From positions 1,607,501-1,671,500 of the forward strand of contig JANEZZ010000982.1 in assembly GCA_026122225.1 (NCBI GenBank): 64,000 nucleotides of DNA. The letters are read 5' to 3'. The DNA is from Heloderma charlesbogerti (lineage: Eukaryota; Chordata; Lepidosauria; Squamata; Helodermatidae). Below the pieces are notes generated by a model, which saw only the letters and a list, made by a program, of their open reading frames with translations, made no database searches and was not told the origin of the DNA. The position numbers were made by a program, and so were the translations under genes. This document shows, piece after piece, positions 1-64,000 of the stretch. Position 1 is the first letter of the stretch. Each line of letters begins with the position of its first letter.

Positions 1-498
1 CTATCCCCCATGCTGTTTAACATCTACATGAAACCGCTGGGGGAGGTTATCCGGAGGTGTGGGCTGAGGTGCCATCAGTATGCGGATGACACCCAGCTCT
101 ACCTCTCTTTCTCATCAAACCCAGGTGAGGCAGTGGCTGTTCTGAATCAGGGCCTGGGCACGGTAATGGACTGGATGAGGGCCAATAAACTGAAACTCAA
201 TCCAGACAAGACGGAGGTACTGTTAGTGGGTGGTTCGTCTGCCTGGCTGGGTGATATTCAACCTGTTCTGGAGGGGGTTGCACTCCCCCTAAAGGATCAC
301 ATTCGTAGTTTGGGGGTGCTCTTGGACCCAGAACTGTCACTTGAGGCACAGGTGAACTCAGTGGCACGGAGCACATTTTATCAGCTTAGGCTGGTATACT
401 AACTATGCCCTTATCTGGACAGAGATAGCCTAGCTCCAGTTATCTATGCTCTGATAACTTCTCGTCCAGATTACTGCAATGCGTTATACATGGGGCTG
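1..498 (+). mobile_element. L2-clade LINE, reverse transcriptase fragment (5' part of a split copy)
   Basis: The frame at 10-402 encodes the palm part of a LINE reverse transcriptase. It shows LFNIYMKPLGE, the catalytic CHQYADDTQLYLSF box and the KLNPDKTEVLLVGG block, in the order seen in the more complete L2 copy at 53.5-56.6 kb. The copy begins outside the window. It is interrupted at 498 by a solo LTR and resumes at 1012, so it is an old, inactive insertion. Assignment to L2 rather than CR1 rests on these motifs and on the 3' end shared with the copies near 40.7 and 46.8 kb. Confidence 0.88.
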
Positions 499-1011
499 TG
501 TATTGGCTCCAGGAGCATTGCCAAGTCATTTGTAGTGTTAGAGGGGCTTAGAGATCCATAATGCTTGCTTATGTTCATTATTGGTGTAATTCCCATGCTA
601 GTAAGCCTCTGAGCATGTGCAGATGAGTCAAAAGGCCGATAACAGCCTTCTTGGTGCATTCCTTGCTAATGAGGAGAGTCTTTATTTCTGATGTGCCTGA
701 GAAGCAGAGTTTGTTTATCTTAAATCTGCAGGTGGCTGTGCTTGAGAACCAACCACTTCTAGCCTATGCTGAGAATGAACTCTAGGGGTGCATGCTGCTG
801 AAACGCTGCTTATTGCTAACCTGTAGAGTATAAGACCCATTGTGCCCAATGGCTCGGGGTTCAGAGAAGCTGTCTGATCCAACCATTGGGTACCCCTGTG
901 TGCTGTAAGTTACTCACTAAAGTCTCCTTGTAAGTAAACCTTTGAGTCTGATGTATCACTATCGTGGCACCTCTAACCTAAGAGTTCAACGCCCACGGCC
1001 AGGGTGACACA
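499..1011 (+). mobile_element. Solo LTR of an endogenous retrovirus or LTR retrotransposon (copy 1)
   Basis: The segment starts TGTATTGG, ends GTGACACA, and is flanked by the 5-bp direct repeat GGCTG (494-498 and 1012-1016). Removing it restores a continuous L2 LINE sequence. A TATA motif (TATAAG) lies at about 829. It aligns over its second half with the LTR at 1742-2266. There are no internal retroviral genes, so it is a solo LTR left by LTR-LTR recombination. A 5-bp duplication fits several LTR families, so I do not assign a class. Confidence 0.82.
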
Positions 1012-1640
1012 GGCTGCCTTTGAAAACGGTCTGGAAACTTCAGCTAGTCCAAAATAGGGCAGCAAGATTGTTAATAGGGACTGGCCAACAAGCTCATATT
1101 ACGCCAGAACTTTTCCAGCTGCACTGGCTGCCAGTCCATTTCTTCGCCCGATTCAAAGTGCTGGTATTAACATTCAAAGCCCTTAATGGCTTGGGGCCAG
1201 GTTATCTGAAGGATCACTTCCTCCCATATGTGCCTGCCTGGACCTTAAGATCATCGTCAGTGGCCCTTCTCCGTGAGCCCCTGCCAAAGGGAGGGTGACC
1301 ACTAGGAGGAGAGCCTTTTCTGCTGTGGCACCCCGGCTGTGGAATGAGCTCCCTAGTGAGGTTTGCCTGGCACCGACATTGTATTCTTTCTGGCGCCAGG
1401 TGAAGGCCTTTTTATTTTCCCAGGCATTTTAGCATTTTAGCTCTTTAGACTTTTAGCTTTGCTGTTTTAAATCTGTATTTTAAATCCCTGCACTGCTGCT
1501 AGGTTTTATTCTGGTTTTATTCTGGTTGTATTGTTTACTGTGGTTTTAATGTTTTATATATTTTGTATTGTTTTATTGTGTGCTCTTTGGTTTTAATTTT
1601 TGTGAACCACCCAGAGAGCTTCGGCTATTGGCCGGTATAG
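1012..1640 (+). mobile_element. L2-clade LINE, C-terminal coding end and 3' UTR
   Basis: This continues the copy broken at 498. The frame at 1020-1298 carries the conserved LINE C-terminal stretch (LQLVQNRAARLL and LHWLPVHFFARFKVLVLTFKAL), followed by an AT-rich 3' UTR. It ends with the CCCAGAGAGCTTCGGCTATTGG box also seen at 40.84 kb and 46.97 kb. The tail runs into a GAAA microsatellite. Confidence 0.85.
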
Positions 1641-1642
1641 AA

Positions 1643-1674
<32 letters not shown>

Positions 1675-1690
1675 GAAAATAAAGAAAAGG
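1640..1690. repeat. (GAAA)n microsatellite
   Basis: About ten GAAA units follow directly on the L2 3' end, probably grown from the LINE tail. The open frame through it (1568-1900) is a chance frame. Confidence 0.9.
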
Positions 1691-1741
1691 AGGTCAAAAG
1701 GCCCTTCTGTTAGTCTCAAAGGAAATCACACAACACCCCCT

Positions 1742-2266
1742 TGTAAGGCCCCAGGCCTGAACCAAGTTACCAGTAGTTTTAGAGGGGCTAAGATGCTCTC
1801 TGACTTTGGTCAGCTGGCTGCTGTTTTCCCTAACAGGCCTCTTGATTTACCTGGAGGAGTCAAAGGTCGACAGCAGCTGCCTCAGCGCATTCCATACTAA
1901 CAAGCTAGAGGGCCTTATCAAGATGGGCCTGGGAAGTGAAGTTTGTTTGTCGTAAAGTTGCAGGTGGCTGGGCTAAGAAAGTTTCCAGTTGTTTTCCTTC
2001 CCTACAGGTGCTGTTAGTCTATGATGGGAAAGTGGTAGATGAATGCAAATTAACGCTTGCTGCTATCATGCTGCCTTACCGCTAACATGTATGGTATAAA
2101 ACCCATTTTACGCCATTGCCCTGGGTTCAGAGAAGCTGTTGATCCAGCCATTGGGTACGTCTGTGTTCTGATTGTACTCAATAAAGTATCTTCTTGTAAG
2201 TAAACCTGGATCTGATTTATCACTAACTTGGCACCTCTAAATTAAGAGTTCAAAGCAGGGGCAATA
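1742..2266 (+). mobile_element. LTR of the same family as 499-1011 (copy 2)
   Basis: It starts TGTAAGGCCCCAGG and shares with copy 1 the block around the TATA box (TATAAA at 2095-2100), the GGTTCAGAGAAGCTGT block, and the downstream GCACCTCTAA..TAAGAGTTCAA block. A poly(A) signal AATAAA lies at 2180-2185, about 85 bases after the TATA box. The right end is not sharp because it runs into a C-rich tract, so the target duplication is uncertain. No internal genes are attached. Confidence 0.72.
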
Positions 2267-2321
2267 CCGCCCCCCCCATGCCTTGCTAATATCTTACACC
2301 TTGTAGATCAGTTTTCCCTCA

Positions 2322-2442
2322 TTTGGTGCCTTCCAGGTGTTTTGGGTTACAACTTCCATCAGCCACAGGCAGCATGGCCATTTAGTTGGGGAAAATGGGA
2401 GTCGTTGTCCAAACTGTTTGGAGGGTGCCAGGTTGGTGAAAA
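2322..2442. repeat. Small fold-back element (family P), diverged copy
   Basis: Two arms complementary to each other (GGTGCCTTCCAGGTGTTTTG and the GTTTGGAGGGTGCCAGG end) flank a short centre. This fold-back family recurs through the window, for example at 17725, 26060, 29918, 30487, 44308 and 46345. It looks like a non-autonomous DNA element. Confidence 0.6.
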
Positions 2443-2953
2443 CTGCCATACATTAAAGCTGTGCAGGGCCCCAATCCATGCAACACTCTTGACTTAGATC
2501 AGGCCCTGCACCAGTTTCCTGCCATAAATCCCCCTTCCAGCTGCCATGTACCCAAGGGCCATCAAAAAGCTGGAGCCGGTGCTGCTAATAGCTGTATAGA
2601 ACATCTGTGTTCAGAGGCAGCATGCCAACGGATACCAGTTGCAGGAGCGGGATATTGTTTTCATGCTCTCTTATGGGCTCCCTGAAAAAAAATTGGCTGA
2701 CCACATTCAGGGCTGGCCATAGATCAAATGGAACCCTACGTGAGGCGTGACTTTGGTGCCCCGCCTCCATTGGTTTGCCTTCCAAATACCTTATTTGTCT
2801 GTGTTGCAATTGTAGCCCATTTCATGACTTTGTGCATGATTTACCCCATCATAGACAATACATTTGGACTCGGATCACTCAGATGCACACCCATTTGGTA
2901 GCATGGGCGCTGATTTGTTGTTGTTGTTTTTAAAAACAAAAGTATTCATGCTG

Positions 2954-2983
2954 TGTGGCAGATCAAGCAAATCTTTCATATTT
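2954..2983 (+). repeat. Remnant of foamy-type 5' LTR: first 30 bases only
   Basis: The 30 bases starting TGTGGCAGATCAA match 6288-6317 with a single G/A difference. Both copies start exactly at the TG that follows the polypurine tract at the 3' copy, and similarity stops after ATTT. The simplest reading is the outer tip of the 5' LTR, joined to env by a deletion that removed the rest of the LTR, gag, pol and the start of env. Confidence 0.7.
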
Positions 2984-5620
2984 CAGGCTTATATCTGAAA
3001 CCTCACCCCAAACCAATCATTGCAAGAAAGCAAACCACAGGCATTCCAGTAGTGCTTTATTTTGATTCTCAGCAAATGGCTAAATAGCACAATCTAGTAA
3101 AGCATGAATCTCACATGTGCTGGTCTTATACCATCGATGAAGAACTGAGAAGCTTGCAAGAGACACAAATTAATTTTGACCTCCCCTTACATGGGCTTGA
3201 ACGGCAGATGAACTACAGGGACACTCTGTACTATGGGGCCATGGGACACTGTTATTATGTTAACTCTGGAGGAAAAAGAGTCTGGCCTACAAATGAAATC
3301 ATAGCAGACCATTGCCCACGACTTTACTATCCAGCAGAAACGACGCCTAATATGTTCCCACAATATTATTTAAGCTCAGCAGGCCCATACAAGCCACACT
3401 GGGGAGCAGCAAAAGAAGAAGAATATTGCATTCCAGGAGGAAGAACTCCTGCAACAGGAGCAATATTTTGCACCTCACACCTTTACCAATCATCCTGGTG
3501 GGAGCCAAGCTTGCAAGCAGATGGAGGTTGGGAACAACTCCAAAAAACCCTTAAAAGATGTTTGAAAAACAGCAACACAGGTCAGCTGAAAGAAGATTGT
3601 CTTCCACCCTCCTGGCATGAGGGGGAAAGGAAGAATGTTTAGAGAACTGGACCCCTGGGACTTCTGTTCACGTTCACGTTTTCCAGCAAAGTGAACAGAG
3701 CATATTATGAAGAATCCTGTACTGAACAGTGGTGTCCAAATCAAGCACAAGAATTTCCCAAGTGGTGTCGAGAATGAGATATTATGTCCCAGAAGACCCA
3801 CCTGTGGAAGTGTATATACTGCAGCACACACCAATCATAGGCAGGAATAAAATGGAGTTCTAAAGCAGATGTTGGAAGTCTGGGAAAGCTACGTTTTAAA
3901 AAAAACACGTTACTGGACCTTGGTGTACAATTCAAAACAAAGTACTAGGCAAAATTATACTGTGTATTCATATCAGTCCATCCTAAAGGAAATCAACCCT
4001 GACTGCTCATTGGAAGGACAGATACTGAAGCTGAAGCTCAAATGTTTTGGCCACCTAATGCGAAGAGAAAACTCACTGGAAAAGACCCTGATGCTGGGAA
4101 AGACTGAAGGCAAAAGGAGAAGGGGACGGCAGAGGATGAAATGGCTAGATAGCATCACCGATGCAATGAATATGGACTTGAGCACAGTCCGGGAGAGAGC
4201 GGAGGACAGGAAGGCCTGGCGTGCTATGGTCCATGGGGTCACGAAGAGTCGGACACGACTGAACGACTGAACAACAAATTCATTGATGCGTTTGTGTGGC
4301 AGTAAATCGTTAACAAATCCTGTGTGTAATGCAATCAGTAATTTAAGAAAATGGATGTCAGTTTTATTACATGCAAAAGATTATCCCTGCAAACAGCAAG
4401 GACCAAATTGTTATATACATTATATCTCAGACCTGCCCCAAGCAGAAGCAGTTTGGATGACAAATTAGAAGTTTGCAGACAGTAGTCACTACAGAGAACG
4501 AAACATCTTGTGACACCTTTAATCAGAAGTGTAGCACAGAGAATTGGAAGGCTATTAAAAAGAGTGAGGGATTGACAGTGTCAGCCATCTGAACTCTAGC
4601 TAAAATCTCAGATATCAACAATAAAGAATTGGAAAGAGGGTTTTATGTTATAAGAGATCATCTAGTCTCTGCTGTTAGCGTCACCTTACATGACTTGCAG
4701 ACCTTGAATGATGTGTTTATAATTGAATCCATACATGCTCATCTTTTGAAAACTGTGCTCTTGTTAAATCCAGGGAAAGTTCCTTGGGAACTCATAGCTG
4801 TTAAGGAGTTGCAACAAAAATTGGGGGAGTGTGAGATGATTACAAGAGAATCATCCAGCATTCCTCACAAGCCACTGTTTTCCACATACATAAATATAAA
4901 GAGGGAGATTCTGCAAAATCATTACCAAGTATCGCTACAAGGTGGCAAGTGCATTTTTTATTGACCATGCACATCCCAGAACGCGTGTTTTATACTAATT
5001 GGGAAATTGTTAATGTAGGTACACTTGTTCATGCAGGCCAATATTGGGCATTATCCAAAATTGGCACTCCCTTTAATATAGTGACTTTGATATGTGGTGA
5101 GCAAAGATTTTTAGAAATTTTGGAGTGTAAAAATTATGTTTATGTATTTTGTAAAAAAATAATAATAAAAAGCATCCATGTGGGACAAATAAAACAGAGA
5201 GTAACTGTCCAGTTACTGTAGAGCCAATAGCAACTCCGTTTGTGTTTATTGAACCCCTATTGAATGGATCCTACATTAATGTGGCTAGTGAACTGTGGCC
5301 TCCCTTGAAGTCAGAGGTGCTGGTAACACAAGCAGTCTCAAATGTGACCAGAATTCCACTTTGCTTTCCACTGCTGGTTGGAATTTTGGCTCACCTCAAG
5401 AAGACTAATATTACTTTATTTTCCACACAAGACAGTATCAAACAGATTTTAATTAGTGCTCAAGCCCAGCTTTTGCATTTGGATATTCATCCCGAGGATT
5501 ATTCCATGTGGGTACATCAGTTAGCTCAAGCACTAGAATCCGTGCAGCCAGCCGCCTCAAATTTGGTACAGAATATTGCAACAGCCTCCACTCAGTTGAA
5601 TTGTGGAATTGCCATCTGAC
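2984..5620 (+). pseudogene. env: Endogenous foamy virus (spumavirus-like) env pseudogene
   Basis: Foamy Env is the surface glycoprotein for entry, made as leader, surface (SU) and transmembrane (TM) parts. Translating all three plus frames gives successive segments in foamy Env order: an SU start with YLKPHPKPII near 2990; INFDLPLHG, GHCYYV, IADHCP and IFCTSHLY (3115-3642); after a BovB insertion at 3972-4277, the TM start with KISDINNKELERGFYVIRDH and TLHDLQ (about 4600-4700); TNWEIVNVGTLVHAG (about 5000); PLLNGSYINVASE (5250); PLLVGILAHLKKTNI (5370); and LLHLDIHPEDYSMWVHQLAQ (5475). The gene is dead. It has stop codons near 3076 and 3640, a stop just upstream of the TM block, and several frame changes. 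No membrane anchor is seen after 5619. The leader and start are missing. Identification rests on my recognition of the family; I ran no search. Confidence 0.86.
3972..4277 (+). mobile_element. BovB (RTE-clade) LINE, 3' end fragment inside env
   Basis: The frame 3869-4270 contains the BovB C-terminal signature: CFGHLMRRENSLEKTLMLGK, then RRRGRQRMKWLDSITDAMN, then MVHGVTKSRTRLND. It is 5'-truncated, as is usual for BovB. The 6-bp repeat ATTCAT flanks it (3966-3971 and 4278-4283), supporting insertion into the foamy env. Its end, GAGTCGGACACGACTG, is shared with the Sauria SINE near 11050. BovB is abundant in squamates. Confidence 0.87.
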
Positions 5621-5640
5621 ATGTACCTTAATGCCCAGCC

Positions 5641-6444
5641 ACTCACAGCTTAGGTTCCAGACAATTCAAAACCCTTTGTGCATACAATCAAGCCTTTCCT
5701 GCTCATAACCCAGAGACTTTGAACGCCTCTCACCCACAGCCTGTTCCTTTGGCCAGGACATAGCAAGAGAACGCTTGGTACCTGAAAGTTCCACAAGATA
5801 CTACAGCACTCATATCTTAGCTGCACATCAGAGCAATGAACTTGGAACACAACATTAAATGGAGAAAGTTTGCAGTGGCAGAAGGACTTGTTTATCAGTG
5901 GTCCCATTTGGACTCTGAAATGGGAGCTTGCCTCGTTGTAGACACCCCAAATAGAGGAATGGAGTGTATAAGTTGTGATGGTTACAGACATAGTAATTGC
6001 TTTCTCATGTTTGGAAAATAATCATTTAATTCAGGAAGAAACCATCGGGTGGTTATTGACAAATTACCACCTACACATTTCCCTATAGCTTTTTGTGTTC
6101 ATGGATCTTCCTGTCGTCATATTTTTGCTGATTGGGAATCTCCAAATGGATTTGTTCAGCCTTTTCACCAACAGTATCTTGCCACTTACTTCCTCACTCA
6201 GATGCAGAGCGAGGGGGGTAGTTTAGAACACAGACCAAATTCTTGTGAGCATCCACATCACAGAATTCCCTTAGAGGGAGGAGGGGGTGTGGCAGATCAA
6301 ACAAATCTTTCATATTTGCATGATCTTACCCCTGCTGCTCAATTAGGAAATTCTGTAATCAAATGCCTCCAAGAGAATTCTGGAATTAAAAATGGGATTC
6401 CAATGCCAAATACCACCCAGTCTGGACTTCTCAACCAAGAGTAA
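5641..6444 (+). pseudogene. Foamy virus accessory-gene region (bel/tas/bet position), decayed
   Basis: Downstream of env, one reading frame runs from 5641 to 6444 broken only by stops at 5761, 5818 and 6019. The open parts are 5836-6018 and 6022-6444. They encode a protein with several Cys/His/Trp residues (for example ECISCDGYRHSNC and FCVHGSSCRHIFADWES). The frame crosses the LTR start at 6288 by about 150 bases, as accessory genes of foamy viruses do. I cannot say from sequence alone whether it matches the transactivator (tas) or bet. Position and overlap are the evidence; no function is claimed. Confidence 0.6.
6274..6287 (+). promoter_or_regulatory. Retroviral polypurine tract
   Basis: A 14-base purine run, GAGGGAGGAGGGGG, directly precedes the TG that begins the 3' LTR. 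This is the plus-strand primer site position of a retrovirus and fixes the LTR start at 6288. Confidence 0.75.
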
Positions 6445-7058
6445 TTAAAATGACTTATCTCTGAGGTTTGCCAGATGAGAGACAATTGTACCAGACCATT
6501 AGAAATAGATCATTAGTACCCTTTTACTGTTTAGAAAGGGATCCAGATAGGGAGGTGTCAATGTTAAATCTGGGGTTACGACTTTCACTTAGTAGAGTCT
6601 CGGATAGTTATTAGGTCAGATGGGCCATCAGATAAGTGACCAAGAAGCCTCACCGGAGACCGTAAATATGAGACCGTAAATATGTAAGAAAAACAAACTC
6701 ACAAGACAGGATGATGTCGAGAAAATATGTTTGTGTCAAAAACAAACTTGAAACATGTCAAAGAAAGCTAAAATGTTTAGATAAGTATGTTGGTATGCAT
6801 ATTAATCTTGATAAGAAACTTCAAAATTTGATAATCTTATTTAGACATATGAAGATTTAGAGTAGAAAGGTTATCTTTAGAATCCTTGGATAAGAAATAT
6901 AAACTGTAGTAAAAAATAGTTTGGACATATTTTATAGCATCCAAAAAGTATATAATGAAGACACAGAACATGCAACAGTGGAAGCTGTCCTTTAGGATCA
7001 GCTTTCCTTAACGTGTTGCCTGTAGAATCAACCTGGTAAGCTTGATATTGATTGGCTG
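6288..7058 (+). mobile_element. Foamy-type 3' LTR, U3 and start of R, truncated
   Basis: It starts TGTGGCAG after the polypurine tract. An AT-rich stretch follows, with a TATA box at 6949-6956 (TATATAAT) about 660 bases in. This length is plausible for the long U3 of foamy viruses. A short direct duplication GAGACCGTAAATATG occurs near 6660. Roughly 100 bases after the TATA box the sequence gives way to a CR1-like fragment, so the poly(A) signal, U5 and terminal CA are missing. No 3' target duplication can therefore be read. Confidence 0.68.
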
Positions 7059-7189
7059 GGAGGGTCCTATTGCCCTCATGTCCTGCTTGTGGGTTCCTGG
7101 TTGACAGCTGGTTGGCCAGTGTGTGAACAGAATGCTGGACAAGATGGACCCTTGGTCTGATCCTGCATGGGTCTTCTTATGTTCTTAAC
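7059..7189 (+). mobile_element. CR1-like LINE 3' end (family 2), short copy
   Basis: It matches the terminal part of a CR1-type family found at least eight times here, with TTGACAGCTGGTTGGCCA, GATGGACCCTTGGTCTGATC and the ending CTTATGTTCTTA. It abuts the truncated foamy LTR. Confidence 0.8.
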
Positions 7190-7310
7190 AGGCAGAGAGC
7201 CAGGGAGCAAGTCAGAGGTGGCATCTATTGGTGCCCCTCCTCTCCACCACCATTATCTGGTCCAAAGTGCGAGGCAGGTGCACAAGAAGGTTGCAATTGT
7301 TTTGGCCATA
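7190..7310 (+). repeat. Interspersed repeat, left part (continues at 7965)
   Basis: GCAGAGAGCCAGGGAGCAAG through AGGTTGCAAT aligns with 41310-41410. The continuation of that copy is found at 7965-8070, so the repeat was split by the 7311-7964 segment. Confidence 0.65.
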
Positions 7311-7964
7311 CTAATGTATTTATATCCCACTAATACAACTTAATGACTTTTAACAATTATAATCCTATATTGTAAGCGCTATATGAAGTAGAATATGGAA
7401 GTTTCTTTCTTAGGGGCTGAAAATAGGCTAGAGAAAACTTGATCTAAGAAGAGGAACTGATGATAAGGATAGAAAGCAATAAACCTAGACTTTCCACCTA
7501 ATAAAAGACAGAGAGAAATGAGTCAAGTTGAGTCATGTAACAGAAATAATCGGTAATGATAATTAACTCACAAGTGTACAATAAAAGCATCTGTTGATAT
7601 ATTGGAGTGTGCCCTGATTATACCGAAGCGTGACCAAGGGTTAACTTGCTCAGAAGATACCCTGAAGTCCATATGACATTTTATCTGAACTATGAACTTC
7701 TGATAACAACATTTGTCATCTTCTGTCAGCAGAAGATAAGAATATGTATGCATAGGTATGCTAGTTAAAGAACGGCAACTCATATCAATGTATATTAACT
7801 GAAGTTGAATTGTAACTTGAGTCTCATTCATTGAGTCTCATTGAGTCTCATTCATCTCATTCATCAATTGAGTCTCATTCATCTACCGTCTCCTAAAGAC
7901 CTGCCGATCTCAGTCAGCTTGAACACCTGGTTAGAGACCTAGAAGGTAATTTTGCCTTAACACA
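7311..7964 (+). mobile_element. Possible solo LTR splitting an older repeat
   Basis: This 654-bp AT-rich segment starts TGTTTTGG, ends TTAACACA (TG..CA) and contains AATAAA at about 7583. It interrupts a repeat that is continuous near 41.3-41.5 kb. It also holds a short minisatellite of GAGTCTCATTCATT-like units (about 7820-7880). I see no clean target duplication and no match to the LTRs at 499, 1742 or 6288, so its family is unknown. Confidence 0.45.
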
Positions 7965-8070
7965 GTGCCAGAGAGGAGGAGAAGTCCCAAGGGACTCATG
8001 CTAGTGGGCCACTGCTGGGGTTTGGACCCTCAGCAGGTGCCCAGCCATGCCTACCCTTGACGCCAGCCCT
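7965..8070 (+). repeat. Interspersed repeat, right part
   Basis: GAGGAGGAGAAG, GTGGGCC..CTGCTGGGG and CAGCAGGTGCCCA..CATGCCTACCCTTG align with 41415-41520, completing the copy begun at 7190. Confidence 0.65.
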
Positions 8071-8247
8071 GCAACAAACCCCGTGCCCAGGTGGTTGCTT
8101 GCACCCTAAATCTGACCCAGTTGATGGACCTGTGTGCCCTTGCAAACATACACATGCAAGTTTGGGGGCAGGATTGTAGGGGCAGGACTAAGTAGAACAT
8201 TGTGACTTTTTTCGGAAGTTGTTACAGTAAAGCAATACAAAATCTAT
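8071..8247. other. No recognised feature
   Basis: Apparently ordinary intronic sequence with no open frame or repeat I can name. Confidence 0.5.
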
Positions 8248-8336
8248 TTATTTACATATTTATTGTTTAGAAGATTTATATCCCGCTTTTGGATTGAATG
8301 CTTCTCAAGGTGGTTTATAATAGATTCTAATAATAC
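8248..8336 (-). mobile_element. LINE 3' tail (L2-like), minus strand
   Basis: ATTTATTTACATATTTATT followed by TATATCCCGCTTTTGGATTG is the reverse complement of the common LINE or SINE end in this genome, here only the last 90 bases. Confidence 0.5.
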
Positions 8337-8362
8337 ATACACACACACACACACACACACAC
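8337..8362. repeat. (CA)n microsatellite
   Basis: An uninterrupted AC dinucleotide run of about 13 units. Confidence 0.95.
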
Positions 8363-8399
8363 TCCCCAACTGTTATAAATATATGTGTGTGCCCGTGCG

Positions 8400-8401
<2 letters not shown>

Positions 8402-8431
<30 letters not shown>
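8402..8431. repeat. (CT)n microsatellite
   Basis: An uninterrupted CT run of about 15 units, 40 bases from the CA run. The open frames across it (8263-8575) are low-complexity artefacts. Confidence 0.95.
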
Positions 8432-8433
<2 letters not shown>

Positions 8434-8869
8434 GTCTGTCTGTCTTTTCCCACTTAATACTTTGCTAGCTGTATCAAGCAGCTTTCCTCTTTTAGATCCT
8501 GCAGTAACAATGTCAGTGGCAAGTCCAAGAGGGAGATTTCTGCAGCCTGCATCTGTCAGTTTCTCTCTTGTCTGATGCCGTCACTGACAGTTACATAACA
8601 GGGACCTCACTGGCAATACATTTCAAGGTAAATCTGCAGCTGCACAGCGGATTGCTTGAGCCGTTCAGAAACTGAGCCGTTCAGAACCGTTCAGACCAGA
8701 AACTGTTTTCAAGGACTGTATTTTGGGTTGTTCCCTCCAGCTCCCATCAAGAAAATTTTTGAAGATGGAGAAGCAAAGTATTTCCAAAGGCAAACCAGGC
8801 AAGATAAGATGGATTCCAGGAATTCATCTAATGTCTTTATGTTACAATAGAAACAGGATATAAGTGAAG
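8432..8869. other. No gene recognised; minor local repeats
   Basis: The only structure I see is a short near-tandem repetition of GAGCCGTTCAGAA at 8659-8700. Confidence 0.5.
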
Positions 8870-9061
8870 GGCTGTAGTCCAGAGATGGAACACACGTTTT
8901 TAATACAACATCCACCCCTCCCACTCCCCAACACCGATCCCTGGCATGTCCAGATTGTGCTGAAAATGTCTGAAACCCATGAGAGCATCTGCCCTTCTTT
9001 GTTGAAATACCGGGCCAGATTGGACCAATGGTCTGAATTGGTTTAAGCCAGCTTCCTATGA
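8870..9061 (+). mobile_element. tRNA-derived SINE, degenerate copy
   Basis: The 3' part (GGACCAATGGTCTGAATTGG and AGCAGCTTCCTATG-like end at about 9025-9060) matches the tRNA-Ala-like SINE family seen clearly at 10083 and 57822. The head is poorly preserved. Confidence 0.5.
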
Positions 9062-9169
9062 AAAAATTGGAGATTTGGAAAAGGATCAGATTCCACACTT
9101 TAAACATGCTGTGGAGCCTTCCCTGGTACCTTCCAGACCTGGTGCCTTCCAGAAATTTTGGACTACAGC

Positions 9170-9682
9170 CAGTGGAGGCTGGAGGCTCTGATTTCGGCAA
9201 GGTTTGAATCCACTCCGGCTTTCAGTCAGAACTAGCCAGAGTTCTAAAGGAGTTATCCAAGGTGCTGAAACCCACCCCTCAAATTTTATTTATTTATTTA
9301 TTTATTTATCGTATGGCACATTTACATCACATTACATTAAAAACATAGAGCATGATAAATATGAAATGCAAAATATAAAATATATACAGGAATATTACAA
9401 ACATATGTCTAGGTTACAGATATAGTTTTTTACTTCAGTTGTCACAGCCGGGAAATCGGCAAAGTCTCCACTGAAGGCTCGGTTTTGACACTCTGTCACT
9501 ATATGTTGGATAGTTTGTTTTTCAGCCCCACAATCACAATTTGATGATTTTGTTTTGCCCCATTTTTACCCCCAAAATAGATTTAGCACCTTAGATAGCT
9601 CCTTTAGAGTTCTGGCTGGTTCTGACTGAAAGCCAGAGTGGATTTAGCACCCCACCAAAATCGGAGCCACCAACCTCCACTG
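9170..9682. mobile_element. hAT-like fold-back element (family G), itself interrupted
   Basis: It begins CAGTGGAGGCTGG and ends CCAACCTCCACTG, with inverted arms of about 110 bases. It is flanked by ACTACAGC (9162-9169) and ACTACACC (9683-9690), an 8-bp duplication with one change, the length expected for hAT. Related copies lie at 26695-27015 and 44131-44300. Confidence 0.78.
9285..9575 (-). mobile_element. Retroposon fragment inside the 9170-9682 element
   Basis: Read on the minus strand it ends in ..CCATACGATAAATAAATAAA with further AAAT units, as a retroposed tail would. It separates the two inverted arms of the surrounding element. The family was not recognised. Confidence 0.5.
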
Positions 9683-10082
9683 ACTACACCTCCCAGCTTT
9701 CCTGACCATTGACACTGCTGGTTGAGGCTGATGGGAATTGAAGTCTACAACATCTGGAGTGCACCAGGATGGGGAAGGCTGATGCAGTGCGTAAATGAGA
9801 CAAAGTCCAGTTTCATACAGGTGAGTTCATTGGCTGCAGTTCCTTGTAAAGTCTACCGTTGGCCACAAACCTGGCTTTGCTGCCATGTCATCTGTGCAAT
9901 GGCTTTGGATAGCTGCAGTCAACCTGGAATGCTGAGGCTGCTTTTCAGTTTGCACATTAATTTTGTAAATGTGAAAGGCAAACTGCCGGTATCTTAAAAG
10001 CCTTCATATGCATAGATGGAACAGCCACGTATAGAATGCTGTGGACAGTTTTGGTCACCCTGTCACATAAAGGGTACTATAG

Positions 10083-10154
10083 AGCTGGCAAATGGGAAGG
10101 GTTGCAGAGCAGATGCTTTCCGTGCAGAAGGCCCAGGTTCAATCCCTGGCAACT
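10083..10154 (+). mobile_element. tRNA-derived SINE, head (split copy)
   Basis: The head shows a tRNA-like start, a GCAGATGCTTTCCGTGCAG stretch and a box B (GGTTCAATCCC). Its tail is found after an inserted inverted SINE, at 10368. Confidence 0.75.
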
Positions 10155-10367
10155 CCAGGTACATAGGAACATCGAAGGTGCCTTATACTGAGTCAGATGG
10201 TCCATCTAGTCAAGTATTGTCAACACTGACTGGCAGCAGCTCTCTAGGGCTTCAGGCAAGATGGTTTCCCCCACACACACCTATTTGGAGATGCTGGGGA
10301 TCGAGCCTGGGACCTTCTGTGTGCAAAGCAGGTGTTCTGCCATTGAACTACAGTCCCTCTCATCCTA
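10155..10367 (-). mobile_element. tRNA-derived SINE of the same family, inverted, inserted in the first
   Basis: The reverse complement starts AGAGGGACTGTAGTTCAATG and has box B at GGTCCCAGGCTCGATCCCC. It ends with the family's GGCACC..CGATGTTCCTATGT tail. It lies head-to-head inside the copy 10083/10368. Confidence 0.78.
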
Positions 10368-10487
10368 GGGCTGGCAAAAGCTCGTGCCTGAAACCCCGGA
10401 GAGCTGCTGCCAGTCAGCATTGACAACACTGGGCTAGATGGAGCCATGGTCTGACTTGATATAAGGCAGCTTCCGATGGTGCTAAGG
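10368..10487 (+). mobile_element. tRNA-derived SINE, tail of the split copy
   Basis: GCCTGAAACCCCGGAGAGCT, GCTGCCAGTCAG and CTAGATGGAGCCATGGTCTG form the non-tRNA body and tail that complete the head at 10083. Confidence 0.78.
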
Positions 10488-10555
10488 TGAAGAAAAGGGC
10501 AACCAAAATGACCCAGGTGCTGGAACACCTTTCCCACAAGGAAAAGCCAAATCAG

Positions 10556-10688
10556 TCTTCCCCAACCTGGTGCAATCTCACACCTCTGGAAGGCAAGTGC
10601 CATAATTCCTAGCTAGCATGGCCAGCCAGCTAGGAATGATGGGAGTTGCAGTCCAACACATCTGGAGGGGACCAGGTTGGGGAAGGGT
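10556..10688. repeat. Fold-back element (family P)
   Basis: Complementary ends CTTCCCCAACCTGGTGCA and ACCAGGTTGGGGAAGG, with ATGATGGGAGTTGCAGTCC in the right arm. Confidence 0.75.
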
Positions 10689-10751
10689 TAGGGTAATGTA
10701 TGTGGGGTGTCCTGGTTTGGAGAAAATAGAAGATCACTAAGGAGAGGACGG

Positions 10752-11088
10752 GACCGTGCTGGCTTAGTGGTTAAGACGCTGAACTGCAGACTGGAAGGTC
10801 GGCAGGTCAGCAGTTCGAGACCCGAGTGCTGCGTGACGGAGTGAGCTCCCGTCTTCAGTCCCAGCTCCTGCCAACCTAGCCGTTCGAAAGCAAGACATTG
10901 CAAGTAGATAAATAGGTACCGCCTCGGCGGGAAAGGTAACAGCGCTCCGCGCACCTCGGTGTTCAGTCATGCCAGCCACATGGCCACGGAAGCGTCTTCG
11001 GACAGCGCTGGCTCTTCGGCTTAGAAACGGGGATGAGCACCGCACCCTAGAGTCGGACACGACTGGTTGGGGACACCTTTACCTTTAA
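10752..11088 (+). mobile_element. Sauria-type SINE (tRNA head, BovB-like tail)
   Basis: The tRNA-related head has box A-like GGCTTAGTGGTTAAGACGC and box B-like CAGTTCGAGACCC. It is followed by the conserved central body (GTACCGCCTCGGCGGGAA, GCCACATGGCCACGGAAGCG). The tail AGAGTCGGACACGACTGG equals the end of the BovB LINE at about 4245. The shared tail is why BovB is taken as the LINE that mobilises this SINE. The copy is well preserved. Minus-strand open frames here (10688-11060) are shadows. Confidence 0.87.
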
Positions 11089-11240
11089 GGAGAGGACACA
11101 ATAGAGGTTTATAGAATTATATTTAATTTCATTTGGAAACAGAAGATAGAGAGGTTTTTCTCCTCATATCATACCAGAACTTGGGGTCACCCAATCTAAC
11201 ACATGGGCATTAGATTCAGGAAAGACAAAAGAATGTGCTT
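11089..11240 (+). mobile_element. CR1-like LINE (family 2), coding-end fragment
   Basis: GAGGTTTATAGAATTAT, GATAGAGAGGTTTTTCTCC, CCAGAACTTGGGGTCACCC and TTCAGGAAAGACAAAAG are in the order seen, in reverse, at 50.8 and 32.3 kb. Confidence 0.68.
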
Positions 11241-11871
11241 CTGGAGAGAGCACTGAATACACTTGAGGAATTTGCAGCGACCGGATGTAACCTCTGAATA
11301 CTGGTTGCTGGGGGACATTCAATGGTGGAGTGGGCTTTTAAACACACTCCTGCCATCCCCAGGATGAACCCACCAGGGACCCATGACAGCAAGATTTCCC
11401 CGAAGGTCAGCATCTCACCCCACAAGAGCAACGGAAACCTTTTACAGACAGGATGCCCAGAAAACAAATTTTGCATCAATGGGTTATGAAACAGCGTGCT
11501 GTGGCACATACAATCACTACATCAGAATAAAAAATAATGCTTATTTTTTAAACACCGCCACCACCATTTCAGTTGTATGGGAAAGAAAAAAGTAAAATAT
11601 TATCGTTTTCAGGAAAGAAAAAGGTAAAGTATTATCATTAGCACTGTGCTGAATTTTTCAACTTAGTTATTTTCTACCACTGGTTGCAGGGAGGGGCGAA
11701 AAGAAACTGCACCCAAAAATTGTGAGAAGTTTGGAGAAATTTCTCAGGGTGCAGTGCTTCAGTGCTTACCTTAGTGGAAGGGGGGGTGCTGTCTTTTTTA
11801 CTATCTCCCTCCCCCCGTTTCTGTCCTCACAGCCTCTCCGGCTGCTTGAGTTTCCCTGAAAGGAAGGATCT
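11241..11871. other. No gene recognised
   Basis: Unclassified intronic sequence; ORFs at 11216-11595 show no family features. Confidence 0.5.
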
Positions 11872-12152
11872 CTTTTTGATCATCCCAGGCTGCAGGACAT
11901 GGAATAAAACGAGCTCAAGTTACAGGAAGCCAGATTCCGGCTGAACATCAGGAAAAACCTCCTGACTGTTAGAGCAATACGACAATGGAACCCATTACCC
12001 TGGGAGGTGGTTGGCTCTCTCATGCTGGAGGCATTCAAGACAAGGCTGGACAGCCATCTGTCAGGGGTGCTTTGACTCGGATTCCTGCATCAAGCAGGGG
12101 GTTGGACTCAATGGTCTTATAGGCCCCTTCCAACCCCTCTATTCTATGATTC
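11872..12152 (+). mobile_element. CR1 LINE, 3' end (family 1)
   Basis: The segment shows the CR1 terminal coding/3' UTR stretch: AGGAAGCCAGATTCCGGCTG, ACATCAGGAAAAACCTCCTG, CAGCCATCTGTCAGGGGTGC and GGGGGTTGGACTCAATGGTC. It ends in the diagnostic CR1 terminus TTCTATGATTC. Confidence 0.9.
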
Positions 12153-13188
12153 CCTGGAAGGGGGCTGACAGCCCTTTGCACAACACTTTCCGGTGTTGCT
12201 GCCTGCTGAATGCTTTCAATCAATCTACCCTGCCTGTGGTGTGGCATCCCTTACTTGTACAGACCACTCTACCACCTCATTTTGCTGCATGTCATTCAGG
12301 GCATCAGCCAGGCCTACTGGACCTTGAGTTCTCAGAAGTTCATCCTCCTGAGAACTTTTCCCTGTGGCAACACACTGCATGGGAAGGTGGGTAGTATAAG
12401 TAATCCTGCCATTATATCTAGCTGCATTGAAAAAAATCACAATTTTCCAAGAAATCCCTCAGAAGGCCTTTGAAAACCCCTGCTCTCTCCGGTTTTACCA
12501 CCCTTCCTCTTGATAGGTCTTTTGTTGTGTCTGATGAGGCCTTTGGTGAACCATAATCTTTTGTTGAGTCACCACAGAAGAAGTGAATTGTCCTCTACAT
12601 GGAAATACCCTTTCCCCAGGGTATTCTCCAGAGTGCTGCTAAGTGGCTTGTAAGATGCATAGTGGAAGGCTAAAACAAACAGTAGCAGGTTTAGGTGAAG
12701 ATGGAAGAGTTCAAGTGTAGTTCAAGTGACCTACCAAGTGTAGGTCAGCACAAATCACAAACCTCCAGATTTGAGGGGCCGCTTAGGAGGGGGCTCACCA
12801 TGAGCCCCTTGCCCTGCCCCCTACCCCTGGGTAGGGTTACCAGATGGTGGTGGCAGGAGTGATGTGACACAACAGCATTTGGGTGAAGCCACTGTTTATA
12901 CTTCCCACAGTGCCCAAGAGCCTGGGTGCACATCCTTTGCAGCCCCGAGGACCACATCGAGTGTCTGCTGGAGCGGTGAAGGCTGCATGTGCACGCACAC
13001 ACCACTCAAATCCTTTCTCATGCACCCCTCATTCTCACCCCAGCAGCAACAGAGCTTGGCCTTGCAGAAACAGTATCTGTTTCAAGTCACAGAATCAGGG
13101 TATTGAAGCCCACTCCCCTCCCCAGCCCCTCCAGACTCAATCACCCCCACCCTAATAGGGAAAAAGATGCTTTCAGAATGGGCTCAAT
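12153..13188. other. No recognised feature over about 1 kb
   Basis: Several short overlapping ORFs on both strands, none with recognisable domains. A short repetition of CAAGTGTAG lies near 12710-12745. Confidence 0.5.
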
Positions 13189-13322
13189 GGTTCCTGCCAA
13201 AGAGGCCTTGTTCCTAGAGCATTCCCAGAGCATTCTAGGAAGCGGCCAAGAACCTTCATCCCCTCCTTCCTAGGATGCTTCAGCAACACTCTAGGAATAA
13301 GGCTCCTGTGGCAGGAACCACA
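13189..13322. repeat. Small inverted-repeat element
   Basis: GGTTCCTGCCAAAGAGGCCT.. TTCCTAGAGCATT at the left mirrors ..CACTCTAGGAATAAGGCTCC.. GGCAGGAACC at the right, a stem of about 33 bases with few mismatches. Probably a small fold-back element. Confidence 0.55.
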
Positions 13323-13451
13323 GAGGCTGTTCCTAGAGCATTTTTTCATCCCCCCTTTTTCAATGGCAGCAGGTGGTGCTGGGAGTCTGGGGGCAGCCAA
13401 ACAAGATTGGGGGGGGGCACCTACAGCCCATGGGCTGCACCTTTGGCACCT

Positions 13452-14222
13452 TAGAATCATGGAATAGTAGAGTTGGAAGGGGCCTATAAGACCCCCTGCT
13501 CAATGCAGGAATCTAAGTCAAAGCATCCCTGACAGGTGGCCGTCCAACCTCGTCTTGAATGCCTCCAGTGCGGGAGAGCCCACCACCTCCGTAGGCAATT
13601 GGTTCCATTGTTGTGTTGCTATAACAGTCAAAAGTTTTTCCTGATGTTCAGTCAGAATCTGGCTTCCTGTAACTTGAGCCCATTATTCCGTGTCTTGCAC
13701 TCTGGGATGATCGAGAAGAGATCCTGGCCTTCCTCTCTGTGACAGCCTTTCAAGTACTTGAAGAGCGCTATCATATCTCCCCTCAGTCTTCTCTTCTCAA
13801 GGCTCAACATGCCCAGTTCTTTCAGTCTCTCTTCATAGGGTTTTGTTTCCAGTCCCCTGAACTTTGTTGCCCTCCTCTGAACCCTCTCCAGCTTGTCCGC
13901 ATCCTTCTTAAAGTGTGGCGCCCAGAACCGGACACAGTACTCCAGATGAGGCCTAACCAGTGCTGAGTAGAGGGGAACTAGTATTTCATGTGTTTTGGAA
14001 GTTATACTTCTATTAATGCAGCCCCACATAGCATTTGCCTTTTTTGCAGCCACATCACATTGTTGGCTCATATTCAGCTTGTGATCTACAGCAATTCCAA
14101 GATCCTTCTCACTTGTAGTATTGTTGAGTGAAGTACGCCCATCTTGTAACTGTGCATTTGGTTTCTTTTTCCTAGGTGCAGAACTTGGCATTTCTCCCTA
14201 TTAAATTTCATTCTTTTGTTTT
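13452..14222 (-). mobile_element. CR1 LINE (family 1), C-terminal part of RT and 3' UTR
   Basis: The minus frame 13652-14191 encodes the CR1 C-terminus: NMSQQCDVAAKKANA, LVPLYSALVRPHLEYCV, LERVQRRATK, LGMLSLEKRRLRGDMIALFK. The 3' end at 13452 has the ATAGTAGAGTTGGAAGGGGC block on the plus strand. It is 5'-truncated at about 14222. Confidence 0.92.
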
Positions 14223-15464
14223 CTTTGGCACCCTTGCCCTACAGAAATGTCACATTGGTCATTGTGGAAGAATAAAATGGAACTCATTAGAATGCTGGAT
14301 AAAATGGCTTTGGGGGTGGGGAGGTCTCTGGTCTTGCTGGGGTGCTGAGTCTTTAGCAGCTGCCCAGAAACACAGCATTCTGCCACCAGGCCCGGCAGCA
14401 ATAAAGGAAGTCTATTAACGCAGAAGACACTGTGCCGTGTCTTCTCAGTTTGTAGGTTCCCCAATGGGAAAGTCAGTCTGTCAGGGGCTCCATTTGTCTT
14501 AGAATGGTTCAATCAAGAGCTGAGAAAAAATGCGGAACAATCAATAAGATGGGGAATTAGGCCACTGACCATTTCAGCCAAAGTGACTAAAAGCTGTAAT
14601 GAATTCTAAGAATTAAGTCGTTAAAGGGAGATTGATCAGGTAATTACATGATCAGATACATTCATTGGCAGTAGATCCATTAGGAAATCCGATCGTTTAT
14701 CTGACTCGGGTAATTCTGTTTAGACTCTCAGGCATTGCAGGAGTATGTGTATTGGGAGGAGAGATTGCAGAAGTAGGCATCTGGGGTCAATCACACAGTA
14801 GAGTCAGTAGCCATCATCTTTGAGAACTGATCGGTCTCGGAAGATGAAGGGAGAACCACATTGTCTGGTTGGGAGGGTATAGGAAGGGGTGTCAAGGTCC
14901 CCCTTTTCAGTGGGGTGGCCTGTGATTCATCTGAATCCTTGGGGCAATGTTGGGATCCAGATGCAGGGCACATGGCATGGTGGGGCGGCTCAGTCACACC
15001 ATTCCACCACCTTACAGCAATGCTAGGAAGCCTAGAAGCAAGAAACGGAAAGGAAAGGGGGAACCCCCCCTCCAGAAATGTATTTATTGCATGGTGAAGT
15101 AATGCCATTAGCCACAGGCGGGCTGTTTCAAAGGGTTAGGGAGGCGGATGAAAATAAAATGCATGGAGAGAACTGTGAGGGAGAGGAAGGGAAGGGAGGG
15201 GAAGATATTCTACAGCAAGACCAGCAGCAGATGGCAGGAACTGGAAAAGTTCAGTGGCAACTGAGACTCTCAGCAAGGTTCCTCAGAATGCATGTTGCCA
15301 TCAGAGCTGGAACAAAACTATGTAAGAAAAGGAAAGGAAAAAGGTCTCATGAGCTTTTGAAATGGATGCAAATGATCCCCTACTGTATGGGAGACCACTG
15401 ATGAGGTCACAGATGTGAGGTGAGGAAAAGTCTTATGAAGCTGTCTTATACAACCCCTTTTTCC
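14223..15464. other. No recognised feature over about 1.2 kb
   Basis: Short ORFs on both strands without motifs. No splice-flanked coding exon or named repeat was seen. Confidence 0.45.
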
Positions 15465-15610
15465 ATTATGGTTTTGGTTATGATTATTGGCAGCCTTTTA
15501 CCACACTTCTCGGCCCAAAAGGTGCCCAGAGCAGCTTCTGTAAGATCAGTAAAAATGAGACAGTCCCTGCCCACAGGCTTAGAATCTAAAAAGCACAGCA
15601 CAAAATGAAA
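15465..15610 (-). mobile_element. LINE 3' end fragment, minus strand (tentative)
   Basis: GTGCCCAGAGCAGCTTCTG, TGAGACAGTCCCTGCCCACA and CTTAGAATCTAAAAAGC resemble the reverse complement of an L2-like 3' UTR. Confidence 0.4.
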
Positions 15611-15710
15611 AAGGCATGAGGAGGGAAAAGGAAAACCAGCAAACTCAGGCAGTAGTTCTTAGAATGCCCAACTGGAATGTAAACTGTTGAAGCCTGAGCT
15701 GGCTTCTAAG

Positions 15711-15975
15711 AAGAGCTGACCCTGCTTCTCTTCCCCCGCTCTGCTGCAGCCTGATGGAATGGCTGCTGCTAGGTGAGAGAGGAGGGAGCTGGATGGAGCT
15801 GGCTTCTTAGCAGAGCAAATGGGAGTGACCCTGCCTTGCTTCCTCCTGTTGCTGCTATCTGATGGAGTGGCTGCTGCCATAAATTTATTAAATATTAACC
15901 TCTCTCAACCTGATCTGGTGGGAGAGATAAGCAGAATGCTTGGTTCTGCATGCAAAGACTTTGGTGGAGTATAGA
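15711..15975. repeat. Segmental duplication, copy 1
   Basis: It is almost identical to 16708-16974, about one difference in roughly 265 bases. The repeat distance is 997 bp and both copies lead directly into a SINE. Confidence 0.88.
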
Positions 15976-16222
15976 ATGAGAGCCAGTGTGGTGCTGTGGT
16001 TAGAATGTTGGACTGGGACTCTGGAGATCCGGGTTCTAATCCCCACTCGGCCATGAAGCTCACTGGGTGACTTTGGGACAGTCACTGATTCTCAGTCTAG
16101 CCTACCCCACAGGGCTGTTGTGAGGATAAAATGGCCAGGAGGGGAGGATCATGTAAGCCGCCTTAGGTTCCTTGCAAGAGGAAAAACAGTGGGATATAAA
16201 TGTAATAATAAATAAAAATGGG
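15976..16222 (+). mobile_element. tRNA-derived SINE (family T), copy 1
   Basis: The head GAGCCAGTGTGGTG is followed by box B GGGTTCTAATCCCC, then TGGGTGACTTTGGGACAGTC, AGGATAAAATGG and a GGGATATAAATGTAATAATA tail. The body differs clearly from the copy at 16974, although the left flanks are nearly identical. Confidence 0.82.
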
Positions 16223-16384
16223 TGCCATAATCCATTCCGGGCATGGCAAAGGTTACACTGTTGTCCGCTCCTTGCCCTCCAAGCAATGTCATATATGCTG
16301 TTTCTGGATTGGGCCTGGGAACCCACTACAACATGTCCCAATTCTCTGAGCAGAAACATTTCTAGGGCTGAGAAGACGATTCCA

Positions 16385-16510
16385 GTCCCCGCCGCTGCTC
16401 AAATGTGTAAACTCACTGGGTGATCTTTGGCCAGTCACTATCGCTCAGCCTCGACTAACTCAAAGGATTGTTGCAGGGTGTGTGTGAACCATGAACAGCC
16501 CCTGGTGCTT
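16385..16510 (+). mobile_element. tRNA-derived SINE (family T), fragment
   Basis: AACTCACTGGGTGATCTTTG, GCCAGTCACTATCGCTCAGC and AAGGATTGTTGCAGGGTGTG match the middle of the family; head and tail are absent. Confidence 0.55.
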
Positions 16511-16707
16511 CTACCATGGAAGAAGAGTGAAAAAGAAAGAAAACAGTACAAATAAAAGACAAAATAATCTGTTCCCACTCCGAACATTGGATTTTGACCA
16601 GGATTTCAGCTGGGGATAGCACCAGTTCTGTGGGGTCCCAGGCACTCATCTTTTTCAGCCCTGTCACAAGAGATTCTAAGCAATTCTATCTTTCTAAGCA
16701 AGTGAAG

Positions 16708-16974
16708 AAGAGCTGACCCTGCTTCTCTTCCCCCGCTCTGCTGCAGCCTGATGGAATGGCTGCTGCTAGGTGAGAGAGGGGGGAGCTGGATGGAGCTGGC
16801 TTCTTAGCAGAGCAAATGGGAGTGACCCTGCCTTGCTTCCTCCTGTTGCTGCTATCTGATGGAGTGGCTGCTGCCATAAATTTATTAAATATTAACCTCT
16901 CTCAACCTGATCTGGTGGGAGAGATAAGCAGAATGCTTGGTTCTGCATGCAAAGACTTTGGTGGAGTATAGAAT
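16708..16974. repeat. Segmental duplication, copy 2
   Basis: Second copy of 15711-15975 in the same orientation, starting AAGAGCTGACCCTGC and ending at the SINE head. The spacer and left flank differ. Confidence 0.88.
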
Positions 16975-17226
16975 GAGAGCCAGTGTGGTGTAGTGGCTAG
17001 AGTGCTGGACTGGGAGTCGGGAGATCCGGGTTCTAGTCCCCACTTGGCCATGGAAGCTCACTGGGTGACTTTGGGCCAGTCACAGACTCTCAGCCCAACC
17101 CACCTCACAGGGTTGTTGTTGTGAGGATAAAATGGAGGAAGGAGGAGGATCATGTACCCTGCCTTGAGTTCCTTGGAGGAAAAAAGGCGGGATATAAATG
17201 CAATAAATAAATAAATAAATAAATAA
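16975..17226 (+). mobile_element. tRNA-derived SINE (family T), copy 2, well preserved
   Basis: Head GAGCCAGTGTGGTGTAGTGG, box A-like TGGCTAGAGTGCTGG, box B GGGTTCTAGTCCCC, then CTTTGGGCCAGTCACAGACT and an AATAAATAAATA tail. This is the cleanest copy of the family in the window. Confidence 0.87.
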
Positions 17227-17354
17227 GTGCCAACTCAAGGAAGCTGACAGCAATTCAAAACAAAACCGAAGTAACAGAAACAATGTGAAATGCAATAAAA
17301 ACAACGGAATAGCAATAGTAAACCCCCCACCCCGATATTAATCCTTCACCTTTG

Positions 17355-17480
17355 TATGGTGCTTTCAAGTATTCAAAACGCTTCTTGTGCATTCTCATAC
17401 AACAACCTGATCAGGTAGGACAGTATTATTACCCTCCATGTTGCAGAGGAGGGTGGGGACTGAGGCTTCCCTAAGGCCAT
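17355..17480 (-). mobile_element. MIR-like SINE, reverse orientation (tentative)
   Basis: ACAACAACCTGATCAGGTAG, GTATTATTACCCTCCATGTT, GGGACTGAGGCTTCC and AAGGCCATCCAGTGG follow the order of a reversed MIR core and head. Confidence 0.5.
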
Positions 17481-17532
17481 CCAGTGGATTCATGGGAAGT
17501 CCTGATTTGTAGTTCAGTTTCTGTTCTCTCTC

Positions 17533-17535
<3 letters not shown>

Positions 17536-17573
<38 letters not shown>
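17536..17573. repeat. (TC)n microsatellite
   Basis: An uninterrupted CT run of about 19 units. Confidence 0.95.
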
Positions 17574-17576
<3 letters not shown>

Positions 17577-17724
17577 CTCTCGATACACAGAAATGTGAAG
17601 CTCTGATGTGCAGATCAGATGAGGGAGAAGTTTCATGTGCTGAAGTTTCATGGTTACCAGAACATAGCCATTAAAAAAAGATGGCAGCCGTAAAGGTGAT
17701 CTTGTATCCCATGGTGTCAATCAG

Positions 17725-17852
17725 CCTTCCCAACCTGGTGCCCTCTAGATGTTTTGGACTTCAGCTCCCATCAGCCCTGACCAATATGGCCAATGGTCAG
17801 GAATTCTGGGAGTTGTAGTCCAAAGCATCTGGAGTGCACCAGGTTGGGGAAG
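17725..17852. repeat. Fold-back element (family P)
   Basis: Arms ACCTGGTGCCCTCTAGATGT / CATCTGGAGTGCACCAGGTT, with GGCCAATGGTCAGG at the centre. A good example of the family. Confidence 0.85.
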
Positions 17853-17864
17853 CTTGGTGTACAG

Positions 17865-18224
17865 CAGGCGTGTTGAACCTCTTTCAGCCCCAGGGCTGAA
17901 TTTAATTTCAGAGAAGCTCTTGGGGGCCAGATTCCAGTGATGGGCAGGACCAAAGGCAAAGAGGATGTGGCCAAAAATACCAGCGTATTTCAGTTTAAAG
18001 CCCTTACAGCCAATAAGTAAGCCATAGAAGAGGCAGCTCAACTTTTTAGAGTTGGGGGGGGAACAGTGTAAAAGCCAAGAAACTACCAAACAATTGGCAG
18101 TTGGAGGAAAGGGGACAGGGTCTTCTGGGGAACCCCAGAGAGCTGGATTGGGAAACCAGGTGGGGTAGATTTTGCCCCCAGGTTGGCCAAATTGGGCCCA
18201 CATGCCTGAGGTTCAACACCCCCG
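17865..18224. mobile_element. hAT-like non-autonomous DNA element (family F), intact ends
   Basis: It starts CAGGCGTGTTGAACC and ends GGTTCAACACCCCCG, so the ends are inverted repeats. The exact 8-bp duplication GTGTACAG flanks it (17857-17864 and 18225-18232), as expected for hAT. It is 360 bp with no transposase. Related copies lie at 31800, 34283 and 36910. Confidence 0.87.
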
Positions 18225-18596
18225 GTGTACAGAGTGAAATCCACTCTGCCAGAAAGATTTGTTTTTAAAAGAAAATGGATAATAGAACACAAAATGGCAG
18301 CAGCCATCTATTTTTAGGTCCAGTCAACCAGAGCAGACTTGGACCAGGGGGCTTTTGTTCATAAACTGCAGACCACAACTCAGCCTAATGGAGCAATGCT
18401 GTGCTGCATTTGTTACCAAAAAAGCCCTTGTAATGGATAGGGCTGAAAACCATGCCATCCCCTTTTGGAGAGCCATAGTGGTCCCATTGTTCTTCAGCTC
18501 AAGACATGTTCAAATCCCTGCTTGGCCATGAGGTTCGCTGGGCTAAGCTTTGGGCTCAAATGGGGGAGGAGAAAGCATGTCTGCTTCCCTAGACTT
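18225..18596. other. No gene; possible SINE trace
   Basis: GTTCAAATCCCTGCTTGGCC followed by CATGAGGTTCGCTGGG near 18510-18545 suggests a decayed family T SINE. Nothing else was recognised. Confidence 0.4.
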
Positions 18597-18800
18597 AGAA
18601 TCATAGAATCATAGCATCATAGAACAGTAGGGTTGGAAGGGGCCTATAAGACCATCGAGTCCAACCCCCTGCTCAGTGCAGGAATCCAAGTCAGAGCATC
18701 CCTGACAGGTGGCTGTCCAGCCTCATCTTGAATACTTCCAGCATGGGAGAGCCCACCACCTCCCCAGGTAATTGGTTCCATGGTCATATTGCTTGCGGGG
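18597..18800 (-). mobile_element. CR1 LINE (family 1), 3' end
   Basis: The reverse of the CR1 terminus (AGAATCATAGAATCATAG) is followed by GGGTTGGAAGGGGCCTATAA and CATCCCTGACAGGTGGCTGT. About 200 bp, 5'-truncated. Confidence 0.9.
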
Positions 18801-19387
18801 CAATGGGCTCAAGGGAGTGCCTGCCATGGTTTTATCTACTCAGCTATCCATTGAGTGACTGAAACAAACAGGTTTGCTTTCACTTGTGCAGCTGGAAACA
18901 CCAGCTTGCACAGCCAGGGTTGCACAAACATCTCAACAAACCCCAAATCATGGAGAAATTGACGTCTGTTCCCATTCATCAAATGTTGTGCATGCGAATG
19001 ATTGTGATAAGATCCATGGAGGCGAATGTATCCTCTTGTATGACAGGGATAAGTCATGTGTACAAATGCATCAAAGTCGTGCAGTGGACCCCCAGTGCAA
19101 TAACCCCCCCCCCAGTAAGTTCAGAAGTTGATTGAATGGAAGGGATGATGCAAAAACTCACGTTCCCGGCGTGCTTATTTGGTCTGTAGAAAATCCATAT
19201 TGACACAGGCATCTTTTGATTTAAAAGTGCATGGCAGAGTCTAACTGGTGTATTTAACAAATCGATTAGGCACTGCTTCTGGCATTCAGGCAGCATCAAT
19301 CTTCATGCAAGGGAAGAGCAGGTGGCTTCCCCATTCCTCCACTGTGTGGCTATGGTAAATGCATTAAGCTGGCGCTCAGTGAAGAAA
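18801..19387. other. No recognised feature
   Basis: Overlapping short ORFs only, no domain or repeat recognised. Confidence 0.45.
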
Positions 19388-19666
19388 GTGACTGGGTTCA
19401 CACAACAGACTAACCCACACTCAGTGATTGAGTATGTATTGTTTGTTGAACCATGGGTTAGCATGTTGGCTGAACCCAGTGTGGCTTATTTTTCTCAAAC
19501 AAGCTACCTTGAGAACCCATGGTTTGTTGTTGGGTTGTTCAGGGTGGTTAACAAGCCACCCTGTGGAAAATGTCCTGGGTTCAGACAACATGCTAACCCA
19601 TGGTTCAACAACAATCCACGCTCATCCACTGAGTGTGGGTTAGTGTGTTGTGTGAACAGCCCCAGT
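19388..19666. mobile_element. Palindromic DNA element (long inverted arms)
   Basis: The left arm CTGGGTTCACACAACAGACT.. AACCCACACTCAGTG.. TTGAACCATGGGTTAGCATG mirrors the right arm ..CATGCTAACCCATGGTTCAA.. CACTGAGTGTGGGTTAG.. GTTGTGTGAACAGCCCC. The arms are about 100 bases each. It is a MITE-like element. Opposed ORFs at 19322-19702 result from the symmetry. Confidence 0.75.
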
Positions 19667-20539
19667 ATGTACATGAATAGGGTGGCCATGTGTCCTTCTT
19701 GATGGAGGGCGGTGCTCTGCTTACTTCATGTGAACTTTCCTCCCATTCTCCAAGGACTGAATGGCAGCAATTCACTTACATGGGAAAAACCTAAAGAGAC
19801 ACCATTGGTTTGAGACCAAACCTACCCTTTACCTGTGTCTAGGAAGAAGGACAGGTTTTCCTCCCTCTCAACAATGTCCCAGATTACAGCCTGTTTATGA
19901 TGTCCCATAGAATTCAATGGGAGCCCGTGAGAACTGAGCCAGGCTCTATCTGCTTAGCTGCACCCCTTCATCTGCATGTCCCTGGCTCTGAATTTTGTTC
20001 TTGGCATGATGCAGGAGTGGGATGGAACCTTGAGCTTTAAAGAGCATAGCTAGACAAGAAGATTGTTTTTTAAAAAGGAAAAATGTAGCCATGGGGGGGG
20101 GGTGAATTAGGGCCATGGTGCTGGTGGAGGGAGTGGATTTGCCCCCTCCCCCATTGCTATTTTCCTGATATAAATTGCCCAGAGACTGCAATTTCCCTCC
20201 AAGGGAAAGCGTGTAGGTACCATATGGCTCTGTGGAGCAAATATTAGCTCCAGGCAGGGAGAGGGATTCAGATTGGGAAAAGAACATGGGCAAAAGAGTT
20301 GAACCTCTCTCCCTTTACTGCTGCAGCCTTCTTCCAAATCATGCCTCCTCTCTTCTGGCTGCATTTGCCCCTTAAAACCTTGCTAAGATCTGATCATAGA
20401 CCCCCCACCATCTCATCTAGTTGTGACCTTAAAATGTGGGGAGAATGTTGGCCGCTGACTGTCATTCCTTCTATTAATGATGTCTGGGGGTGAGTGCCAT
20501 TCCTACTGCAGCCAAAACGCCACTATTCACATACAAGTG
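19667..20539. other. No recognised feature over about 870 bases
   Basis: Only short shadow ORFs; G- and A-rich patches near 20060-20110. Confidence 0.45.
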
Positions 20540-20726
20540 TGTTATAAGCAGGCTCAGGGGAACCCCAAGGTTTGCTGAAGTACCAAAAAGAAAAAAGAAA
20601 AATATTTAGGGGGCAGAAATCTGGGGGGAGGGGGAGCCAGTGAGGACTGAGCATGCTCAGTGGCCAGAGAATGCTGACTGGAATGGAGTGGGGTATCTTG
20701 TAAAAGGGCATGTCTGGCTGGCCAGA
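20540..20726. repeat. Unclassified repeat, copy also at 26325-26515
   Basis: AACCCCAAGGTTTGCTGAAG, then GAATGGAGTGGGGTATCTTG and AAAAGGGCATGTCTGGCTGG, recur in the same order and orientation near 26.35-26.5 kb. Confidence 0.55.
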
Positions 20727-20890
20727 AAGATGCATTCACCACACCCAGGATCACCCAGTCAAAACTCCTCCGGCTAGCTTTAATCAGCCAAGAAGGACAA
20801 GGGTCGAGAGAGCCCGTAGTCAGGGTTGTAAGCGCAAACACCTTGTCCACGTCCTGAGGCCACAAAACCTGAAAATGATCCCATAATATC
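20727..20890 (-). mobile_element. L2-clade LINE, short RT-region fragment
   Basis: The minus frame contains DVDKVFALT, LDPCPSWLIKAS and VVNASF, aligning with DEVDKVLSSV, LDPCPSWLIMGC and VVNASL of the long L2 at 54.9-55.1 kb. Confidence 0.78.
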
Positions 20891-21138
20891 TGGCTAGGTG
20901 CCGCCTCTCATGCCGCAACTGGAACTGCAGAAAATGCAGCTTCAGGTTTGCTGCCAAGACAGGCGATTCTGTCCTCAATGTGCCTAGGAAAGGGATCACA
21001 GCGGGTGGTTTTGCTGATGATGCAGTTTCGTTGCAGGTCCCACTTTTTATATGAATTCCTTCTACCCAGCCTCTAAGCGCCTCTTGGCAATTTATCCAGC
21101 TCAGTTGTCGTTCTTCCTGTCCCCTGTCTCTTTATCAG

Positions 21139-21283
21139 GAAACTACTGAAAGACTGTTGTGATCCTGGTCAGCTCTTTGCGATGACAAAAGAGAATTCTC
21201 CGGTGGGAAAAAATCTCTGGTATGATGGTGAATTTCTGTATTCCTTCACAATTGACAACGAAACCTTCTCGCTTTTTCCAAAG
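21139..21283 (+). CDS. ST8SIA1: Internal exon of an alpha-2,8-sialyltransferase (ST8SIA1-like)
   Basis: A 145-bp exon is bounded by a strong acceptor (pyrimidine-rich CTGTCTCTTTATCAG before 21139) and a strong donor (CCAAAG|GTTAGT at 21283/21284). After one leading base it encodes 48 codons, including LLKDCCDPGQLFAMTKENSP and GKNLWYDGEFLYSFTID, ending FSLFPK. This matches the stem region just before the L-sialylmotif in the ST8Sia family and most closely ST8SIA1, the Golgi type II membrane enzyme that converts ganglioside GM3 to GD3. No other exon was found in the window, so the flanking introns are long. The paralogue ST8SIA5 is less likely because its equivalent segment differs. The exon looks intact. 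Confidence 0.82.
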
Positions 21284-21424
21284 GTTAGTAACAATCTTGT
21301 TCTGCTCTGCTGGGTGAATTTTTCCATTTCATCAGGTGCTTACTACACATGGACATCCGCAGGGATTTTTCCAGCCGAGTGGAGGTGCAAAGCATACATG
21401 ACTAGCATCAGGGAACATGGTCTA

Positions 21425-21542
21425 TTCCAGCCTTCTTCAAATTTGTGCCTTCCAGATGTGTTGGATTGCAAGTCCCATAATCCCCAGCCAGCATAGATGT
21501 AGTCCAACACATCTGAACTACAACCAGGTTGGGGAAAGCTGG
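21425..21542. repeat. Fold-back element (family P)
   Basis: GTGCCTTCCAGATGTGTTGG.. and ..GTAGTCCAACACATCTGAAC form the arms; the centre is shortened. Confidence 0.7.
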
Positions 21543-21639
21543 TCTACTGTTTTTGGCAGATCAGACAACTGAGAAGTGAAGAGGCACCAAGTCTCCATTT
21601 TCTTGTGGAAGAATAATGCCTGCAGTTTGCCCCACATCT

Positions 21640-21965
21640 TGGGTTCGAGAGCTCTTCTACACAAGGCTGTTAATCGGCTTTTAATCTGCCGTATCTGCTT
21701 TCGGTTTTGTCACAGAATTCAGATCCAAGTACTACACGAGGAATGTTTCTTTTCCTGCTTTTCCACTATATATCCTCTAGGTGGCATTGTGGTATAGTGG
21801 AGCAGTGCAAATACACAGGAAGAAATCGCGCTTTCTTTCAGTTTTACAATTAAATGGTGCATCTCCCCTGCTCTAAAAAAACTTGCTGAAAGCGCTCTTT
21901 AGACACAGAAGCAAAACTGGAGGGTCACGATATTGTCTAAAGAGCCCATAAACAATGGTGAGTAC
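21640..21965. repeat. DNA element related to the long inverted repeats at 33345 and 34885
   Basis: GAGGGTCACGATATTGTCTA.. AAGAGCCCATAAACAATGG.. GTGAGTACGATGAG follows the order of GAAGGTTCACAACATCATCT.. AAAGGGCCCGCAAAC.. GTAAGTGAGCAATC at 33640-33700. The outer end contains CTTCTACAC as in the copy at 35250. Confidence 0.5.
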
Positions 21966-21967
21966 GA

Positions 21968-24930
21968 TGAGCACATAATTCATAGAATTATAGAATCATA
22001 GAATAGTAGGGTTGGAAGGGGCCTATAAGACCGTCAAGTCCAACCCCCTGCTCAATGCAGGAATCTAAGTCAAAGCATCCCTGACAGATGGCTGTCCAGC
22101 CTCATCTTGAATGCCTCTAGTGTGGGAGAGCCCACCACCTCCCTAGGTCATTGGTTCCATTGCCGTATTGCTCTAACAGTCAGGACATTTCTCCTGATGT
22201 TCAGCCCGAATCTGGCTTCCTGTAACTTGAACCCATTGTTCCGTGTCCTGCACTCTAAGATGATGGGGAAGAGATCCTGGCTTTCCTCTCTGTGACAGCC
22301 TTTCAAGTACTTGAAGAGCGCTATCCTATCTCCCCTCAGTCTTCCCTTCTCAAGGCTAAACATGCCCAGTTCTTTCGGTCTCTCTTCATAGGGCTTTGTT
22401 TCCAGTCCCCTGATCATCTTTGTTGCCCTCCTCTGAACCCTCTCCAGCTTGTCTGCATCCTTCTTAAAAATGTGGTGCCCAGAATTGGACACAGTACTCA
22501 AGATGAGGCCTAACCAGTGCTGAGTAGAGCGGAACTAGTACTTCATGGGATTTGGAAGCTATCCTTCTATTAATGTAGCCCAAAGTAGCATTTGCCTTTT
22601 TTGCAGCCATATCACATTGTTGGCTCATATTCAGCTTGTAATCTACAAGAATTCCAAGATCCTTCTTGCTTGTAGTATTGTTGAGCCAAGTATTCCCCAT
22701 CTTGTAACTGTGCATTTGGTTTCTTTTTCCTAGGTGCAGAACTTGGCATTTCTCCCTATTAAATTTCATTCTGTTGTTTTCCGCCCAGCACTCCAGCTTA
22801 TCAAGATCACTTTGAATTTTGTTTCTGTCTTCCAAAGTATTAGCTATCCCACCCAATTTTGTGTCATCTGCAAATCTGATTAGCATTCCCTGCATCTCCT
22901 CCTCCAAGTCATTAATAAAAATGTTGAAGAGCACTGGGCCCAGGACTAAGCCCTGCGGTACCCTGCTCGTTACCTCTCCCCAGTTTGAGAAGATCCTATT
23001 GATGAGCACTGTTTGAGTCTGATCCTGTAGCCAACTGTGGATCCACCTGATCGTTGTTTCATCTAGCCCACTTTGAGCTAGTTTGCCAATCAGGATATCA
23101 TGGGGCACTTTGCTGAAAGCTTTGCTGAAGTCGTGGTATATTATGTCCACAGCATTCCCACAGTCCACAAGGGAGGTTACCTGATCAAAAATGAGGTCAG
23201 ATTCATCTGGCAGGATTTGTTCTTGACAAATCCATGTTGGCTTCGAGTAATCACTGCATTGTTTTCAAGGTGCTTACAGATGGATTACTTTGTAATCTGC
23301 TCTAGAATTTTCCCAGGGATTGATGTCAGACTGACTGGTCTGTAGTTCCCAGGTTCCTCCTTTTTGCCCTTTTGGAAGATAGGGACAACATTAACCCTCC
23401 AATCATCTGGCACTTCATCTGTCCTCCATGATTTCTCAAAGAGAATAGACAGCGGTTCTGAGAGTTCTTCTGCCATTTTCCTTTATTACTCTAGGATGCA
23501 GTTCATCTGGCCCTGGAGATCTAAACTCATTCAAAGTAATTAGGTGTTCCTTGACCATATGCCTATTGATCTCAAGCTGCAATCCTGTCCCTTCCGCCTG
23601 TACTTTGCCTTTGCCGGGGGGGTCATAGACCCTCTTTTGGGAGGAGACTGAGCCAAAGTAGGAATTGAGCACTTCTGCCTTTTCCTTGTCATCTGTTATC
23701 ATTTTGCCATCCTTATTTAATAGTTGAACCACCATTTCTTTCCTCTGTCTTTTACTATGCATGTATCTGAAGAACGCCTTTTTGTTGCTTTTAGCATCCC
23801 TTGCTAACCTCAGCTCATTCTCAGCTTTAGCCTTCCTGACGCCATCCCTGCAATTCTGTGCTACCTGCCTGTACTCTTCCTTTGTTGCTTGGCCTTCCCT
23901 GCACTTCCTGTATGTGTCTTTTTTTGTTTTCAGGTCGTCTCTAAGCTTTTTGTCAAGCCACATTAGCTTCTGTTGTTGTCCGCCTTTTTTTCTTATAGGA
24001 ATTGTTTGTACTTGTGCCTTTAGAATTTCCTTTTTTAAAAACTCCCACCCATCTTGGACTCCTTTTCTCATTAGAGTTGCTTGCCATGGGACCTTACTGA
24101 TCATTGTTCTGAGTTTATTAAAATTGGCTTTCCTAAAATCCGGGGTAAGCATTTGGCTACACTCGGTTTTTGCTTCCTTTAGAACCAAGAACTCAAGTAT
24201 AACATGGTCACTTTCCCCCAGAGTTCCTGTAACTGCTACTTTATCCACTAAGTCATCTCTGTTGGTTAGGATCAAGTCAAGGATAGCCGATCCTCTAGTT
24301 CCTTCCTCTACTTTCTGTAGGAGGAAATTATCAGCAACACAAGTCAGGAATCTCTTGGAGGGGCCATGTTTTGCAGAATTTGTCTCCCAACAAATATCAG
24401 GGAAATTGAAATCCCCCATTACTACTACATCATGCTTCCTTGAAACCTTGGCAATTTGCTTTTCAAAAGTTTCATCCTCGTCTTCTCCTTGATTGGGTGG
24501 CTTGTAATAGACTCCGACCACCATGTTCCTTTTATTCTTTGCTCCATTTATTTTAAGCCAGATGCTCTCGATGGGGCTACCAAGCTCATCCTCCTGTACT
24601 TCTGTGCAGAGATATGTGTTTTTCACATACAGTGCAACCCCACCTCCCTTTCTGTTCCTCCTGTTCTTTTTGAACAAGTTATATCCTTCCATTGCTGTAT
24701 TCCAGTCATGAGAGTCATCCCACCAAGTCTCAGTTATACCTATCAGGTCATAATTTCCCTCTTGTATTAAGAGTTCCAGTTCATTCTGTTTATTTCCCAT
24801 ACTCTAGGCATTAGTGTATAGACACTGAAAACCATGTGCTTTATAGTCTGGCTTTCTTCTTACATGTTTCTGAATACTATTATTGGGAGCTATTAGAGCT
24901 GTTCTCTCTAATTAATGCCTAGTGTAGAAT
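21968..24930 (-). mobile_element. CR1 LINE (family 1), about 2.9 kb, minus strand
   Basis: The 3' end at 21968 has the repeated TAGAATCATAGAAT terminus. Going upstream on the minus strand come the 3' UTR, RT C-terminus, RT, endonuclease and a short leader reaching about 24930. ORF1 is absent, so the copy is 5'-truncated or internally incomplete at its start. It is the longest CR1 copy in the window and lies wholly within the presumed intron downstream of the ST8SIA1-like exon, antisense to it. Confidence 0.93.
22148..24800 (-). pseudogene. CR1 ORF2 (endonuclease and reverse transcriptase), frameshifted
   Basis: The open segment 23436-24800 carries an AP-type endonuclease: ITETWWDDSHDW, VVMGDFNFPDICW and an intact LGESDHVI box. 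It runs on to the RT start. Separate frames 23285-23476, 22464-23168 and 22148-22501 supply the rest, with the motif A region YHDFSKAFSKVPHD, VPQGLVLGPVLFNIFINDL, the FADD box (IRFADDTKLGG) and LVPLYSALVRPHLEYCVQFW. At least three frame changes or stops break the ORF, so it cannot make the full protein, although most catalytic boxes remain readable. Family ORF2 proteins are about 950-1000 residues. Confidence 0.9.
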
Positions 24931-25929
24931 AGCTATTGCTTTTTTGCTTTTTTAAAAAAGTGAACACTAGGAATCTGGCGATCATCTTGGGAGGGGATCA
25001 TTTTGGTACTGTGTGTATTAAATTGTAATCCATAATTTTAAACCATGAGTGCCGAAGGACAGACTATAAGTGCAGAAAGTAAATAAATAGACAATATATA
25101 TTTTCTGGTGAATATTGGAGAGTCTATTCTGGGGATTTTAGGATTCTCTAAGGCACTGTCCCCAACGAATCATTGTATCAATTTGCTTTTGGGAAGATGT
25201 GTGTGTGTGTGTGTTGTGACTATTAACTACCCATTTCTCAGGAGCTTTAGAAGCACGGGGATTTTAACAGAGAGAAAATAACACGATGCCAACATGTTTA
25301 ATCAAGAAGTGATGTTTAATCAACATATTTAATAAAGAAAACATAGAATAAATGTCTGATCAATGAAACATGCATGCCAGAGACTTTTCGTCTCCATTAG
25401 CACACTCCCAATAGCAAATATTGGAAGCACTATTGCAGTGAAAGAAAATGATTATTATGATTTCTTTTTAAAAAAAGAGTATTATATTTTTTAAAGTTTA
25501 GAATAAAGTAAAATGTGCAAATCCTCCTATGTTGCTTGACTTGCATTTTTTACTTTGGAAAAGTTGCACACACGCTGCCCCCGGAAAGCGTTGGTCTCCT
25601 TTGGTTTGGTTTTGCGGTTTGCCTTATTTGGAAAACAGGAATTTGGGGCAAATCCTGAAATGAAAGAAAGGAGAGGTGTGAAATGATTTGAGCCATTTGG
25701 GGTGGAGAGAGGTGAGGAGGGGGCTTACCACGGCAGCTGGGGGCAGGGGACGATATCTCACATTTTTGTCCCCTTACTTTTAAAACTTGTTCTTTTAATA
25801 ACCCTTCCAGCATCTTCAGTGCTGGGCTAGTACAGTTCTTTTTCTCTAACAAGAAGCTTCACAAATAACATCTACTATGTCCCATAATAATCATCAAAAT
25901 CTAATTTCAGTGTCTTACCTGTTATCTGA
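24931..25929. other. No recognised feature over about 1 kb
   Basis: AT-rich intronic sequence with a short (TG)n run at about 25198-25214. The minus ORF 25550-25852 has no motif. Confidence 0.5.
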
Positions 25930-26005
25930 TGGATAGTATGCTGGCTGGCGAATGCTGGGAGTTGTAGGCCCTTTTTTCTGTCTAAACATGCATAGGATTC
26001 CACCC
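25930..26005. repeat. Half of a Harbinger-like fold-back element (family H)
   Basis: GAATGCTGGGAGTTGTAGG followed by TTTTTTCTGTCTAAACATGC and ATAGGATTCCACCC is the right half of the element seen complete at 62218-62350. Confidence 0.7.
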
Positions 26006-26059
26006 TGAATGTATTAACCTGAACAATCCAGGAATTAATCCAGGAATATGCAAACTGGG

Positions 26060-26182
26060 AATGTCCACATGTTTTGGATTACAGCTCCCATCAGCCCCAA
26101 TCAATATGGCCAATGGTCAGGGTTGTTAGGATTTGCAGTCCAAAACCTCTGGAGGGGCACCAGTTTGCCTAACCCTGATTAT
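26060..26182. repeat. Fold-back element (family P)
   Basis: CATGTTTTGGATTACAGCTC.. and ..TTTGCAGTCCAAAACCTCTG arms with GGCCAATGGTCAGG in the centre. Confidence 0.82.
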
Positions 26183-26324
26183 ATCTGAGGCAGTCAGAGA
26201 GAAACTCACCAAAATTGTTTTATTAATGGACATATTTTCCCACAATCCTATATACTAACAGTGAACTCATTCTGTGAGTGTGGATCCTTATGTAGCCAAA
26301 ACAGTGCCATCCACCCACAAGAAC

Positions 26325-26515
26325 AAGGCATCAGCAGGCCTTGGGTGCTGGGGGAATCCCACAGTTTGCAGAAGTACAAAAACCCCTTGAACATGGAATG
26401 TTGACTGGCTATTGGGGCTGACAGCAAATTGCAGTGTGGGTGAGGGGAGACTGAATGGAATGGAGTTTCTTGGAAAAGAGCATGGCTGGCTGGAACCTGG
26501 AACAGGCGCACTCCA
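26325..26515. repeat. Unclassified repeat, second copy of 20540-20726
   Basis: AATCCCACAGTTTGCAGAAG, GAATGGAATGGAGTTTCTTG and AAAAGAGCATGGCTGGCTGG match the first copy in order. Confidence 0.55.
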
Positions 26516-26694
26516 CACTGGAGATGAATGGCTTTGTCTAATATTTGGTTGATTTGCAAATACACAAGTAGAGTGTAGGTGACAGCAAGCAGCATAGCAC
26601 TCCTATCGTGCAACACATCATCTATATCACATCAGGTACCCAGACAGAGGCACCCTACACCCCAATATACTTTCAGCTGTTTGCTGTAGAGCCA

Positions 26695-27015
26695 GTGGAG
26701 TCTGGTGGCTCTGATGTCAGTGGGGTGGTGAATCTGCTCCGTGTTTCAGTCAGAACCAGTCAGAACTCTAGAGGAGCTATTCCAGGAGAAAGAGAGAGAA
26801 GCAGTGGAGGCTGGTGGCTCCGATGCTAGTGGGGTGGTGAATTCGCTCTGGGTTTCAGACAGAACCAGTCAGAACTCTAAAGGATATATCCAAAGTGCTA
26901 AACCCAAAATAGTTTCAGCACCTTGGATAGCTCCTTTAGAATTCTGACTGGTTCTGACCGAAACCCAGAGTGGGTTCACTGCTCCACTGACATTGGAGCC
27001 ACAGACCTCCACTGT
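26695..27015. mobile_element. hAT-like fold-back element (family G): half copy plus full copy
   Basis: A left half at 26695-26770 (CAGTGGAGTCTGGTGGC) is followed at 26811 by a complete copy, CAGTGGAGGCTGGTGGC to GACCTCCACTG. Its arms meet around CCAAAATAGTTTCAGC. There is no clean 8-bp duplication here. Confidence 0.75.
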
Positions 27016-27944
27016 GTAGAGTTGAGAAATTTATCAGAAGACATCTTTTTCTGAGACAATGTCTTTGTCTCCTCCCTTCCCCTAAAAAAGGTCATTCTGC
27101 AGAATATTCTCCAGTAGGGGCTTTGGGGGAATGGGGGGATGGGGTCTCCCATTCCGCCCCCCACACGCACACCACACAAACACATACAGCATACACAACA
27201 TGCCCAGCATGATGCTACGTCTGGGGCATTGTGGGGGATGCAAAATGGTGGCCAGGCCACCAACACAGTTGCTGATGCCACTACTTGCAATGGCAGTGCA
27301 AAACCAAACAAAACCCCAAGAAAAAAAGCTGTGTTGCTGTGACTCTTAGGGGCAAGCCCTACTCTGAAAAACTGTTGGAGAATTTCTCTTCTTTCTGGAG
27401 GAATTTGGTGAAATCCTCACACATACACCCCCGTACACATATTTTTCTGCCCATAAATAGAGTGGAGAGTTTTGAGAGGCCATTGCGCAGCTCTAGTTCA
27501 TGCATAGCATGTTCTCTCTGCCTCTGTCTCTCTCTGCCCCCCCCCCCAAACTATTTCCTTTTGTTACTCTCCCATGCATATTTTAGCCCTCTCCCTTTAG
27601 CTATGGAAAGGGAGATATGTCCCCTTCCTGAAACTGAAATAGCTTCCATATTCCAGATAGGATCTCTGTATATTTCCCAACTGTTCAAGAAACATTTACC
27701 CCCCTCCACACACAAACATTTAACACACACAAAACGCTTCACATGGCAGGCAATTGTGAACCCTCAAAAATAAACAGCATGCCCTTCTAGCCTGAGAGCG
27801 AGCGAGCGAGCGAATGCAAATTACTCCCTGCCAAAATGATCTCAACTTGTGATTTGGGTTTTGACACGTTTCTCCGTTAGTTGTCTTCGGCAGTGCGTGC
27901 GTCGTTAATTCAGCCAAAGCCAGCTGCAGCAATGACAACAGATA
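27016..27944. other. No gene recognised over about 930 bases
   Basis: Overlapping short ORFs in C-rich and A-rich sequence, with a GAGCGAGCGAGCGAGC run near 27796. No motif seen. Confidence 0.45.
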
Positions 27945-28005
27945 GTTATTATTTGTTTGTTTGTTTATTTATTTTCTATACCGCCCAATAGCCGAAGCCC
28001 CCTGT
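27945..28005 (-). mobile_element. L2 LINE 3' tail, minus strand
   Basis: TTTGTTTATTTATTTTCTAT followed by ACCGCCCAATAGCCGAAGCC is the exact reverse of the L2 terminus (GCTTCGGCTATTGGGCGG) at 40850. Confidence 0.75.
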
Positions 28006-28400
28006 CTGGTGGCATGTGGTGTAAAATGACACAGGCTGCGTCTACATGGCGCTGATTTCATTGTTCCTTCCGTTGGAACTGTGCACTATTAGCACTGTGA
28101 ACTAACCACTGTCGGGGGTAGTTAGGAGGCTTAAAGTGGGCTTCCCAAGCTGGGAAAAGCAGAGAGCGCAGAGCTGGAAGGAGAGTGTGCGACTGGCTTG
28201 TAGGACTTGCTTGCGAGTAGGCTTTCATAACAAACCCTGCATACACATTTCTGAGGCGAGCAGGCAGGCAGACAGCCGCTGCCTTGGGAGATTTTTCCCA
28301 CGCTGAGAGCAAAGACTGTGGAGTTGGGGAGAAGGAGAGAGTGAGTCGCACGTAGGGATGTACGAAAGTCACTTACCTTTTGACGAAATGTGATTCGAGG

Positions 28401-28523
28401 TGGGGGGGAGGCGCCCTGTCCCTCCCCCCGAAATTCTGGCTGGGGGGGAGGCGCCCCATCCCTCCCCCCTGAAATTCTGGCCGGGGGGGAGGCACCCCGT
28501 CCCTCCCGCCGCGAATCCTGGCC
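28401..28523. repeat. Tandem repeat, about 40 bp x 3
   Basis: GGGGGGGAGGCGCC.. CCTCCCCC.. GAAATTCTGGC units start at 28401, 28441 and about 28482. Confidence 0.85.
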
Positions 28524-28581
28524 GGCCGGGTCTGCAAATGGCAGCGGCCATAGCCACCACCATTTGCGTCCCTGCAGTCAG

Positions 28582-28985
28582 CCGTGATAGGCTACGTAAA
28601 TGTTTACGTAGCCTATCATGGCTGAGTAAAACAAAACAAAACAAAACCCACGCGTACGCAAATGGCGGCGCCCATGAGCGCCGCCATTTGCGTTCCTTAT
28701 TTTGGCACATCTAGTCTACGTAAACATTTACGTAGACTACGGCGAAAATAAGGGGAACACAAATAGCGTAGACGCTACGCTATTTGTGTTCCCCTTATTT
28801 TCGCCGTAGTCTACGTAAATGTTTACGTAGACTAGACATGCCAAAATAAGGAACGCAACTGCACGGTTTTTGTTTTTTGTTTTACTCAGCCGTGATAGGC
28901 TACGTAAACATTTACGTAGCCTATCACGGTATTTTTAAGAAATCTAGCCATGATAGGCTACGCAAATCTTTACGTAGCCTATCAC
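28582..28985. repeat. Cluster of nested palindromes
   Basis: Four TACGTAAA-type palindromes lie at 28582-28621, 28711-28740, 28890-28929 (40 bases, perfect) and 28948-28985. A near-perfect palindrome spans 28710-28836 around the centre at 28773 (arms of about 61 bases, 3-base loop). A further GC-rich palindrome lies at 28658-28694. The left and right halves are themselves imperfect mirror images from about 28582 to 28929. RNA or single-stranded DNA from here should form a very stable hairpin. Confidence 0.92.
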
Positions 28986-29214
28986 TTTTTTTGTTTTTAC
29001 TGGAAATGGCGGCGGCGGCAGCCGGTCGGAAGACTGGCCGCCGCCGAACCGCTACCGCAGCTGCTGCTGCCAGGGAGATTCGCCCAAGGTAAGTCCCGAC
29101 CCGGGGGGGGCGGGGGGGCAGACCGTTTTGCCACCGATTTCGGGGGGCCGAATGTGCTGGCATTCGGCCTCCCCGAGATTCGTGGCGAAATTCTCTGACA
29201 TCCCTAGTCGCACG

Positions 29215-29917
29215 TAGTCTCTTAACTGCCCAGTCAACAGGCTCCCCCCCCCCGTAACACACACACCAACACAGGCTCAATGAAGTGCTTCTGAGTACAT
29301 GTTTACGAAAATCCTCCTCCCTGGGGCCCACCCTTTCTCGACTCCACAGTTGCGAATCCACAGGCATCCAGCATTCCTCAGCTGTGTTCCTTTGTAGCCG
29401 CAGGTCTCCACTCTCAAGCTCAGCACTGAAAGTGAGAGAGGCAGCGACGTGGAACTGAAGGCAATGAGTTACTTCCCAGGAGACAGGTCTCCTCTGCTCT
29501 CCCCCTGCCCCTGGCCACCTTCCCTTCCACCAATCAGCGTAGCTTCCACCAGCCCTCTCCTTCGTGCCTCTGTAAATGCGGCGCTGTGGAGGAGGATGGG
29601 CATCGGTAACGGCACTGCAATTTCAATCCAAGGAAGGGGCAGACAGCTCAACCCCCCCCCCCAGTGAACCCAAGGCAAGTGAAAATTTCCCCGCAAATGG
29701 ACTCTGAGAAAACCCAGATTTCTCCGTGAAAGCCACGGTTGGGCTGCGAAGCGGCGACTGCGTCATCTGTCGCAAAGATCTTCCCTTCAGAGCGGCACGG
29801 GGGCAAATGGCTCATGTAGATGGGGCCTAAGATACAACCCAAGTTAAGTGGTTTATGTTCCATTGGTTTCAGTACTAAGAGCTTCATGTGTGTGACCTTG
29901 TTGCAATCTTTACAACG
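29215..29917. other. GC-rich stretch, no gene recognised
   Basis: It holds short ORFs without motifs, and may be the right part of the outer element proposed at 28027-29829. Confidence 0.4.
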
Positions 29918-30118
29918 GCTTTCCCCAACCTGATGCCCTTCAGACGTTTTGGACTTCAAGTCCCATCAGGCCCAGCCAGCACAGCTAATGGTCAGGAATG
30001 CTGGGAGTTGAAGTCCAAAACATCTGGAGGATACCAGGCTGGGGAAGTCTACTTTACAACATCCCTGTAAGGTAGGTGAGTATTATTACCCGCTCATTGC
30101 TGATGGGTGTGGGGAAGG
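29918..30118. repeat. Local duplication copy 1: fold-back element (family P) plus MIR-like core
   Basis: The fold-back copy (29918-30050) runs into ACAACATCCCTGTAAGGTAG.. GTGAGTATTATTACC. The same two-part arrangement recurs 582 bases downstream. Confidence 0.75.
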
Positions 30119-30486
30119 CTAAATGAGGGCAAGAAGGGGTGAGTGTTCTGGTGCTGGTGGTAGTCCTTGTTCGTGGACTTTCTGAATCAGGAAGAGCTCA
30201 AATGGACACAGTGCTGGCTGCTTATTGCAACAACAAACAAAGAGATTGCTCTCGTACCGTTGAGAGCTGAGATGTATTGTTTGCCTTCTGGAAGGAAGAG
30301 ACTGCTGATCTTGTCTGGGCCAGGAGCAGGTTCGAAGAGCTGAGAGAGCTGTCCTGAGGAAGCTACAACCCACTTTACAGACCAGAATTTGGTGGCTTCT
30401 ACAGAGCAGGGGTCTGTTGGCTCCTGAGCCCATGGTGAGAAAGAGATGACCCACTGTGTGGGGTTTTTTTTAGTTAATCTACTAGA

Positions 30487-30790
30487 GCAGCCTTCTCCCA
30501 CCTGGTGCCCTCCAGATGTTTTGTCTGGCTAATAGTCCCATCAGGCCCAGGCAGCTAATAGTCTGGCTAATAGTCTGGAATGCTGGGAGTTGGAGTCCAA
30601 AACATCTGGAGGGTACCAGGTTGTGGAAGTCTACTTTACAACATCCCTATAAGGTAGGTGAGTATTATTACCCTCACGTTGCAGATGGGTGTGGGGAAGG
30701 AGGCAAAGAGTTTATGGTTGACTAAAGCCACCAAGTGAGTGTGTGGCAGAGGTGAGATTACAACCATGGGCATCCTGATTCTTTGTGCAG
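30487..30790. repeat. Local duplication copy 2: fold-back element (family P) plus MIR-like SINE
   Basis: The fold-back copy contains a short internal repetition (TCTGGCTAATAGTC). It is followed by ACAACATCCCTATAAGGTAG and GTGTGGCAGAGGTGAGATTA, the reversed MIR core and head. The MIR part is longer than in copy 1. Confidence 0.7.
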
Positions 30791-31127
30791 TCTCTTGTTG
30801 ACCATGATGCAGTCTCTTGTTGAACTTCACCAGTTCAATTGGAGTTAAAAAGGATTAACGTTGGCTGGTGCCAATAAATGATAATTCCCATTTTCTCTAG
30901 TCCATTAAAGAACATTCACAACTAAAAGTGTGGGGGATTTATTTATTTATTTATTTATTTAGGGTTCTAGACTTGCATGGCTGCTTTTCTGCTCTGCATC
31001 CTGTTTATTATCATCTGTGTTAAGTTAGAACGTACCACCCAGCCAGAGTTAAGCACTTTTAAAACTGAGATTGATTTTTCAAGTAGGCAAAGCAAAGTGC
31101 CCTCCTAGGAAGATCAGTGGGAACTCC
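30791..31127. other. No gene; ATTT-repeat tail
   Basis: A (TTTA)n run lies at about 30938-30960; otherwise nothing was recognised. Confidence 0.45.
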
Positions 31128-31213
31128 AGGCCAATTCTATGTATGTCCACTCTCAGGTAAGCTGAGATCAATGTGGGCTTATTTTCCAATAAATGTGCAT
31201 AGGATTGGAGCCC
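31128..31213. repeat. Short palindromic element (AGGATTGGAG end)
   Basis: GCCAATTCTATGTATGTCCA.. and ..AAATGTGCATAGGATTGGAG are mirror ends of an 86-base element related to 60285-60370. Confidence 0.6.
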
Positions 31214-31529
31214 TAACGTGCTTAAGAGGGGCTGAGCTGTGTCTTGTGTCATCGTCATTACGTGACATCTTGCATTCAGCCGCTGTCGCCATTGTCTTAG
31301 CTGGCTTTGAATTAATGAATGGAGGTCACAGCGTTGCAGATGCCAAATGGAGAAGCAACGTGTCAAAACCTGAAGTTGCAAGTTGACATAGTTTTGCATG
31401 GATCAGATTTCAATACTTTTTCTCCAGAGCTGTCCGCTAGCACCTGCAGAGAGCAAAATTTCCTTTGTGCACATATGTATAGCATTAACAGAGTGAAGTT
31501 ATCAACAAGTGTTGCTGTTTATAAAAGCT

Positions 31530-31797
31530 AAAGAGCCATGCTGGAGGAGACCAAGGGTCCATCTAGTTCAGCGTTCTGTTCACACAGTGGGCAACCAGCT
31601 CTTCACAGGAAACCCACAAGCAGGACACAAGTGCAACAGCACCCTCCCACCCATGTTCCCCAGCAACTGGTGTACACAGGCTCACTGCCTCTGATACCGG
31701 AGGTAGCATAGAGCCATCAGGACTAGTAGCCATTGATAGCCTTCTCCTCCAGGAATTTTTGATAGCCTTCTCCTCCAACCTTCCCTTCCCCTCGAGA
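31530..31797 (-). mobile_element. CR1-like LINE (family 2), 3' end
   Basis: It contains the reverse of the family terminus: AGACCAAGGGTCCATCTAGT, CACCCTCCCACCCATGTTCC and GACTAGTAGCCATTGATAGC, with a small internal repetition near 31740. Confidence 0.85.
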
Positions 31798-31799
31798 CA

Positions 31800-31925
31800 C
31801 TATAGGATGGGTCAGAAAACACATTCCGCCCACCGGCCAAATTCCCTTTCAGAGAAGCCCTCGGAGGCCACATGCCAGTGGTGGGTGGGACCAAAGGCAA
31901 AAGGGGTGGGGCTAAAATAATAGCA
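31800..31925. repeat. hAT-like element (family F), left half
   Basis: GGCCAAATTCCCTTTCAGAG, AAGCCCTCGGAGGCCACATG and CCAGTGGTGGGTGGGACCAA match 17885-17960 and 34310-34385. It is cut off by the following CR1-like copy. Confidence 0.7.
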
Positions 31926-32560
31926 TAAGAACATAAGAAGAGCCCTGCTGGATGAGACCAAGGGTCCATCTAGTCCAGCATTCCATTTACACAGTGGCCA
32001 ACCAGCTGCCGACCAGGAACCCACAAGCAGAGCATGAGTACAACAGCACCCTCCCACCCATGTTCCCCAGAAACTGGTGAACATAGGCTCACTGCCTCTG
32101 GTACTGGAGGTAGCACATAGCCATCAGGACTAGTAACTATTGATAGCCTCCTCCTCCAGGAATTTGTCTAGCCTCCTTTTAAAGCCATCCAAATTGGTGT
32201 CCATCACTACATCCTCTGGTAGCGACTTCCATAGTTTAACTATGTGCTGTGTGAACAAGGACTTTTATCTATCCTGACTCTCCCACCAAACAGCTTCATA
32301 GGATGACCACATTGCATTCTAGTATTGTGAGAGAGGGAGAAAAACTTCTTTCTCTCCGCTTTCTCCACACCATGAATAATTTGAGCCAGCTCTGTGATGT
32401 CTCCTTTACTTGCCTTTTTTCTAAGCTAAGCAGTCTTAGATGCTGTAACCTTTCCTTATAGGGGAGTTGGCTGCTCTTTTTTGCCCTTTTTCCAGCAATA
32501 CAGTATCTTTTTTGAGGTGCGGTGACATGATTATGGATGTGTTCTCAGATACTTCCCAGA
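31926..32560 (-). mobile_element. CR1-like LINE (family 2), RT C-terminus and 3' end
   Basis: The longest copy of the family: terminus at 31926 (AGAACATAAGAAGAGCCCTG), then CCATCACTACATCCTCTGGT, TTCTAGTATTGTGAGAGAGG, and coding-derived sequence up to CAGTATCTTTTTTGAGGTGC at about 32520. Confidence 0.85.
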
Positions 32561-33344
32561 AGACATCTTTTAGGGCCCCACTTTCTGTAGCTTCATCAGG
32601 AGCAATACTGGAGAATGGCCTCTTAAGTCCTTTCCCTCCCAGGCACTGTGACCAGGCCTAGCTCCACATTTTGGGGGTCCCTTGGGGAAAAAAGTCCTGA
32701 ATGAGCCTTCCTCCTCCTTGATTCTGCTGTTTACTCATTTGCCCAATTCTGGCCCCAATCGCACTGCCAGCCAGAGGGAGAGGGTTAGGCAAGCCATTTC
32801 ATTATCCTGGGATTTTGTTTGCAGAGGAAAGGAGGTTTGCATGGGATGCAACCATGTGGAAGGGGTCTTGAAGTTCATTCTTAAAACAAATGGAAAACTG
32901 AATTAAAGAGCCCCATTTGTTTCACTCATTTTAGTTATGAAAACGAAGGGCAATTAAAATGAATTCTGAATGAAGATGCGTTCTTTTTCATGCATGTGAT
33001 TAATTTTCCTTAGTTTCTATTGGGATGGATGCACAGGTCATAGGAAGGTTACAGTGGGGTGGGGTGGAGAGAGAGAGAGAGAGGAAATGGGCAGGTATAA
33101 AATGGAGTCTATAAAATGGGAATCCGTTTTCCAGTCTGTCTAAACTTTGACTGATCTGATGCCCATGGGGTTGGGGGACAGTAGATGGCCTGAAAAAGCC
33201 AGCCTTTTTTTGTAGAAAAGTGGGGTACAAATCAAGAAAATAAATAAATAAATGTCCCCATTTGGAAAGAAGCATCAGAGGGAGACCAAAGAGGGACCTT
33301 AAAGTTGCCCATTAACAATTAACAGTTGGATGGCAGACTGAGGA
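32561..33344. other. No gene recognised; a short LINE/SINE tail
   Basis: AGAAAAGTGGGGTACAAATC followed by AATAAATAAATAAATG at about 33215-33255 is a retroposon tail. Nothing else was recognised. Confidence 0.45.
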
Positions 33345-33755
33345 AGCACCCAAGTCACCAGGTCAAAGAGCATCATCCTAAAATCCCACATTTAAAATGG
33401 TGCTTTCTGTTTCCATTTAAAATGCAGGATCACAACAGACTCCCTTTACATGCACTCCCTCCCCTCCCTTTCCCCCCTCCTTTCCGCTTTATCTGAGTCT
33501 TCTCTATATTTCATTGGTCTGGCTCCTCTTATTGTGACTTTTCCTTTTTCATGGAGCAGAACTCAAGCGGGGTAAGTTAAAAGCTCATTATCTCTGATCT
33601 TTTAAAAAACTGAATAAATGTCATTTAGTGCAGGAGACACTTTGAAGGTTCACAACATCATCTAAAGGGCCCGCAAACTTCCGTAAGTGAGCAATCTCAG
33701 TAGTAGGATAAAAGCTCCGTGCGAAGAAGCCCATTGTCTTCCCTGCTCTGTTGAG
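33345..33755 (+). repeat. Left arm of a long inverted repeat
   Basis: It runs AAAATCCCACATTTAAAATG, AACAGACTCCCTTTACATGC, TTTTCCTTTTTCATGGAG, AAAGCTCATTATCTCTGA, TCTAAAGGGCCCGCAAACTT. Each block reappears in reverse complement, in reverse order, at 34885-35252. Confidence 0.82.
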
Positions 33756-34282
33756 CTGTATTGTATTTTTATTTAATTTATGGTAATTCTTTCTAAATGT
33801 CCATCTATCCCATCTGTCTGTGTCCTCATTTGTGGTGACACATAAGCATCCACCCTAGACTTCCTTCGGAGTAGACATAGATAGGATTGCACCATCAGTC
33901 ATATTATGAGTGGGTACAAGAAAATAACAAAGTCTTGTATAATTCATGGCTGAAAAGGCAACAGGCCACAAGCAATTCTTCCAGCATCGGCCTGGCAGAG
34001 ATTCTGTGCCATATGCCAGGGTTAAATGCTACAAAATGAGTCAAGCTCAATCCAGCTGCTCAAACCAAGGATAACGCTCTGCAAAAGTCCAAAACAGAAC
34101 ATTTGGGGAAAGGAACATTGTGAAAGTACCCTTGCCTTACAATGTAGCTAAACCAATACCAGTGTGATGCAGCGGGCAGCTGGCTGGATTTGGACCAGAG
34201 TGCGCTGACTTCACATCCCTGCTTCGCCATCGTCTTATGGTGCAAAACGATGGTCTCTGGGAGGGTGTCCCAGGAACTATAG

Positions 34283-34617
34283 GAGGGGTGTTGAACCTCT
34301 TTCATCCCAAGGGCCAAATTCCATGTCAGAGAAGCTCTCGGGGGCTGCATTCCAGTGGTGGGTGGGCTCAAAGACAGAAGGGGCAGGGCCAAAAACACCA
34401 GAATGTTTTAGCTTCAAGCTCTCACTGCCACTGACTAAGCCTTAGGAAAGGCATTTCAGCCTTTTAGAATGGGGGAAAAATTGCACCAAAGCCAAAAAAC
34501 CACCAAACGATTGGTGATTGGGGGGAAGGGGGTGGGGCCATGGAAAGGGGGTGCGGTCATCTGGGGAACTCCAGAGGGCTGGATGTGGCCCCCAGGCCTG
34601 AGGTTCTGCATCCCTGG
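34283..34617. mobile_element. hAT-like non-autonomous element (family F)
   Basis: GGAGGGGTGTTGAACCTCTT to GAGGTTCTGCATCCCTGG, collinear with 17865-18224 through CCAGTGGTGGGTGGG and ACCACCAAACGATTGGTGAT. The flanking duplication is not clean. It sits inside the 33345-35252 element. Confidence 0.78.
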
Positions 34618-34884
34618 GCTATGGGAAAGATCTTCACCTCTGCAGGTGGATAAAGAGGTCAGACCTTGGAGGGGGAAATCCAAGGCTTTCACTATGGATG
34701 TAAGGGTGTCTGTCCCTTACTTCTGTGTCAGAGCTCTGCTGTTGGAGAGTGGAAAAAACAGGCAGATCAGTGGGCAGTCTCTAGTTGTGCCACAACCATG
34801 GTTTATTGGCCTGGGAATGAGCCGTGTGCTTATGGGCTCCCTTCCTGCCCTTTCTTTTCCCTCCTTGCCTCATGCTCCTGGCTT

Positions 34885-35252
34885 CAGCAAAGCTTTGTTC
34901 GGGCTTCTTCACATGGAGCTTTTATCCTGCTATTGACATTGCTCACTCACAGAAGTTTGCGGGCCCTTTAGGCAACATTGTGAAACTCCAGGGCACCTCC
35001 TGCACTAAATGACCTTTATTGCATTTTTAAATAGGTCAGAGATAATGAGCTATCAAATTACCCCACTTGTGTTCCCTCCATGAAAAAGGAAAAGCCACAA
35101 GAAGAGGAGCTGGATCAGTGAAACATATGGAAGAGGGAGAAGGAGGGGAAAAGGGGAGGGGGAAAGGAAGCCTGTGTAAAGGGAGTCTGTTGTGCTCCTG
35201 CATTTAAAATGGAAGCAGAAAGCCCCGTTTTAAATGCGGGATTTTCGGCTAG
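34885..35252 (-). repeat. Right arm of the long inverted repeat
   Basis: TTTGCGGGCCCTTTAGGCAA, GGTCAGAGATAATGAGCTAT, CTCCATGAAAAAGGAAAAGC, TAAAGGGAGTCTGTTGTGCT and TTTAAATGCGGGATTTTCGG are the reverse complement of the left arm. The arms are about 370-410 bases long and lie some 1.1 kb apart. Confidence 0.82.
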
Positions 35253-35319
35253 TGTAGAGATCCTCCTCCTTTCTTTAACCTCTGTTTACATAATGCACAA
35301 ACCAGGAAACTGGTTTAAG

Positions 35320-35691
35320 CTGTGGTGTAGCAGAGGCAGGGCTCGCAGGGACGCAGCCCCAGGACTTTTTCATGAGCAGGGACTCTGATGTCATCTGCCA
35401 CCCCCCTCAGACTTCCCTGTTCCCTCTGAGCTTAGCTGCGATCCTCACTGTAGCTGTGTGGGGAATGAATTTTCCGAGCAACAATATATTGTTCCATGTT
35501 GGAATGCAAAGTCTTTGGGACAACTTGGTCTGGAATGGGCAATTAAGACCTATTCGCTTTACCAAAGATGTGCTCCTGGTGGAGATGGAAACACGTAGAA
35601 TTGGTCTGTTGATATGGATCGACACAGCTGCCTGAAATTTTTAGACTGCCCAGTGAGCTCCTGCATTTCCAAATTTACCACTACACCACTG
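35320..35691 (-). mobile_element. hAT-like MITE (family S), inverted relative to 39951-40340
   Basis: CTGTGGTGTAGCAGAGGCAG to TTACCACTACACCACTG. The 372 bases are the reverse complement of the right half of the 39501-40340 element, including CAACAATATATTGTTCCATG and GTGCTCCTGGTGGAGATGG. A (TG)n run follows directly. Confidence 0.85.
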
Positions 35692-35725
35692 TGTGTGTGT
35701 GTGTGTGCGCGTGTGTGTGTGTGTA
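35690..35725. repeat. (TG)n microsatellite
   Basis: A TG run with a GTGCGCG interruption, abutting the MITE end. Confidence 0.92.
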
Positions 35726-36909
35726 TGATGTTAGAACTATTACATGATTTCTAAAGCTCCTGTGTATTTTATTGCAGAGGAGTTTCATAATGTTTTTATG
35801 AGATGAAATCCCACCGATCCAAAATGCCTTGGAAGACTTATTTGCAATGAATTCATCACTGAAATATTGTGGTTCTTTCCAGGTTCCCTTTTCATATTTC
35901 AAAACTTAAAAAAAAGTGGATTAAGGACTTCAAAACTCTGCACTGAAGCGTGACACCTATTAGTACCATCACTTGAGCACAGCAATGAACAGGAAATTTG
36001 GGGGAAGATAAGCATTCCCTTTCAGAGAAATGTTCAGAAGCGTTGTAACCGCTTCTAAAAATAAGTCATGCTTTGAAATGTTCAGACAACGGGTTGCAAG
36101 AGCGTAAAAAGGTTTGCAGCTGGGTTGATCTAATCAGAGCAATATTTCTTTCCAGATAAATAATTCTCCATCGCCACCACCTTGATACATAGATGTGGTC
36201 TGCACTTGCAGAATCATGCCGTTCTCCTACTTCTAAAGGGCTGTTTTATATGTAGTTCACACAATCCCTTTTCAGAAGTTCTGAAAGTGTGTAACGCACG
36301 GAGAAGGACAGATTAGGGTCATGCCTGCTGAGCCCAACCCTGACCTCTGATGGAATTATTTAGTAATGACACCTCCTGTTAGAAAGGCAATTATCAGAAG
36401 AAAAACAAAAAGGCAAAGCAGAATGATCATTTACCTGGCTGTCCCACATGCACATAAGGCTATCTTATAACAATAAAAGGAGACTACACCCTTCTTTGGT
36501 GAAGTCTTACTCACAAACAATCTTGCATATAAAATGCAGGTACAGCGTAGAGTTTCAAAACAAGTTTGCTCAGTCCATTTTGTGTTCTATTACACAGGCG
36601 GGAGCAAGAGAGCAAACCCATGTGCTCCCAGCAGAGGTGGAAGTCAGAGAGAGGCTGGGAAGGCGAAGGGGAGGAGCAAAGGGAAGAAATCACAGGAAAC
36701 CACATTTTAGGCTATACTGATCTTCAGGCTACCTGTGGTTTAAATTCCCCTGCATTAAGTAACTGCAACACTGCCCCTTGCCAGTAACTTGCAGACAAGG
36801 TTGCAATATTCTCATCAGCCTCAACACACAAATGAGCAAAGGGAGCAGACAGACCCTATGTCAATACGTCCAAAACATATTTCAGCCATTGTGCCAAAGC
36901 ATCACACTG
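35726..36909. other. No recognised feature over about 1.2 kb
   Basis: AT-rich, with short overlapping ORFs near 36450-36790 lacking motifs or splice sites that I could support. Confidence 0.45.
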
Positions 36910-37085
36910 GAGGAGGGGTGTTCAACTTCTTTCAGCCTGAGGGCCAAATTACCCTTTTGGAGAACTTCTTGGAGGCCACATTCTAAGCCTTAGGAGAAGC
37001 ATTTCAACCTGTGGTTGGGGGAAGGGGCGTGGCCGCCTGGGGAAGCCTGGGGGGCCGGATTGGGTCCTGAGCTTCCCCACCTCTT
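36910..37085. repeat. hAT-like element (family F), internally deleted copy
   Basis: GGAGGGGTGTTCAACTTCTT, GAGGGCCAAATTACCC and AAGCCTTAGGAGAAGCATTT end in CTGAGCTTCCCCACCTC. About 175 bases against 360 in the full copy. Confidence 0.68.
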
Positions 37086-37109
37086 CCCTATTGGCTTGCG
37101 ATCAGTTCA

Positions 37110-37242
37110 TCCTGTGTACAACTTGTGGCCCTCCAGATGATATTGGCCTGCAATTCCCATCGGCCCTAGTCAGAATAGAAGATGGTGAAGGATGGTGGGA
37201 GGGAGGCATAGGCCAAAGCATCCAGAGGTATGCATGTTGCCC
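37110..37242. repeat. Fold-back element (family P), diverged
   Basis: ACAACTTGTGGCCCTCCAGA and the GCATGTTGCCCATTCCTGC end, as in the subtype at 46345. Confidence 0.55.
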
Positions 37243-39500
37243 ATTCCTGCTGTGTAGGGATGATTGGAGTTGCAGGGTAACAACATCTGTAGCCTTTGCC
37301 CATCTTGGCTATACACTACATGAGCCGAAATGCGATCGGCAAGCCAACTTAAAAGACAGGTGAAATTTAGGAACAAATAACACCTCTTGACCGATTGCCT
37401 GCAGCTTAAAAGAGAGGGGGGCAGACAGTAAGTGCTTGCAATGTATTTCTGTGGGCCCAGCCTGTGAAAAGGCCAGCCAGCACATTCCCTCACCCCCAGC
37501 TGAAGCATCCAAACAGTCATTAAGGGCAGCCCTACATGGAGCATTAACAGTAATCTAGCCTCAAGGCTTCAAAGGCATGAGTGACACTCGCCAGGTCTGG
37601 ATCTGACATAAATCTGTTAAAATAAAGCCATTCGGTCATGCTGTATTTTGGGCCATCGTTCTACAAACTTGTCTTAGAACAGCACACTGCAGCATTTTTG
37701 TCTGTTATGCAAATGCTTTGGCAGATGTTTGAGCTTTCAAAATGTGGCCAAGGCTGGGGAGACTTTAAATGAGGAGGGGAACTCCTTCCAGCCAGAAATC
37801 TGGATGGAAGAATCCACTTTGCTCAAAATAGGAGAGGAGGACCAAATGACAACCATCTTCTGTGCCTGCAACAAAACATCCTGTCTGTGGGCAAGTGACA
37901 CATTTATTGAGCATGGCTTTTAGTTTCTGTAAGCTGTAAGTAGGACACCTCCTTCTCCTTCTCCTTCTTTTAAAAAGAAGGGCATTTCTGGTTAGAGGAA
38001 TGGGTGAGGTGTGATTGGCAGGTTGCCCCCTCAAAAGAAAAAAAAAATTGGAGGGAGCTGTATTACATTCTTTGAATGGTGTGCAGCAATAAGGGATGCC
38101 CAGACTTTTTGGTATGGACTGCAAAGTTCTGGAATGAGCAGTACTTTAAGTGAGCACCCCACCTCCCCACACTGGTGGACTGAAGGTCTGCAGGTCTGGC
38201 ATGTCAGTGAGAACCAGATCAGGGCTTGGCCACACAGAAAAGGACAATTTGAGCATTTGGCGGCTCACAAGCATACAAGTCAGCAGTCCAGAAAGGGAAG
38301 CTGCAAAATTGGATATAACCTTTCACTTAGAATACACAGAAAGGACGTAATGGCAAATAATAGCGTATTTAATCAAAACCAGTAATCAAATACATCACTG
38401 ACCTATATTGCATCATTGTAATTAGATTGGGCACCGAATATGTAGTCTAGAGAATGTCCCTTTATGCACTGGAAAAGGAAATAATTTCTTTACTCAATTC
38501 ATCTTCTGATGATCAAACGAATTGGAGACTGTCGGAAAGGTCTCCTGACTATAAACTCTCTGGACGATTGTAAGCAAGCAAATGCTATTTATTTCAAGCG
38601 TACCACCATCCTCCTGGTAAGGCAGACAAAATATTTTACTCTGCAAATAATTACTTTAGATGAGGGGCCGCCCAGATCTGGAGGAAACAGACTTGAGAGA
38701 AAGGCAGAAAGCCATGATTTCAGCAAAAAAAGCAAGCAGCTGAGGGTTAAATAGAGGCTGAACTTTTTGCAAACTCCTCCATGGGCAGTTGTTTTTGAAG
38801 ATATGATTGTGCGCCATCAGTGCATGCACATTCCATGTCTCACGCCATTATCAGGGTGCGAGTTGGATTGGATATTGTCTCACACCTGGAGAGGGTGTTT
38901 CTTGCAGCTCCTTTTGATCATTGATTTGCAACAGGCACCTGCTTTGACCTAGCAGTAACAAGTGATTATCAGAAGGTTCCTTTCTGCAGACACTCTGGCT
39001 TCAAGTGATGGCAAGTGGTAGCTCAGGAGGCCAAATCTGGCTGTCATATGCCTGTTAGTTAACCCAGTGCTATGAAGTGATGCCCCCTATCTCCCTGGGG
39101 TGGGGGAAATGGTCTTCTCATCGCCAGCTGCAATGTCTGTAGAAAGAAAGGAGAAGCTATGAAGATCAGATTATATGGAACTTTGGAGGGATCCATCACA
39201 GTGGATAACAGACTGAACACAAGTGAAACCTGCAACTGAATGTTGCAGGGTGTAGTGATCTTTCTCCATCTTGCCAGCCAGCCAGGCCCCCTTCTGGAGT
39301 ACTCCATCCCATCCACCCCACACAGTCAGTCAGGGTTCTATGGCCACTAAGGATGCTCAGTCCTCATTGGGATGTTTTAGGTCTTCCCCTGCTTAGCTGT
39401 TTGTTTGTTTTTTAAGGATTTTTGGACTCCTGTGAACTTCACTACTCCCATGAGTGTGCTGACACCTCCCTCTTTTGCATGGGTGCTGATGTTTTGGCTA
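37243..39500. other. No recognised gene or repeat over about 2.2 kb
   Basis: The most repeat-poor stretch of the window. Short ORFs on both strands, none with domains. An A-rich and pyrimidine patch lies at 37950-38050. This is where unrecognised exons or conserved non-coding sites would be easiest to detect by comparison with other species. Confidence 0.4.
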
Positions 39501-40340
39501 CAGTAGTGTCGTGGCAAATTCAGAAGTGCAGGGTCCCTTCGTGACAGTCACAGCCACGCCCCCTCACAGCCACGCCCCTTCTAAGATTGTACAACCTTGT
39601 AAGATATACAGACGTCAACTGGGATCCAAAAACAGTGCAGCTGAGAGTAAGGCGGTGGTATTTCAGTTGGATGTCTGAGAAAAATGCAGCGGTGTTAAAT
39701 CTTACTCACTCACAAACATTTTAAGTTTTCAAAATATGATACTCTATGGATGCTTCACCCTCTTAATTCAGCCCTCATGGACAGGCCCCTTCTCATTTAA
39801 ACAGCCCCCCTTGCGCACTCCCTTAGTGCCCCAACATTACCCATTAGCCTTCCCTAAGCCCCTTCATTATATCTCCCCCCTCCCCCTCCAACAGAAACGT
39901 CCACACACCCAGCTGGATTGAACTACGCATGTGTGCGCGCGCATGCACACACAGTGGTGTAGTGGTAAATTTGGAAATGCAGGAGCTCACTGTGACACTC
40001 TCCAAGGGCAGTCCAAAAATTTCAGGCAGTTGTGTTGATCCATATCAACAGACCAGTTCTAGGAGTTTTCCTCTCCACCAGGAGCACATCTTTGGTAAAG
40101 CTAAGAGGTCGTAATTAATTGCCCATTCCAGACCAAGTTGTCCCAAAGACTTTGCATTCCAACATGGAACAATATATTGTTGCTCGGAAAATTCATTCCC
40201 CGCACAGCTACAGTGAGAATCGCAGCTAAGCGCAGAGGGAACAGGGAAGTCTGAGGGGGCGGCGGATGACATCAGAGTCCCTGCTCATGAAAAAGTGCCG
40301 GGGCTGCGTCCCTGCGAGCCCTGCCTCCACTACACCACTG
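39501..40340 (+). mobile_element. hAT-like element (family S), composite, 840 bp
   Basis: It starts CAGTAGTGTCGTGGCAAATT and ends CCACTACACCACTG. The exact 8-bp duplication TTTGGCTA flanks it (39493-39500 and 40341-40348). A second full start, CAGTGGTGTAGTGGTAAATT, lies inside at 39951, so it may be two copies fused or nested. No transposase frame. Confidence 0.85.
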
Positions 40341-40629
40341 TTTGGCTACCTAAGCAACAGCGCCCATGCTTGTACATTGGCAATGGAGGGAGAGATAAGC
40401 CAGCAGGAAGAGGGTGCCTGTACCTGATACCTCTTTATCTAGCATTCCCAGAAAAGCCAAATCTGAATGTGTTCAGGCAGCAGAACGAAGTGGTGAAAAT
40501 GTTCCTGGACTGAACCGCTTCAGCCTGCAGGGTGATTGTGTGGGTCCCATGTTTGCATGTTCCCCGGCAAAAGAATTTGCTTCAAAGAAGAGAAAATAGC
40601 CAGCTGTGAGGAGGGGAGGGGGGAGTAAC

Positions 40630-40885
40630 CTTTTTGGTGCCAGGTGGAGAGCTTTTTATTTTCCCAGGCATTTTAGTTTTTCTGTTTCTGTTTTATATCT
40701 GATACTGTATTTTAAATCTTTGCACCGCTGCTAGGTTCTATTTGGTGATTATTATTTTATTTTTTTATACTGTAGTTTTAAACGTTTATATTGTATTTTA
40801 TCATTTGGTATTTTATGGTTTTAATGGTTGAGAAGTGCCCAGAGAGCTTCGGCTATTGGGCGGCATAGAAATGTAATAAATACAT
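40630..40885 (+). mobile_element. L2-clade LINE, 3' UTR
   Basis: GGTGCCAGGTGGAGAGCTTT, TATTTTCCCAGGCATTTTAG, TGCACCGCTGCTAGGTTCTA and the terminus GAGCTTCGGCTATTGGGCGG match the end of the copy at 1400-1630. Confidence 0.85.
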
Positions 40886-41050
40886 CAACAGCCGGGGAAT
40901 CAGGGGTTGTAGCAGAAAATCAGCAGGCGGGAAAAGAGTTAAGTTTCCTGCAGTAGGTTCCCTGCTCCAAGCTGACCCCTCCAAGGCTGATTTCCTTAGA
41001 AGACGTGGCTGTTAGGGTTTTATCACGTGTCTTGGTGTCTAATGTGTAGC

Positions 41051-41641
41051 TAGGGCCTGCCCTAACATTAGGCAGAGTGAGCAGATGCTCCAGGGGGCGG
41101 ATGCTGGGGGCGGCAGTGAGTGTCAGCAAGGTGTTTGGAGGGCAGAGCTGTGCAGTGCTGGCTCCAGGTTTTTTGGGGGGGGCCTTGCGCAAGGCACCCT
41201 TAATGACCCACCTCCCTTACTGAGTCTTCCTTTTCACAACCATTGCTGCCTGCCAATGCTGCTACTCCTCTGTCCCCTCATCATTGCTCCCACCTGCTTG
41301 CTTGGCAAGCAGAGAGCCAGGGAGCAAGCAGGCATGGTCTTCCACTCCTCCAGTTTCTCACCACCACCGTTGACTGGGCCAGAGTGAGAGGCGAGTGAAC
41401 CATCAAGGTGCAATGGTGAAGAGGAGAAGCAGGTCCAGTGGGCTTTTGTCAGTGGGCCCCCTGCTGGGGAGTGGGCCCTCGGCAGGTGCCCAACTATGCC
41501 TACCCTTGGTGCTGGCTCTGGAGCTGCATGTGCAACACAACCTGTCCTAGCCTGCTGCCCTCAGATGCAGTGGAGGATGCTGTCATGTAGTAAGATACAA
41601 CTGCTCACCTGGCTGTCTTGGGCTGGCCCTGTTAGGCCCTA
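41051..41641. mobile_element. Candidate DNA element containing the 7190/7965 repeat
   Basis: The ends TAGGGCCTGCCCTAAC and GGCCCTGTTAGGCCCTA are inverted repeats with gaps, and GGCAGAGTGAGCAG mirrors CTGCTCACCTGG. The core is shared with 7190-7310/7965-8070. No flanking duplication was seen. Confidence 0.5.
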
Positions 41642-41699
41642 AAGGAGAAGGCTAGGCTAAATGCCCCACATTCCTGTTTCCTGTGTAGACATGCACTCA

Positions 41700-42241
41700 C
41701 ACACCCTGATTAAAGGCAGCCGCCGGCGAGTTCACATCATTCCAGTGCTGAAGGAGCTGCACTGGCTACCAGTTGTTTTCCGGGCCAAATTCAAGGTGTT
41801 GGTTTTGGCCTTTAAAACTCTATATGGCTCTGGCCCAGCGTATCTCAAGGAGCGCCTCCAGCAACACCAGATAGGCCGCTCAAGAAGATCAGCCTCGGAT
41901 GGCCTTCTCTTTGTCCCATCAGCCAGGACAGCTAGGCTGGTGAGGACGAGGGAGAGGGCCTTCTCTGTGGTGGTCCCCACTCTGTGGAACTCCCTCCCTA
42001 GGGAACTCTGCCATGCCCCCTCTTTAATGAGCCTCCGCCATGCATTAAAAACATGGTTGTTCAGGTAGGCATTTGGGGTGGGCTAGGGTAATTTTAGAAA
42101 TGTGATGTTTTTAATGTTGAATTTTATTGTATAAACTGTTTTTATTGTTGTACATCGCCCAGAGTGGCTGGGTGACCGGCCAGATGGGTGATTAATAAAT
42201 TTAATAAATAAATAAATAAATAAATAAATATAAATAAATAA
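41700..42241 (+). mobile_element. L2-clade LINE, RT C-terminus and 3' UTR (second subfamily)
   Basis: The frame 41661-42068 encodes IKGSRRRVHIIPVLKELHWL, VVFRAKFKVLVLAFKTLY and RERAFSVVVPTLWNSLPREL. A 3' UTR follows, ending in ACATCGCCCAGAGTGGCTGG and an AATAAATAAATA tail. It is nearly the same as the 3' end of the long L2 at 53.4-54.0 kb. Confidence 0.9.
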
Positions 42242-42804
42242 TAAGTGGTACAGTCCAGGGAAAACCTCGATTCTGCTTGCTATATGACCCAGCCCCCAAA
42301 CTATGGCCGGATTTCAACGCAACGCCAAGCATGCCAGCAAAACCTTCCCGTACATTGTTCCTCAAACTCAGCATCACATTTAAACTGGGTCAGCTCACCT
42401 GCACATGTAGCATTAGCGTGCCAGAGCTCTGTGGCCCAGGTTGGCCCCACACCGGCCCGCTCGCATTATACACGTAATGACTGCGGGCCCAGGTTAAATG
42501 CCTACCTGCCCACGTGGCTACAGGCAGCTGCTTTTTGCAAGGCTGGCTTCATAGCTGTTGCACACATTATGGGGAACTAGCTGTTAGTCAGTAGACTTCT
42601 GGGAAGAATAAAAACATTAGCAGAACAATAACAACACCACTGTACTCTTTATGATGAAGACAGCACGTGTTTATTTCAACAGGTTTTTTATGTGTCGTGT
42701 GCTGCTTTTAATTTGTGTGTTGTGGCGTTGCTTTATTGCCGCTTTTAGCTGGTGTTGCTATTTTTTAACCATTTTTTATACTGGTTATGTGTTTTGTTTT
42801 ACAT

Positions 42805-43172
42805 CTGAAGATTCAGGATGGAGAAAAGGAAAGACATCTTCATGTAGCGCACAGTTAAACTGTGGAATTCGCTACTACAAGATGTAGTGACGGCCACCAA
42901 TTTGGATGGCTTTAGAAGGGCATTGGACAAATTCCCGGAGGAAAAGGCTATCAAAGACTACTAGTTCTGATGGCGATGTGCTACCTCCAGTACCACAGGC
43001 ACTGTGCCTATGTACACCAGTTGCTGGGGAACATGGGCAGGAGGGTGCTGTTGCACTCATGTCCTCCTTGTGGGTTCCCAGTCGACAGCTGGTTGGCCAC
43101 TGTGTGAACAGAATGCAGGACTAGATGGACCCTTTGTCTGATCCAGCAGGGCTTTTCTTATAATCTTACTCT
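42805..43172 (+). mobile_element. CR1-like LINE (family 2), 3' end
   Basis: ACAGTTAAACTGTGGAATTC, GATGTAGTGACGGCCACCAA and TCGACAGCTGGTTGGCCACT, ending CTTTGTCTGATCCAGCAGG. Confidence 0.87.
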
Positions 43173-44130
43173 GAGCTGTACCATGGTAGGTAGGCGTGAT
43201 GGGAGTCTGCAGTGCAACACATCTCTAGGGCGGCTGATCTAGTCCATGCAGGGTGTTCTGTGAGCAGAAGACCAAGGTAGCAGTAGCAGTCATGGTGGTG
43301 GTGGAGCTAAATCAGAAGAATGTTAAAAGGATGGAAAGAGTGAAGGAGTTCATTTTAGGTAAGTATTACTTTAGACGGTATTTTAGGAGTTATGTTTAGG
43401 TAGGAAAAGATCCCAAGGGTATGCGGTGTCAATCATTATCAGGGTTTTTTTTACTCGATTTCAAAAAAGAAGGAGGCATGCAAAGAGAACAGGATGCAAT
43501 GCGGTGATTTTTGAAGGCAAACATGGGTTTAAATATGTTTTTAAGACCGTGCCTGAATCACAAGGGAAGGAATGGAGCCCCTCTGCCTTTGGGGTCGGCC
43601 CCCTTCGCTGCTACTTTTAGAAGGCTACAAGTGGGAACTGCCACAAAACATTGCTGTGGATCCTCACCATTTACAGGAGTTCACTTTTCCGGGGTTGAGC
43701 CTGCCAGCTTCCTCTTCCTCCTTGGGGATATGAGAAGCTGTATGCAGATGCAGCAGAGACCGTGGGGAGCAGGGCAAGTCAGGCAGGGCAATTCCCTGGC
43801 CTGTGTGCAGCTGCTTCCTAGCTCTGATCTAGGGCAAAGATGGGATGAGGTGGGAGGGGAGGGGCTGGGAAGGAAGGTAGGGAAGATTTTGGGTGGGGAT
43901 GAGGGCAACAGAGGCAGGGCAGGGCAGAGTGGGGGTGGGGCGGGGCAACACCGAGCAAAATGGATTGGGGCAGTTCAAGCAGCTTGGGTGGGTGGTGGAG
44001 AGAGAAAGGGGACTCAGACTCCTTCTGGCTCCCAACAGCTATTTCTTGACCCATTTGCCAGGGAGGTTAGAAGGTGGTTTGGAGGTATCCCAGCAAGCCA
44101 TGGGGTACAGGGAGCCCTGTGGGGATTTAC
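43173..44130. other. No gene recognised; half a fold-back copy near 43190
   Basis: GTGATGGGAGTCTGCAGTGC near 43195 is a family P half. ORFs at 43426-44137 are G-rich and low complexity. Confidence 0.45.
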
Positions 44131-44300
44131 CAGTTGAGGCTGGTGGTTCTGATGTCAGTGGGGCAGTGCATCCGCTCTGGGTTTCCGTCAGAACCAGTCA
44201 GAACTCTGTGAAGCACCTTGGATAGCTCCTTTAGAGTTCTGACGGAAACCCGGAGCGGATGCACCGCCCCACTGACAACGTAGCCACCAGCCTCCACTTT
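44131..44300. mobile_element. hAT-like fold-back element (family G), compact copy
   Basis: CAGTTGAGGCTGGTGGTTCT.. and ..GTAGCCACCAGCCTCCAC, with arms of about 75 bases closing on GAAGCACCTTGGATAG. TTTAC occurs on both sides. Confidence 0.82.
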
Positions 44301-44307
44301 ACTCTTG

Positions 44308-44418
44308 TTCATTTAAGCCTTCCCCAAGCTGCTACCCTCCAGATGGTTGGACCGCAACTCCCATTTGCCCCAGCCAGCATGGATGTGTTGCAGTCCAACA
44401 CATCTGGAGGGGAAGTCT
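44308..44418. repeat. Fold-back element (family P)
   Basis: GCCTTCCCCAAGCTGCTACC.. and ..GTTGCAGTCCAACACATCTG arms. Confidence 0.75.
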
Positions 44419-45959
44419 GATTTAGGCTCTGTGCCGCTGCCAAGCAGGCAAGGGAAAGCAAGGAGGTTGCTGAAAACACTGTGTCTCTCCCACGCAACTG
44501 CTCACTTTTGATCGCCTGCTTCCCTCCCACCACCTGTCACTCCATTTCTTTCTTTGGCCCCAATTTCCTTCCTCGCTGCTTTTCTCCTCTTGGCTCACTT
44601 GCCATTTTCTTCTCCTCCTCCTCCTCCTGCTCTGTTTTCGTCTCCTTTGTGACCCTTTTGCTCAGCTCTCCCATGACCCTTTTGCTCAGCTCTCCGCCAC
44701 ATCTCTCGCTGCCTTCCTGCTGCAGCCCCCTTTCCTCTTCCTCCTCCCCCTCCTTGCTTCCTCCCCTTCCTGCATACAAAGCCAAGTGCCAGCACAGTCG
44801 CTTGGCCTTTGCTGTCAAAACGTGCTGAGTGGGCAACTTTGCAGCATCCTCGCCTCTTGCTCACTCCCTCTTCCTCCCCCTTCCCCCATATGAGCACTCA
44901 CACGCACAGCCTCTCTTTCTCTGTGTTTCTTCTGTTTCCCCCCTTGTAAAGATGTTTTGTGTTTGTGCATAACTCAGAGGTCCCCCAAGCATGCAGACAC
45001 ATCTCTCTTGTGCATGGGTGGTGTGTATGTGTGTGTTTTGGCTACATAAGGATTGGCATTTTCCCCTGAACATTGGGAACAGAGGGAATGTTGGAGTGTG
45101 CGTGTGTGTGAATTAGCTAAATTTTATAGGAGTCAAGGGGTGGGGCTCATGGATTAGTGTCCCGTCCCCCCCAGTTGTGTGTGCAAAGCACCCCACATTT
45201 TGCTGGCACATGCATCGGCTGGCACTGAATTACAGTGCTCTTTATCAGGAGAATGAGATTTCAAAAGTGGAGGGTTGAGCTTTTGAAGTAGACCTGGGAT
45301 CGTCACATCTTTAATTAGTCTCTGACCCAATAACAGCTTTGTTGTGTGTGCCTCCTAGCCGCTTCCCCCAAGAATACAAGTGCTTTGCTGGAATAGGAAT
45401 AGAAAGGGTGAACACTGAGAATTGTTGTGCATGGCCAGTGAGACTTTCTACTGAGAATGAAAATGTTAACATCACATTTAAAAATGTTCTGTTAATTTTT
45501 ATTTATTATGTAACTACCTACTATAAATCTAAGAGAAAGAATAGCATTTAGAAAGTGTGCAAAGTTTATGTATATTACTCAGAGGTGAGTAATTCCTCCA
45601 TGCATAGCAGTTAAATTATTCCTTGGGCTGCAGCTGCATGGAGAAAATAATATTTGGTCAGAAGCATCCCTGGTTGTAGTTATCAAACCATCTGCCACTG
45701 TATTAACTAGCCCTGGGAAGGAGCAAATGTATCGAAGGATGTTCAGGATCTCTAAAGTTTGCTGTGATCTCATGTAGCCCCTCATTCAGGCTGCAATCCT
45801 ATCTACACTGGAGTCGGCCCCGTTGAGCACAGTGAGACTCACCTTAGGGTTTCCATGAGCATGCTGCTACCTCACTCTTGTAGCCCTATTTGGGCTTCAT
45901 TTCCGTTGGCACTCACCAGCTGGGTTTGTTATTAGAGGGAGTGTCAATACTTAACATAG
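44419..45959. other. No gene recognised over about 1.5 kb; pyrimidine-rich tract
   Basis: 44485-44900 is strongly CT-rich, with CTCCTCCTCCTCCTCC and a duplicated TGACCCTTTTGCTCAGCTCT. The ORFs on both strands (44481-45073) reflect that composition. Confidence 0.5.
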
Positions 45960-46175
45960 GTACAGCCCTTTGAGGTGCTCAGAGCACTTCATATGCCATA
46001 TCTAGTTGCAGGCCTTACAACAATCCCATTAAGCAAGTCAGTATTATTACCTCCCATATTGCAGATGTGGCATCTGAGGCTGAGAGAGAGAGCAGCATGC
46101 CTAGGTCATGGCAGAGGCAAGGTTCAAAATGGGGGTTTCCTCATAGCTTAGTCTCTTAGCCACCATGTCACACCA
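45960..46175 (-). mobile_element. MIR-like SINE, reverse orientation
   Basis: TTACAACAATCCCATTAAGC, CAGTATTATTACCTCCCATA, TGCAGATGTGGCATCTGAGG and AGTCTCTTAGCCACCATGTC follow a reversed MIR from tail through core to tRNA head. Confidence 0.65.
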
Positions 46176-46344
46176 ACTCTTATCTTCTGCTTTGTTTTCA
46201 AGTGGTTTCAGAAAAGCCAAGCCCTCCTAATAAGCACTAACCTTTGCAATGACCAAGTAACGAGAATCAAGTGTATCTGAATTGTCTGAAGGGACCCAAC
46301 ACATAAAAGACTCTGCAGCCACATTTGTTTGGCAAGGAGCAACA

Positions 46345-46482
46345 GTCACGGGCAACTTGTGGTGCTCCAGATGTTTTGACCTACAGTTCCCACGATCCCT
46401 CACCATTAGCTATGCTGGCTAGGGCTGATGGGAGTTGTAGACCAAAACATCTGGAGAGCCACAAGTTGCCCACCCCTGCTTA
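46345..46482. repeat. Fold-back element (family P, ACAAGTTGCCC subtype)
   Basis: GGGCAACTTGTGGTGCTCCA and TGGAGAGCCACAAGTTGCCC are near-perfect inverted ends. Confidence 0.85.
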
Positions 46483-46648
46483 ATGGTTGTTAGATTCCTT
46501 CAAGCAATTTATTTACATTCCGTTCTCAGTACAGGGTGATTTAAAAAGCCAACTAACAAAAGGTGTAGATCAGGGGTCCCCAAACATTTTGGAACTGTAG
46601 GCACATTTGGGAATTTGAGAAACTGTTGTGAGTACCACCACAAAATGG

Positions 46649-47033
46649 GTCCCTGCCAAAGGAAGAGAGGCGGGTGGCTACCAGGAAGAGGGCCTTTTCT
46701 GCTGTGGCACCCCAGCTGTGGAATGAGCTCCCTAGAGAGGTTTGCCTGGCACCTACGTTGTATTCCTTCCAGCGCAAGGTAAAGACCTTTTTATTCTCCT
46801 AGTCATTTTAGCATTTTAGCTTCCTAGTCTTTTGACTTTGGTGTTTCAGATCTGTATTTTAAATCTCTGCATTGCTGCTAGGTTTTATTCTGGTTGTATT
46901 GTTATATTGTCGTTTTAATGCTTTTAAATTTTATCCTGTGCTTTTTGGTTTTAATTTTTGTGAAATGCCCAGAGAGCTTCAGCTATTGGGCAGTATAGAA
47001 ATTAAATAATAATAATAATAATAATAATAATAA
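46649..47033 (+). mobile_element. L2-clade LINE 3' end inside the hAT element
   Basis: AGAGGCGGGTGGCTACCAGG, TGGAATGAGCTCCCTAGAGA and TTCAGCTATTGGGCAGTATA, ending in an (AAT)n tail at 47006-47033. Collinear with 1290-1630. Confidence 0.88.
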
Positions 47034-47034
47034 A

Positions 47035-47676
47035 CGGCCTAATCAATGGATCACTGTTTTGGCATCTACCTGTGATGTCTATGGATTAAGCTGTGTCTTA
47101 TTCAGCAAAAACTTTTGTTTTATGTCTGTTGGACAGTGCAATGTCTGTTTAATAAGAGATTGTCTAATTCGGCTAATTGCTTGTGGTGCAATATGTTTTT
47201 TCAACATATGTTTTGGCAGTGTCCAGTAGTTGCTTCTTTTTGGGAGGAGGTTATTACACAGATAAATGTTATACGGGAACAGACATAAATATTCGCTGAT
47301 GTACAAAATCATTTAAATTATTTACCTACTTCTTGGAAATTGACAAATGGTGGGCACAGCTGGATTTGCTGTGTCCTTTTGACAGCTAAAAGATGGATAT
47401 TACAGCATTGGAAGGATAAACAGTCATCTCCTATAATGTAATGGAAAGAGAACCTTACAGTGCTTTCAGTATTTGAATGGGGGCCATATAGACTCCACCA
47501 TTAGATGGATACTTATTTGGATATCTGGTCTGCTTTTGTTGAAGCCTATATATAATTATTACTTGAAAGTTGTATGCATTTCATGTGCATTCATTCCTGT
47601 GGATATATACAAATCCATGTACGTAAAATGCCCCCAATACATACATACATACATACATACATACATACATACATAA
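47035..47676 (+). mobile_element. L1-clade LINE, ORF2 C-terminus and 3' UTR
   Basis: A plus frame near 47180-47275 reads CLWCNMFFQHMFWQCP then SFWEEVITQINV, the Cys-rich end typical of L1 ORF2. It is followed by HWKDKQ-type coding remnants and a 3' UTR ending in an (ACAT)n run at 47637-47675. 5'-truncated. This is the only clear L1 in the window. Confidence 0.75.
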
Positions 47677-47784
47677 ATGTTTTTGCGGGTGCCCACAGGG
47701 GGGAAGGACATCATGGCCCCTTTGGAGGTGCCTGTGGGCACCATGGCATTTGTGGGCACCACTTTGGGGACCCCTGGTGTAGAT

Positions 47785-48202
47785 TAGCTCGCTGTTCATT
47801 CAACTTGGTAATCATTTGTGAGCACTTCTTAGGTCAATTAATAGCCCTGAAATTCCAAGGTATACAGATAAGATTAACCACACATTGCCAATAGGATGAC
47901 GTACTTGGCCATGATAGAAGTGGTCATTATGTCTTGATAATTGTCCTCCCAGGTATATTGCATTAACTTCAACACATATCCAACCATTAGGGTGAGAGTT
48001 TATTTGGCTGGGGAAGACTCTCTTAAATATTAACCACTGTACCTGAGCATATTTAACCCTGGATAACTAAGAACCATACACTTAAACTTTGGGCATGTAA
48101 TGCTGACTGTTTGGGGCTGGTGGAATGGAAAACTATAGGGTGGGATGGATTGGAGTGACCTTTACTGGAGTGACTGGCTAGAAGCCTGAAGAGAATATCT
48201 CT
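47785..48202. other. No recognised feature
   Basis: AT-rich sequence; minus ORF 48053-48268 continues near the ORF described next but shows no motif. Confidence 0.4.
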
Positions 48203-48520
48203 ACATTGCAACATCCCATTTGTTACGATTAAATGCCATTGAGTTCCTCCATGTTGTAGCTGATGCATGGAGCATTTGAAAGTCTGTGGCTGTTCCCAGT
48301 AGCTTCCACTTTGCTATCATGATGTGTAAATAAGCCCCCTTTTTAGACATCAATTCCACAAAACTGTTATCAGCACAAAAACCATTTTCTGGAATAGTTG
48401 CAGGATAAACATCAGAGAAATCTATACAGGCCACACAAAGACCCTTCAGGCATTTAGATGTGACATAGGGCTGCAAAGGCATTTTTGCAGGATGGAAAAA
48501 GCAGAGTGGAATCCATTTCT
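48203..48520 (-). CDS. Unidentified minus-strand open frame
   Basis: A frame of about 105 codons runs from a stop upstream of NEKWIPLCFFHPAKMPLQPY through CIDFSDVYPATIPENGF, CADNSFVELMSKKGAY and TATDFQMLHASATTWRNS to a stop at about 48201. Composition is protein-like and no repeat family of this window matches it. It could be an old transposon or viral gene fragment, a pseudogene, or chance. I do not recognise the family, and no splice sites were evident. Confidence 0.3.
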
Positions 48521-49058
48521 CATTTTACAGTGAAAAAATATCACTCCAACATTTCAATTAGTCACAGGCTGTAAGGGTTTATAGCCAACACCATACGCTC
48601 CTCTAATAGAAAAACAGCTTTTAAATCACATCCATTCTGTTCAAGGCTACATTTTTTGTGAGTTGTACAATAATACATTGCTAAAGAGTACCTGGAATCC
48701 TGGGAAGAATTAACACATGATTTTATGTATGTCGATACAAACCTTTATTGAAGCCTTTTATTATGACTGCTGTTTTTTCCTTCTCTTTTTCTTTTCTTAT
48801 GGCCGACCAGGCAAGCTTCCCATTAAAGGTTTGACATTTGCCATGTAATTGCAGTGTAACCAGATAAGGTAGACCACTCTTCAAACACCATTGGATTTAA
48901 ATGACATCTCTAGATCTGAACCTTCTGGAATAATGTATTACACCGGTCCGAGGATTAATTTCAGCTTACCAGTTGTTGTTTTACTAGGTAAAAGCCCATC
49001 ATTACAATGTGCAGGGTATGGGCAGAAGAAGGACCAGTGATGTGGGGTGGAAAATTTT
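48521..49058. other. No recognised feature
   Basis: AT-rich, no gene or named repeat. Confidence 0.4.
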
Positions 49059-49162
49059 CTGGAAATTTTTCCAGTGCTTTATTTTTCTGCAGAAAATTTT
49101 CCAGTGCTTTATTTTTCTGCGGAAATTTTTCCAGTGCTTTATTTTTCTGCGGGAAATTTTCC
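49059..49162. repeat. 30-bp minisatellite, about 3.3 copies
   Basis: Units of CCAGTGCTTTATTTTTCTGC plus ten more bases start at 49071, 49101 and 49131. The period is divisible by three, so both strands stay open (repeated FQCFIFL or QKNKALE), but coding is unlikely. GGAAAATTTTC-rich sequence also occurs near 50260-50300, perhaps the other end of the same element. Confidence 0.88.
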
Positions 49163-49508
49163 ATTTCATAGGTTCATTAATAACAATGAATGTTGGTCAA
49201 CTGAAATACAATATTAGGCACACTTGCCAGTTTCAAAGTTGTAATTAATGTTTTTCAGGTGATTGTCCCTAGTGTATGTCAGAGAATATATACATGTAAT
49301 TGAAATACATATATGTCTCAGTGTAAACTGGAACGAATAAGTAGTGATGGCAAAACTGAAGGTTCCCCAACAACTTTAGTGGAAGAGAGTTGAACTCGGT
49401 TGAAATAGTTAAGTAGCTGTCACCTTATCATGCACAGTTCTTTGGGATGCTAAAAGTAATTACTGTGTTAACGGTTTTCTGTTCTTTTCTTAAATTTAAA
49501 CAATATAA

Positions 49509-49945
49509 GGGAGGAATCCTATGGTTCCTCGGCAAATGTCCCAGGGCCCATTGGATTATTCGGAGTCCGCCTTCCGAGGTCAGAGACAGTGCTCTGATGT
49601 CAGAAGGGGGAGTCGGAGATCTGACCTCACTCCCCTCGGAGCCAGTGTGCAGAGAACCACACAGGCTGCCTCCCCGAGGTCAGAAAAGCAGCCTCGGTGC
49701 TTCAGGAAAGGGGATGTTTCAGTGGGCAGGGAGGGGCGGAGACCAGAGAGGCCGGGATACAAGTTATGCTGAGCCTCTTCCAGCCTCCACCAAAGTGCCC
49801 TTGCTAGACGTGCTAAAAAGTCCATCTAGCAAAATCTGAAGGAGAGGAGGATAGGGAGACAAAGATCGCCTCCACCACTCCTCCCACCCTGCATTGGATG
49901 ATTGGATGCCTCTGGGTTCAGGGGCTTCTGAACACCGAGGGTGCA
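49509..49945. mobile_element. Harbinger-like non-autonomous element (family R), right end decayed
   Basis: It begins GGGAGGAATCCTATGG after TAA, with GAGGTCAGAGACAGTGC, AGGAAAGGGGATGTTTCAGT and CCTGCATTGGATGATTGGAT, collinear with the intact copy at 63473-63923. The terminal inverted repeat is lost on the right. Confidence 0.68.
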
Positions 49946-50464
49946 ATCAATAGGAATGTAGCACATGCTATTGACAGGCATTCCATTAAAAAATCTACAT
50001 AATATAATATTTAAATCACATTAAGTGTGCTTTAATTCCCCCCCCCAAAAAATATTTCCAGTCAAATACTTGTGCATTGCAACAAAAAATAACATGGGAA
50101 CTTCTTTAGCTTTTAAAAAAAAACTTAATATGAATAAAATACACATGCTAAATTAGATCAGTTTCTAAGGCATCAGAAAATGTTTTGATGCAAACAGAAA
50201 ATGTTCTGATGTAAATTACCCTATGCACATTAGCCTAATTTACATAGGAAAAAATGCTGGAAAATTTTCTAATAAACAATTTTCTGGAAAACCCACTGGG
50301 GTGGACTTGTGGCAGCCCTATTGTTCACTGGGTGAGGAGTGCAAAGAGAACATATGGTGCCAATCTTGAAACAGCTCCATTGGCTCCTCGTTGGTTTCTG
50401 GGACCAGTTTGAAGTGTGGGTGCTGACCTTAAAGCCTAAAAGGCCTGGGTCCAAAGATAACAGA
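49946..50464. other. No gene recognised
   Basis: AT-rich stretch with a C run at about 50039. TTTTCTGGAAAACCCACTGG near 50280 may be a DNA-element end. Confidence 0.4.
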
Positions 50465-50930
50465 AGAATAGAAGAAGAGCCCTGCTGGATCAGATCAAGG
50501 GTCCATCTAGTCCAGCATTCTGTTCACACAGTGGCCAAGCAGCTGTTGACCAAGAACCCACAAGTAGGACACGAGTGCAACAGCACCCTCCCACCCATGT
50601 TCCCCAGCAACTGGTATACATAGGCTCACTGTCTCTGGTACTGGAAGTAGCACATAGCCATCAGGACTAGTAGCCATTCATAGCCTTCTCCTCCAGGAAT
50701 TTGTCCAACCCCCTTTTAAAGCCATCCAAATTGGTGGCTATCACTACATCCTGTGGAAGTTGGATTCCATAGTTTAACTCTGCTCTGTGTGAAGAACTAC
50801 TTTCTTTTAACTGTCCTGAATCTCCCACCAATTACCTTCATGGGATGACCCCAGGTTCTAGTATTATGAGAGAGGGAGAAAAATGTCTCCCTATCCATAC
50901 CCTGCATTCTCCAAAGGACCGCCTCCTCCC
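50465..50930 (-). mobile_element. CR1-like LINE (family 2), RT C-terminus and 3' end
   Basis: Reverse of the family terminus from AGAAGAGCCCTGCTGGATCA through CTATCACTACATCCTGTGG to TTCTAGTATTATGAGAGAGG. Confidence 0.87.
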
Positions 50931-51119
50931 ATATGCATTTGTTGAGATCATCCTTGAAAGTCCTGTTCAGGGTTTCCCCACAATCTGAGGGCCAAACTAG
51001 ATCCAATGTTAAGCACGTAAATGTCTCTTGAATGCCTGGTTTTTATTTACTAAATGGAAGTTGCAAAACCGCTGATTCAGACTGGGGCCAAAAAAAGGGG
51101 GAATCATGAAAATGAATGA

Positions 51120-51193
51120 AATATGTTGGTCCGCTGGCTAGGAATGATGAGAGTTGCAATCTAGCATGTCTGTAGGGCACTTGAGTGGGGAAG
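51120..51193. repeat. Half of a fold-back element (family P)
   Basis: GGCTAGGAATGATGAGAGTT and GTCTGTAGGGCACTTGAGTG, right half only. Confidence 0.5.
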
Positions 51194-51194
51194 G

Positions 51195-51385
51195 CAGAGT
51201 TAGAGTGCTGGACTAGGACATGGGAGGCTTGGGTTAAAATCCCCACTGAGCATGAATCTCACTGGGTGTTCTTGGGCCAATCACTATCCCTCAGCCTAAC
51301 CTACCTTGCAGGATTGCTGTGAGGATACCATTGTGGAGTGGGGAGGAGAAAGCAAGTACACTGCCTTGAACTCCTTAGAGCAGGG
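51195..51385 (+). mobile_element. tRNA-derived SINE (family T)
   Basis: AGAGTGCTGGACTAGGACAT, GGGTTAAAATCCCC (box B, altered), TTCTTGGGCCAATCACTATC and AGTACACTGCCTTGAACTCC. Confidence 0.75.
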
Positions 51386-51884
51386 ATGGGAAACATCCAG
51401 CCCACAGCTTAATCCAGCCTGCAGAGGATATCCATCCAACCTTGGATACTTTGGCTCCCTCTGTGGCCCTTGCCTAGTCCCATTTCCAAGCCTCTCCCCC
51501 TGGAGGCTACTAGGAGCTTGGAGAGTGGAATCCCCCTGTTATCTCTAATCATTGATTGGAGATAATGAGGAGATTCTCCTGACTTAGCACACTGCTTACC
51601 CTCTCAATTAGGAGGGGTAGCAGCATGCTAAATGCTTTGTCCAAGCCACACCTTCACCCACTGGGGAGGACATGACATGACTGAAGCCAATGGTCCCTGG
51701 TCAAGGTGGAGGCTGGAGCATTCAGTCATCCTGCATCTTCCCCCACTGGGAGAATGAGGCATGGGCAAAGTGGCCAAATGTCCCTGGCTGAAGTCATGCT
51801 CCCTGACATCATCCAGCCTGTGGAAGACCAGGTGTGTGTATGGGGGGTCATCCAGCCCACCACCTGTAATATGTGTTTCACAGG
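51386..51884. other. No recognised feature
   Basis: Unclassified; GATGGGAAACATCCAGCCCA near 51385 may be the edge of a DNA element. Confidence 0.4.
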
Positions 51885-52130
51885 GCTTTCAAGGATGTGT
51901 CCTGGAGGAGAAAGCTATCAGTGGCTACTAGTCCTGATGGCTATGTGCTGCCTCCAGTATCAGAGGCAGTGAGCCTATGTACACCAGTTGCTGGGAACAT
52001 GGGTGGGAGGGTGCTGTTCCGCTCATGCCCTGCTTGTGGGTTCCTAGTCGACAGCTGGTTGGCCACTGTGGGAGCAGAATGCTGGGCTAGATGGACCCTT
52101 GGTCTGATCCAGCACAGCTCTTTTTAAGTT
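51885..52130 (+). mobile_element. CR1-like LINE (family 2), 3' end
   Basis: AGTGGCTACTAGTCCTGATG, ACACCAGTTGCTGGGAACAT and TGGACCCTTGGTCTGATCCA to TTAAGTTCTTA. Confidence 0.88.
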
Positions 52131-52889
52131 CTTACCCCTGTCATAGAGAAAAGGCAGTACATAAATATAAATAAATACTGGGGGTTGAACTTTCTGCCGC
52201 TGAGCCCTGATTCATCCCCTTTCAGGATGCGCTGGCCACAAAATAAGGATATCTGGCAGCCTGCAAAGAATAAGCACACTGAAACAGTATGCTGCAAATA
52301 CAGCATAGTTTAAGAACGGGTGCTGTAACCCATCCTTTCCATTCTGCCAAACAGTTCAGCCATTTCCACCCTAACCTGCCAGACTGTTCATCCATGAATT
52401 AATGCAGGGATGGGCCACAGACTGTAAAGCAAACTCTGTAGGCTGCTAGACGAAGAGTGCCATGCACCGCAGAGGTGGCGAACTGCGATGACTCCAGATT
52501 GTCACCGAGAATGCAAACTTCTGCTATGTTGCAGGCATGTTTCTGGCTCTTAACTTCCAAGGCTACCTGCCTGCACACAGATAGACAAGCTGCATGCATC
52601 CCTCTCATAGCTGTTTGCAGGAGCGAGAAGCTGAGAGATGTGATTAGGGGTCACATCTCTCAAAACCCAGTTATTGAGCTCTCCTGAGGCCATCTTTATG
52701 TGAGCGAAGAGAAAAAAATAATCGTAGTAGGAAGGGCTTGGAAGCATCTATCTCCCCTAAGGAAAACCTTCAAAGGAAGCCATAGGGAAGTGGCTTCTCC
52801 GATAGTTACTGATTTATCCAGAGTTCTTTAATGAAGATGGAAAAAATACTGGAAGATCAAAAGAAAGCTGCCTCTTTCTTGGATTTTGA
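52131..52889. other. No gene recognised
   Basis: A retroposon tail lies near 52150-52180 (AAATATAAATAAATA); ORFs at 52399-52747 have no motif. Confidence 0.45.
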
Positions 52890-53012
52890 CTGCTGTGTCG
52901 CTTAGAGGCAGAACACCACCGAGGTCCCAGGCTCAGTCCCTGCAGGACTAAGAAAGACCCTTATCTGAAACCCTGGAGAGCTGCTGCCAATTAGTGTAGT
53001 AGACAAGAGGTG
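52890..53012 (+). mobile_element. tRNA-derived SINE, partial
   Basis: GTCCCAGGCTCAGTCCCTGC (box B region), GAAACCCTGGAGAGCTGCTG, CCAATTAGTGTAGTAGACAA, in the order of the 57822 copy. Confidence 0.65.
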
Positions 53013-53396
53013 TGGTTTGCATGTCCCAACTGCCCAGGGTTTCTTTAAAACCTGGGTAACCATGAACGAGTGGGAGCGAGCGAGCGTGTTGGCTCCTGGC
53101 GGCCCATCCGTGCCTGCCGAGCCAAACAACCCAGGTCCCTGGGCTGTTCATCGTGACATCCGAAACCAAAATTGTAGGTTGTCGCGGGAGGAATATCCTA
53201 GACTTGTAACCCATGTTTGGACGTTTAGCTCTGACCGGCTGCAGTGGGAGCAATCGGAGGTCAAGAACTAGCATGCTTGCTTCCCCCGCTTCTGCTTCAT
53301 TCACAACAACCCACAGGTTAACAAAACATGGGTTGTTGTGACGTACGAACTGGGTCAGTACTGTGCTAGATGGAGCATAGGACTGGCTCTTTATAT
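53013..53396. other. No gene recognised; possible inverted-repeat element
   Basis: AACCCATGTTTGG and AACATGGGTTGTTGTG near 53210 and 53325 suggest a decayed DNA element related to 19388-19666. Confidence 0.35.
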
Positions 53397-53535
53397 TTAT
53401 TATTAAATTTATTTATTATTAAATTTATGAATCGCCCATCTGGCTGGTCACCCAGCCACTCTGGGCGATGTACAGCATATAATAAAACAGTTTAAAACAA
53501 TAAAATTCTACAATAAAAACGTTTTCTAAAATACC

Positions 53536-56500
53536 CTAACCCACCCCAAATGCCTGCCTGAACAACCACGTTTTTAATGCACGACGGAAGCTCATTAAAG
53601 AGGGGGCATGGTGGAGTTCCCTAGGGAGGGAGTTCCACAGAGTGGGGGCCACCACAGAGAAGGCCCTCTCCCTCATCCCCACCAGTCTAGCTGTCCTGGC
53701 TGATGGGACAGAGAGAAGGCCATCCGAGGCTGATTTTGTTAAGTGGCCTGTCTGGTGTTGCTGGATGCGCTCCTTAAGATAGGCTGGGCCGGAACCGTAT
53801 AGGGTTTTAAAGGTCAAAACCAACACCTTGAATTTGGCCCGGAAAACAACTGGTAACCAATGCAACTCCTTCAGCACTGGAGTGATGTGATCTCGCCGGC
53901 GGCTGCCTTTAATCAGGCGAGCCGCCGCGTTCTGTACCAGTTGCAGCTTCCGAACCGTCTTCAAGGGTAACCCCACGTAGAGTAGTCTAAACGAGAGGAG
54001 ACCAGGGCATGTACTACCGATGGGAGCAGATGGTCGGGAAGGAAGGGGCGCAGCCGCCGTATCAGATGGAGTTGATACAGCGCTGTCCGGCTCACAGCTG
54101 ACACCTGAGCCTCCATGGACAGCTGGGAGTCCAAAATGACCCCCAGGCTGCGGACCTGGTCTTTCAAGGGTAGCCGTACCCCATTCAACACCAGGTCAAC
54201 ATCCCCCAGCCTCCTCTTGTCTCCCACCAAAAGTACCTCGGTCTTGTCAGGGTTCGGTTTCAGCTTATTCCTCCCCATCCAGCCACTCACCGTCTCCAGA
54301 CATTTGGACAGGGATTCTACGGCCAACCTTGGTGAAGATTTGAATGAGAGGTAGAGCTGCATGTCATCCGCATATTGATGACACTGCACCCCAAACCACC
54401 TGATGATAGCCCCCAGCGGCTTCACATAGATGTTAAATAGCATCGGGGAGAGGATGGAACCCTGTGGCACCCCACAAGTAAGTGGCCACGGGTCCGAAAC
54501 CTCCTCTCCCAGTGCTACCCTCTGGTACCTGCCGGAGAGGAAGGACCGGAACCACCACAATACAGTGTCTCCAATGCCCAACCCCTCCAGGCGGTCCAGG
54601 AGGATACCGTGGTCAACGGTATCAAAAGCCGCTGAGAGGTTGAGGAGAACAAGGAAGGAGCATTCACCCCTATCCAGAGCCCTCCTCATATCATCCACCA
54701 AGGCGACCAAGGTCGTTTCTGTCCCATGCCCAAGCCTGAAGCCCAACTGAAATGGGTCTAGATAATCAGTTTCTTCCAAGTGTGCCTTCAACTGCACCGC
54801 CACCACCCGCTCAATCACCTTGCCCCAAAATGGCAGATTTGAGACTGGGCGAAAGTTGTTCAGAACTTGAGGATCCAAGGAGGGCTTCTTTAAGAGCGTT
54901 CTTATCACTGCCTCCTTGAGGGCTGATGGCATCACTCCCTCCTCAAGGGAGGCATTCACCACCGCCCTGATCCCCTCACCCAGTCTCTCTCTGCAGCCCA
55001 TAATGAGCCAAGATGGGCAAGGATCAAGTAAGCAGGTGGTCGGCCGTACAGATGAAAGCACCTTGTCCACTTCATCAGGAGGAAGAAGCTGGAACCGATC
55101 CCACAAAACTGGTTTGCCACAGGCCGTCTCTTGCTCACTAACTGTATCCGCAGCGTGCAGAGTAACACACCTAATCTGATCAATTTTATCTGCAAAGTGC
55201 CTTGCCAAGGCCTCACAGGAGGCCTTAGAATGCTCCAGTGGTTCCGGAGCCACAGGACCGACCAGGGTCCGGACCACTTGGAACGGCCTCCTGGGACAGC
55301 ACTCTGCAGACGTGATGGAGGCAACATAATATTCCTTTTTTGCTGCCTTCACCGCCACGTGATAGGCTGAAGATACAGCTCTAGCCCGTGTCTGATTGTC
55401 TTTGGAGCGAGACTTCCGCCACCGGCGCTCTAGCCGTCTCACCTCCTGTTTCAGAGCTCGTAACCGCGGATTGAACCATGGTGCAGTCCGAGCCCTGTTC
55501 AGGGGGAGAGGGCATTTTGGAGCCACCTGATCTAATGCCCCAGTGATTGCGGCATTCCAGCCACCCACCAGGGTCTCAACCGAGTGGCCGTTGGCATGCC
55601 CCAGAGAATCCCCAAGCGCGTTCAGGAATCCATTCGGATCCATAAGACGCCTGGGGCGGACCATTTCAATGGGTCCTCCACCCCTGCGGAGGGGTTGTGG
55701 AACCGAGAAGTCCAACGTCACCAGATAGTAATCTGACCATGACAAGGGGGTAGTGGATATACCCCCGACTTCCAGATCACTCCCTGCTTCTCCAGAAACA
55801 AACACAAGGTCTAGTGCATGACCGGCTACATGGGTGGGCCCAGTTACAATATGATGCAGCTCCCAGGAGGCCATGGTCTCCATGAAGTCCCGAGGTGCTC
55901 CTGTGAGGATGGCCTCCGAATGTACGTTGAAGTCCCCCAACACCAATAAGTTAGGGGACTGTACACGCACATCAGAGACCACCTCAAGCACCTCAGCCAG
56001 GGAGTCAGTCGTGCAGCGGGGTGGACGGTACACAAGCAGAATCCCCAGACTGCCCTTCGGGCCCAACCTCCAGTACATGCACTCAGCAACCTTGGTCTCC
56101 CGGATAGGGGGTCTGGTGAAGACCAAGGACTCTCGATAGATAACAGCCACTCCCCCTCCCCGATCCCCAGCCCTCGGCTGCTGTGCATACGAAAATCCAG
56201 CTGGACACATGGCTGCAAGGGTTGGAGCAGCAGCCTCGGCCAGCCCAGTCTCCGTAATACATGCCAGGACTGCACCCTCATCCAGGATAATGTCATGAAT
56301 GAGGGAGGTTTTCTGGGTAACAGACCTGGCATTGCAGAGCAGCAAACGAAGGCCAGAAGATGGGGTCACGCCTCTCCCAGCCATCGTTTGGCTCTGGACA
56401 GGCCCGGAGCAGGGGACAGATACTACACATCTCTCCCTTGTTCCCCTTACCTGGCATGGCCTGCCCCTAGCGCTCCGCCAGCGCCTGCCGCCCAGCCTCG

Positions 56501-56630
56501 GTATGTTCTGGCCCCCAACACTCCCCCCACTGCCTCCATCAGGTGGACACATGCCCCCTCGCTCCCGCCTATCAGGCAGGCTACCCACCCCTAAAAACAC
56601 AACAAAATCCCCCCCAACAAAATAAAACAA
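53536..56630 (-). pseudogene. L2 ORF2: endonuclease and reverse transcriptase, one frameshift, altered active sites
   Basis: An 889-codon frame (53961-56630) overlaps an 146-codon frame (53536-53976) that holds the C-terminus. One frameshift near 53970 separates them. Endonuclease blocks: LLLCNARSVTQK, ACITETGL, LLVLGDFNVHSEA and LSWSDYYLVTLDF. The last normally reads SDH, so the catalytic His is Tyr here. RT blocks: FRPVSNLPFWGKVIERV, LVLLNLSAAFDTVDHG (motif A normally has Asp where Asn stands), CGVPQGSILSPMLFNIYV and the YADD box HQYADDMQLYLSF. Both changes hit catalytic residues, so the enzyme should be dead despite the long open frame. Plus-strand ORFs over this stretch are shadows. Confidence 0.9.
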
Positions 56631-56662
56631 ACAAACAAAACAATTAAAATCCCCTTAAAAAT

Positions 56663-57045
56663 GCCAGGCAGGAGTCCACAGGGAAGGCCTGGTGGCGGTG
56701 GTGGTGGCGGCGGCGGCGGCAGCAGGCCCAGCGGCGGCAAGCACGCCTCTTCCCCAGTGGTGGTGGTGGTGGTGGTGGCTTCTCCTGCAGGCCCTGGCTC
56801 TCCCAGGCCACCTCAGCCAGCCAGCTTATGTAGTCCCTCCAGGGAGGGGCAGGTGGAGCAGCACAGCTTTCTCAGTACCTGGGGGCCTGGTCCTGCAGGG
56901 ACTGGTGGTCTGCCAGGCAGAAGTCCACAGGGAAGGCCTGGTGGTGGTGGCAGCGGCAGCAGCAGCAGGCCCAGCGGCGGCAAGCACGCCTCTTCCCCGG
57001 TGGTGGTGGTGGTGGTGGCTTCTCCTGCAGGCCCTGGCCATGATA
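56663..57045 (-). promoter_or_regulatory. Tandem 249-bp units at the L2 5' end (1.5 copies)
   Basis: GCCAGGCAGGAGTCCACAGG at 56663 and GCCAGGCAGAAGTCCACAGG at 56912 start two collinear units rich in GGC and GGT runs. Each contains GGCAAGCACGCCTCTTCCCC and GGCTTCTCCTGCAGGCCCTG. On the L2 strand they precede the ORF, the position where LINE promoters lie. Promoter activity is inferred from position only. Confidence 0.6.
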
Positions 57046-57405
57046 CATAGAGTGCAGGTAAGCATCTTGCTTTCTCTTAATGAATTTAGGAAAGCGGAGG
57101 GTGATTCTTACTAGGAAAGCAGTGTACAGGGAGGGGAGGCTTATCTCTTCCCTTCCCCATGTGATTGGAACGCCCCACCCAGCACACCTAGAATGCTTAA
57201 ATAAAAAGCCCCCATTGGTACTATTCGGGACTTTTATATCTAAGTGTTCTAGATGGGCATGGGGGTGGTTCTGATTGTGCTGGGGAAGGGAGATTTATCA
57301 CACACTGTATTTCAATAAAGACTCGCCCTCCTCCCATAATTAATTAAAGGGAAACAAGATATGTAGCTGCATACAGTGTATCAAAGGAACATCTATGTTG
57401 GCCCC
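57046..57405. other. No recognised feature
   Basis: Flank of the L2; short frames only. Confidence 0.45.
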
Positions 57406-57803
57406 CAGGGATGTCCTTCACTGGGAAATTCAGTTCTATTTTGGCTCGACAGAGTTCCATGGCTTGTACGACTCAATTTGCGTCTGCAAGCTGAACTGTG
57501 GGCTTTTCCCTGAACTCCAGGAACGTTTTTGCGTGTGTGTGTGTGTGGGGGGGAGATTCTGCAGTTCACATAAACTATGGCCATATTTGCGCAAATAGCT
57601 GGAATTTGTGCAGAGTGCTCAGAAATTTGCACAAATTGCAGGACTCCCCCAGGGCAAAATTCCTGGAAAATCCACAAATTGGTCCAACTCGCTGCAGTTT
57701 GAGTTGAGCACCTCAGCGGGAACTGAAAAGAAGTCTGGGGGACTGAGCCTAGGAAAACCCGTCAAACTGTACCCCCACCCAACAGATTTCTCTGACATCC
57801 CTA
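57406..57803. mobile_element. hAT-like element sharing its end with 28353-29206
   Basis: It begins CAGGGATGTCC and ends TTTCTCTGACATCCCTA, the same terminal sequence as the palindrome-rich element. A (TG)n run is inside at 57531. No matching 8-bp duplication (TTGGCCCC against TTCATAAG), so one end may be lost. Confidence 0.6.
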
Positions 57804-57821
57804 TTCATAAGGATCTCCTTG

Positions 57822-58015
57822 GGGTAAGCCATGGCTCAAGGGGTAGTGCACGTGTTTTGCATATAGAAGGTCCCAGATTCACTCTGTGCCATTGCCACCT
57901 TAAAAAGATTTGAACTGGTAGGACACCTGCTTCAGACCTTGGAGGACCACTGCCAGTCAGAGTAGACAATGCTGGTCTAAGTAGATCAATGGTCTGCCTC
58001 ATTATGAGGCAGCTT
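57822..58015 (+). mobile_element. tRNA-derived SINE, copy 1 of a tandem pair
   Basis: GTAAGCCATGGCTCAAGGGG head, AGGTCCCAGATTCACTCTG box B region, GACCACTGCCAGTCAGAGTA and GATCAATGGTCTGCCTCATT tail. Confidence 0.8.
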
Positions 58016-58225
58016 TGGGGGATGTGACACCACTCAGTGTCAGAGCACATGCTTTGCACACAGAAGGTGCCAGGTTCAATCTTCATTTAAAAGGCTCTTA
58101 GGTAGTGGGAGTGGGCTAGTCCTCTGCCTCAAGACCTTTCAGAGCTGCTCCCTGACAGTCCAGAGCTCGATTGACCAATGTTCTGATTTGGTAGAAGGCA
58201 ACTTTCTATGTTCATACAATCTCCT
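58016..58225 (+). mobile_element. tRNA-derived SINE, copy 2 of the pair
   Basis: GAGCACATGCTTTGCACACA, GAAGGTGCCAGGTTCAATCT (box B), then a diverged tail with AAGGCAACTTTCTATGTTC, adjacent to copy 1. Confidence 0.75.
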
Positions 58226-58994
58226 CTTTTCTGTAACTCTGCTAATGATATAACTTCTGCTCATTATAATGATTGCAGTACAGACATAATTATATTATGC
58301 TGATCATTTAACAGCCTAGAAAGAATTGTTGATATTCTTAGTCACCAGCATAATGCTTTTTTAAGGAAGCAAGTTGCTAAAGAACCCAGAAGATATTTAC
58401 ATTGTTGGGTGCCAGAATTAACGTTTAGCCACCTGGGGCGATGAAGTACCTCAAATATTGATCCTGTTCATAGTACTACAAATATTATTTCATGCAATAT
58501 TGCCAGTCTCTGTGGCAAATGAACAGAATTAAAGATATAGAATTGCCACAGAGGATAAAGCGGTGCAGTATAATAGGTTTAAATGTGGACTGAGGAAACT
58601 TCCATTCTCACCATAGCCAGAGACTCTATGTGGTCTTGAGCAAACCCTTATTCTCACAGCTGCAGCACCATCGCCACTCCACCATTTCCAATACAGGGAT
58701 AACAATACTAGCCTAACACTGGGTCATTATAATGATTGTTGAGCGAATGGCTTGGATACTGTGAGCATGTTCAGGAGTATCAGTTTGGACAGGGATGTAT
58801 GGTGTACTTTCCTATGCCTCCCAATTCAATTCATTGGCTTGGTCCTAAGATAAAGTAATGTAAGGAAGTTCATGGAAGGAAAGTTTCCCATCCCCTCCTC
58901 CCCCTTGCAGCCTCCTGTGCCTACACACACACGCACACACCGCCACTGCAAAAGCCAGGAGGTCACCAGGTTGGGAAAGACTGATATAAAGGAC
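58226..58994. other. No gene recognised over about 770 bases
   Basis: AT-rich; a short (AC) stretch near 58922 and a family P end (AGGTCACCAGGTTGGG) near 58960. Confidence 0.45.
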
Positions 58995-59400
58995 TACCTT
59001 TTCCTGCATAAACTTGCCTGGATATGAAGATTGGCCTGTGAGATGCTGTTCTGGGTCCCTCCACCCTCTGAAAGAGGTGGCAGAATGCAGGGGCTGTTTA
59101 GTTGTGACTCCAAACCTCTAGAATTCTCTCCCTAGGGAGGTTTATCTCACACCATCTTTATTTTCTTTGTGGCGTCACTGCCAGATGTAAACCTTTTTAC
59201 TCACCCAGGCGTTTTGCTTGTTTTTATAGGGATATGTGGTTCCATGCTGCTGGTCTTTTTAACCTGTTCCACTGCTTTTGCTTTTATTGTGGTCTTGTCG
59301 TTCTATCGTTTTATAAATTTGTGATTTTATTGTTCTGTCGTTTGATTTTGTAAGCTGCTTGGGCTGAAGGACAACTCATATGTATTCGAAAGAGAATAAC
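58995..59400 (+). mobile_element. L2-like LINE 3' end, diverged
   Basis: AGAATTCTCTCCCTAGGGAG, AAACCTTTTTACTCACCCAG, then a T-rich 3' UTR ending GTAAGCTGCTTGGGCTGAAG. Confidence 0.6.
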
Positions 59401-60284
59401 GATAGAACAGAAAGGCACAGAAGCTGCTATCTTTGCTGCTAAAAAAAATAATCGTCTGGATGCAACCTACATTTGCTTTGTGCAAGAAAATATGAATTAG
59501 GTCACTGATGTCACAGAGAAGAAGAAGACAAGACCTCTAATATTCACTCAGTTGATAATCTGACCTCCCCACCCCCTAACAATTTGTCTGCTTTGCTGTG
59601 CTTTCCAAAACCCTCTCCTCAAATCCCTGAAGTGTAGCTGCTCTCCAAACCGAAGCCATAATCTCATCCATAAAATCCGGCCTTGTTTTCTGTTGCCAGG
59701 CAACCCCATTCCAGCTGCCATTGAAGAAATGCTCGGTGGTAGGAAACGGTGGGATTCTGAAGAACAGCAACTGTGGCAGACAAATAGATCAAGCGGACTT
59801 TGTCATGCGGTAAGACAGCGGCCCGGTAAGACAGTGGCCCGGCTGCAGCATCGCCTCCCCCTCTTTTCGCAGCGTTTCCCAAGCATTTTTGGTTTGTTTA
59901 TGACTAATCAACAGTAACTGGTTCCCATTCTTTCCTGGAGTGATTTATAGGAGCAGGGAAGAATAGTGGCAGCTGTGTCTCCCCTTTTCTTATAGTGCAG
60001 CCCTCTAGTCCTTGAGAGATAGCAGGAGATGGTTGAGCAAAGGCACTTTAATCAAAGCGAAAGCTGAAGAGAGATGGAAGGGGCTCCACTTTGTCTAGCT
60101 TTGTTACAAAGCAGAACTTTGGACCTTGTTCCTTCTGGAAGAGAATAACAGTTTCCTAGAATTTGGAGGGACAAGTGTGTCATTTAAACCAATATTCCCT
60201 ACTCCAGATTTAAGACCATTACCATGTGCGCATGGATAGCGTAATTATATGGGTTAGTCATGAGGTGATATTGGTGGAGTATTA
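59401..60284. other. No gene recognised over about 880 bases
   Basis: Opposed ORFs at 59576-59917 lack motifs. Confidence 0.45.
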
Positions 60285-60370
60285 ACAGCACAGTCCTATG
60301 TTAGTCTACTCAGAAGTAAGTCCAATGGGAATTGCTCCCAGGAAAGTGAGTTTAGGACTGCAGCCTAAAT
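60285..60370. repeat. Short palindromic element (CAGTCCTATG type)
   Basis: GCACAGTCCTATGTTAGTCT.. CAGAAGTAAGTCC mirrors ..GGAAAGTGAGTTTAGGACTG. Same type as 31128-31213. Confidence 0.7.
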
Positions 60371-60376
60371 GTTTTA

Positions 60377-60457
60377 GGGCTCAATCCTATGCGTGTTTAG
60401 ACAGCAAAAAGTCATACAGGACTTTTTTTCTGTCTAAGCATGCATAAGTTTAGGCCC
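60377..60457. mobile_element. Harbinger-like miniature element (family H), 81 bp
   Basis: GGGCTCAATCCTATGCGTGT and the mirror end AAGCATGCATAAGTTTAGGCCC, flanked by TTA on both sides (60374-60376 and 60458-60460). A 3-bp TTA duplication is typical of PIF/Harbinger elements. Confidence 0.75.
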
Positions 60458-60469
60458 TTAAATAGTCTG

Positions 60470-60835
60470 ACCTATTTCTAGGCTTCTTCTCTACCCAAAG
60501 GCTCACAAAGTGGTTTTCAAGATAAAAACAGACAAATCACCTGCCCAAAAGACAGAAATAAAACAAGATATATATGCAGCAAAACAAACGGAGCTGTCAC
60601 AGAGTCATGTGGCAAACAGCCTCACAGAATATAACAGTAAGAGCCAGGACAACAACAGTTACTCCTGAGAAAAATGTCAATAAAATAGAATAGTATTTAC
60701 AGATCTTTGGAAGGGCTGTAGTCTGGTAGCTCTGTGAATCTCCATGGGGAAAGAAGTCCACAGCCTAGGTGCTGCTACTGAAAAAGCCCTGTTCTGTGTC
60801 ACTGCCACCTGCACCTCTGGATATGACTATGCGTT
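60470..60835 (-). mobile_element. L2-like LINE 3' end, minus strand, diverged
   Basis: AGGCTCACAAAGTGGTTTTC, AATCTCCATGGGGAAAGAAG and CTGAAAAAGCCCTGTTCTGT are the reverse of a LINE C-terminus and 3' UTR, comparable with 61418-61995. Confidence 0.6.
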
Positions 60836-61266
60836 GATGGCCAAAGTGACCAAATATATATGAGAATAAAAGAAGGGAGATGAAAGGAAATGCTTTTATT
60901 TTATTAACTACTGGAATAGTACCCTCCCCCCCATACGACGGACAGAATGCATATATTCAAGACATGATGGTACAATCTTATTTGGTAATACATTATCTAA
61001 CATTTCTAAAATAGGTACATCATTTATATTTTAATATGCTAATACTTTAATTAAAATTGTGTACACATTTATGCAGCTCTCCTATGAGGATGATCTATTG
61101 CATGGGAGGGGATTCTACAGCCCACATGTGGTCCTCCACACGATATTATGCAGCCCCTAGGACTTTCCAACCCTCCTTTACCTTTCCTTCCCCATTGCTG
61201 AGTTCCTTCTGCATTCTTGCCTCTGTGGCACCAGACTCTCCCTCTGTGATCTAGCTCCAAACACTT
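60836..61266. other. No recognised feature
   Basis: AT-rich; nothing identified. Confidence 0.45.
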
Positions 61267-61350
61267 CCTTGACTCGGATTCCTGCACTGAGCAGGGGGTT
61301 GGACTTGATGGTCTTATAGGCCCCTTCCAACCCTACTATTCTATTATTAT
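61267..61350 (+). mobile_element. CR1 LINE (family 1), terminal 84 bases
   Basis: TTGACTCGGATTCCTGCACT, GCAGGGGGTTGGACTTGATG and CCTACTATTCTATTATTA, the CR1 terminus. Confidence 0.88.
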
Positions 61351-61389
61351 CTTCCTTGTGTGTGTAAGACATACAGAAAGAGAGAAAAT

Positions 61390-61415
61390 GAGAGAGAGAG
61401 AGAGAGAGAGAGAGC
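61390..61415. repeat. (AG)n microsatellite
   Basis: About 13 uninterrupted AG units. Confidence 0.94.
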
Positions 61416-61417
61416 AG

Positions 61418-61995
61418 TATTTATTTTATTTATATCCCACCCTCACAAAGAGCCCAGGGCAGCAACCTACATAAAACACAGTACACCGCATAAATGAACA
61501 TTAAAACCATGACTCTAAAATCACAAATATATCATAAAACTATCAACACAATCAGTCAATGAAAAGAACAAATAGAGCACTTGCCTATAACCCCAAAGCC
61601 TGCACAAATAAATAGGTCTTTAACTAGTGCCTAAGTTACAACGGCATGGGGGACAGCTGAATCTCTAACAGAAGAGAGTTCCACAGCTGGGTTGCCACCA
61701 CCGAAAAAGCCCTGCCACGTGTGGTAGCCTCATTCTTCAAAGGCACCACAAGCAAAGCCTCCCCATCTGACCTTAGATCCCAGGATGGTCACTTTTGGGG
61801 AAGGCTGACCCTCAGGTACCTGGGTCCTGAGCCATTTAGAGATTTGTACACTAGTACCAACACCTAGCATTGGGCCCCGTAGCTCAGTGGTAACCAGTGA
61901 AGAGACTTCAAAACGGGTGTGTTAGGCTCACATCTCCCTGTCCTTGTCAATACATGGCAGCAGCATACAGCACCCGCTTTAGCTTCTGGACTGGA
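61418..61995 (-). mobile_element. L2-like LINE, RT C-terminus and 3' UTR, minus strand
   Basis: The tail TATTTATTTTATTTATATCC is followed by the 3' UTR, then the reverse of coding sequence: AGAGTTCCACAGCTGGGTTG, CACCGAAAAAGCCCTG, GAGCCATTTAGAGATTTGTA and GTAACCAGTGAAGAGACTTC. Confidence 0.75.
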
Positions 61996-62217
61996 ATTTG
62001 GAGGGGTGCATGGAAACAGCCAAAATGGAGAGGAGATGTGGGGTGGTCAGCCTTAGTTAAACAATGAAGAGCTAAAAAGGGTGATTGGAGGGAGGGTGCG
62101 GGAGGGGGAGCCATCTGCACAGAATCACCAGAAGTGGAAGCTACACTTTTTCTTGGTGAAATTCCCTCTTGTAAGAAATAATCAGAAACAGCGCTCTATT
62201 AATTTAAAAATGCACAA

Positions 62218-62350
62218 GGGCGCAATCCTATGCATGTTTAGACAGAAAAAAGTCTTACAACTCCCAACATGTCCCAGCATTCCATGGCTGTCTGGGGAAT
62301 GCTGGGAGTTGTAGGACTTTTTTCTGTCTAAACTTACATAGAATAGCACT
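62218..62350. mobile_element. Harbinger-like fold-back element (family H), complete copy
   Basis: GGGCGCAATCCTATGCATGT.. TTTAGACAGAAAAAAGTC.. ACAACTCCCAACATG at the left mirrors ..GAATGCTGGGAGTTGTAGGA.. TTTTTTCTGTCTAAAC. The end CTATTCTATG.. is diverged on the right. The arms are about 60 bases. TAA follows the right end; CAA precedes the left. Confidence 0.78.
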
Positions 62351-62641
62351 CTAAGTCACTTCCGGAACGGTAAAACTGTTCATCTGTCACTTACTGGATT
62401 TCCCCTCATAGATGTGCCTCACAATAGAAACTATTGCATCGAGCAAAACACAGTTAATTCTTCTGTGTTGGACATGAAGCTACAGAACACAATAAGTAGA
62501 ACCAAAACATTTTCACTGGGACTGTACCATTGTTTTTGAACATGGCTTTTAAAAAAAATGAGTTAAGAGAAAGGAAAAAATCTTGAAATGTTCACAGGCA
62601 TCAGAGATGCTTACTGCATTTCCATGCATAAAAATACAGAT
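62351..62641. other. No recognised feature
   Basis: AT-rich upstream flank of the exon-like ORF. Confidence 0.45.
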
Positions 62642-62869
62642 ATGTGGAAAGCTGCAGCTGTTACATTTCTGGTTGCCATACAGTTTTTAGAGGCTCTGCC
62701 AGAGAAGATGGCGACACCTCTAGAGAATGCAGATGTCATGGTAAAGACAGGTGGGGCGAAGCCAGCAGAGAGCAGTGAACTGTGGCAGGCGTTCATCCAC
62801 CCACTTAACTACAGCCCATTCTCCCTCTTCATCAAAGCAGTGTGCAAGACAAAAGAAACACAAGAGTAA
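62642..62869 (+). CDS. Exon-like ORF with a signal-peptide-like start, unidentified
   Basis: ATG at 62642 opens 75 codons beginning MWKAAAVTFLVAIQFLEALP, a short basic start and hydrophobic core like a secretory signal peptide. A polar segment and ELWQAFIHPLNYSPFSLFIK follow. A GTAAGC at about 62864 could be a splice donor just before the in-frame stop. No repeat family matches. It may be a first coding exon of a small secreted protein or a chance frame; the family is not recognised. Confidence 0.35.
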   Translation: MWKAAAVTFLVAIQFLEALPEKMATPLENADVMVKTGGAKPAESSELWQAFIHPLNYSPFSLFIKAVCKTKETQE

Positions 62870-63048
62870 GCAATCAAACTACAAAAATGCCTCAAAAGCG
62901 CAGCGTCAAGGCTTCAATTAAAACAGTAAATACAATAAAAGCCAACAAGTGCAATAAACCAGCTGCAGCATCTGAAAAACAACAACACCCTGTCACTACC
63001 ACCAGCCATCTCAAGCAAGAACACAACTGCACTAGGAAACTCCTTACT

Positions 63049-63455
63049 CCATAAGAACATCAGAGCTGTGCTGGCTCAGACCAGACTTGTCCAGCTTTCT
63101 GTTCCTACAGTGGCCAACCAGCTGCCTGGGGAAAGCCCACGAGCACAACATGAACACAATAGAGACCTCCCACCCATGTTCCCAGCAACTGCCATTCAGA
63201 GGCATAGTGCCTCCAATAGTGGAGGTAATAGTGGAAGTAATATGTAGCCATCAGGACTAATAGTCATTGAGAGCCTCGTCCACCATGAATTTGTCTTATC
63301 CCCTTTTATAGGCATCCAAGTTGACAGCTATCACCACATCTTATAGTAGAGAATTCCACAGTTTGACTATGTGCTGTGCAAAGTACTCTCTTTTCTCTGT
63401 CCCAAACCTCCCACCTTTTAGCTTCATTGGATGGTCCCGGGTTCTAGTGTATAGG
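63049..63455 (-). mobile_element. CR1-like LINE (family 2), 3' end, diverged
   Basis: CATAAGAACATCAGAGCTGT, GAGACCTCCCACCCATGTTC, CATCCAAGTTGACAGCTATC and GGATGGTCCCGGGTTCTAGT. Confidence 0.82.
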
Positions 63456-63472
63456 ACTGGGATATACTTTTA

Positions 63473-63923
63473 GGGCACAATCCTATGGCCACTAGTCAGT
63501 GGCTAGATGGCCATAGGATATCTGGTTTTCAGGGTACCAACCTCAGAGCCCACGCTCCGAGGTCAGTTCCTGGGGAACCGACCTTCCCCCGACTTCTGCG
63601 CTGCCTCACAGGCAGCGGGGAACAGCCCCGTTCTCCATGCTCTGAAAAGGAGCACGGAGCAGCCAAAAGGGGGTGTTTCAGGGGGCGCTCCAGGGCAGGG
63701 AAGGCAGAAATGCCGATACGACACATCCTGTGTGTCGTCCGGCAGCCTCCTCCCCTGCTCCGCCTTCCCGCGGCTAGACAGCCAAAATCAGCTGTCTAGC
63801 CGCAAATGCAGGGCAAGAGAAAGGCAGAGGGAATGATCCCCTCTGTGCTTCTCCTGCCCTGCATTGGATAGGTGGTCGCCTCCAAGGTCGGAGGTGGCTG
63901 CCTATCCCCATAGGATTGCTCCC
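63473..63923. mobile_element. Harbinger-like non-autonomous element (family R), intact ends
   Basis: The 451-bp element begins GGGCACAATCCTATGG and ends CCCATAGGATTGCTCCC, flanked by TTA (63470-63472 and 63924-63926). It contains GC-rich sequence, including an internal inverted repeat (CGGCTAGACAGCCAAAATC.. AGCTGTCTAGCCG), but no transposase. The three overlapping ORFs here are compositional. Confidence 0.82.
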
Positions 63924-63939
63924 TTAATTATCTTAATGA

Positions 63940-64000
63940 TCTATGCTGGCCAGGGAATGCTGGGACTTGTAGGAGTTTTTTCATCTAAACATGCATAGGA
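63940..64000. mobile_element. Harbinger-like fold-back element (family H), cut by the window end
   Basis: GGGAATGCTGGGACTTGTAG then TTTTTTCATCTAAACATGC and ATAGGA, the right half of the family. Confidence 0.7.

What the first reader, a model, noticed from the sequence alone, without database searches (positions are those of the whole stretch)
2954..7058. Endogenous foamy virus (spumavirus-like) remnant in a squamate genome
Seen: broken plus-strand frames give short peptide blocks in one consistent order. SU: INFDLPLHG, IADHCP, IFCTSHLY. TM: YVIRDH, TLHDLQ, WEIVNVG, LLNGSYI, PLLVGILAH, LDIHPEDYS. An accessory frame, a polypurine tract and a TG-starting LTR with a TATA box follow. Known: this Env layout and a downstream accessory frame overlapping the LTR are foamy virus traits; endogenous foamy viruses are rare, and to my knowledge reptile reports include tuatara and snakes. 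Inference: an old germline infection of a squamate lineage by a foamy virus.
Basis: partly seen in the sequence, partly recalled or inferred. Interest (0 to 1): 0.93.

Follow-up and report, generated by a model that had tools for sequence, protein, structure and literature searches.

The report
Broken foamy virus in lizard-type DNA
This stretch is the decayed end of an ancient foamy retrovirus that entered the germline of a lizard or snake, a rare but already known kind of viral fossil.

Summary
The finding holds. Five separate open frames between 2983 and 5616, on one strand and in profile order, match the Pfam foamy virus envelope family PF03408: four above the cut-off (best E 1e-29), one below it (2e-4). 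No other viral Env family was reported.

The locus is a deleted provirus. The first 30 LTR bases (2954-2983) recur at 6288-6317, after a purine tract. Env similarity starts where the left copy stops, so the rest of the 5' LTR, gag, pol and about 140 Env residues are missing. Env has a stop, frame changes and a LINE fragment. A frame at 5821-6441 (one stop) lies where foamy accessory genes lie and runs 51 codons into the LTR; no relative was found.

The host is very likely a squamate: the best 32 of 75 relatives of a LINE in the window are all squamate. Reptile foamy fossils are published for tuatara, two geckos and a sea snake, so this is a new member of a known kind. Species, age and tree position stay open; the host assembly could not be searched.

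The parts
2954..2983 (+). left LTR stub: first 30 bases of the LTR; left edge of the provirus
   Evidence: 2953-2983 and 6287-6317 are 30 of 31 identical, E 8.6e-8
2983..3084 (+). env, first remnant, from about profile residue 143 on; ends at an in-frame stop
   Evidence: frame 2914-3087, residues 24-56, matches PF03408 143-175, E 2.2e-4, 19.6 bits, below the cut-off of 27
3088..3639 (+). env, SU piece
   Evidence: PF03408 181-362, E 5.2e-24; PDB chains 8ozh E 2.4e-11, 8rm1 E 8.4e-10, 8rm0 E 4.9e-9, 8aez E 2.4e-4
3643..4592 (+). env, presumed remainder of SU, too decayed to recognise, with a LINE fragment inside
   Evidence: 8 frames scanned, none matches PF03408; 3 of these searched in PDB, no hit to the foamy Env chains. 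Length after taking off about 300 bases of LINE (about 670) fits the 226 missing profile residues (about 678 bases)
3976..4277 (+). 5'-truncated BovB/RTE-type LINE fragment inserted in env
   Evidence: peptide of frame 3851-4270; the name BovB is recalled, from no call, and the limits are approximate
4593..4961 (+). env, TM piece 1
   Evidence: PF03408 588-668, E 1.7e-17; 8rm1_D E 1.6e-13, 28 of 80 residues identical counted on the printed alignment
4835..5218 (+). env, TM piece 2 (another frame)
   Evidence: PF03408 669-771, E 2.2e-17; 8rm1_D E 4.9e-10
5155..5616 (+). env, TM piece 3 (another frame)
   Evidence: PF03408 two stretches, best 835-933, E 1.1e-29; 8ozh E 5.7e-20, 33 of 80 identical in the best stretch
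5821..6441 (+). putative accessory frame, one stop inside, last 51 codons within the LTR
   Evidence: a plus-strand frame of 140 codons was reached in 10 of 2000 shuffles, 206 codons with one stop in 2 of 2000; but 15 and 6 of 78 other tiles of the window reach these too; codon score best of six frames over the whole, reached by 3.5% of 1000 random stretches; no relative found
6273..6287 (+). polypurine tract, 15 purines
   Evidence: read directly
6288..7052 (+). right (3') LTR, right end lost
   Evidence: start shown by the repeat with 2954-2983; TATATA at 6949, no AATAAA between 5501 and 7477; cut at 7053 by a repeat

Best explanation
An endogenous foamy virus (Spumaretrovirinae-related provirus) in a squamate genome. 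A foamy virus integrated in a germ cell (inferred). Later, or during reverse transcription, one deletion joined base 30 of the left LTR to about residue 143 of Env and removed gag and pol (the junction is shown; that it was one event, and its timing, are not). The remaining env, accessory region and right LTR then decayed: a stop and frame changes in env, a LINE inserted in env, and another repeat at the right LTR (shown). This copy makes no virus and no whole Env, so its present role is most likely none beyond being a fossil (inferred).
For: Five collinear PF03408 pieces, four above cut-off; Env chains (recalled to be foamy virus) first in PDB for the four main pieces; LTR start duplicated at both ends with the purine tract before the right copy; Env similarity starts at residue 24 of frame 2914-3087, that is base 2983, the base where the LTR copy ends; env broken and interrupted by a LINE; squamate-only top relatives of the LINE at 53964-56654.
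Against: No gag or pol next to env; the middle of SU (3643-4592) has no foamy match in 8 frames; target-site duplication and LTR right end not found; accessory frame without a relative, and 15 of 78 other tiles of the window (rich in LINE frames) also hold a frame of 140 codons; no relative DNA confirmed in IMG/VR for three Env pieces and the accessory frame; protein searches with two Env pieces found nothing at E 0.01, though their length limit excludes full-length Env.
Confidence: 0.95

Rival explanations
1. A host-kept (co-opted) foamy env gene like the env-only elements of geckos, here in a lineage that uses it.
For: The published gecko elements are env only, with no gag or pol (PMC6669660, Results read); this locus too lacks gag and pol next to env.
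Against: The recognised Env pieces lie in three frames, with a stop between the first two and a LINE inside; the gecko frames are whole, and in Gekko japonicus the env lies in an EMC1 intron with no other foamy part reported, while this one has LTR pieces and a purine tract.
Confidence: 0.02
2. A LINE-made retrocopy of a spliced foamy env mRNA instead of a deleted provirus.
For: Env without gag and pol is what a spliced env message would carry.
Against: The left edge is the first 30 bases of U3, which are not at the start of a viral RNA; Env starts at residue about 143, not at its start; the accessory region and U3 follow.
Confidence: 0.03
3. The host is tuatara, and this is one of the known ERV-Spuma-Spu copies, not a squamate element.
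For: Tuatara carries 165 such elements (PMC6669660, Results read).
Against: In the published tuatara consensus the gap between env (to nt 8958) and the LTR (from nt 9110) is 151 nt; here it is about 550 nt (from about 5731, estimated by profile length, to 6288). The LINE's named top relatives are squamate, although tuatara proteins may not be in that database.
Confidence: 0.04

Closest known systems
ERV-Spuma.1-Hha, spine-bellied sea snake (PMC6955096)
   Same: squamate host, foamy env followed by an accessory frame without known relatives
   Different: that element keeps the 3' part of pol, a full-length env with only few stops and a coding-competent accessory frame with an internal promoter TATAAAA; here pol is gone, env is badly broken and no TATA[AT]A lies between 5501 and 6897
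[quoted passage not shown]
   Same: squamate host, foamy env without gag and pol
   Different: gecko env frames are whole, orthologous, under purifying selection, and consist solely of env; this env is broken and has LTR pieces
ERV-Spuma-Spu, tuatara (PMC6669660)
   Same: decayed foamy provirus in a reptile with transposons inside
   Different: multi-copy with gag and pol; 151 nt between env and LTR against about 550 here; the authors find no accessory gene between env and LTR
ERV-Spuma.N-Cbo, oriental stork (PMC6955096)
   Same: env, then an accessory frame that runs into the LTR (consensus nt 8601-9551, LTR from 9468), no similarity to known proteins
   Different: bird host, LTR of 576 nt, gag and pol known
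Env chains 8ozh, 8rm0, 8rm1, 8aez in PDB (listed as Envelope glycoprotein or gp130; that they are simian foamy virus Env is recalled)
   Same: Env pieces align along SU and TM
   Different: 28 of 80 and 33 of 80 residues identical in the two TM stretches counted; here broken

Membership tests
Endogenous foamy virus (Spumaretrovirinae-related) | Env of the foamy family (PF03408) | tested here: met
   5 of 18 frames match in profile order, 4 above cut-off
Endogenous foamy virus (Spumaretrovirinae-related) | Pol most similar to foamy Pol, groups with foamy viruses in a tree | not testable with these tools
Endogenous foamy virus (Spumaretrovirinae-related) | LTRs starting TG, at both ends, the right one after a polypurine tract | tested here: met
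   30-base left stub equals the right LTR start; purine tract 6273-6287. Right LTR end not found; this feature is shared by retroviruses in general
Endogenous foamy virus (Spumaretrovirinae-related) | LTR length as in foamy viruses (576 to about 1700 nt in the papers read) | tested here: inconclusive
   at most 765 bases remain, cut at 7053
Endogenous foamy virus (Spumaretrovirinae-related) | accessory gene between env and LTR, overlapping the LTR | tested here: inconclusive
   frame 5821-6441 with one stop; 10 and 2 of 2000 shuffles, but 15 and 6 of 78 other tiles; codon score; no Pfam family reported for it at E up to 10
Endogenous foamy virus (Spumaretrovirinae-related) | internal promoter near the env end | tested here: not met
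   no TATA[AT]A between 5501 and 6897. The authors could not identify it in the tuatara consensus, and say it was found in the sea snake element unlike the stork ones, so it does not define the endogenous group
Endogenous foamy virus (Spumaretrovirinae-related) | lysine tRNA primer binding site | not testable with these tools
   the stretch after the left LTR is deleted
Endogenous element (not an infection or contaminant) | broken frames, transposon inserts, host-type DNA on both sides | tested here: met
Gecko-type co-opted foamy env | whole env frame | tested here: not met
   three frames, a stop and a LINE insert

The most novel reading that the evidence does not exclude
The element belongs to a lizard foamy virus lineage distinct from the gecko and sea snake lineages, with its own accessory gene, and would help decide whether mammalian and bird foamy viruses came from a toxicoferan reptile, as proposed in PMC6955096.
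Probability: 0.35. Interest if true: 0.6.

Novelty: new member of a known kind. Interest (0 to 1): 0.42.

Why it matters
Only a handful of reptile foamy fossils are in the papers read here: tuatara, two orthologous gecko env genes and one sea snake element. [quoted passage not shown] This locus adds a squamate element with an LTR start at both ends and an accessory frame, and shows that short broken Env pieces suffice to recognise such a fossil.

Tried and rejected
Tried without result: DNA relatives in IMG/VR for three Env pieces and the accessory frame (none confirmed); protein relatives of two Env pieces among 5.8 billion proteins (29 candidates: 24 candidates, none at E 0.01; only proteins of 0.55-1.75 times the piece length are candidates, so full-length Env could not appear); NCBIfam for five frames (only a weak RbfA match, E 0.055); recognising the middle of SU in 8 frames and 3 PDB searches; a solved-structure relative of the accessory frame (best E 0.62, a zinc-finger protein, not significant); the LTR right end in 7188-8000 (no similarity of 6280-7060 better than E 0.26; 7301-7971 is instead an insert in another repeat). 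The idea that the provirus had landed inside a pre-existing copy of the repeat at 7053 was dropped, because 2800-2953 has no match to that repeat at E 1e-3. The host assembly was never searched: seven identical requests were unanswered. No tree was built, because no foamy Env sequences were obtained.
Full report
What was checked. All nine named peptides are present, on the plus strand and in the stated order, from 3169 to 5505.

Env. I scanned 18 open frames of the locus against Pfam (9, 9). Five match Foamy_virus_ENV (PF03408): 2914-3087 (profile 143-175, E 2.2e-4, 19.6 bits, below the cut-off of 27), 3088-3642 (181-362, E 5.2e-24), 4593-4964 (588-668, E 1.7e-17), 4835-5221 (669-771, E 2.2e-17) and 5155-5619 (best stretch 835-933, E 1.1e-29). 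The order in the DNA is the order in the profile, and the best stretches do not overlap. No other viral Env family was reported at E up to 10. The other matches at that threshold were weak and unrelated: HHH_9 at 0.27, TetR_C_38 at 0.021, Sirohm_synth_C at 0.045, Connexin43 at 0.054 and ORF239-like at 0.23. Against solved structures the four main pieces each hit the same few chains first (8ozh, 8rm0, 8rm1 and, for SU, 8aez). The output names these chains Envelope glycoprotein or Envelope glycoprotein gp130; that they are foamy virus Env is recalled. The next hits, where there are any, are unrelated at E 0.086 or more. On the printed alignments I counted 28 of 80 identical residues and 33 of 80. 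So chance is excluded and no other retroviral Env group competes.

What is not recognisable. Between 3643 and 4592 eight frames were scanned and none matches PF03408; three of them were compared with PDB and did not hit the foamy chains (the weak hits there, E 0.19 or more, are unrelated). The length fits all the same: about 970 bases less a LINE fragment of about 300 leaves about 670, and the missing profile part (362 to 588) would need about 678. I infer a decayed SU middle. The LINE fragment at about 3976-4277 reads as BovB/RTE type; this name is recalled and comes from no call.

How the gene is broken. The recognised pieces lie in three frames, with one in-frame stop between the first two pieces and one transposon inside. 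This copy cannot make a whole Env.

LTR and deletion. 2953-2983 and 6287-6317 agree in 30 of 31 bases (E 8.6e-8). The right copy follows a 15-base purine tract (6273-6287) and begins TGTGGCAG at 6288, as the start of a retroviral LTR does; the left copy is the left edge of the element at 2954. The Pfam match of frame 2914-3087 begins at its residue 24, base 2983, just where the left LTR copy ends. The simplest reading is one deletion that joined LTR base 30 to about Env residue 143. Whether it happened in the genome or in reverse transcription cannot be told. A retrocopy of an env message is unlikely, since the left edge is the start of U3.

Right end. A repeat starts at 7053 and ends at 7187; it has six further matches in the window, five at 83-87% identity over 123-135 bases and a sixth, partial one at 76%. 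TATAAA is at 6898 and TATATA at 6949, and no AATAAA lies between 5501 and 7477, so R and U5 are probably lost. From 7189 to 7300 and again from 7972 to 8059 the DNA matches one other copy at 41306-41508, which lacks the 671 bases in between. That insert is a separate event. No target-site duplication was established.

Accessory frame. 5821-6018 and 6022-6441 are in one frame with a single stop between them, and the last 51 codons lie in the LTR. In the 1433 bases from the end of the last Env frame to 7052, a plus-strand frame of 140 codons came in 10 of 2000 dinucleotide shuffles, and 206 codons with one stop in 2 of 2000. Against this, 15 of 78 tiles of the rest of the window (both strands, many with LINE frames) also hold a frame of 140 codons, and 6 of 78 hold 206 with one stop. 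Codon usage learnt from the Env pieces scores this frame highest of six over its whole length (0.202 against at most 0.159), a value reached by 3.5% of 1000 random stretches of the window. By parts the lead is thin: 0.206 against 0.205 in 5821-6018, 0.150 against 0.140 in 6022-6288, and in the LTR part (6289-6441) two minus frames score higher (0.323 and 0.293 against 0.288). No relative was found (Pfam, NCBIfam, IMG/VR, PDB). In print, the accessory frames of the stork and sea snake elements also have no known relatives (PMC6955096, section 3.1 read). I hold it as a probable accessory gene, about 0.65.

Host. The LINE frame 53964-56654 (897 aa, with reverse transcriptase and endonuclease domains) has 75 relatives at E up to 1e-10 among the 7996 candidates that were scored, which were only those sharing most words. 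The best 32 are all named squamates (Podarcis, Anolis, Varanus, Rhineura, Hemicordylus), the best one 60% identical. The database is uneven, so this shows a squamate-type genome, not a species. A review states that squamate repeats are dominated by CR1, BovB and L2 LINEs (PMC9913427, one passage). Ten frames of the window outside the foamy locus, chosen from the frames of 95 codons or more listed, were scanned in Pfam at E 0.01, this LINE among them; three match LINE-type reverse transcriptase or endonuclease domains, seven match nothing. The rest of that list was not scanned, so foamy gag or pol elsewhere in the window is not formally excluded. The window's own genome could not be searched: seven identical requests did not complete.

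What is known. Read: PMC6669660 (outline with abstract, and the Results section), which reports 165 tuatara elements and two orthologous, intact, env-only gecko elements. Read: PMC6955096 (outline with abstract, sections 2.1, 3.1 and 4), which reports stork and sea snake elements and says that additional avian and reptilian foamy viruses are required. Passages only: PMC10581153, PMC12386078, PMC6050309, PMC9913427, PMC9723728, PMC6001957 (in 2018 it found no foamy-related element in reptiles and birds), PMC11089739. Eight searches of the library on foamy or spuma viruses (one search listed 20 of 33 papers) showed no further squamate foamy element in the titles and abstract starts listed. A ninth search was on LINEs. 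Most subscription papers are not held, so this is no proof that the element is unpublished. A 2021 J Virol paper on foamy viruses from the Palaeozoic to the Cenozoic was not held; I recall it as mostly about amphibians.

Compared with the known ones. The spacing between env and LTR, about 550 bases, is unlike the tuatara consensus (151 nt), and an accessory frame running into the LTR resembles the stork consensus. It is not the gecko gene, which is whole and consists of env alone. It is not the sea snake contig, which has pol next to env.

Verdict. A genuine deleted endogenous foamy provirus in a squamate-type genome (0.95 for foamy; about 0.93 for squamate). It is a new member of a known kind. 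Age and tree position are unknown.

Noticed in passing
521-992 and 1762-2256: Two related LTR-like stretches (80% identical over 790-992 against 2055-2256) with TATA-like signals, the first lying inside a LINE; probably solo LTRs of another retroviral family.
   Followed up: partly
7301-7971: A 671-base insert within a repeat whose other copy (41306-41508) lacks it; three AATAAA signals; perhaps a solo LTR of yet another family.
   Followed up: partly
53964-56654: A LINE with an unbroken 897-codon frame (endonuclease and reverse transcriptase), 60% identical to a Podarcis protein: possibly recently active.
   Followed up: partly
7053-7187; 31531-32357; 42809-43169; 50416-50896; 51900-52135; 63050-63448: An interspersed repeat at seven places in the window (two of them within 31531-32357), the one at 7053 cut short at its left end where it meets the foamy LTR.
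   Followed up: partly
6022-6441: The accessory frame holds a Cys/His-containing stretch that faintly resembles a zinc finger of CPSF4 (E 0.62, not significant).
   Followed up: no
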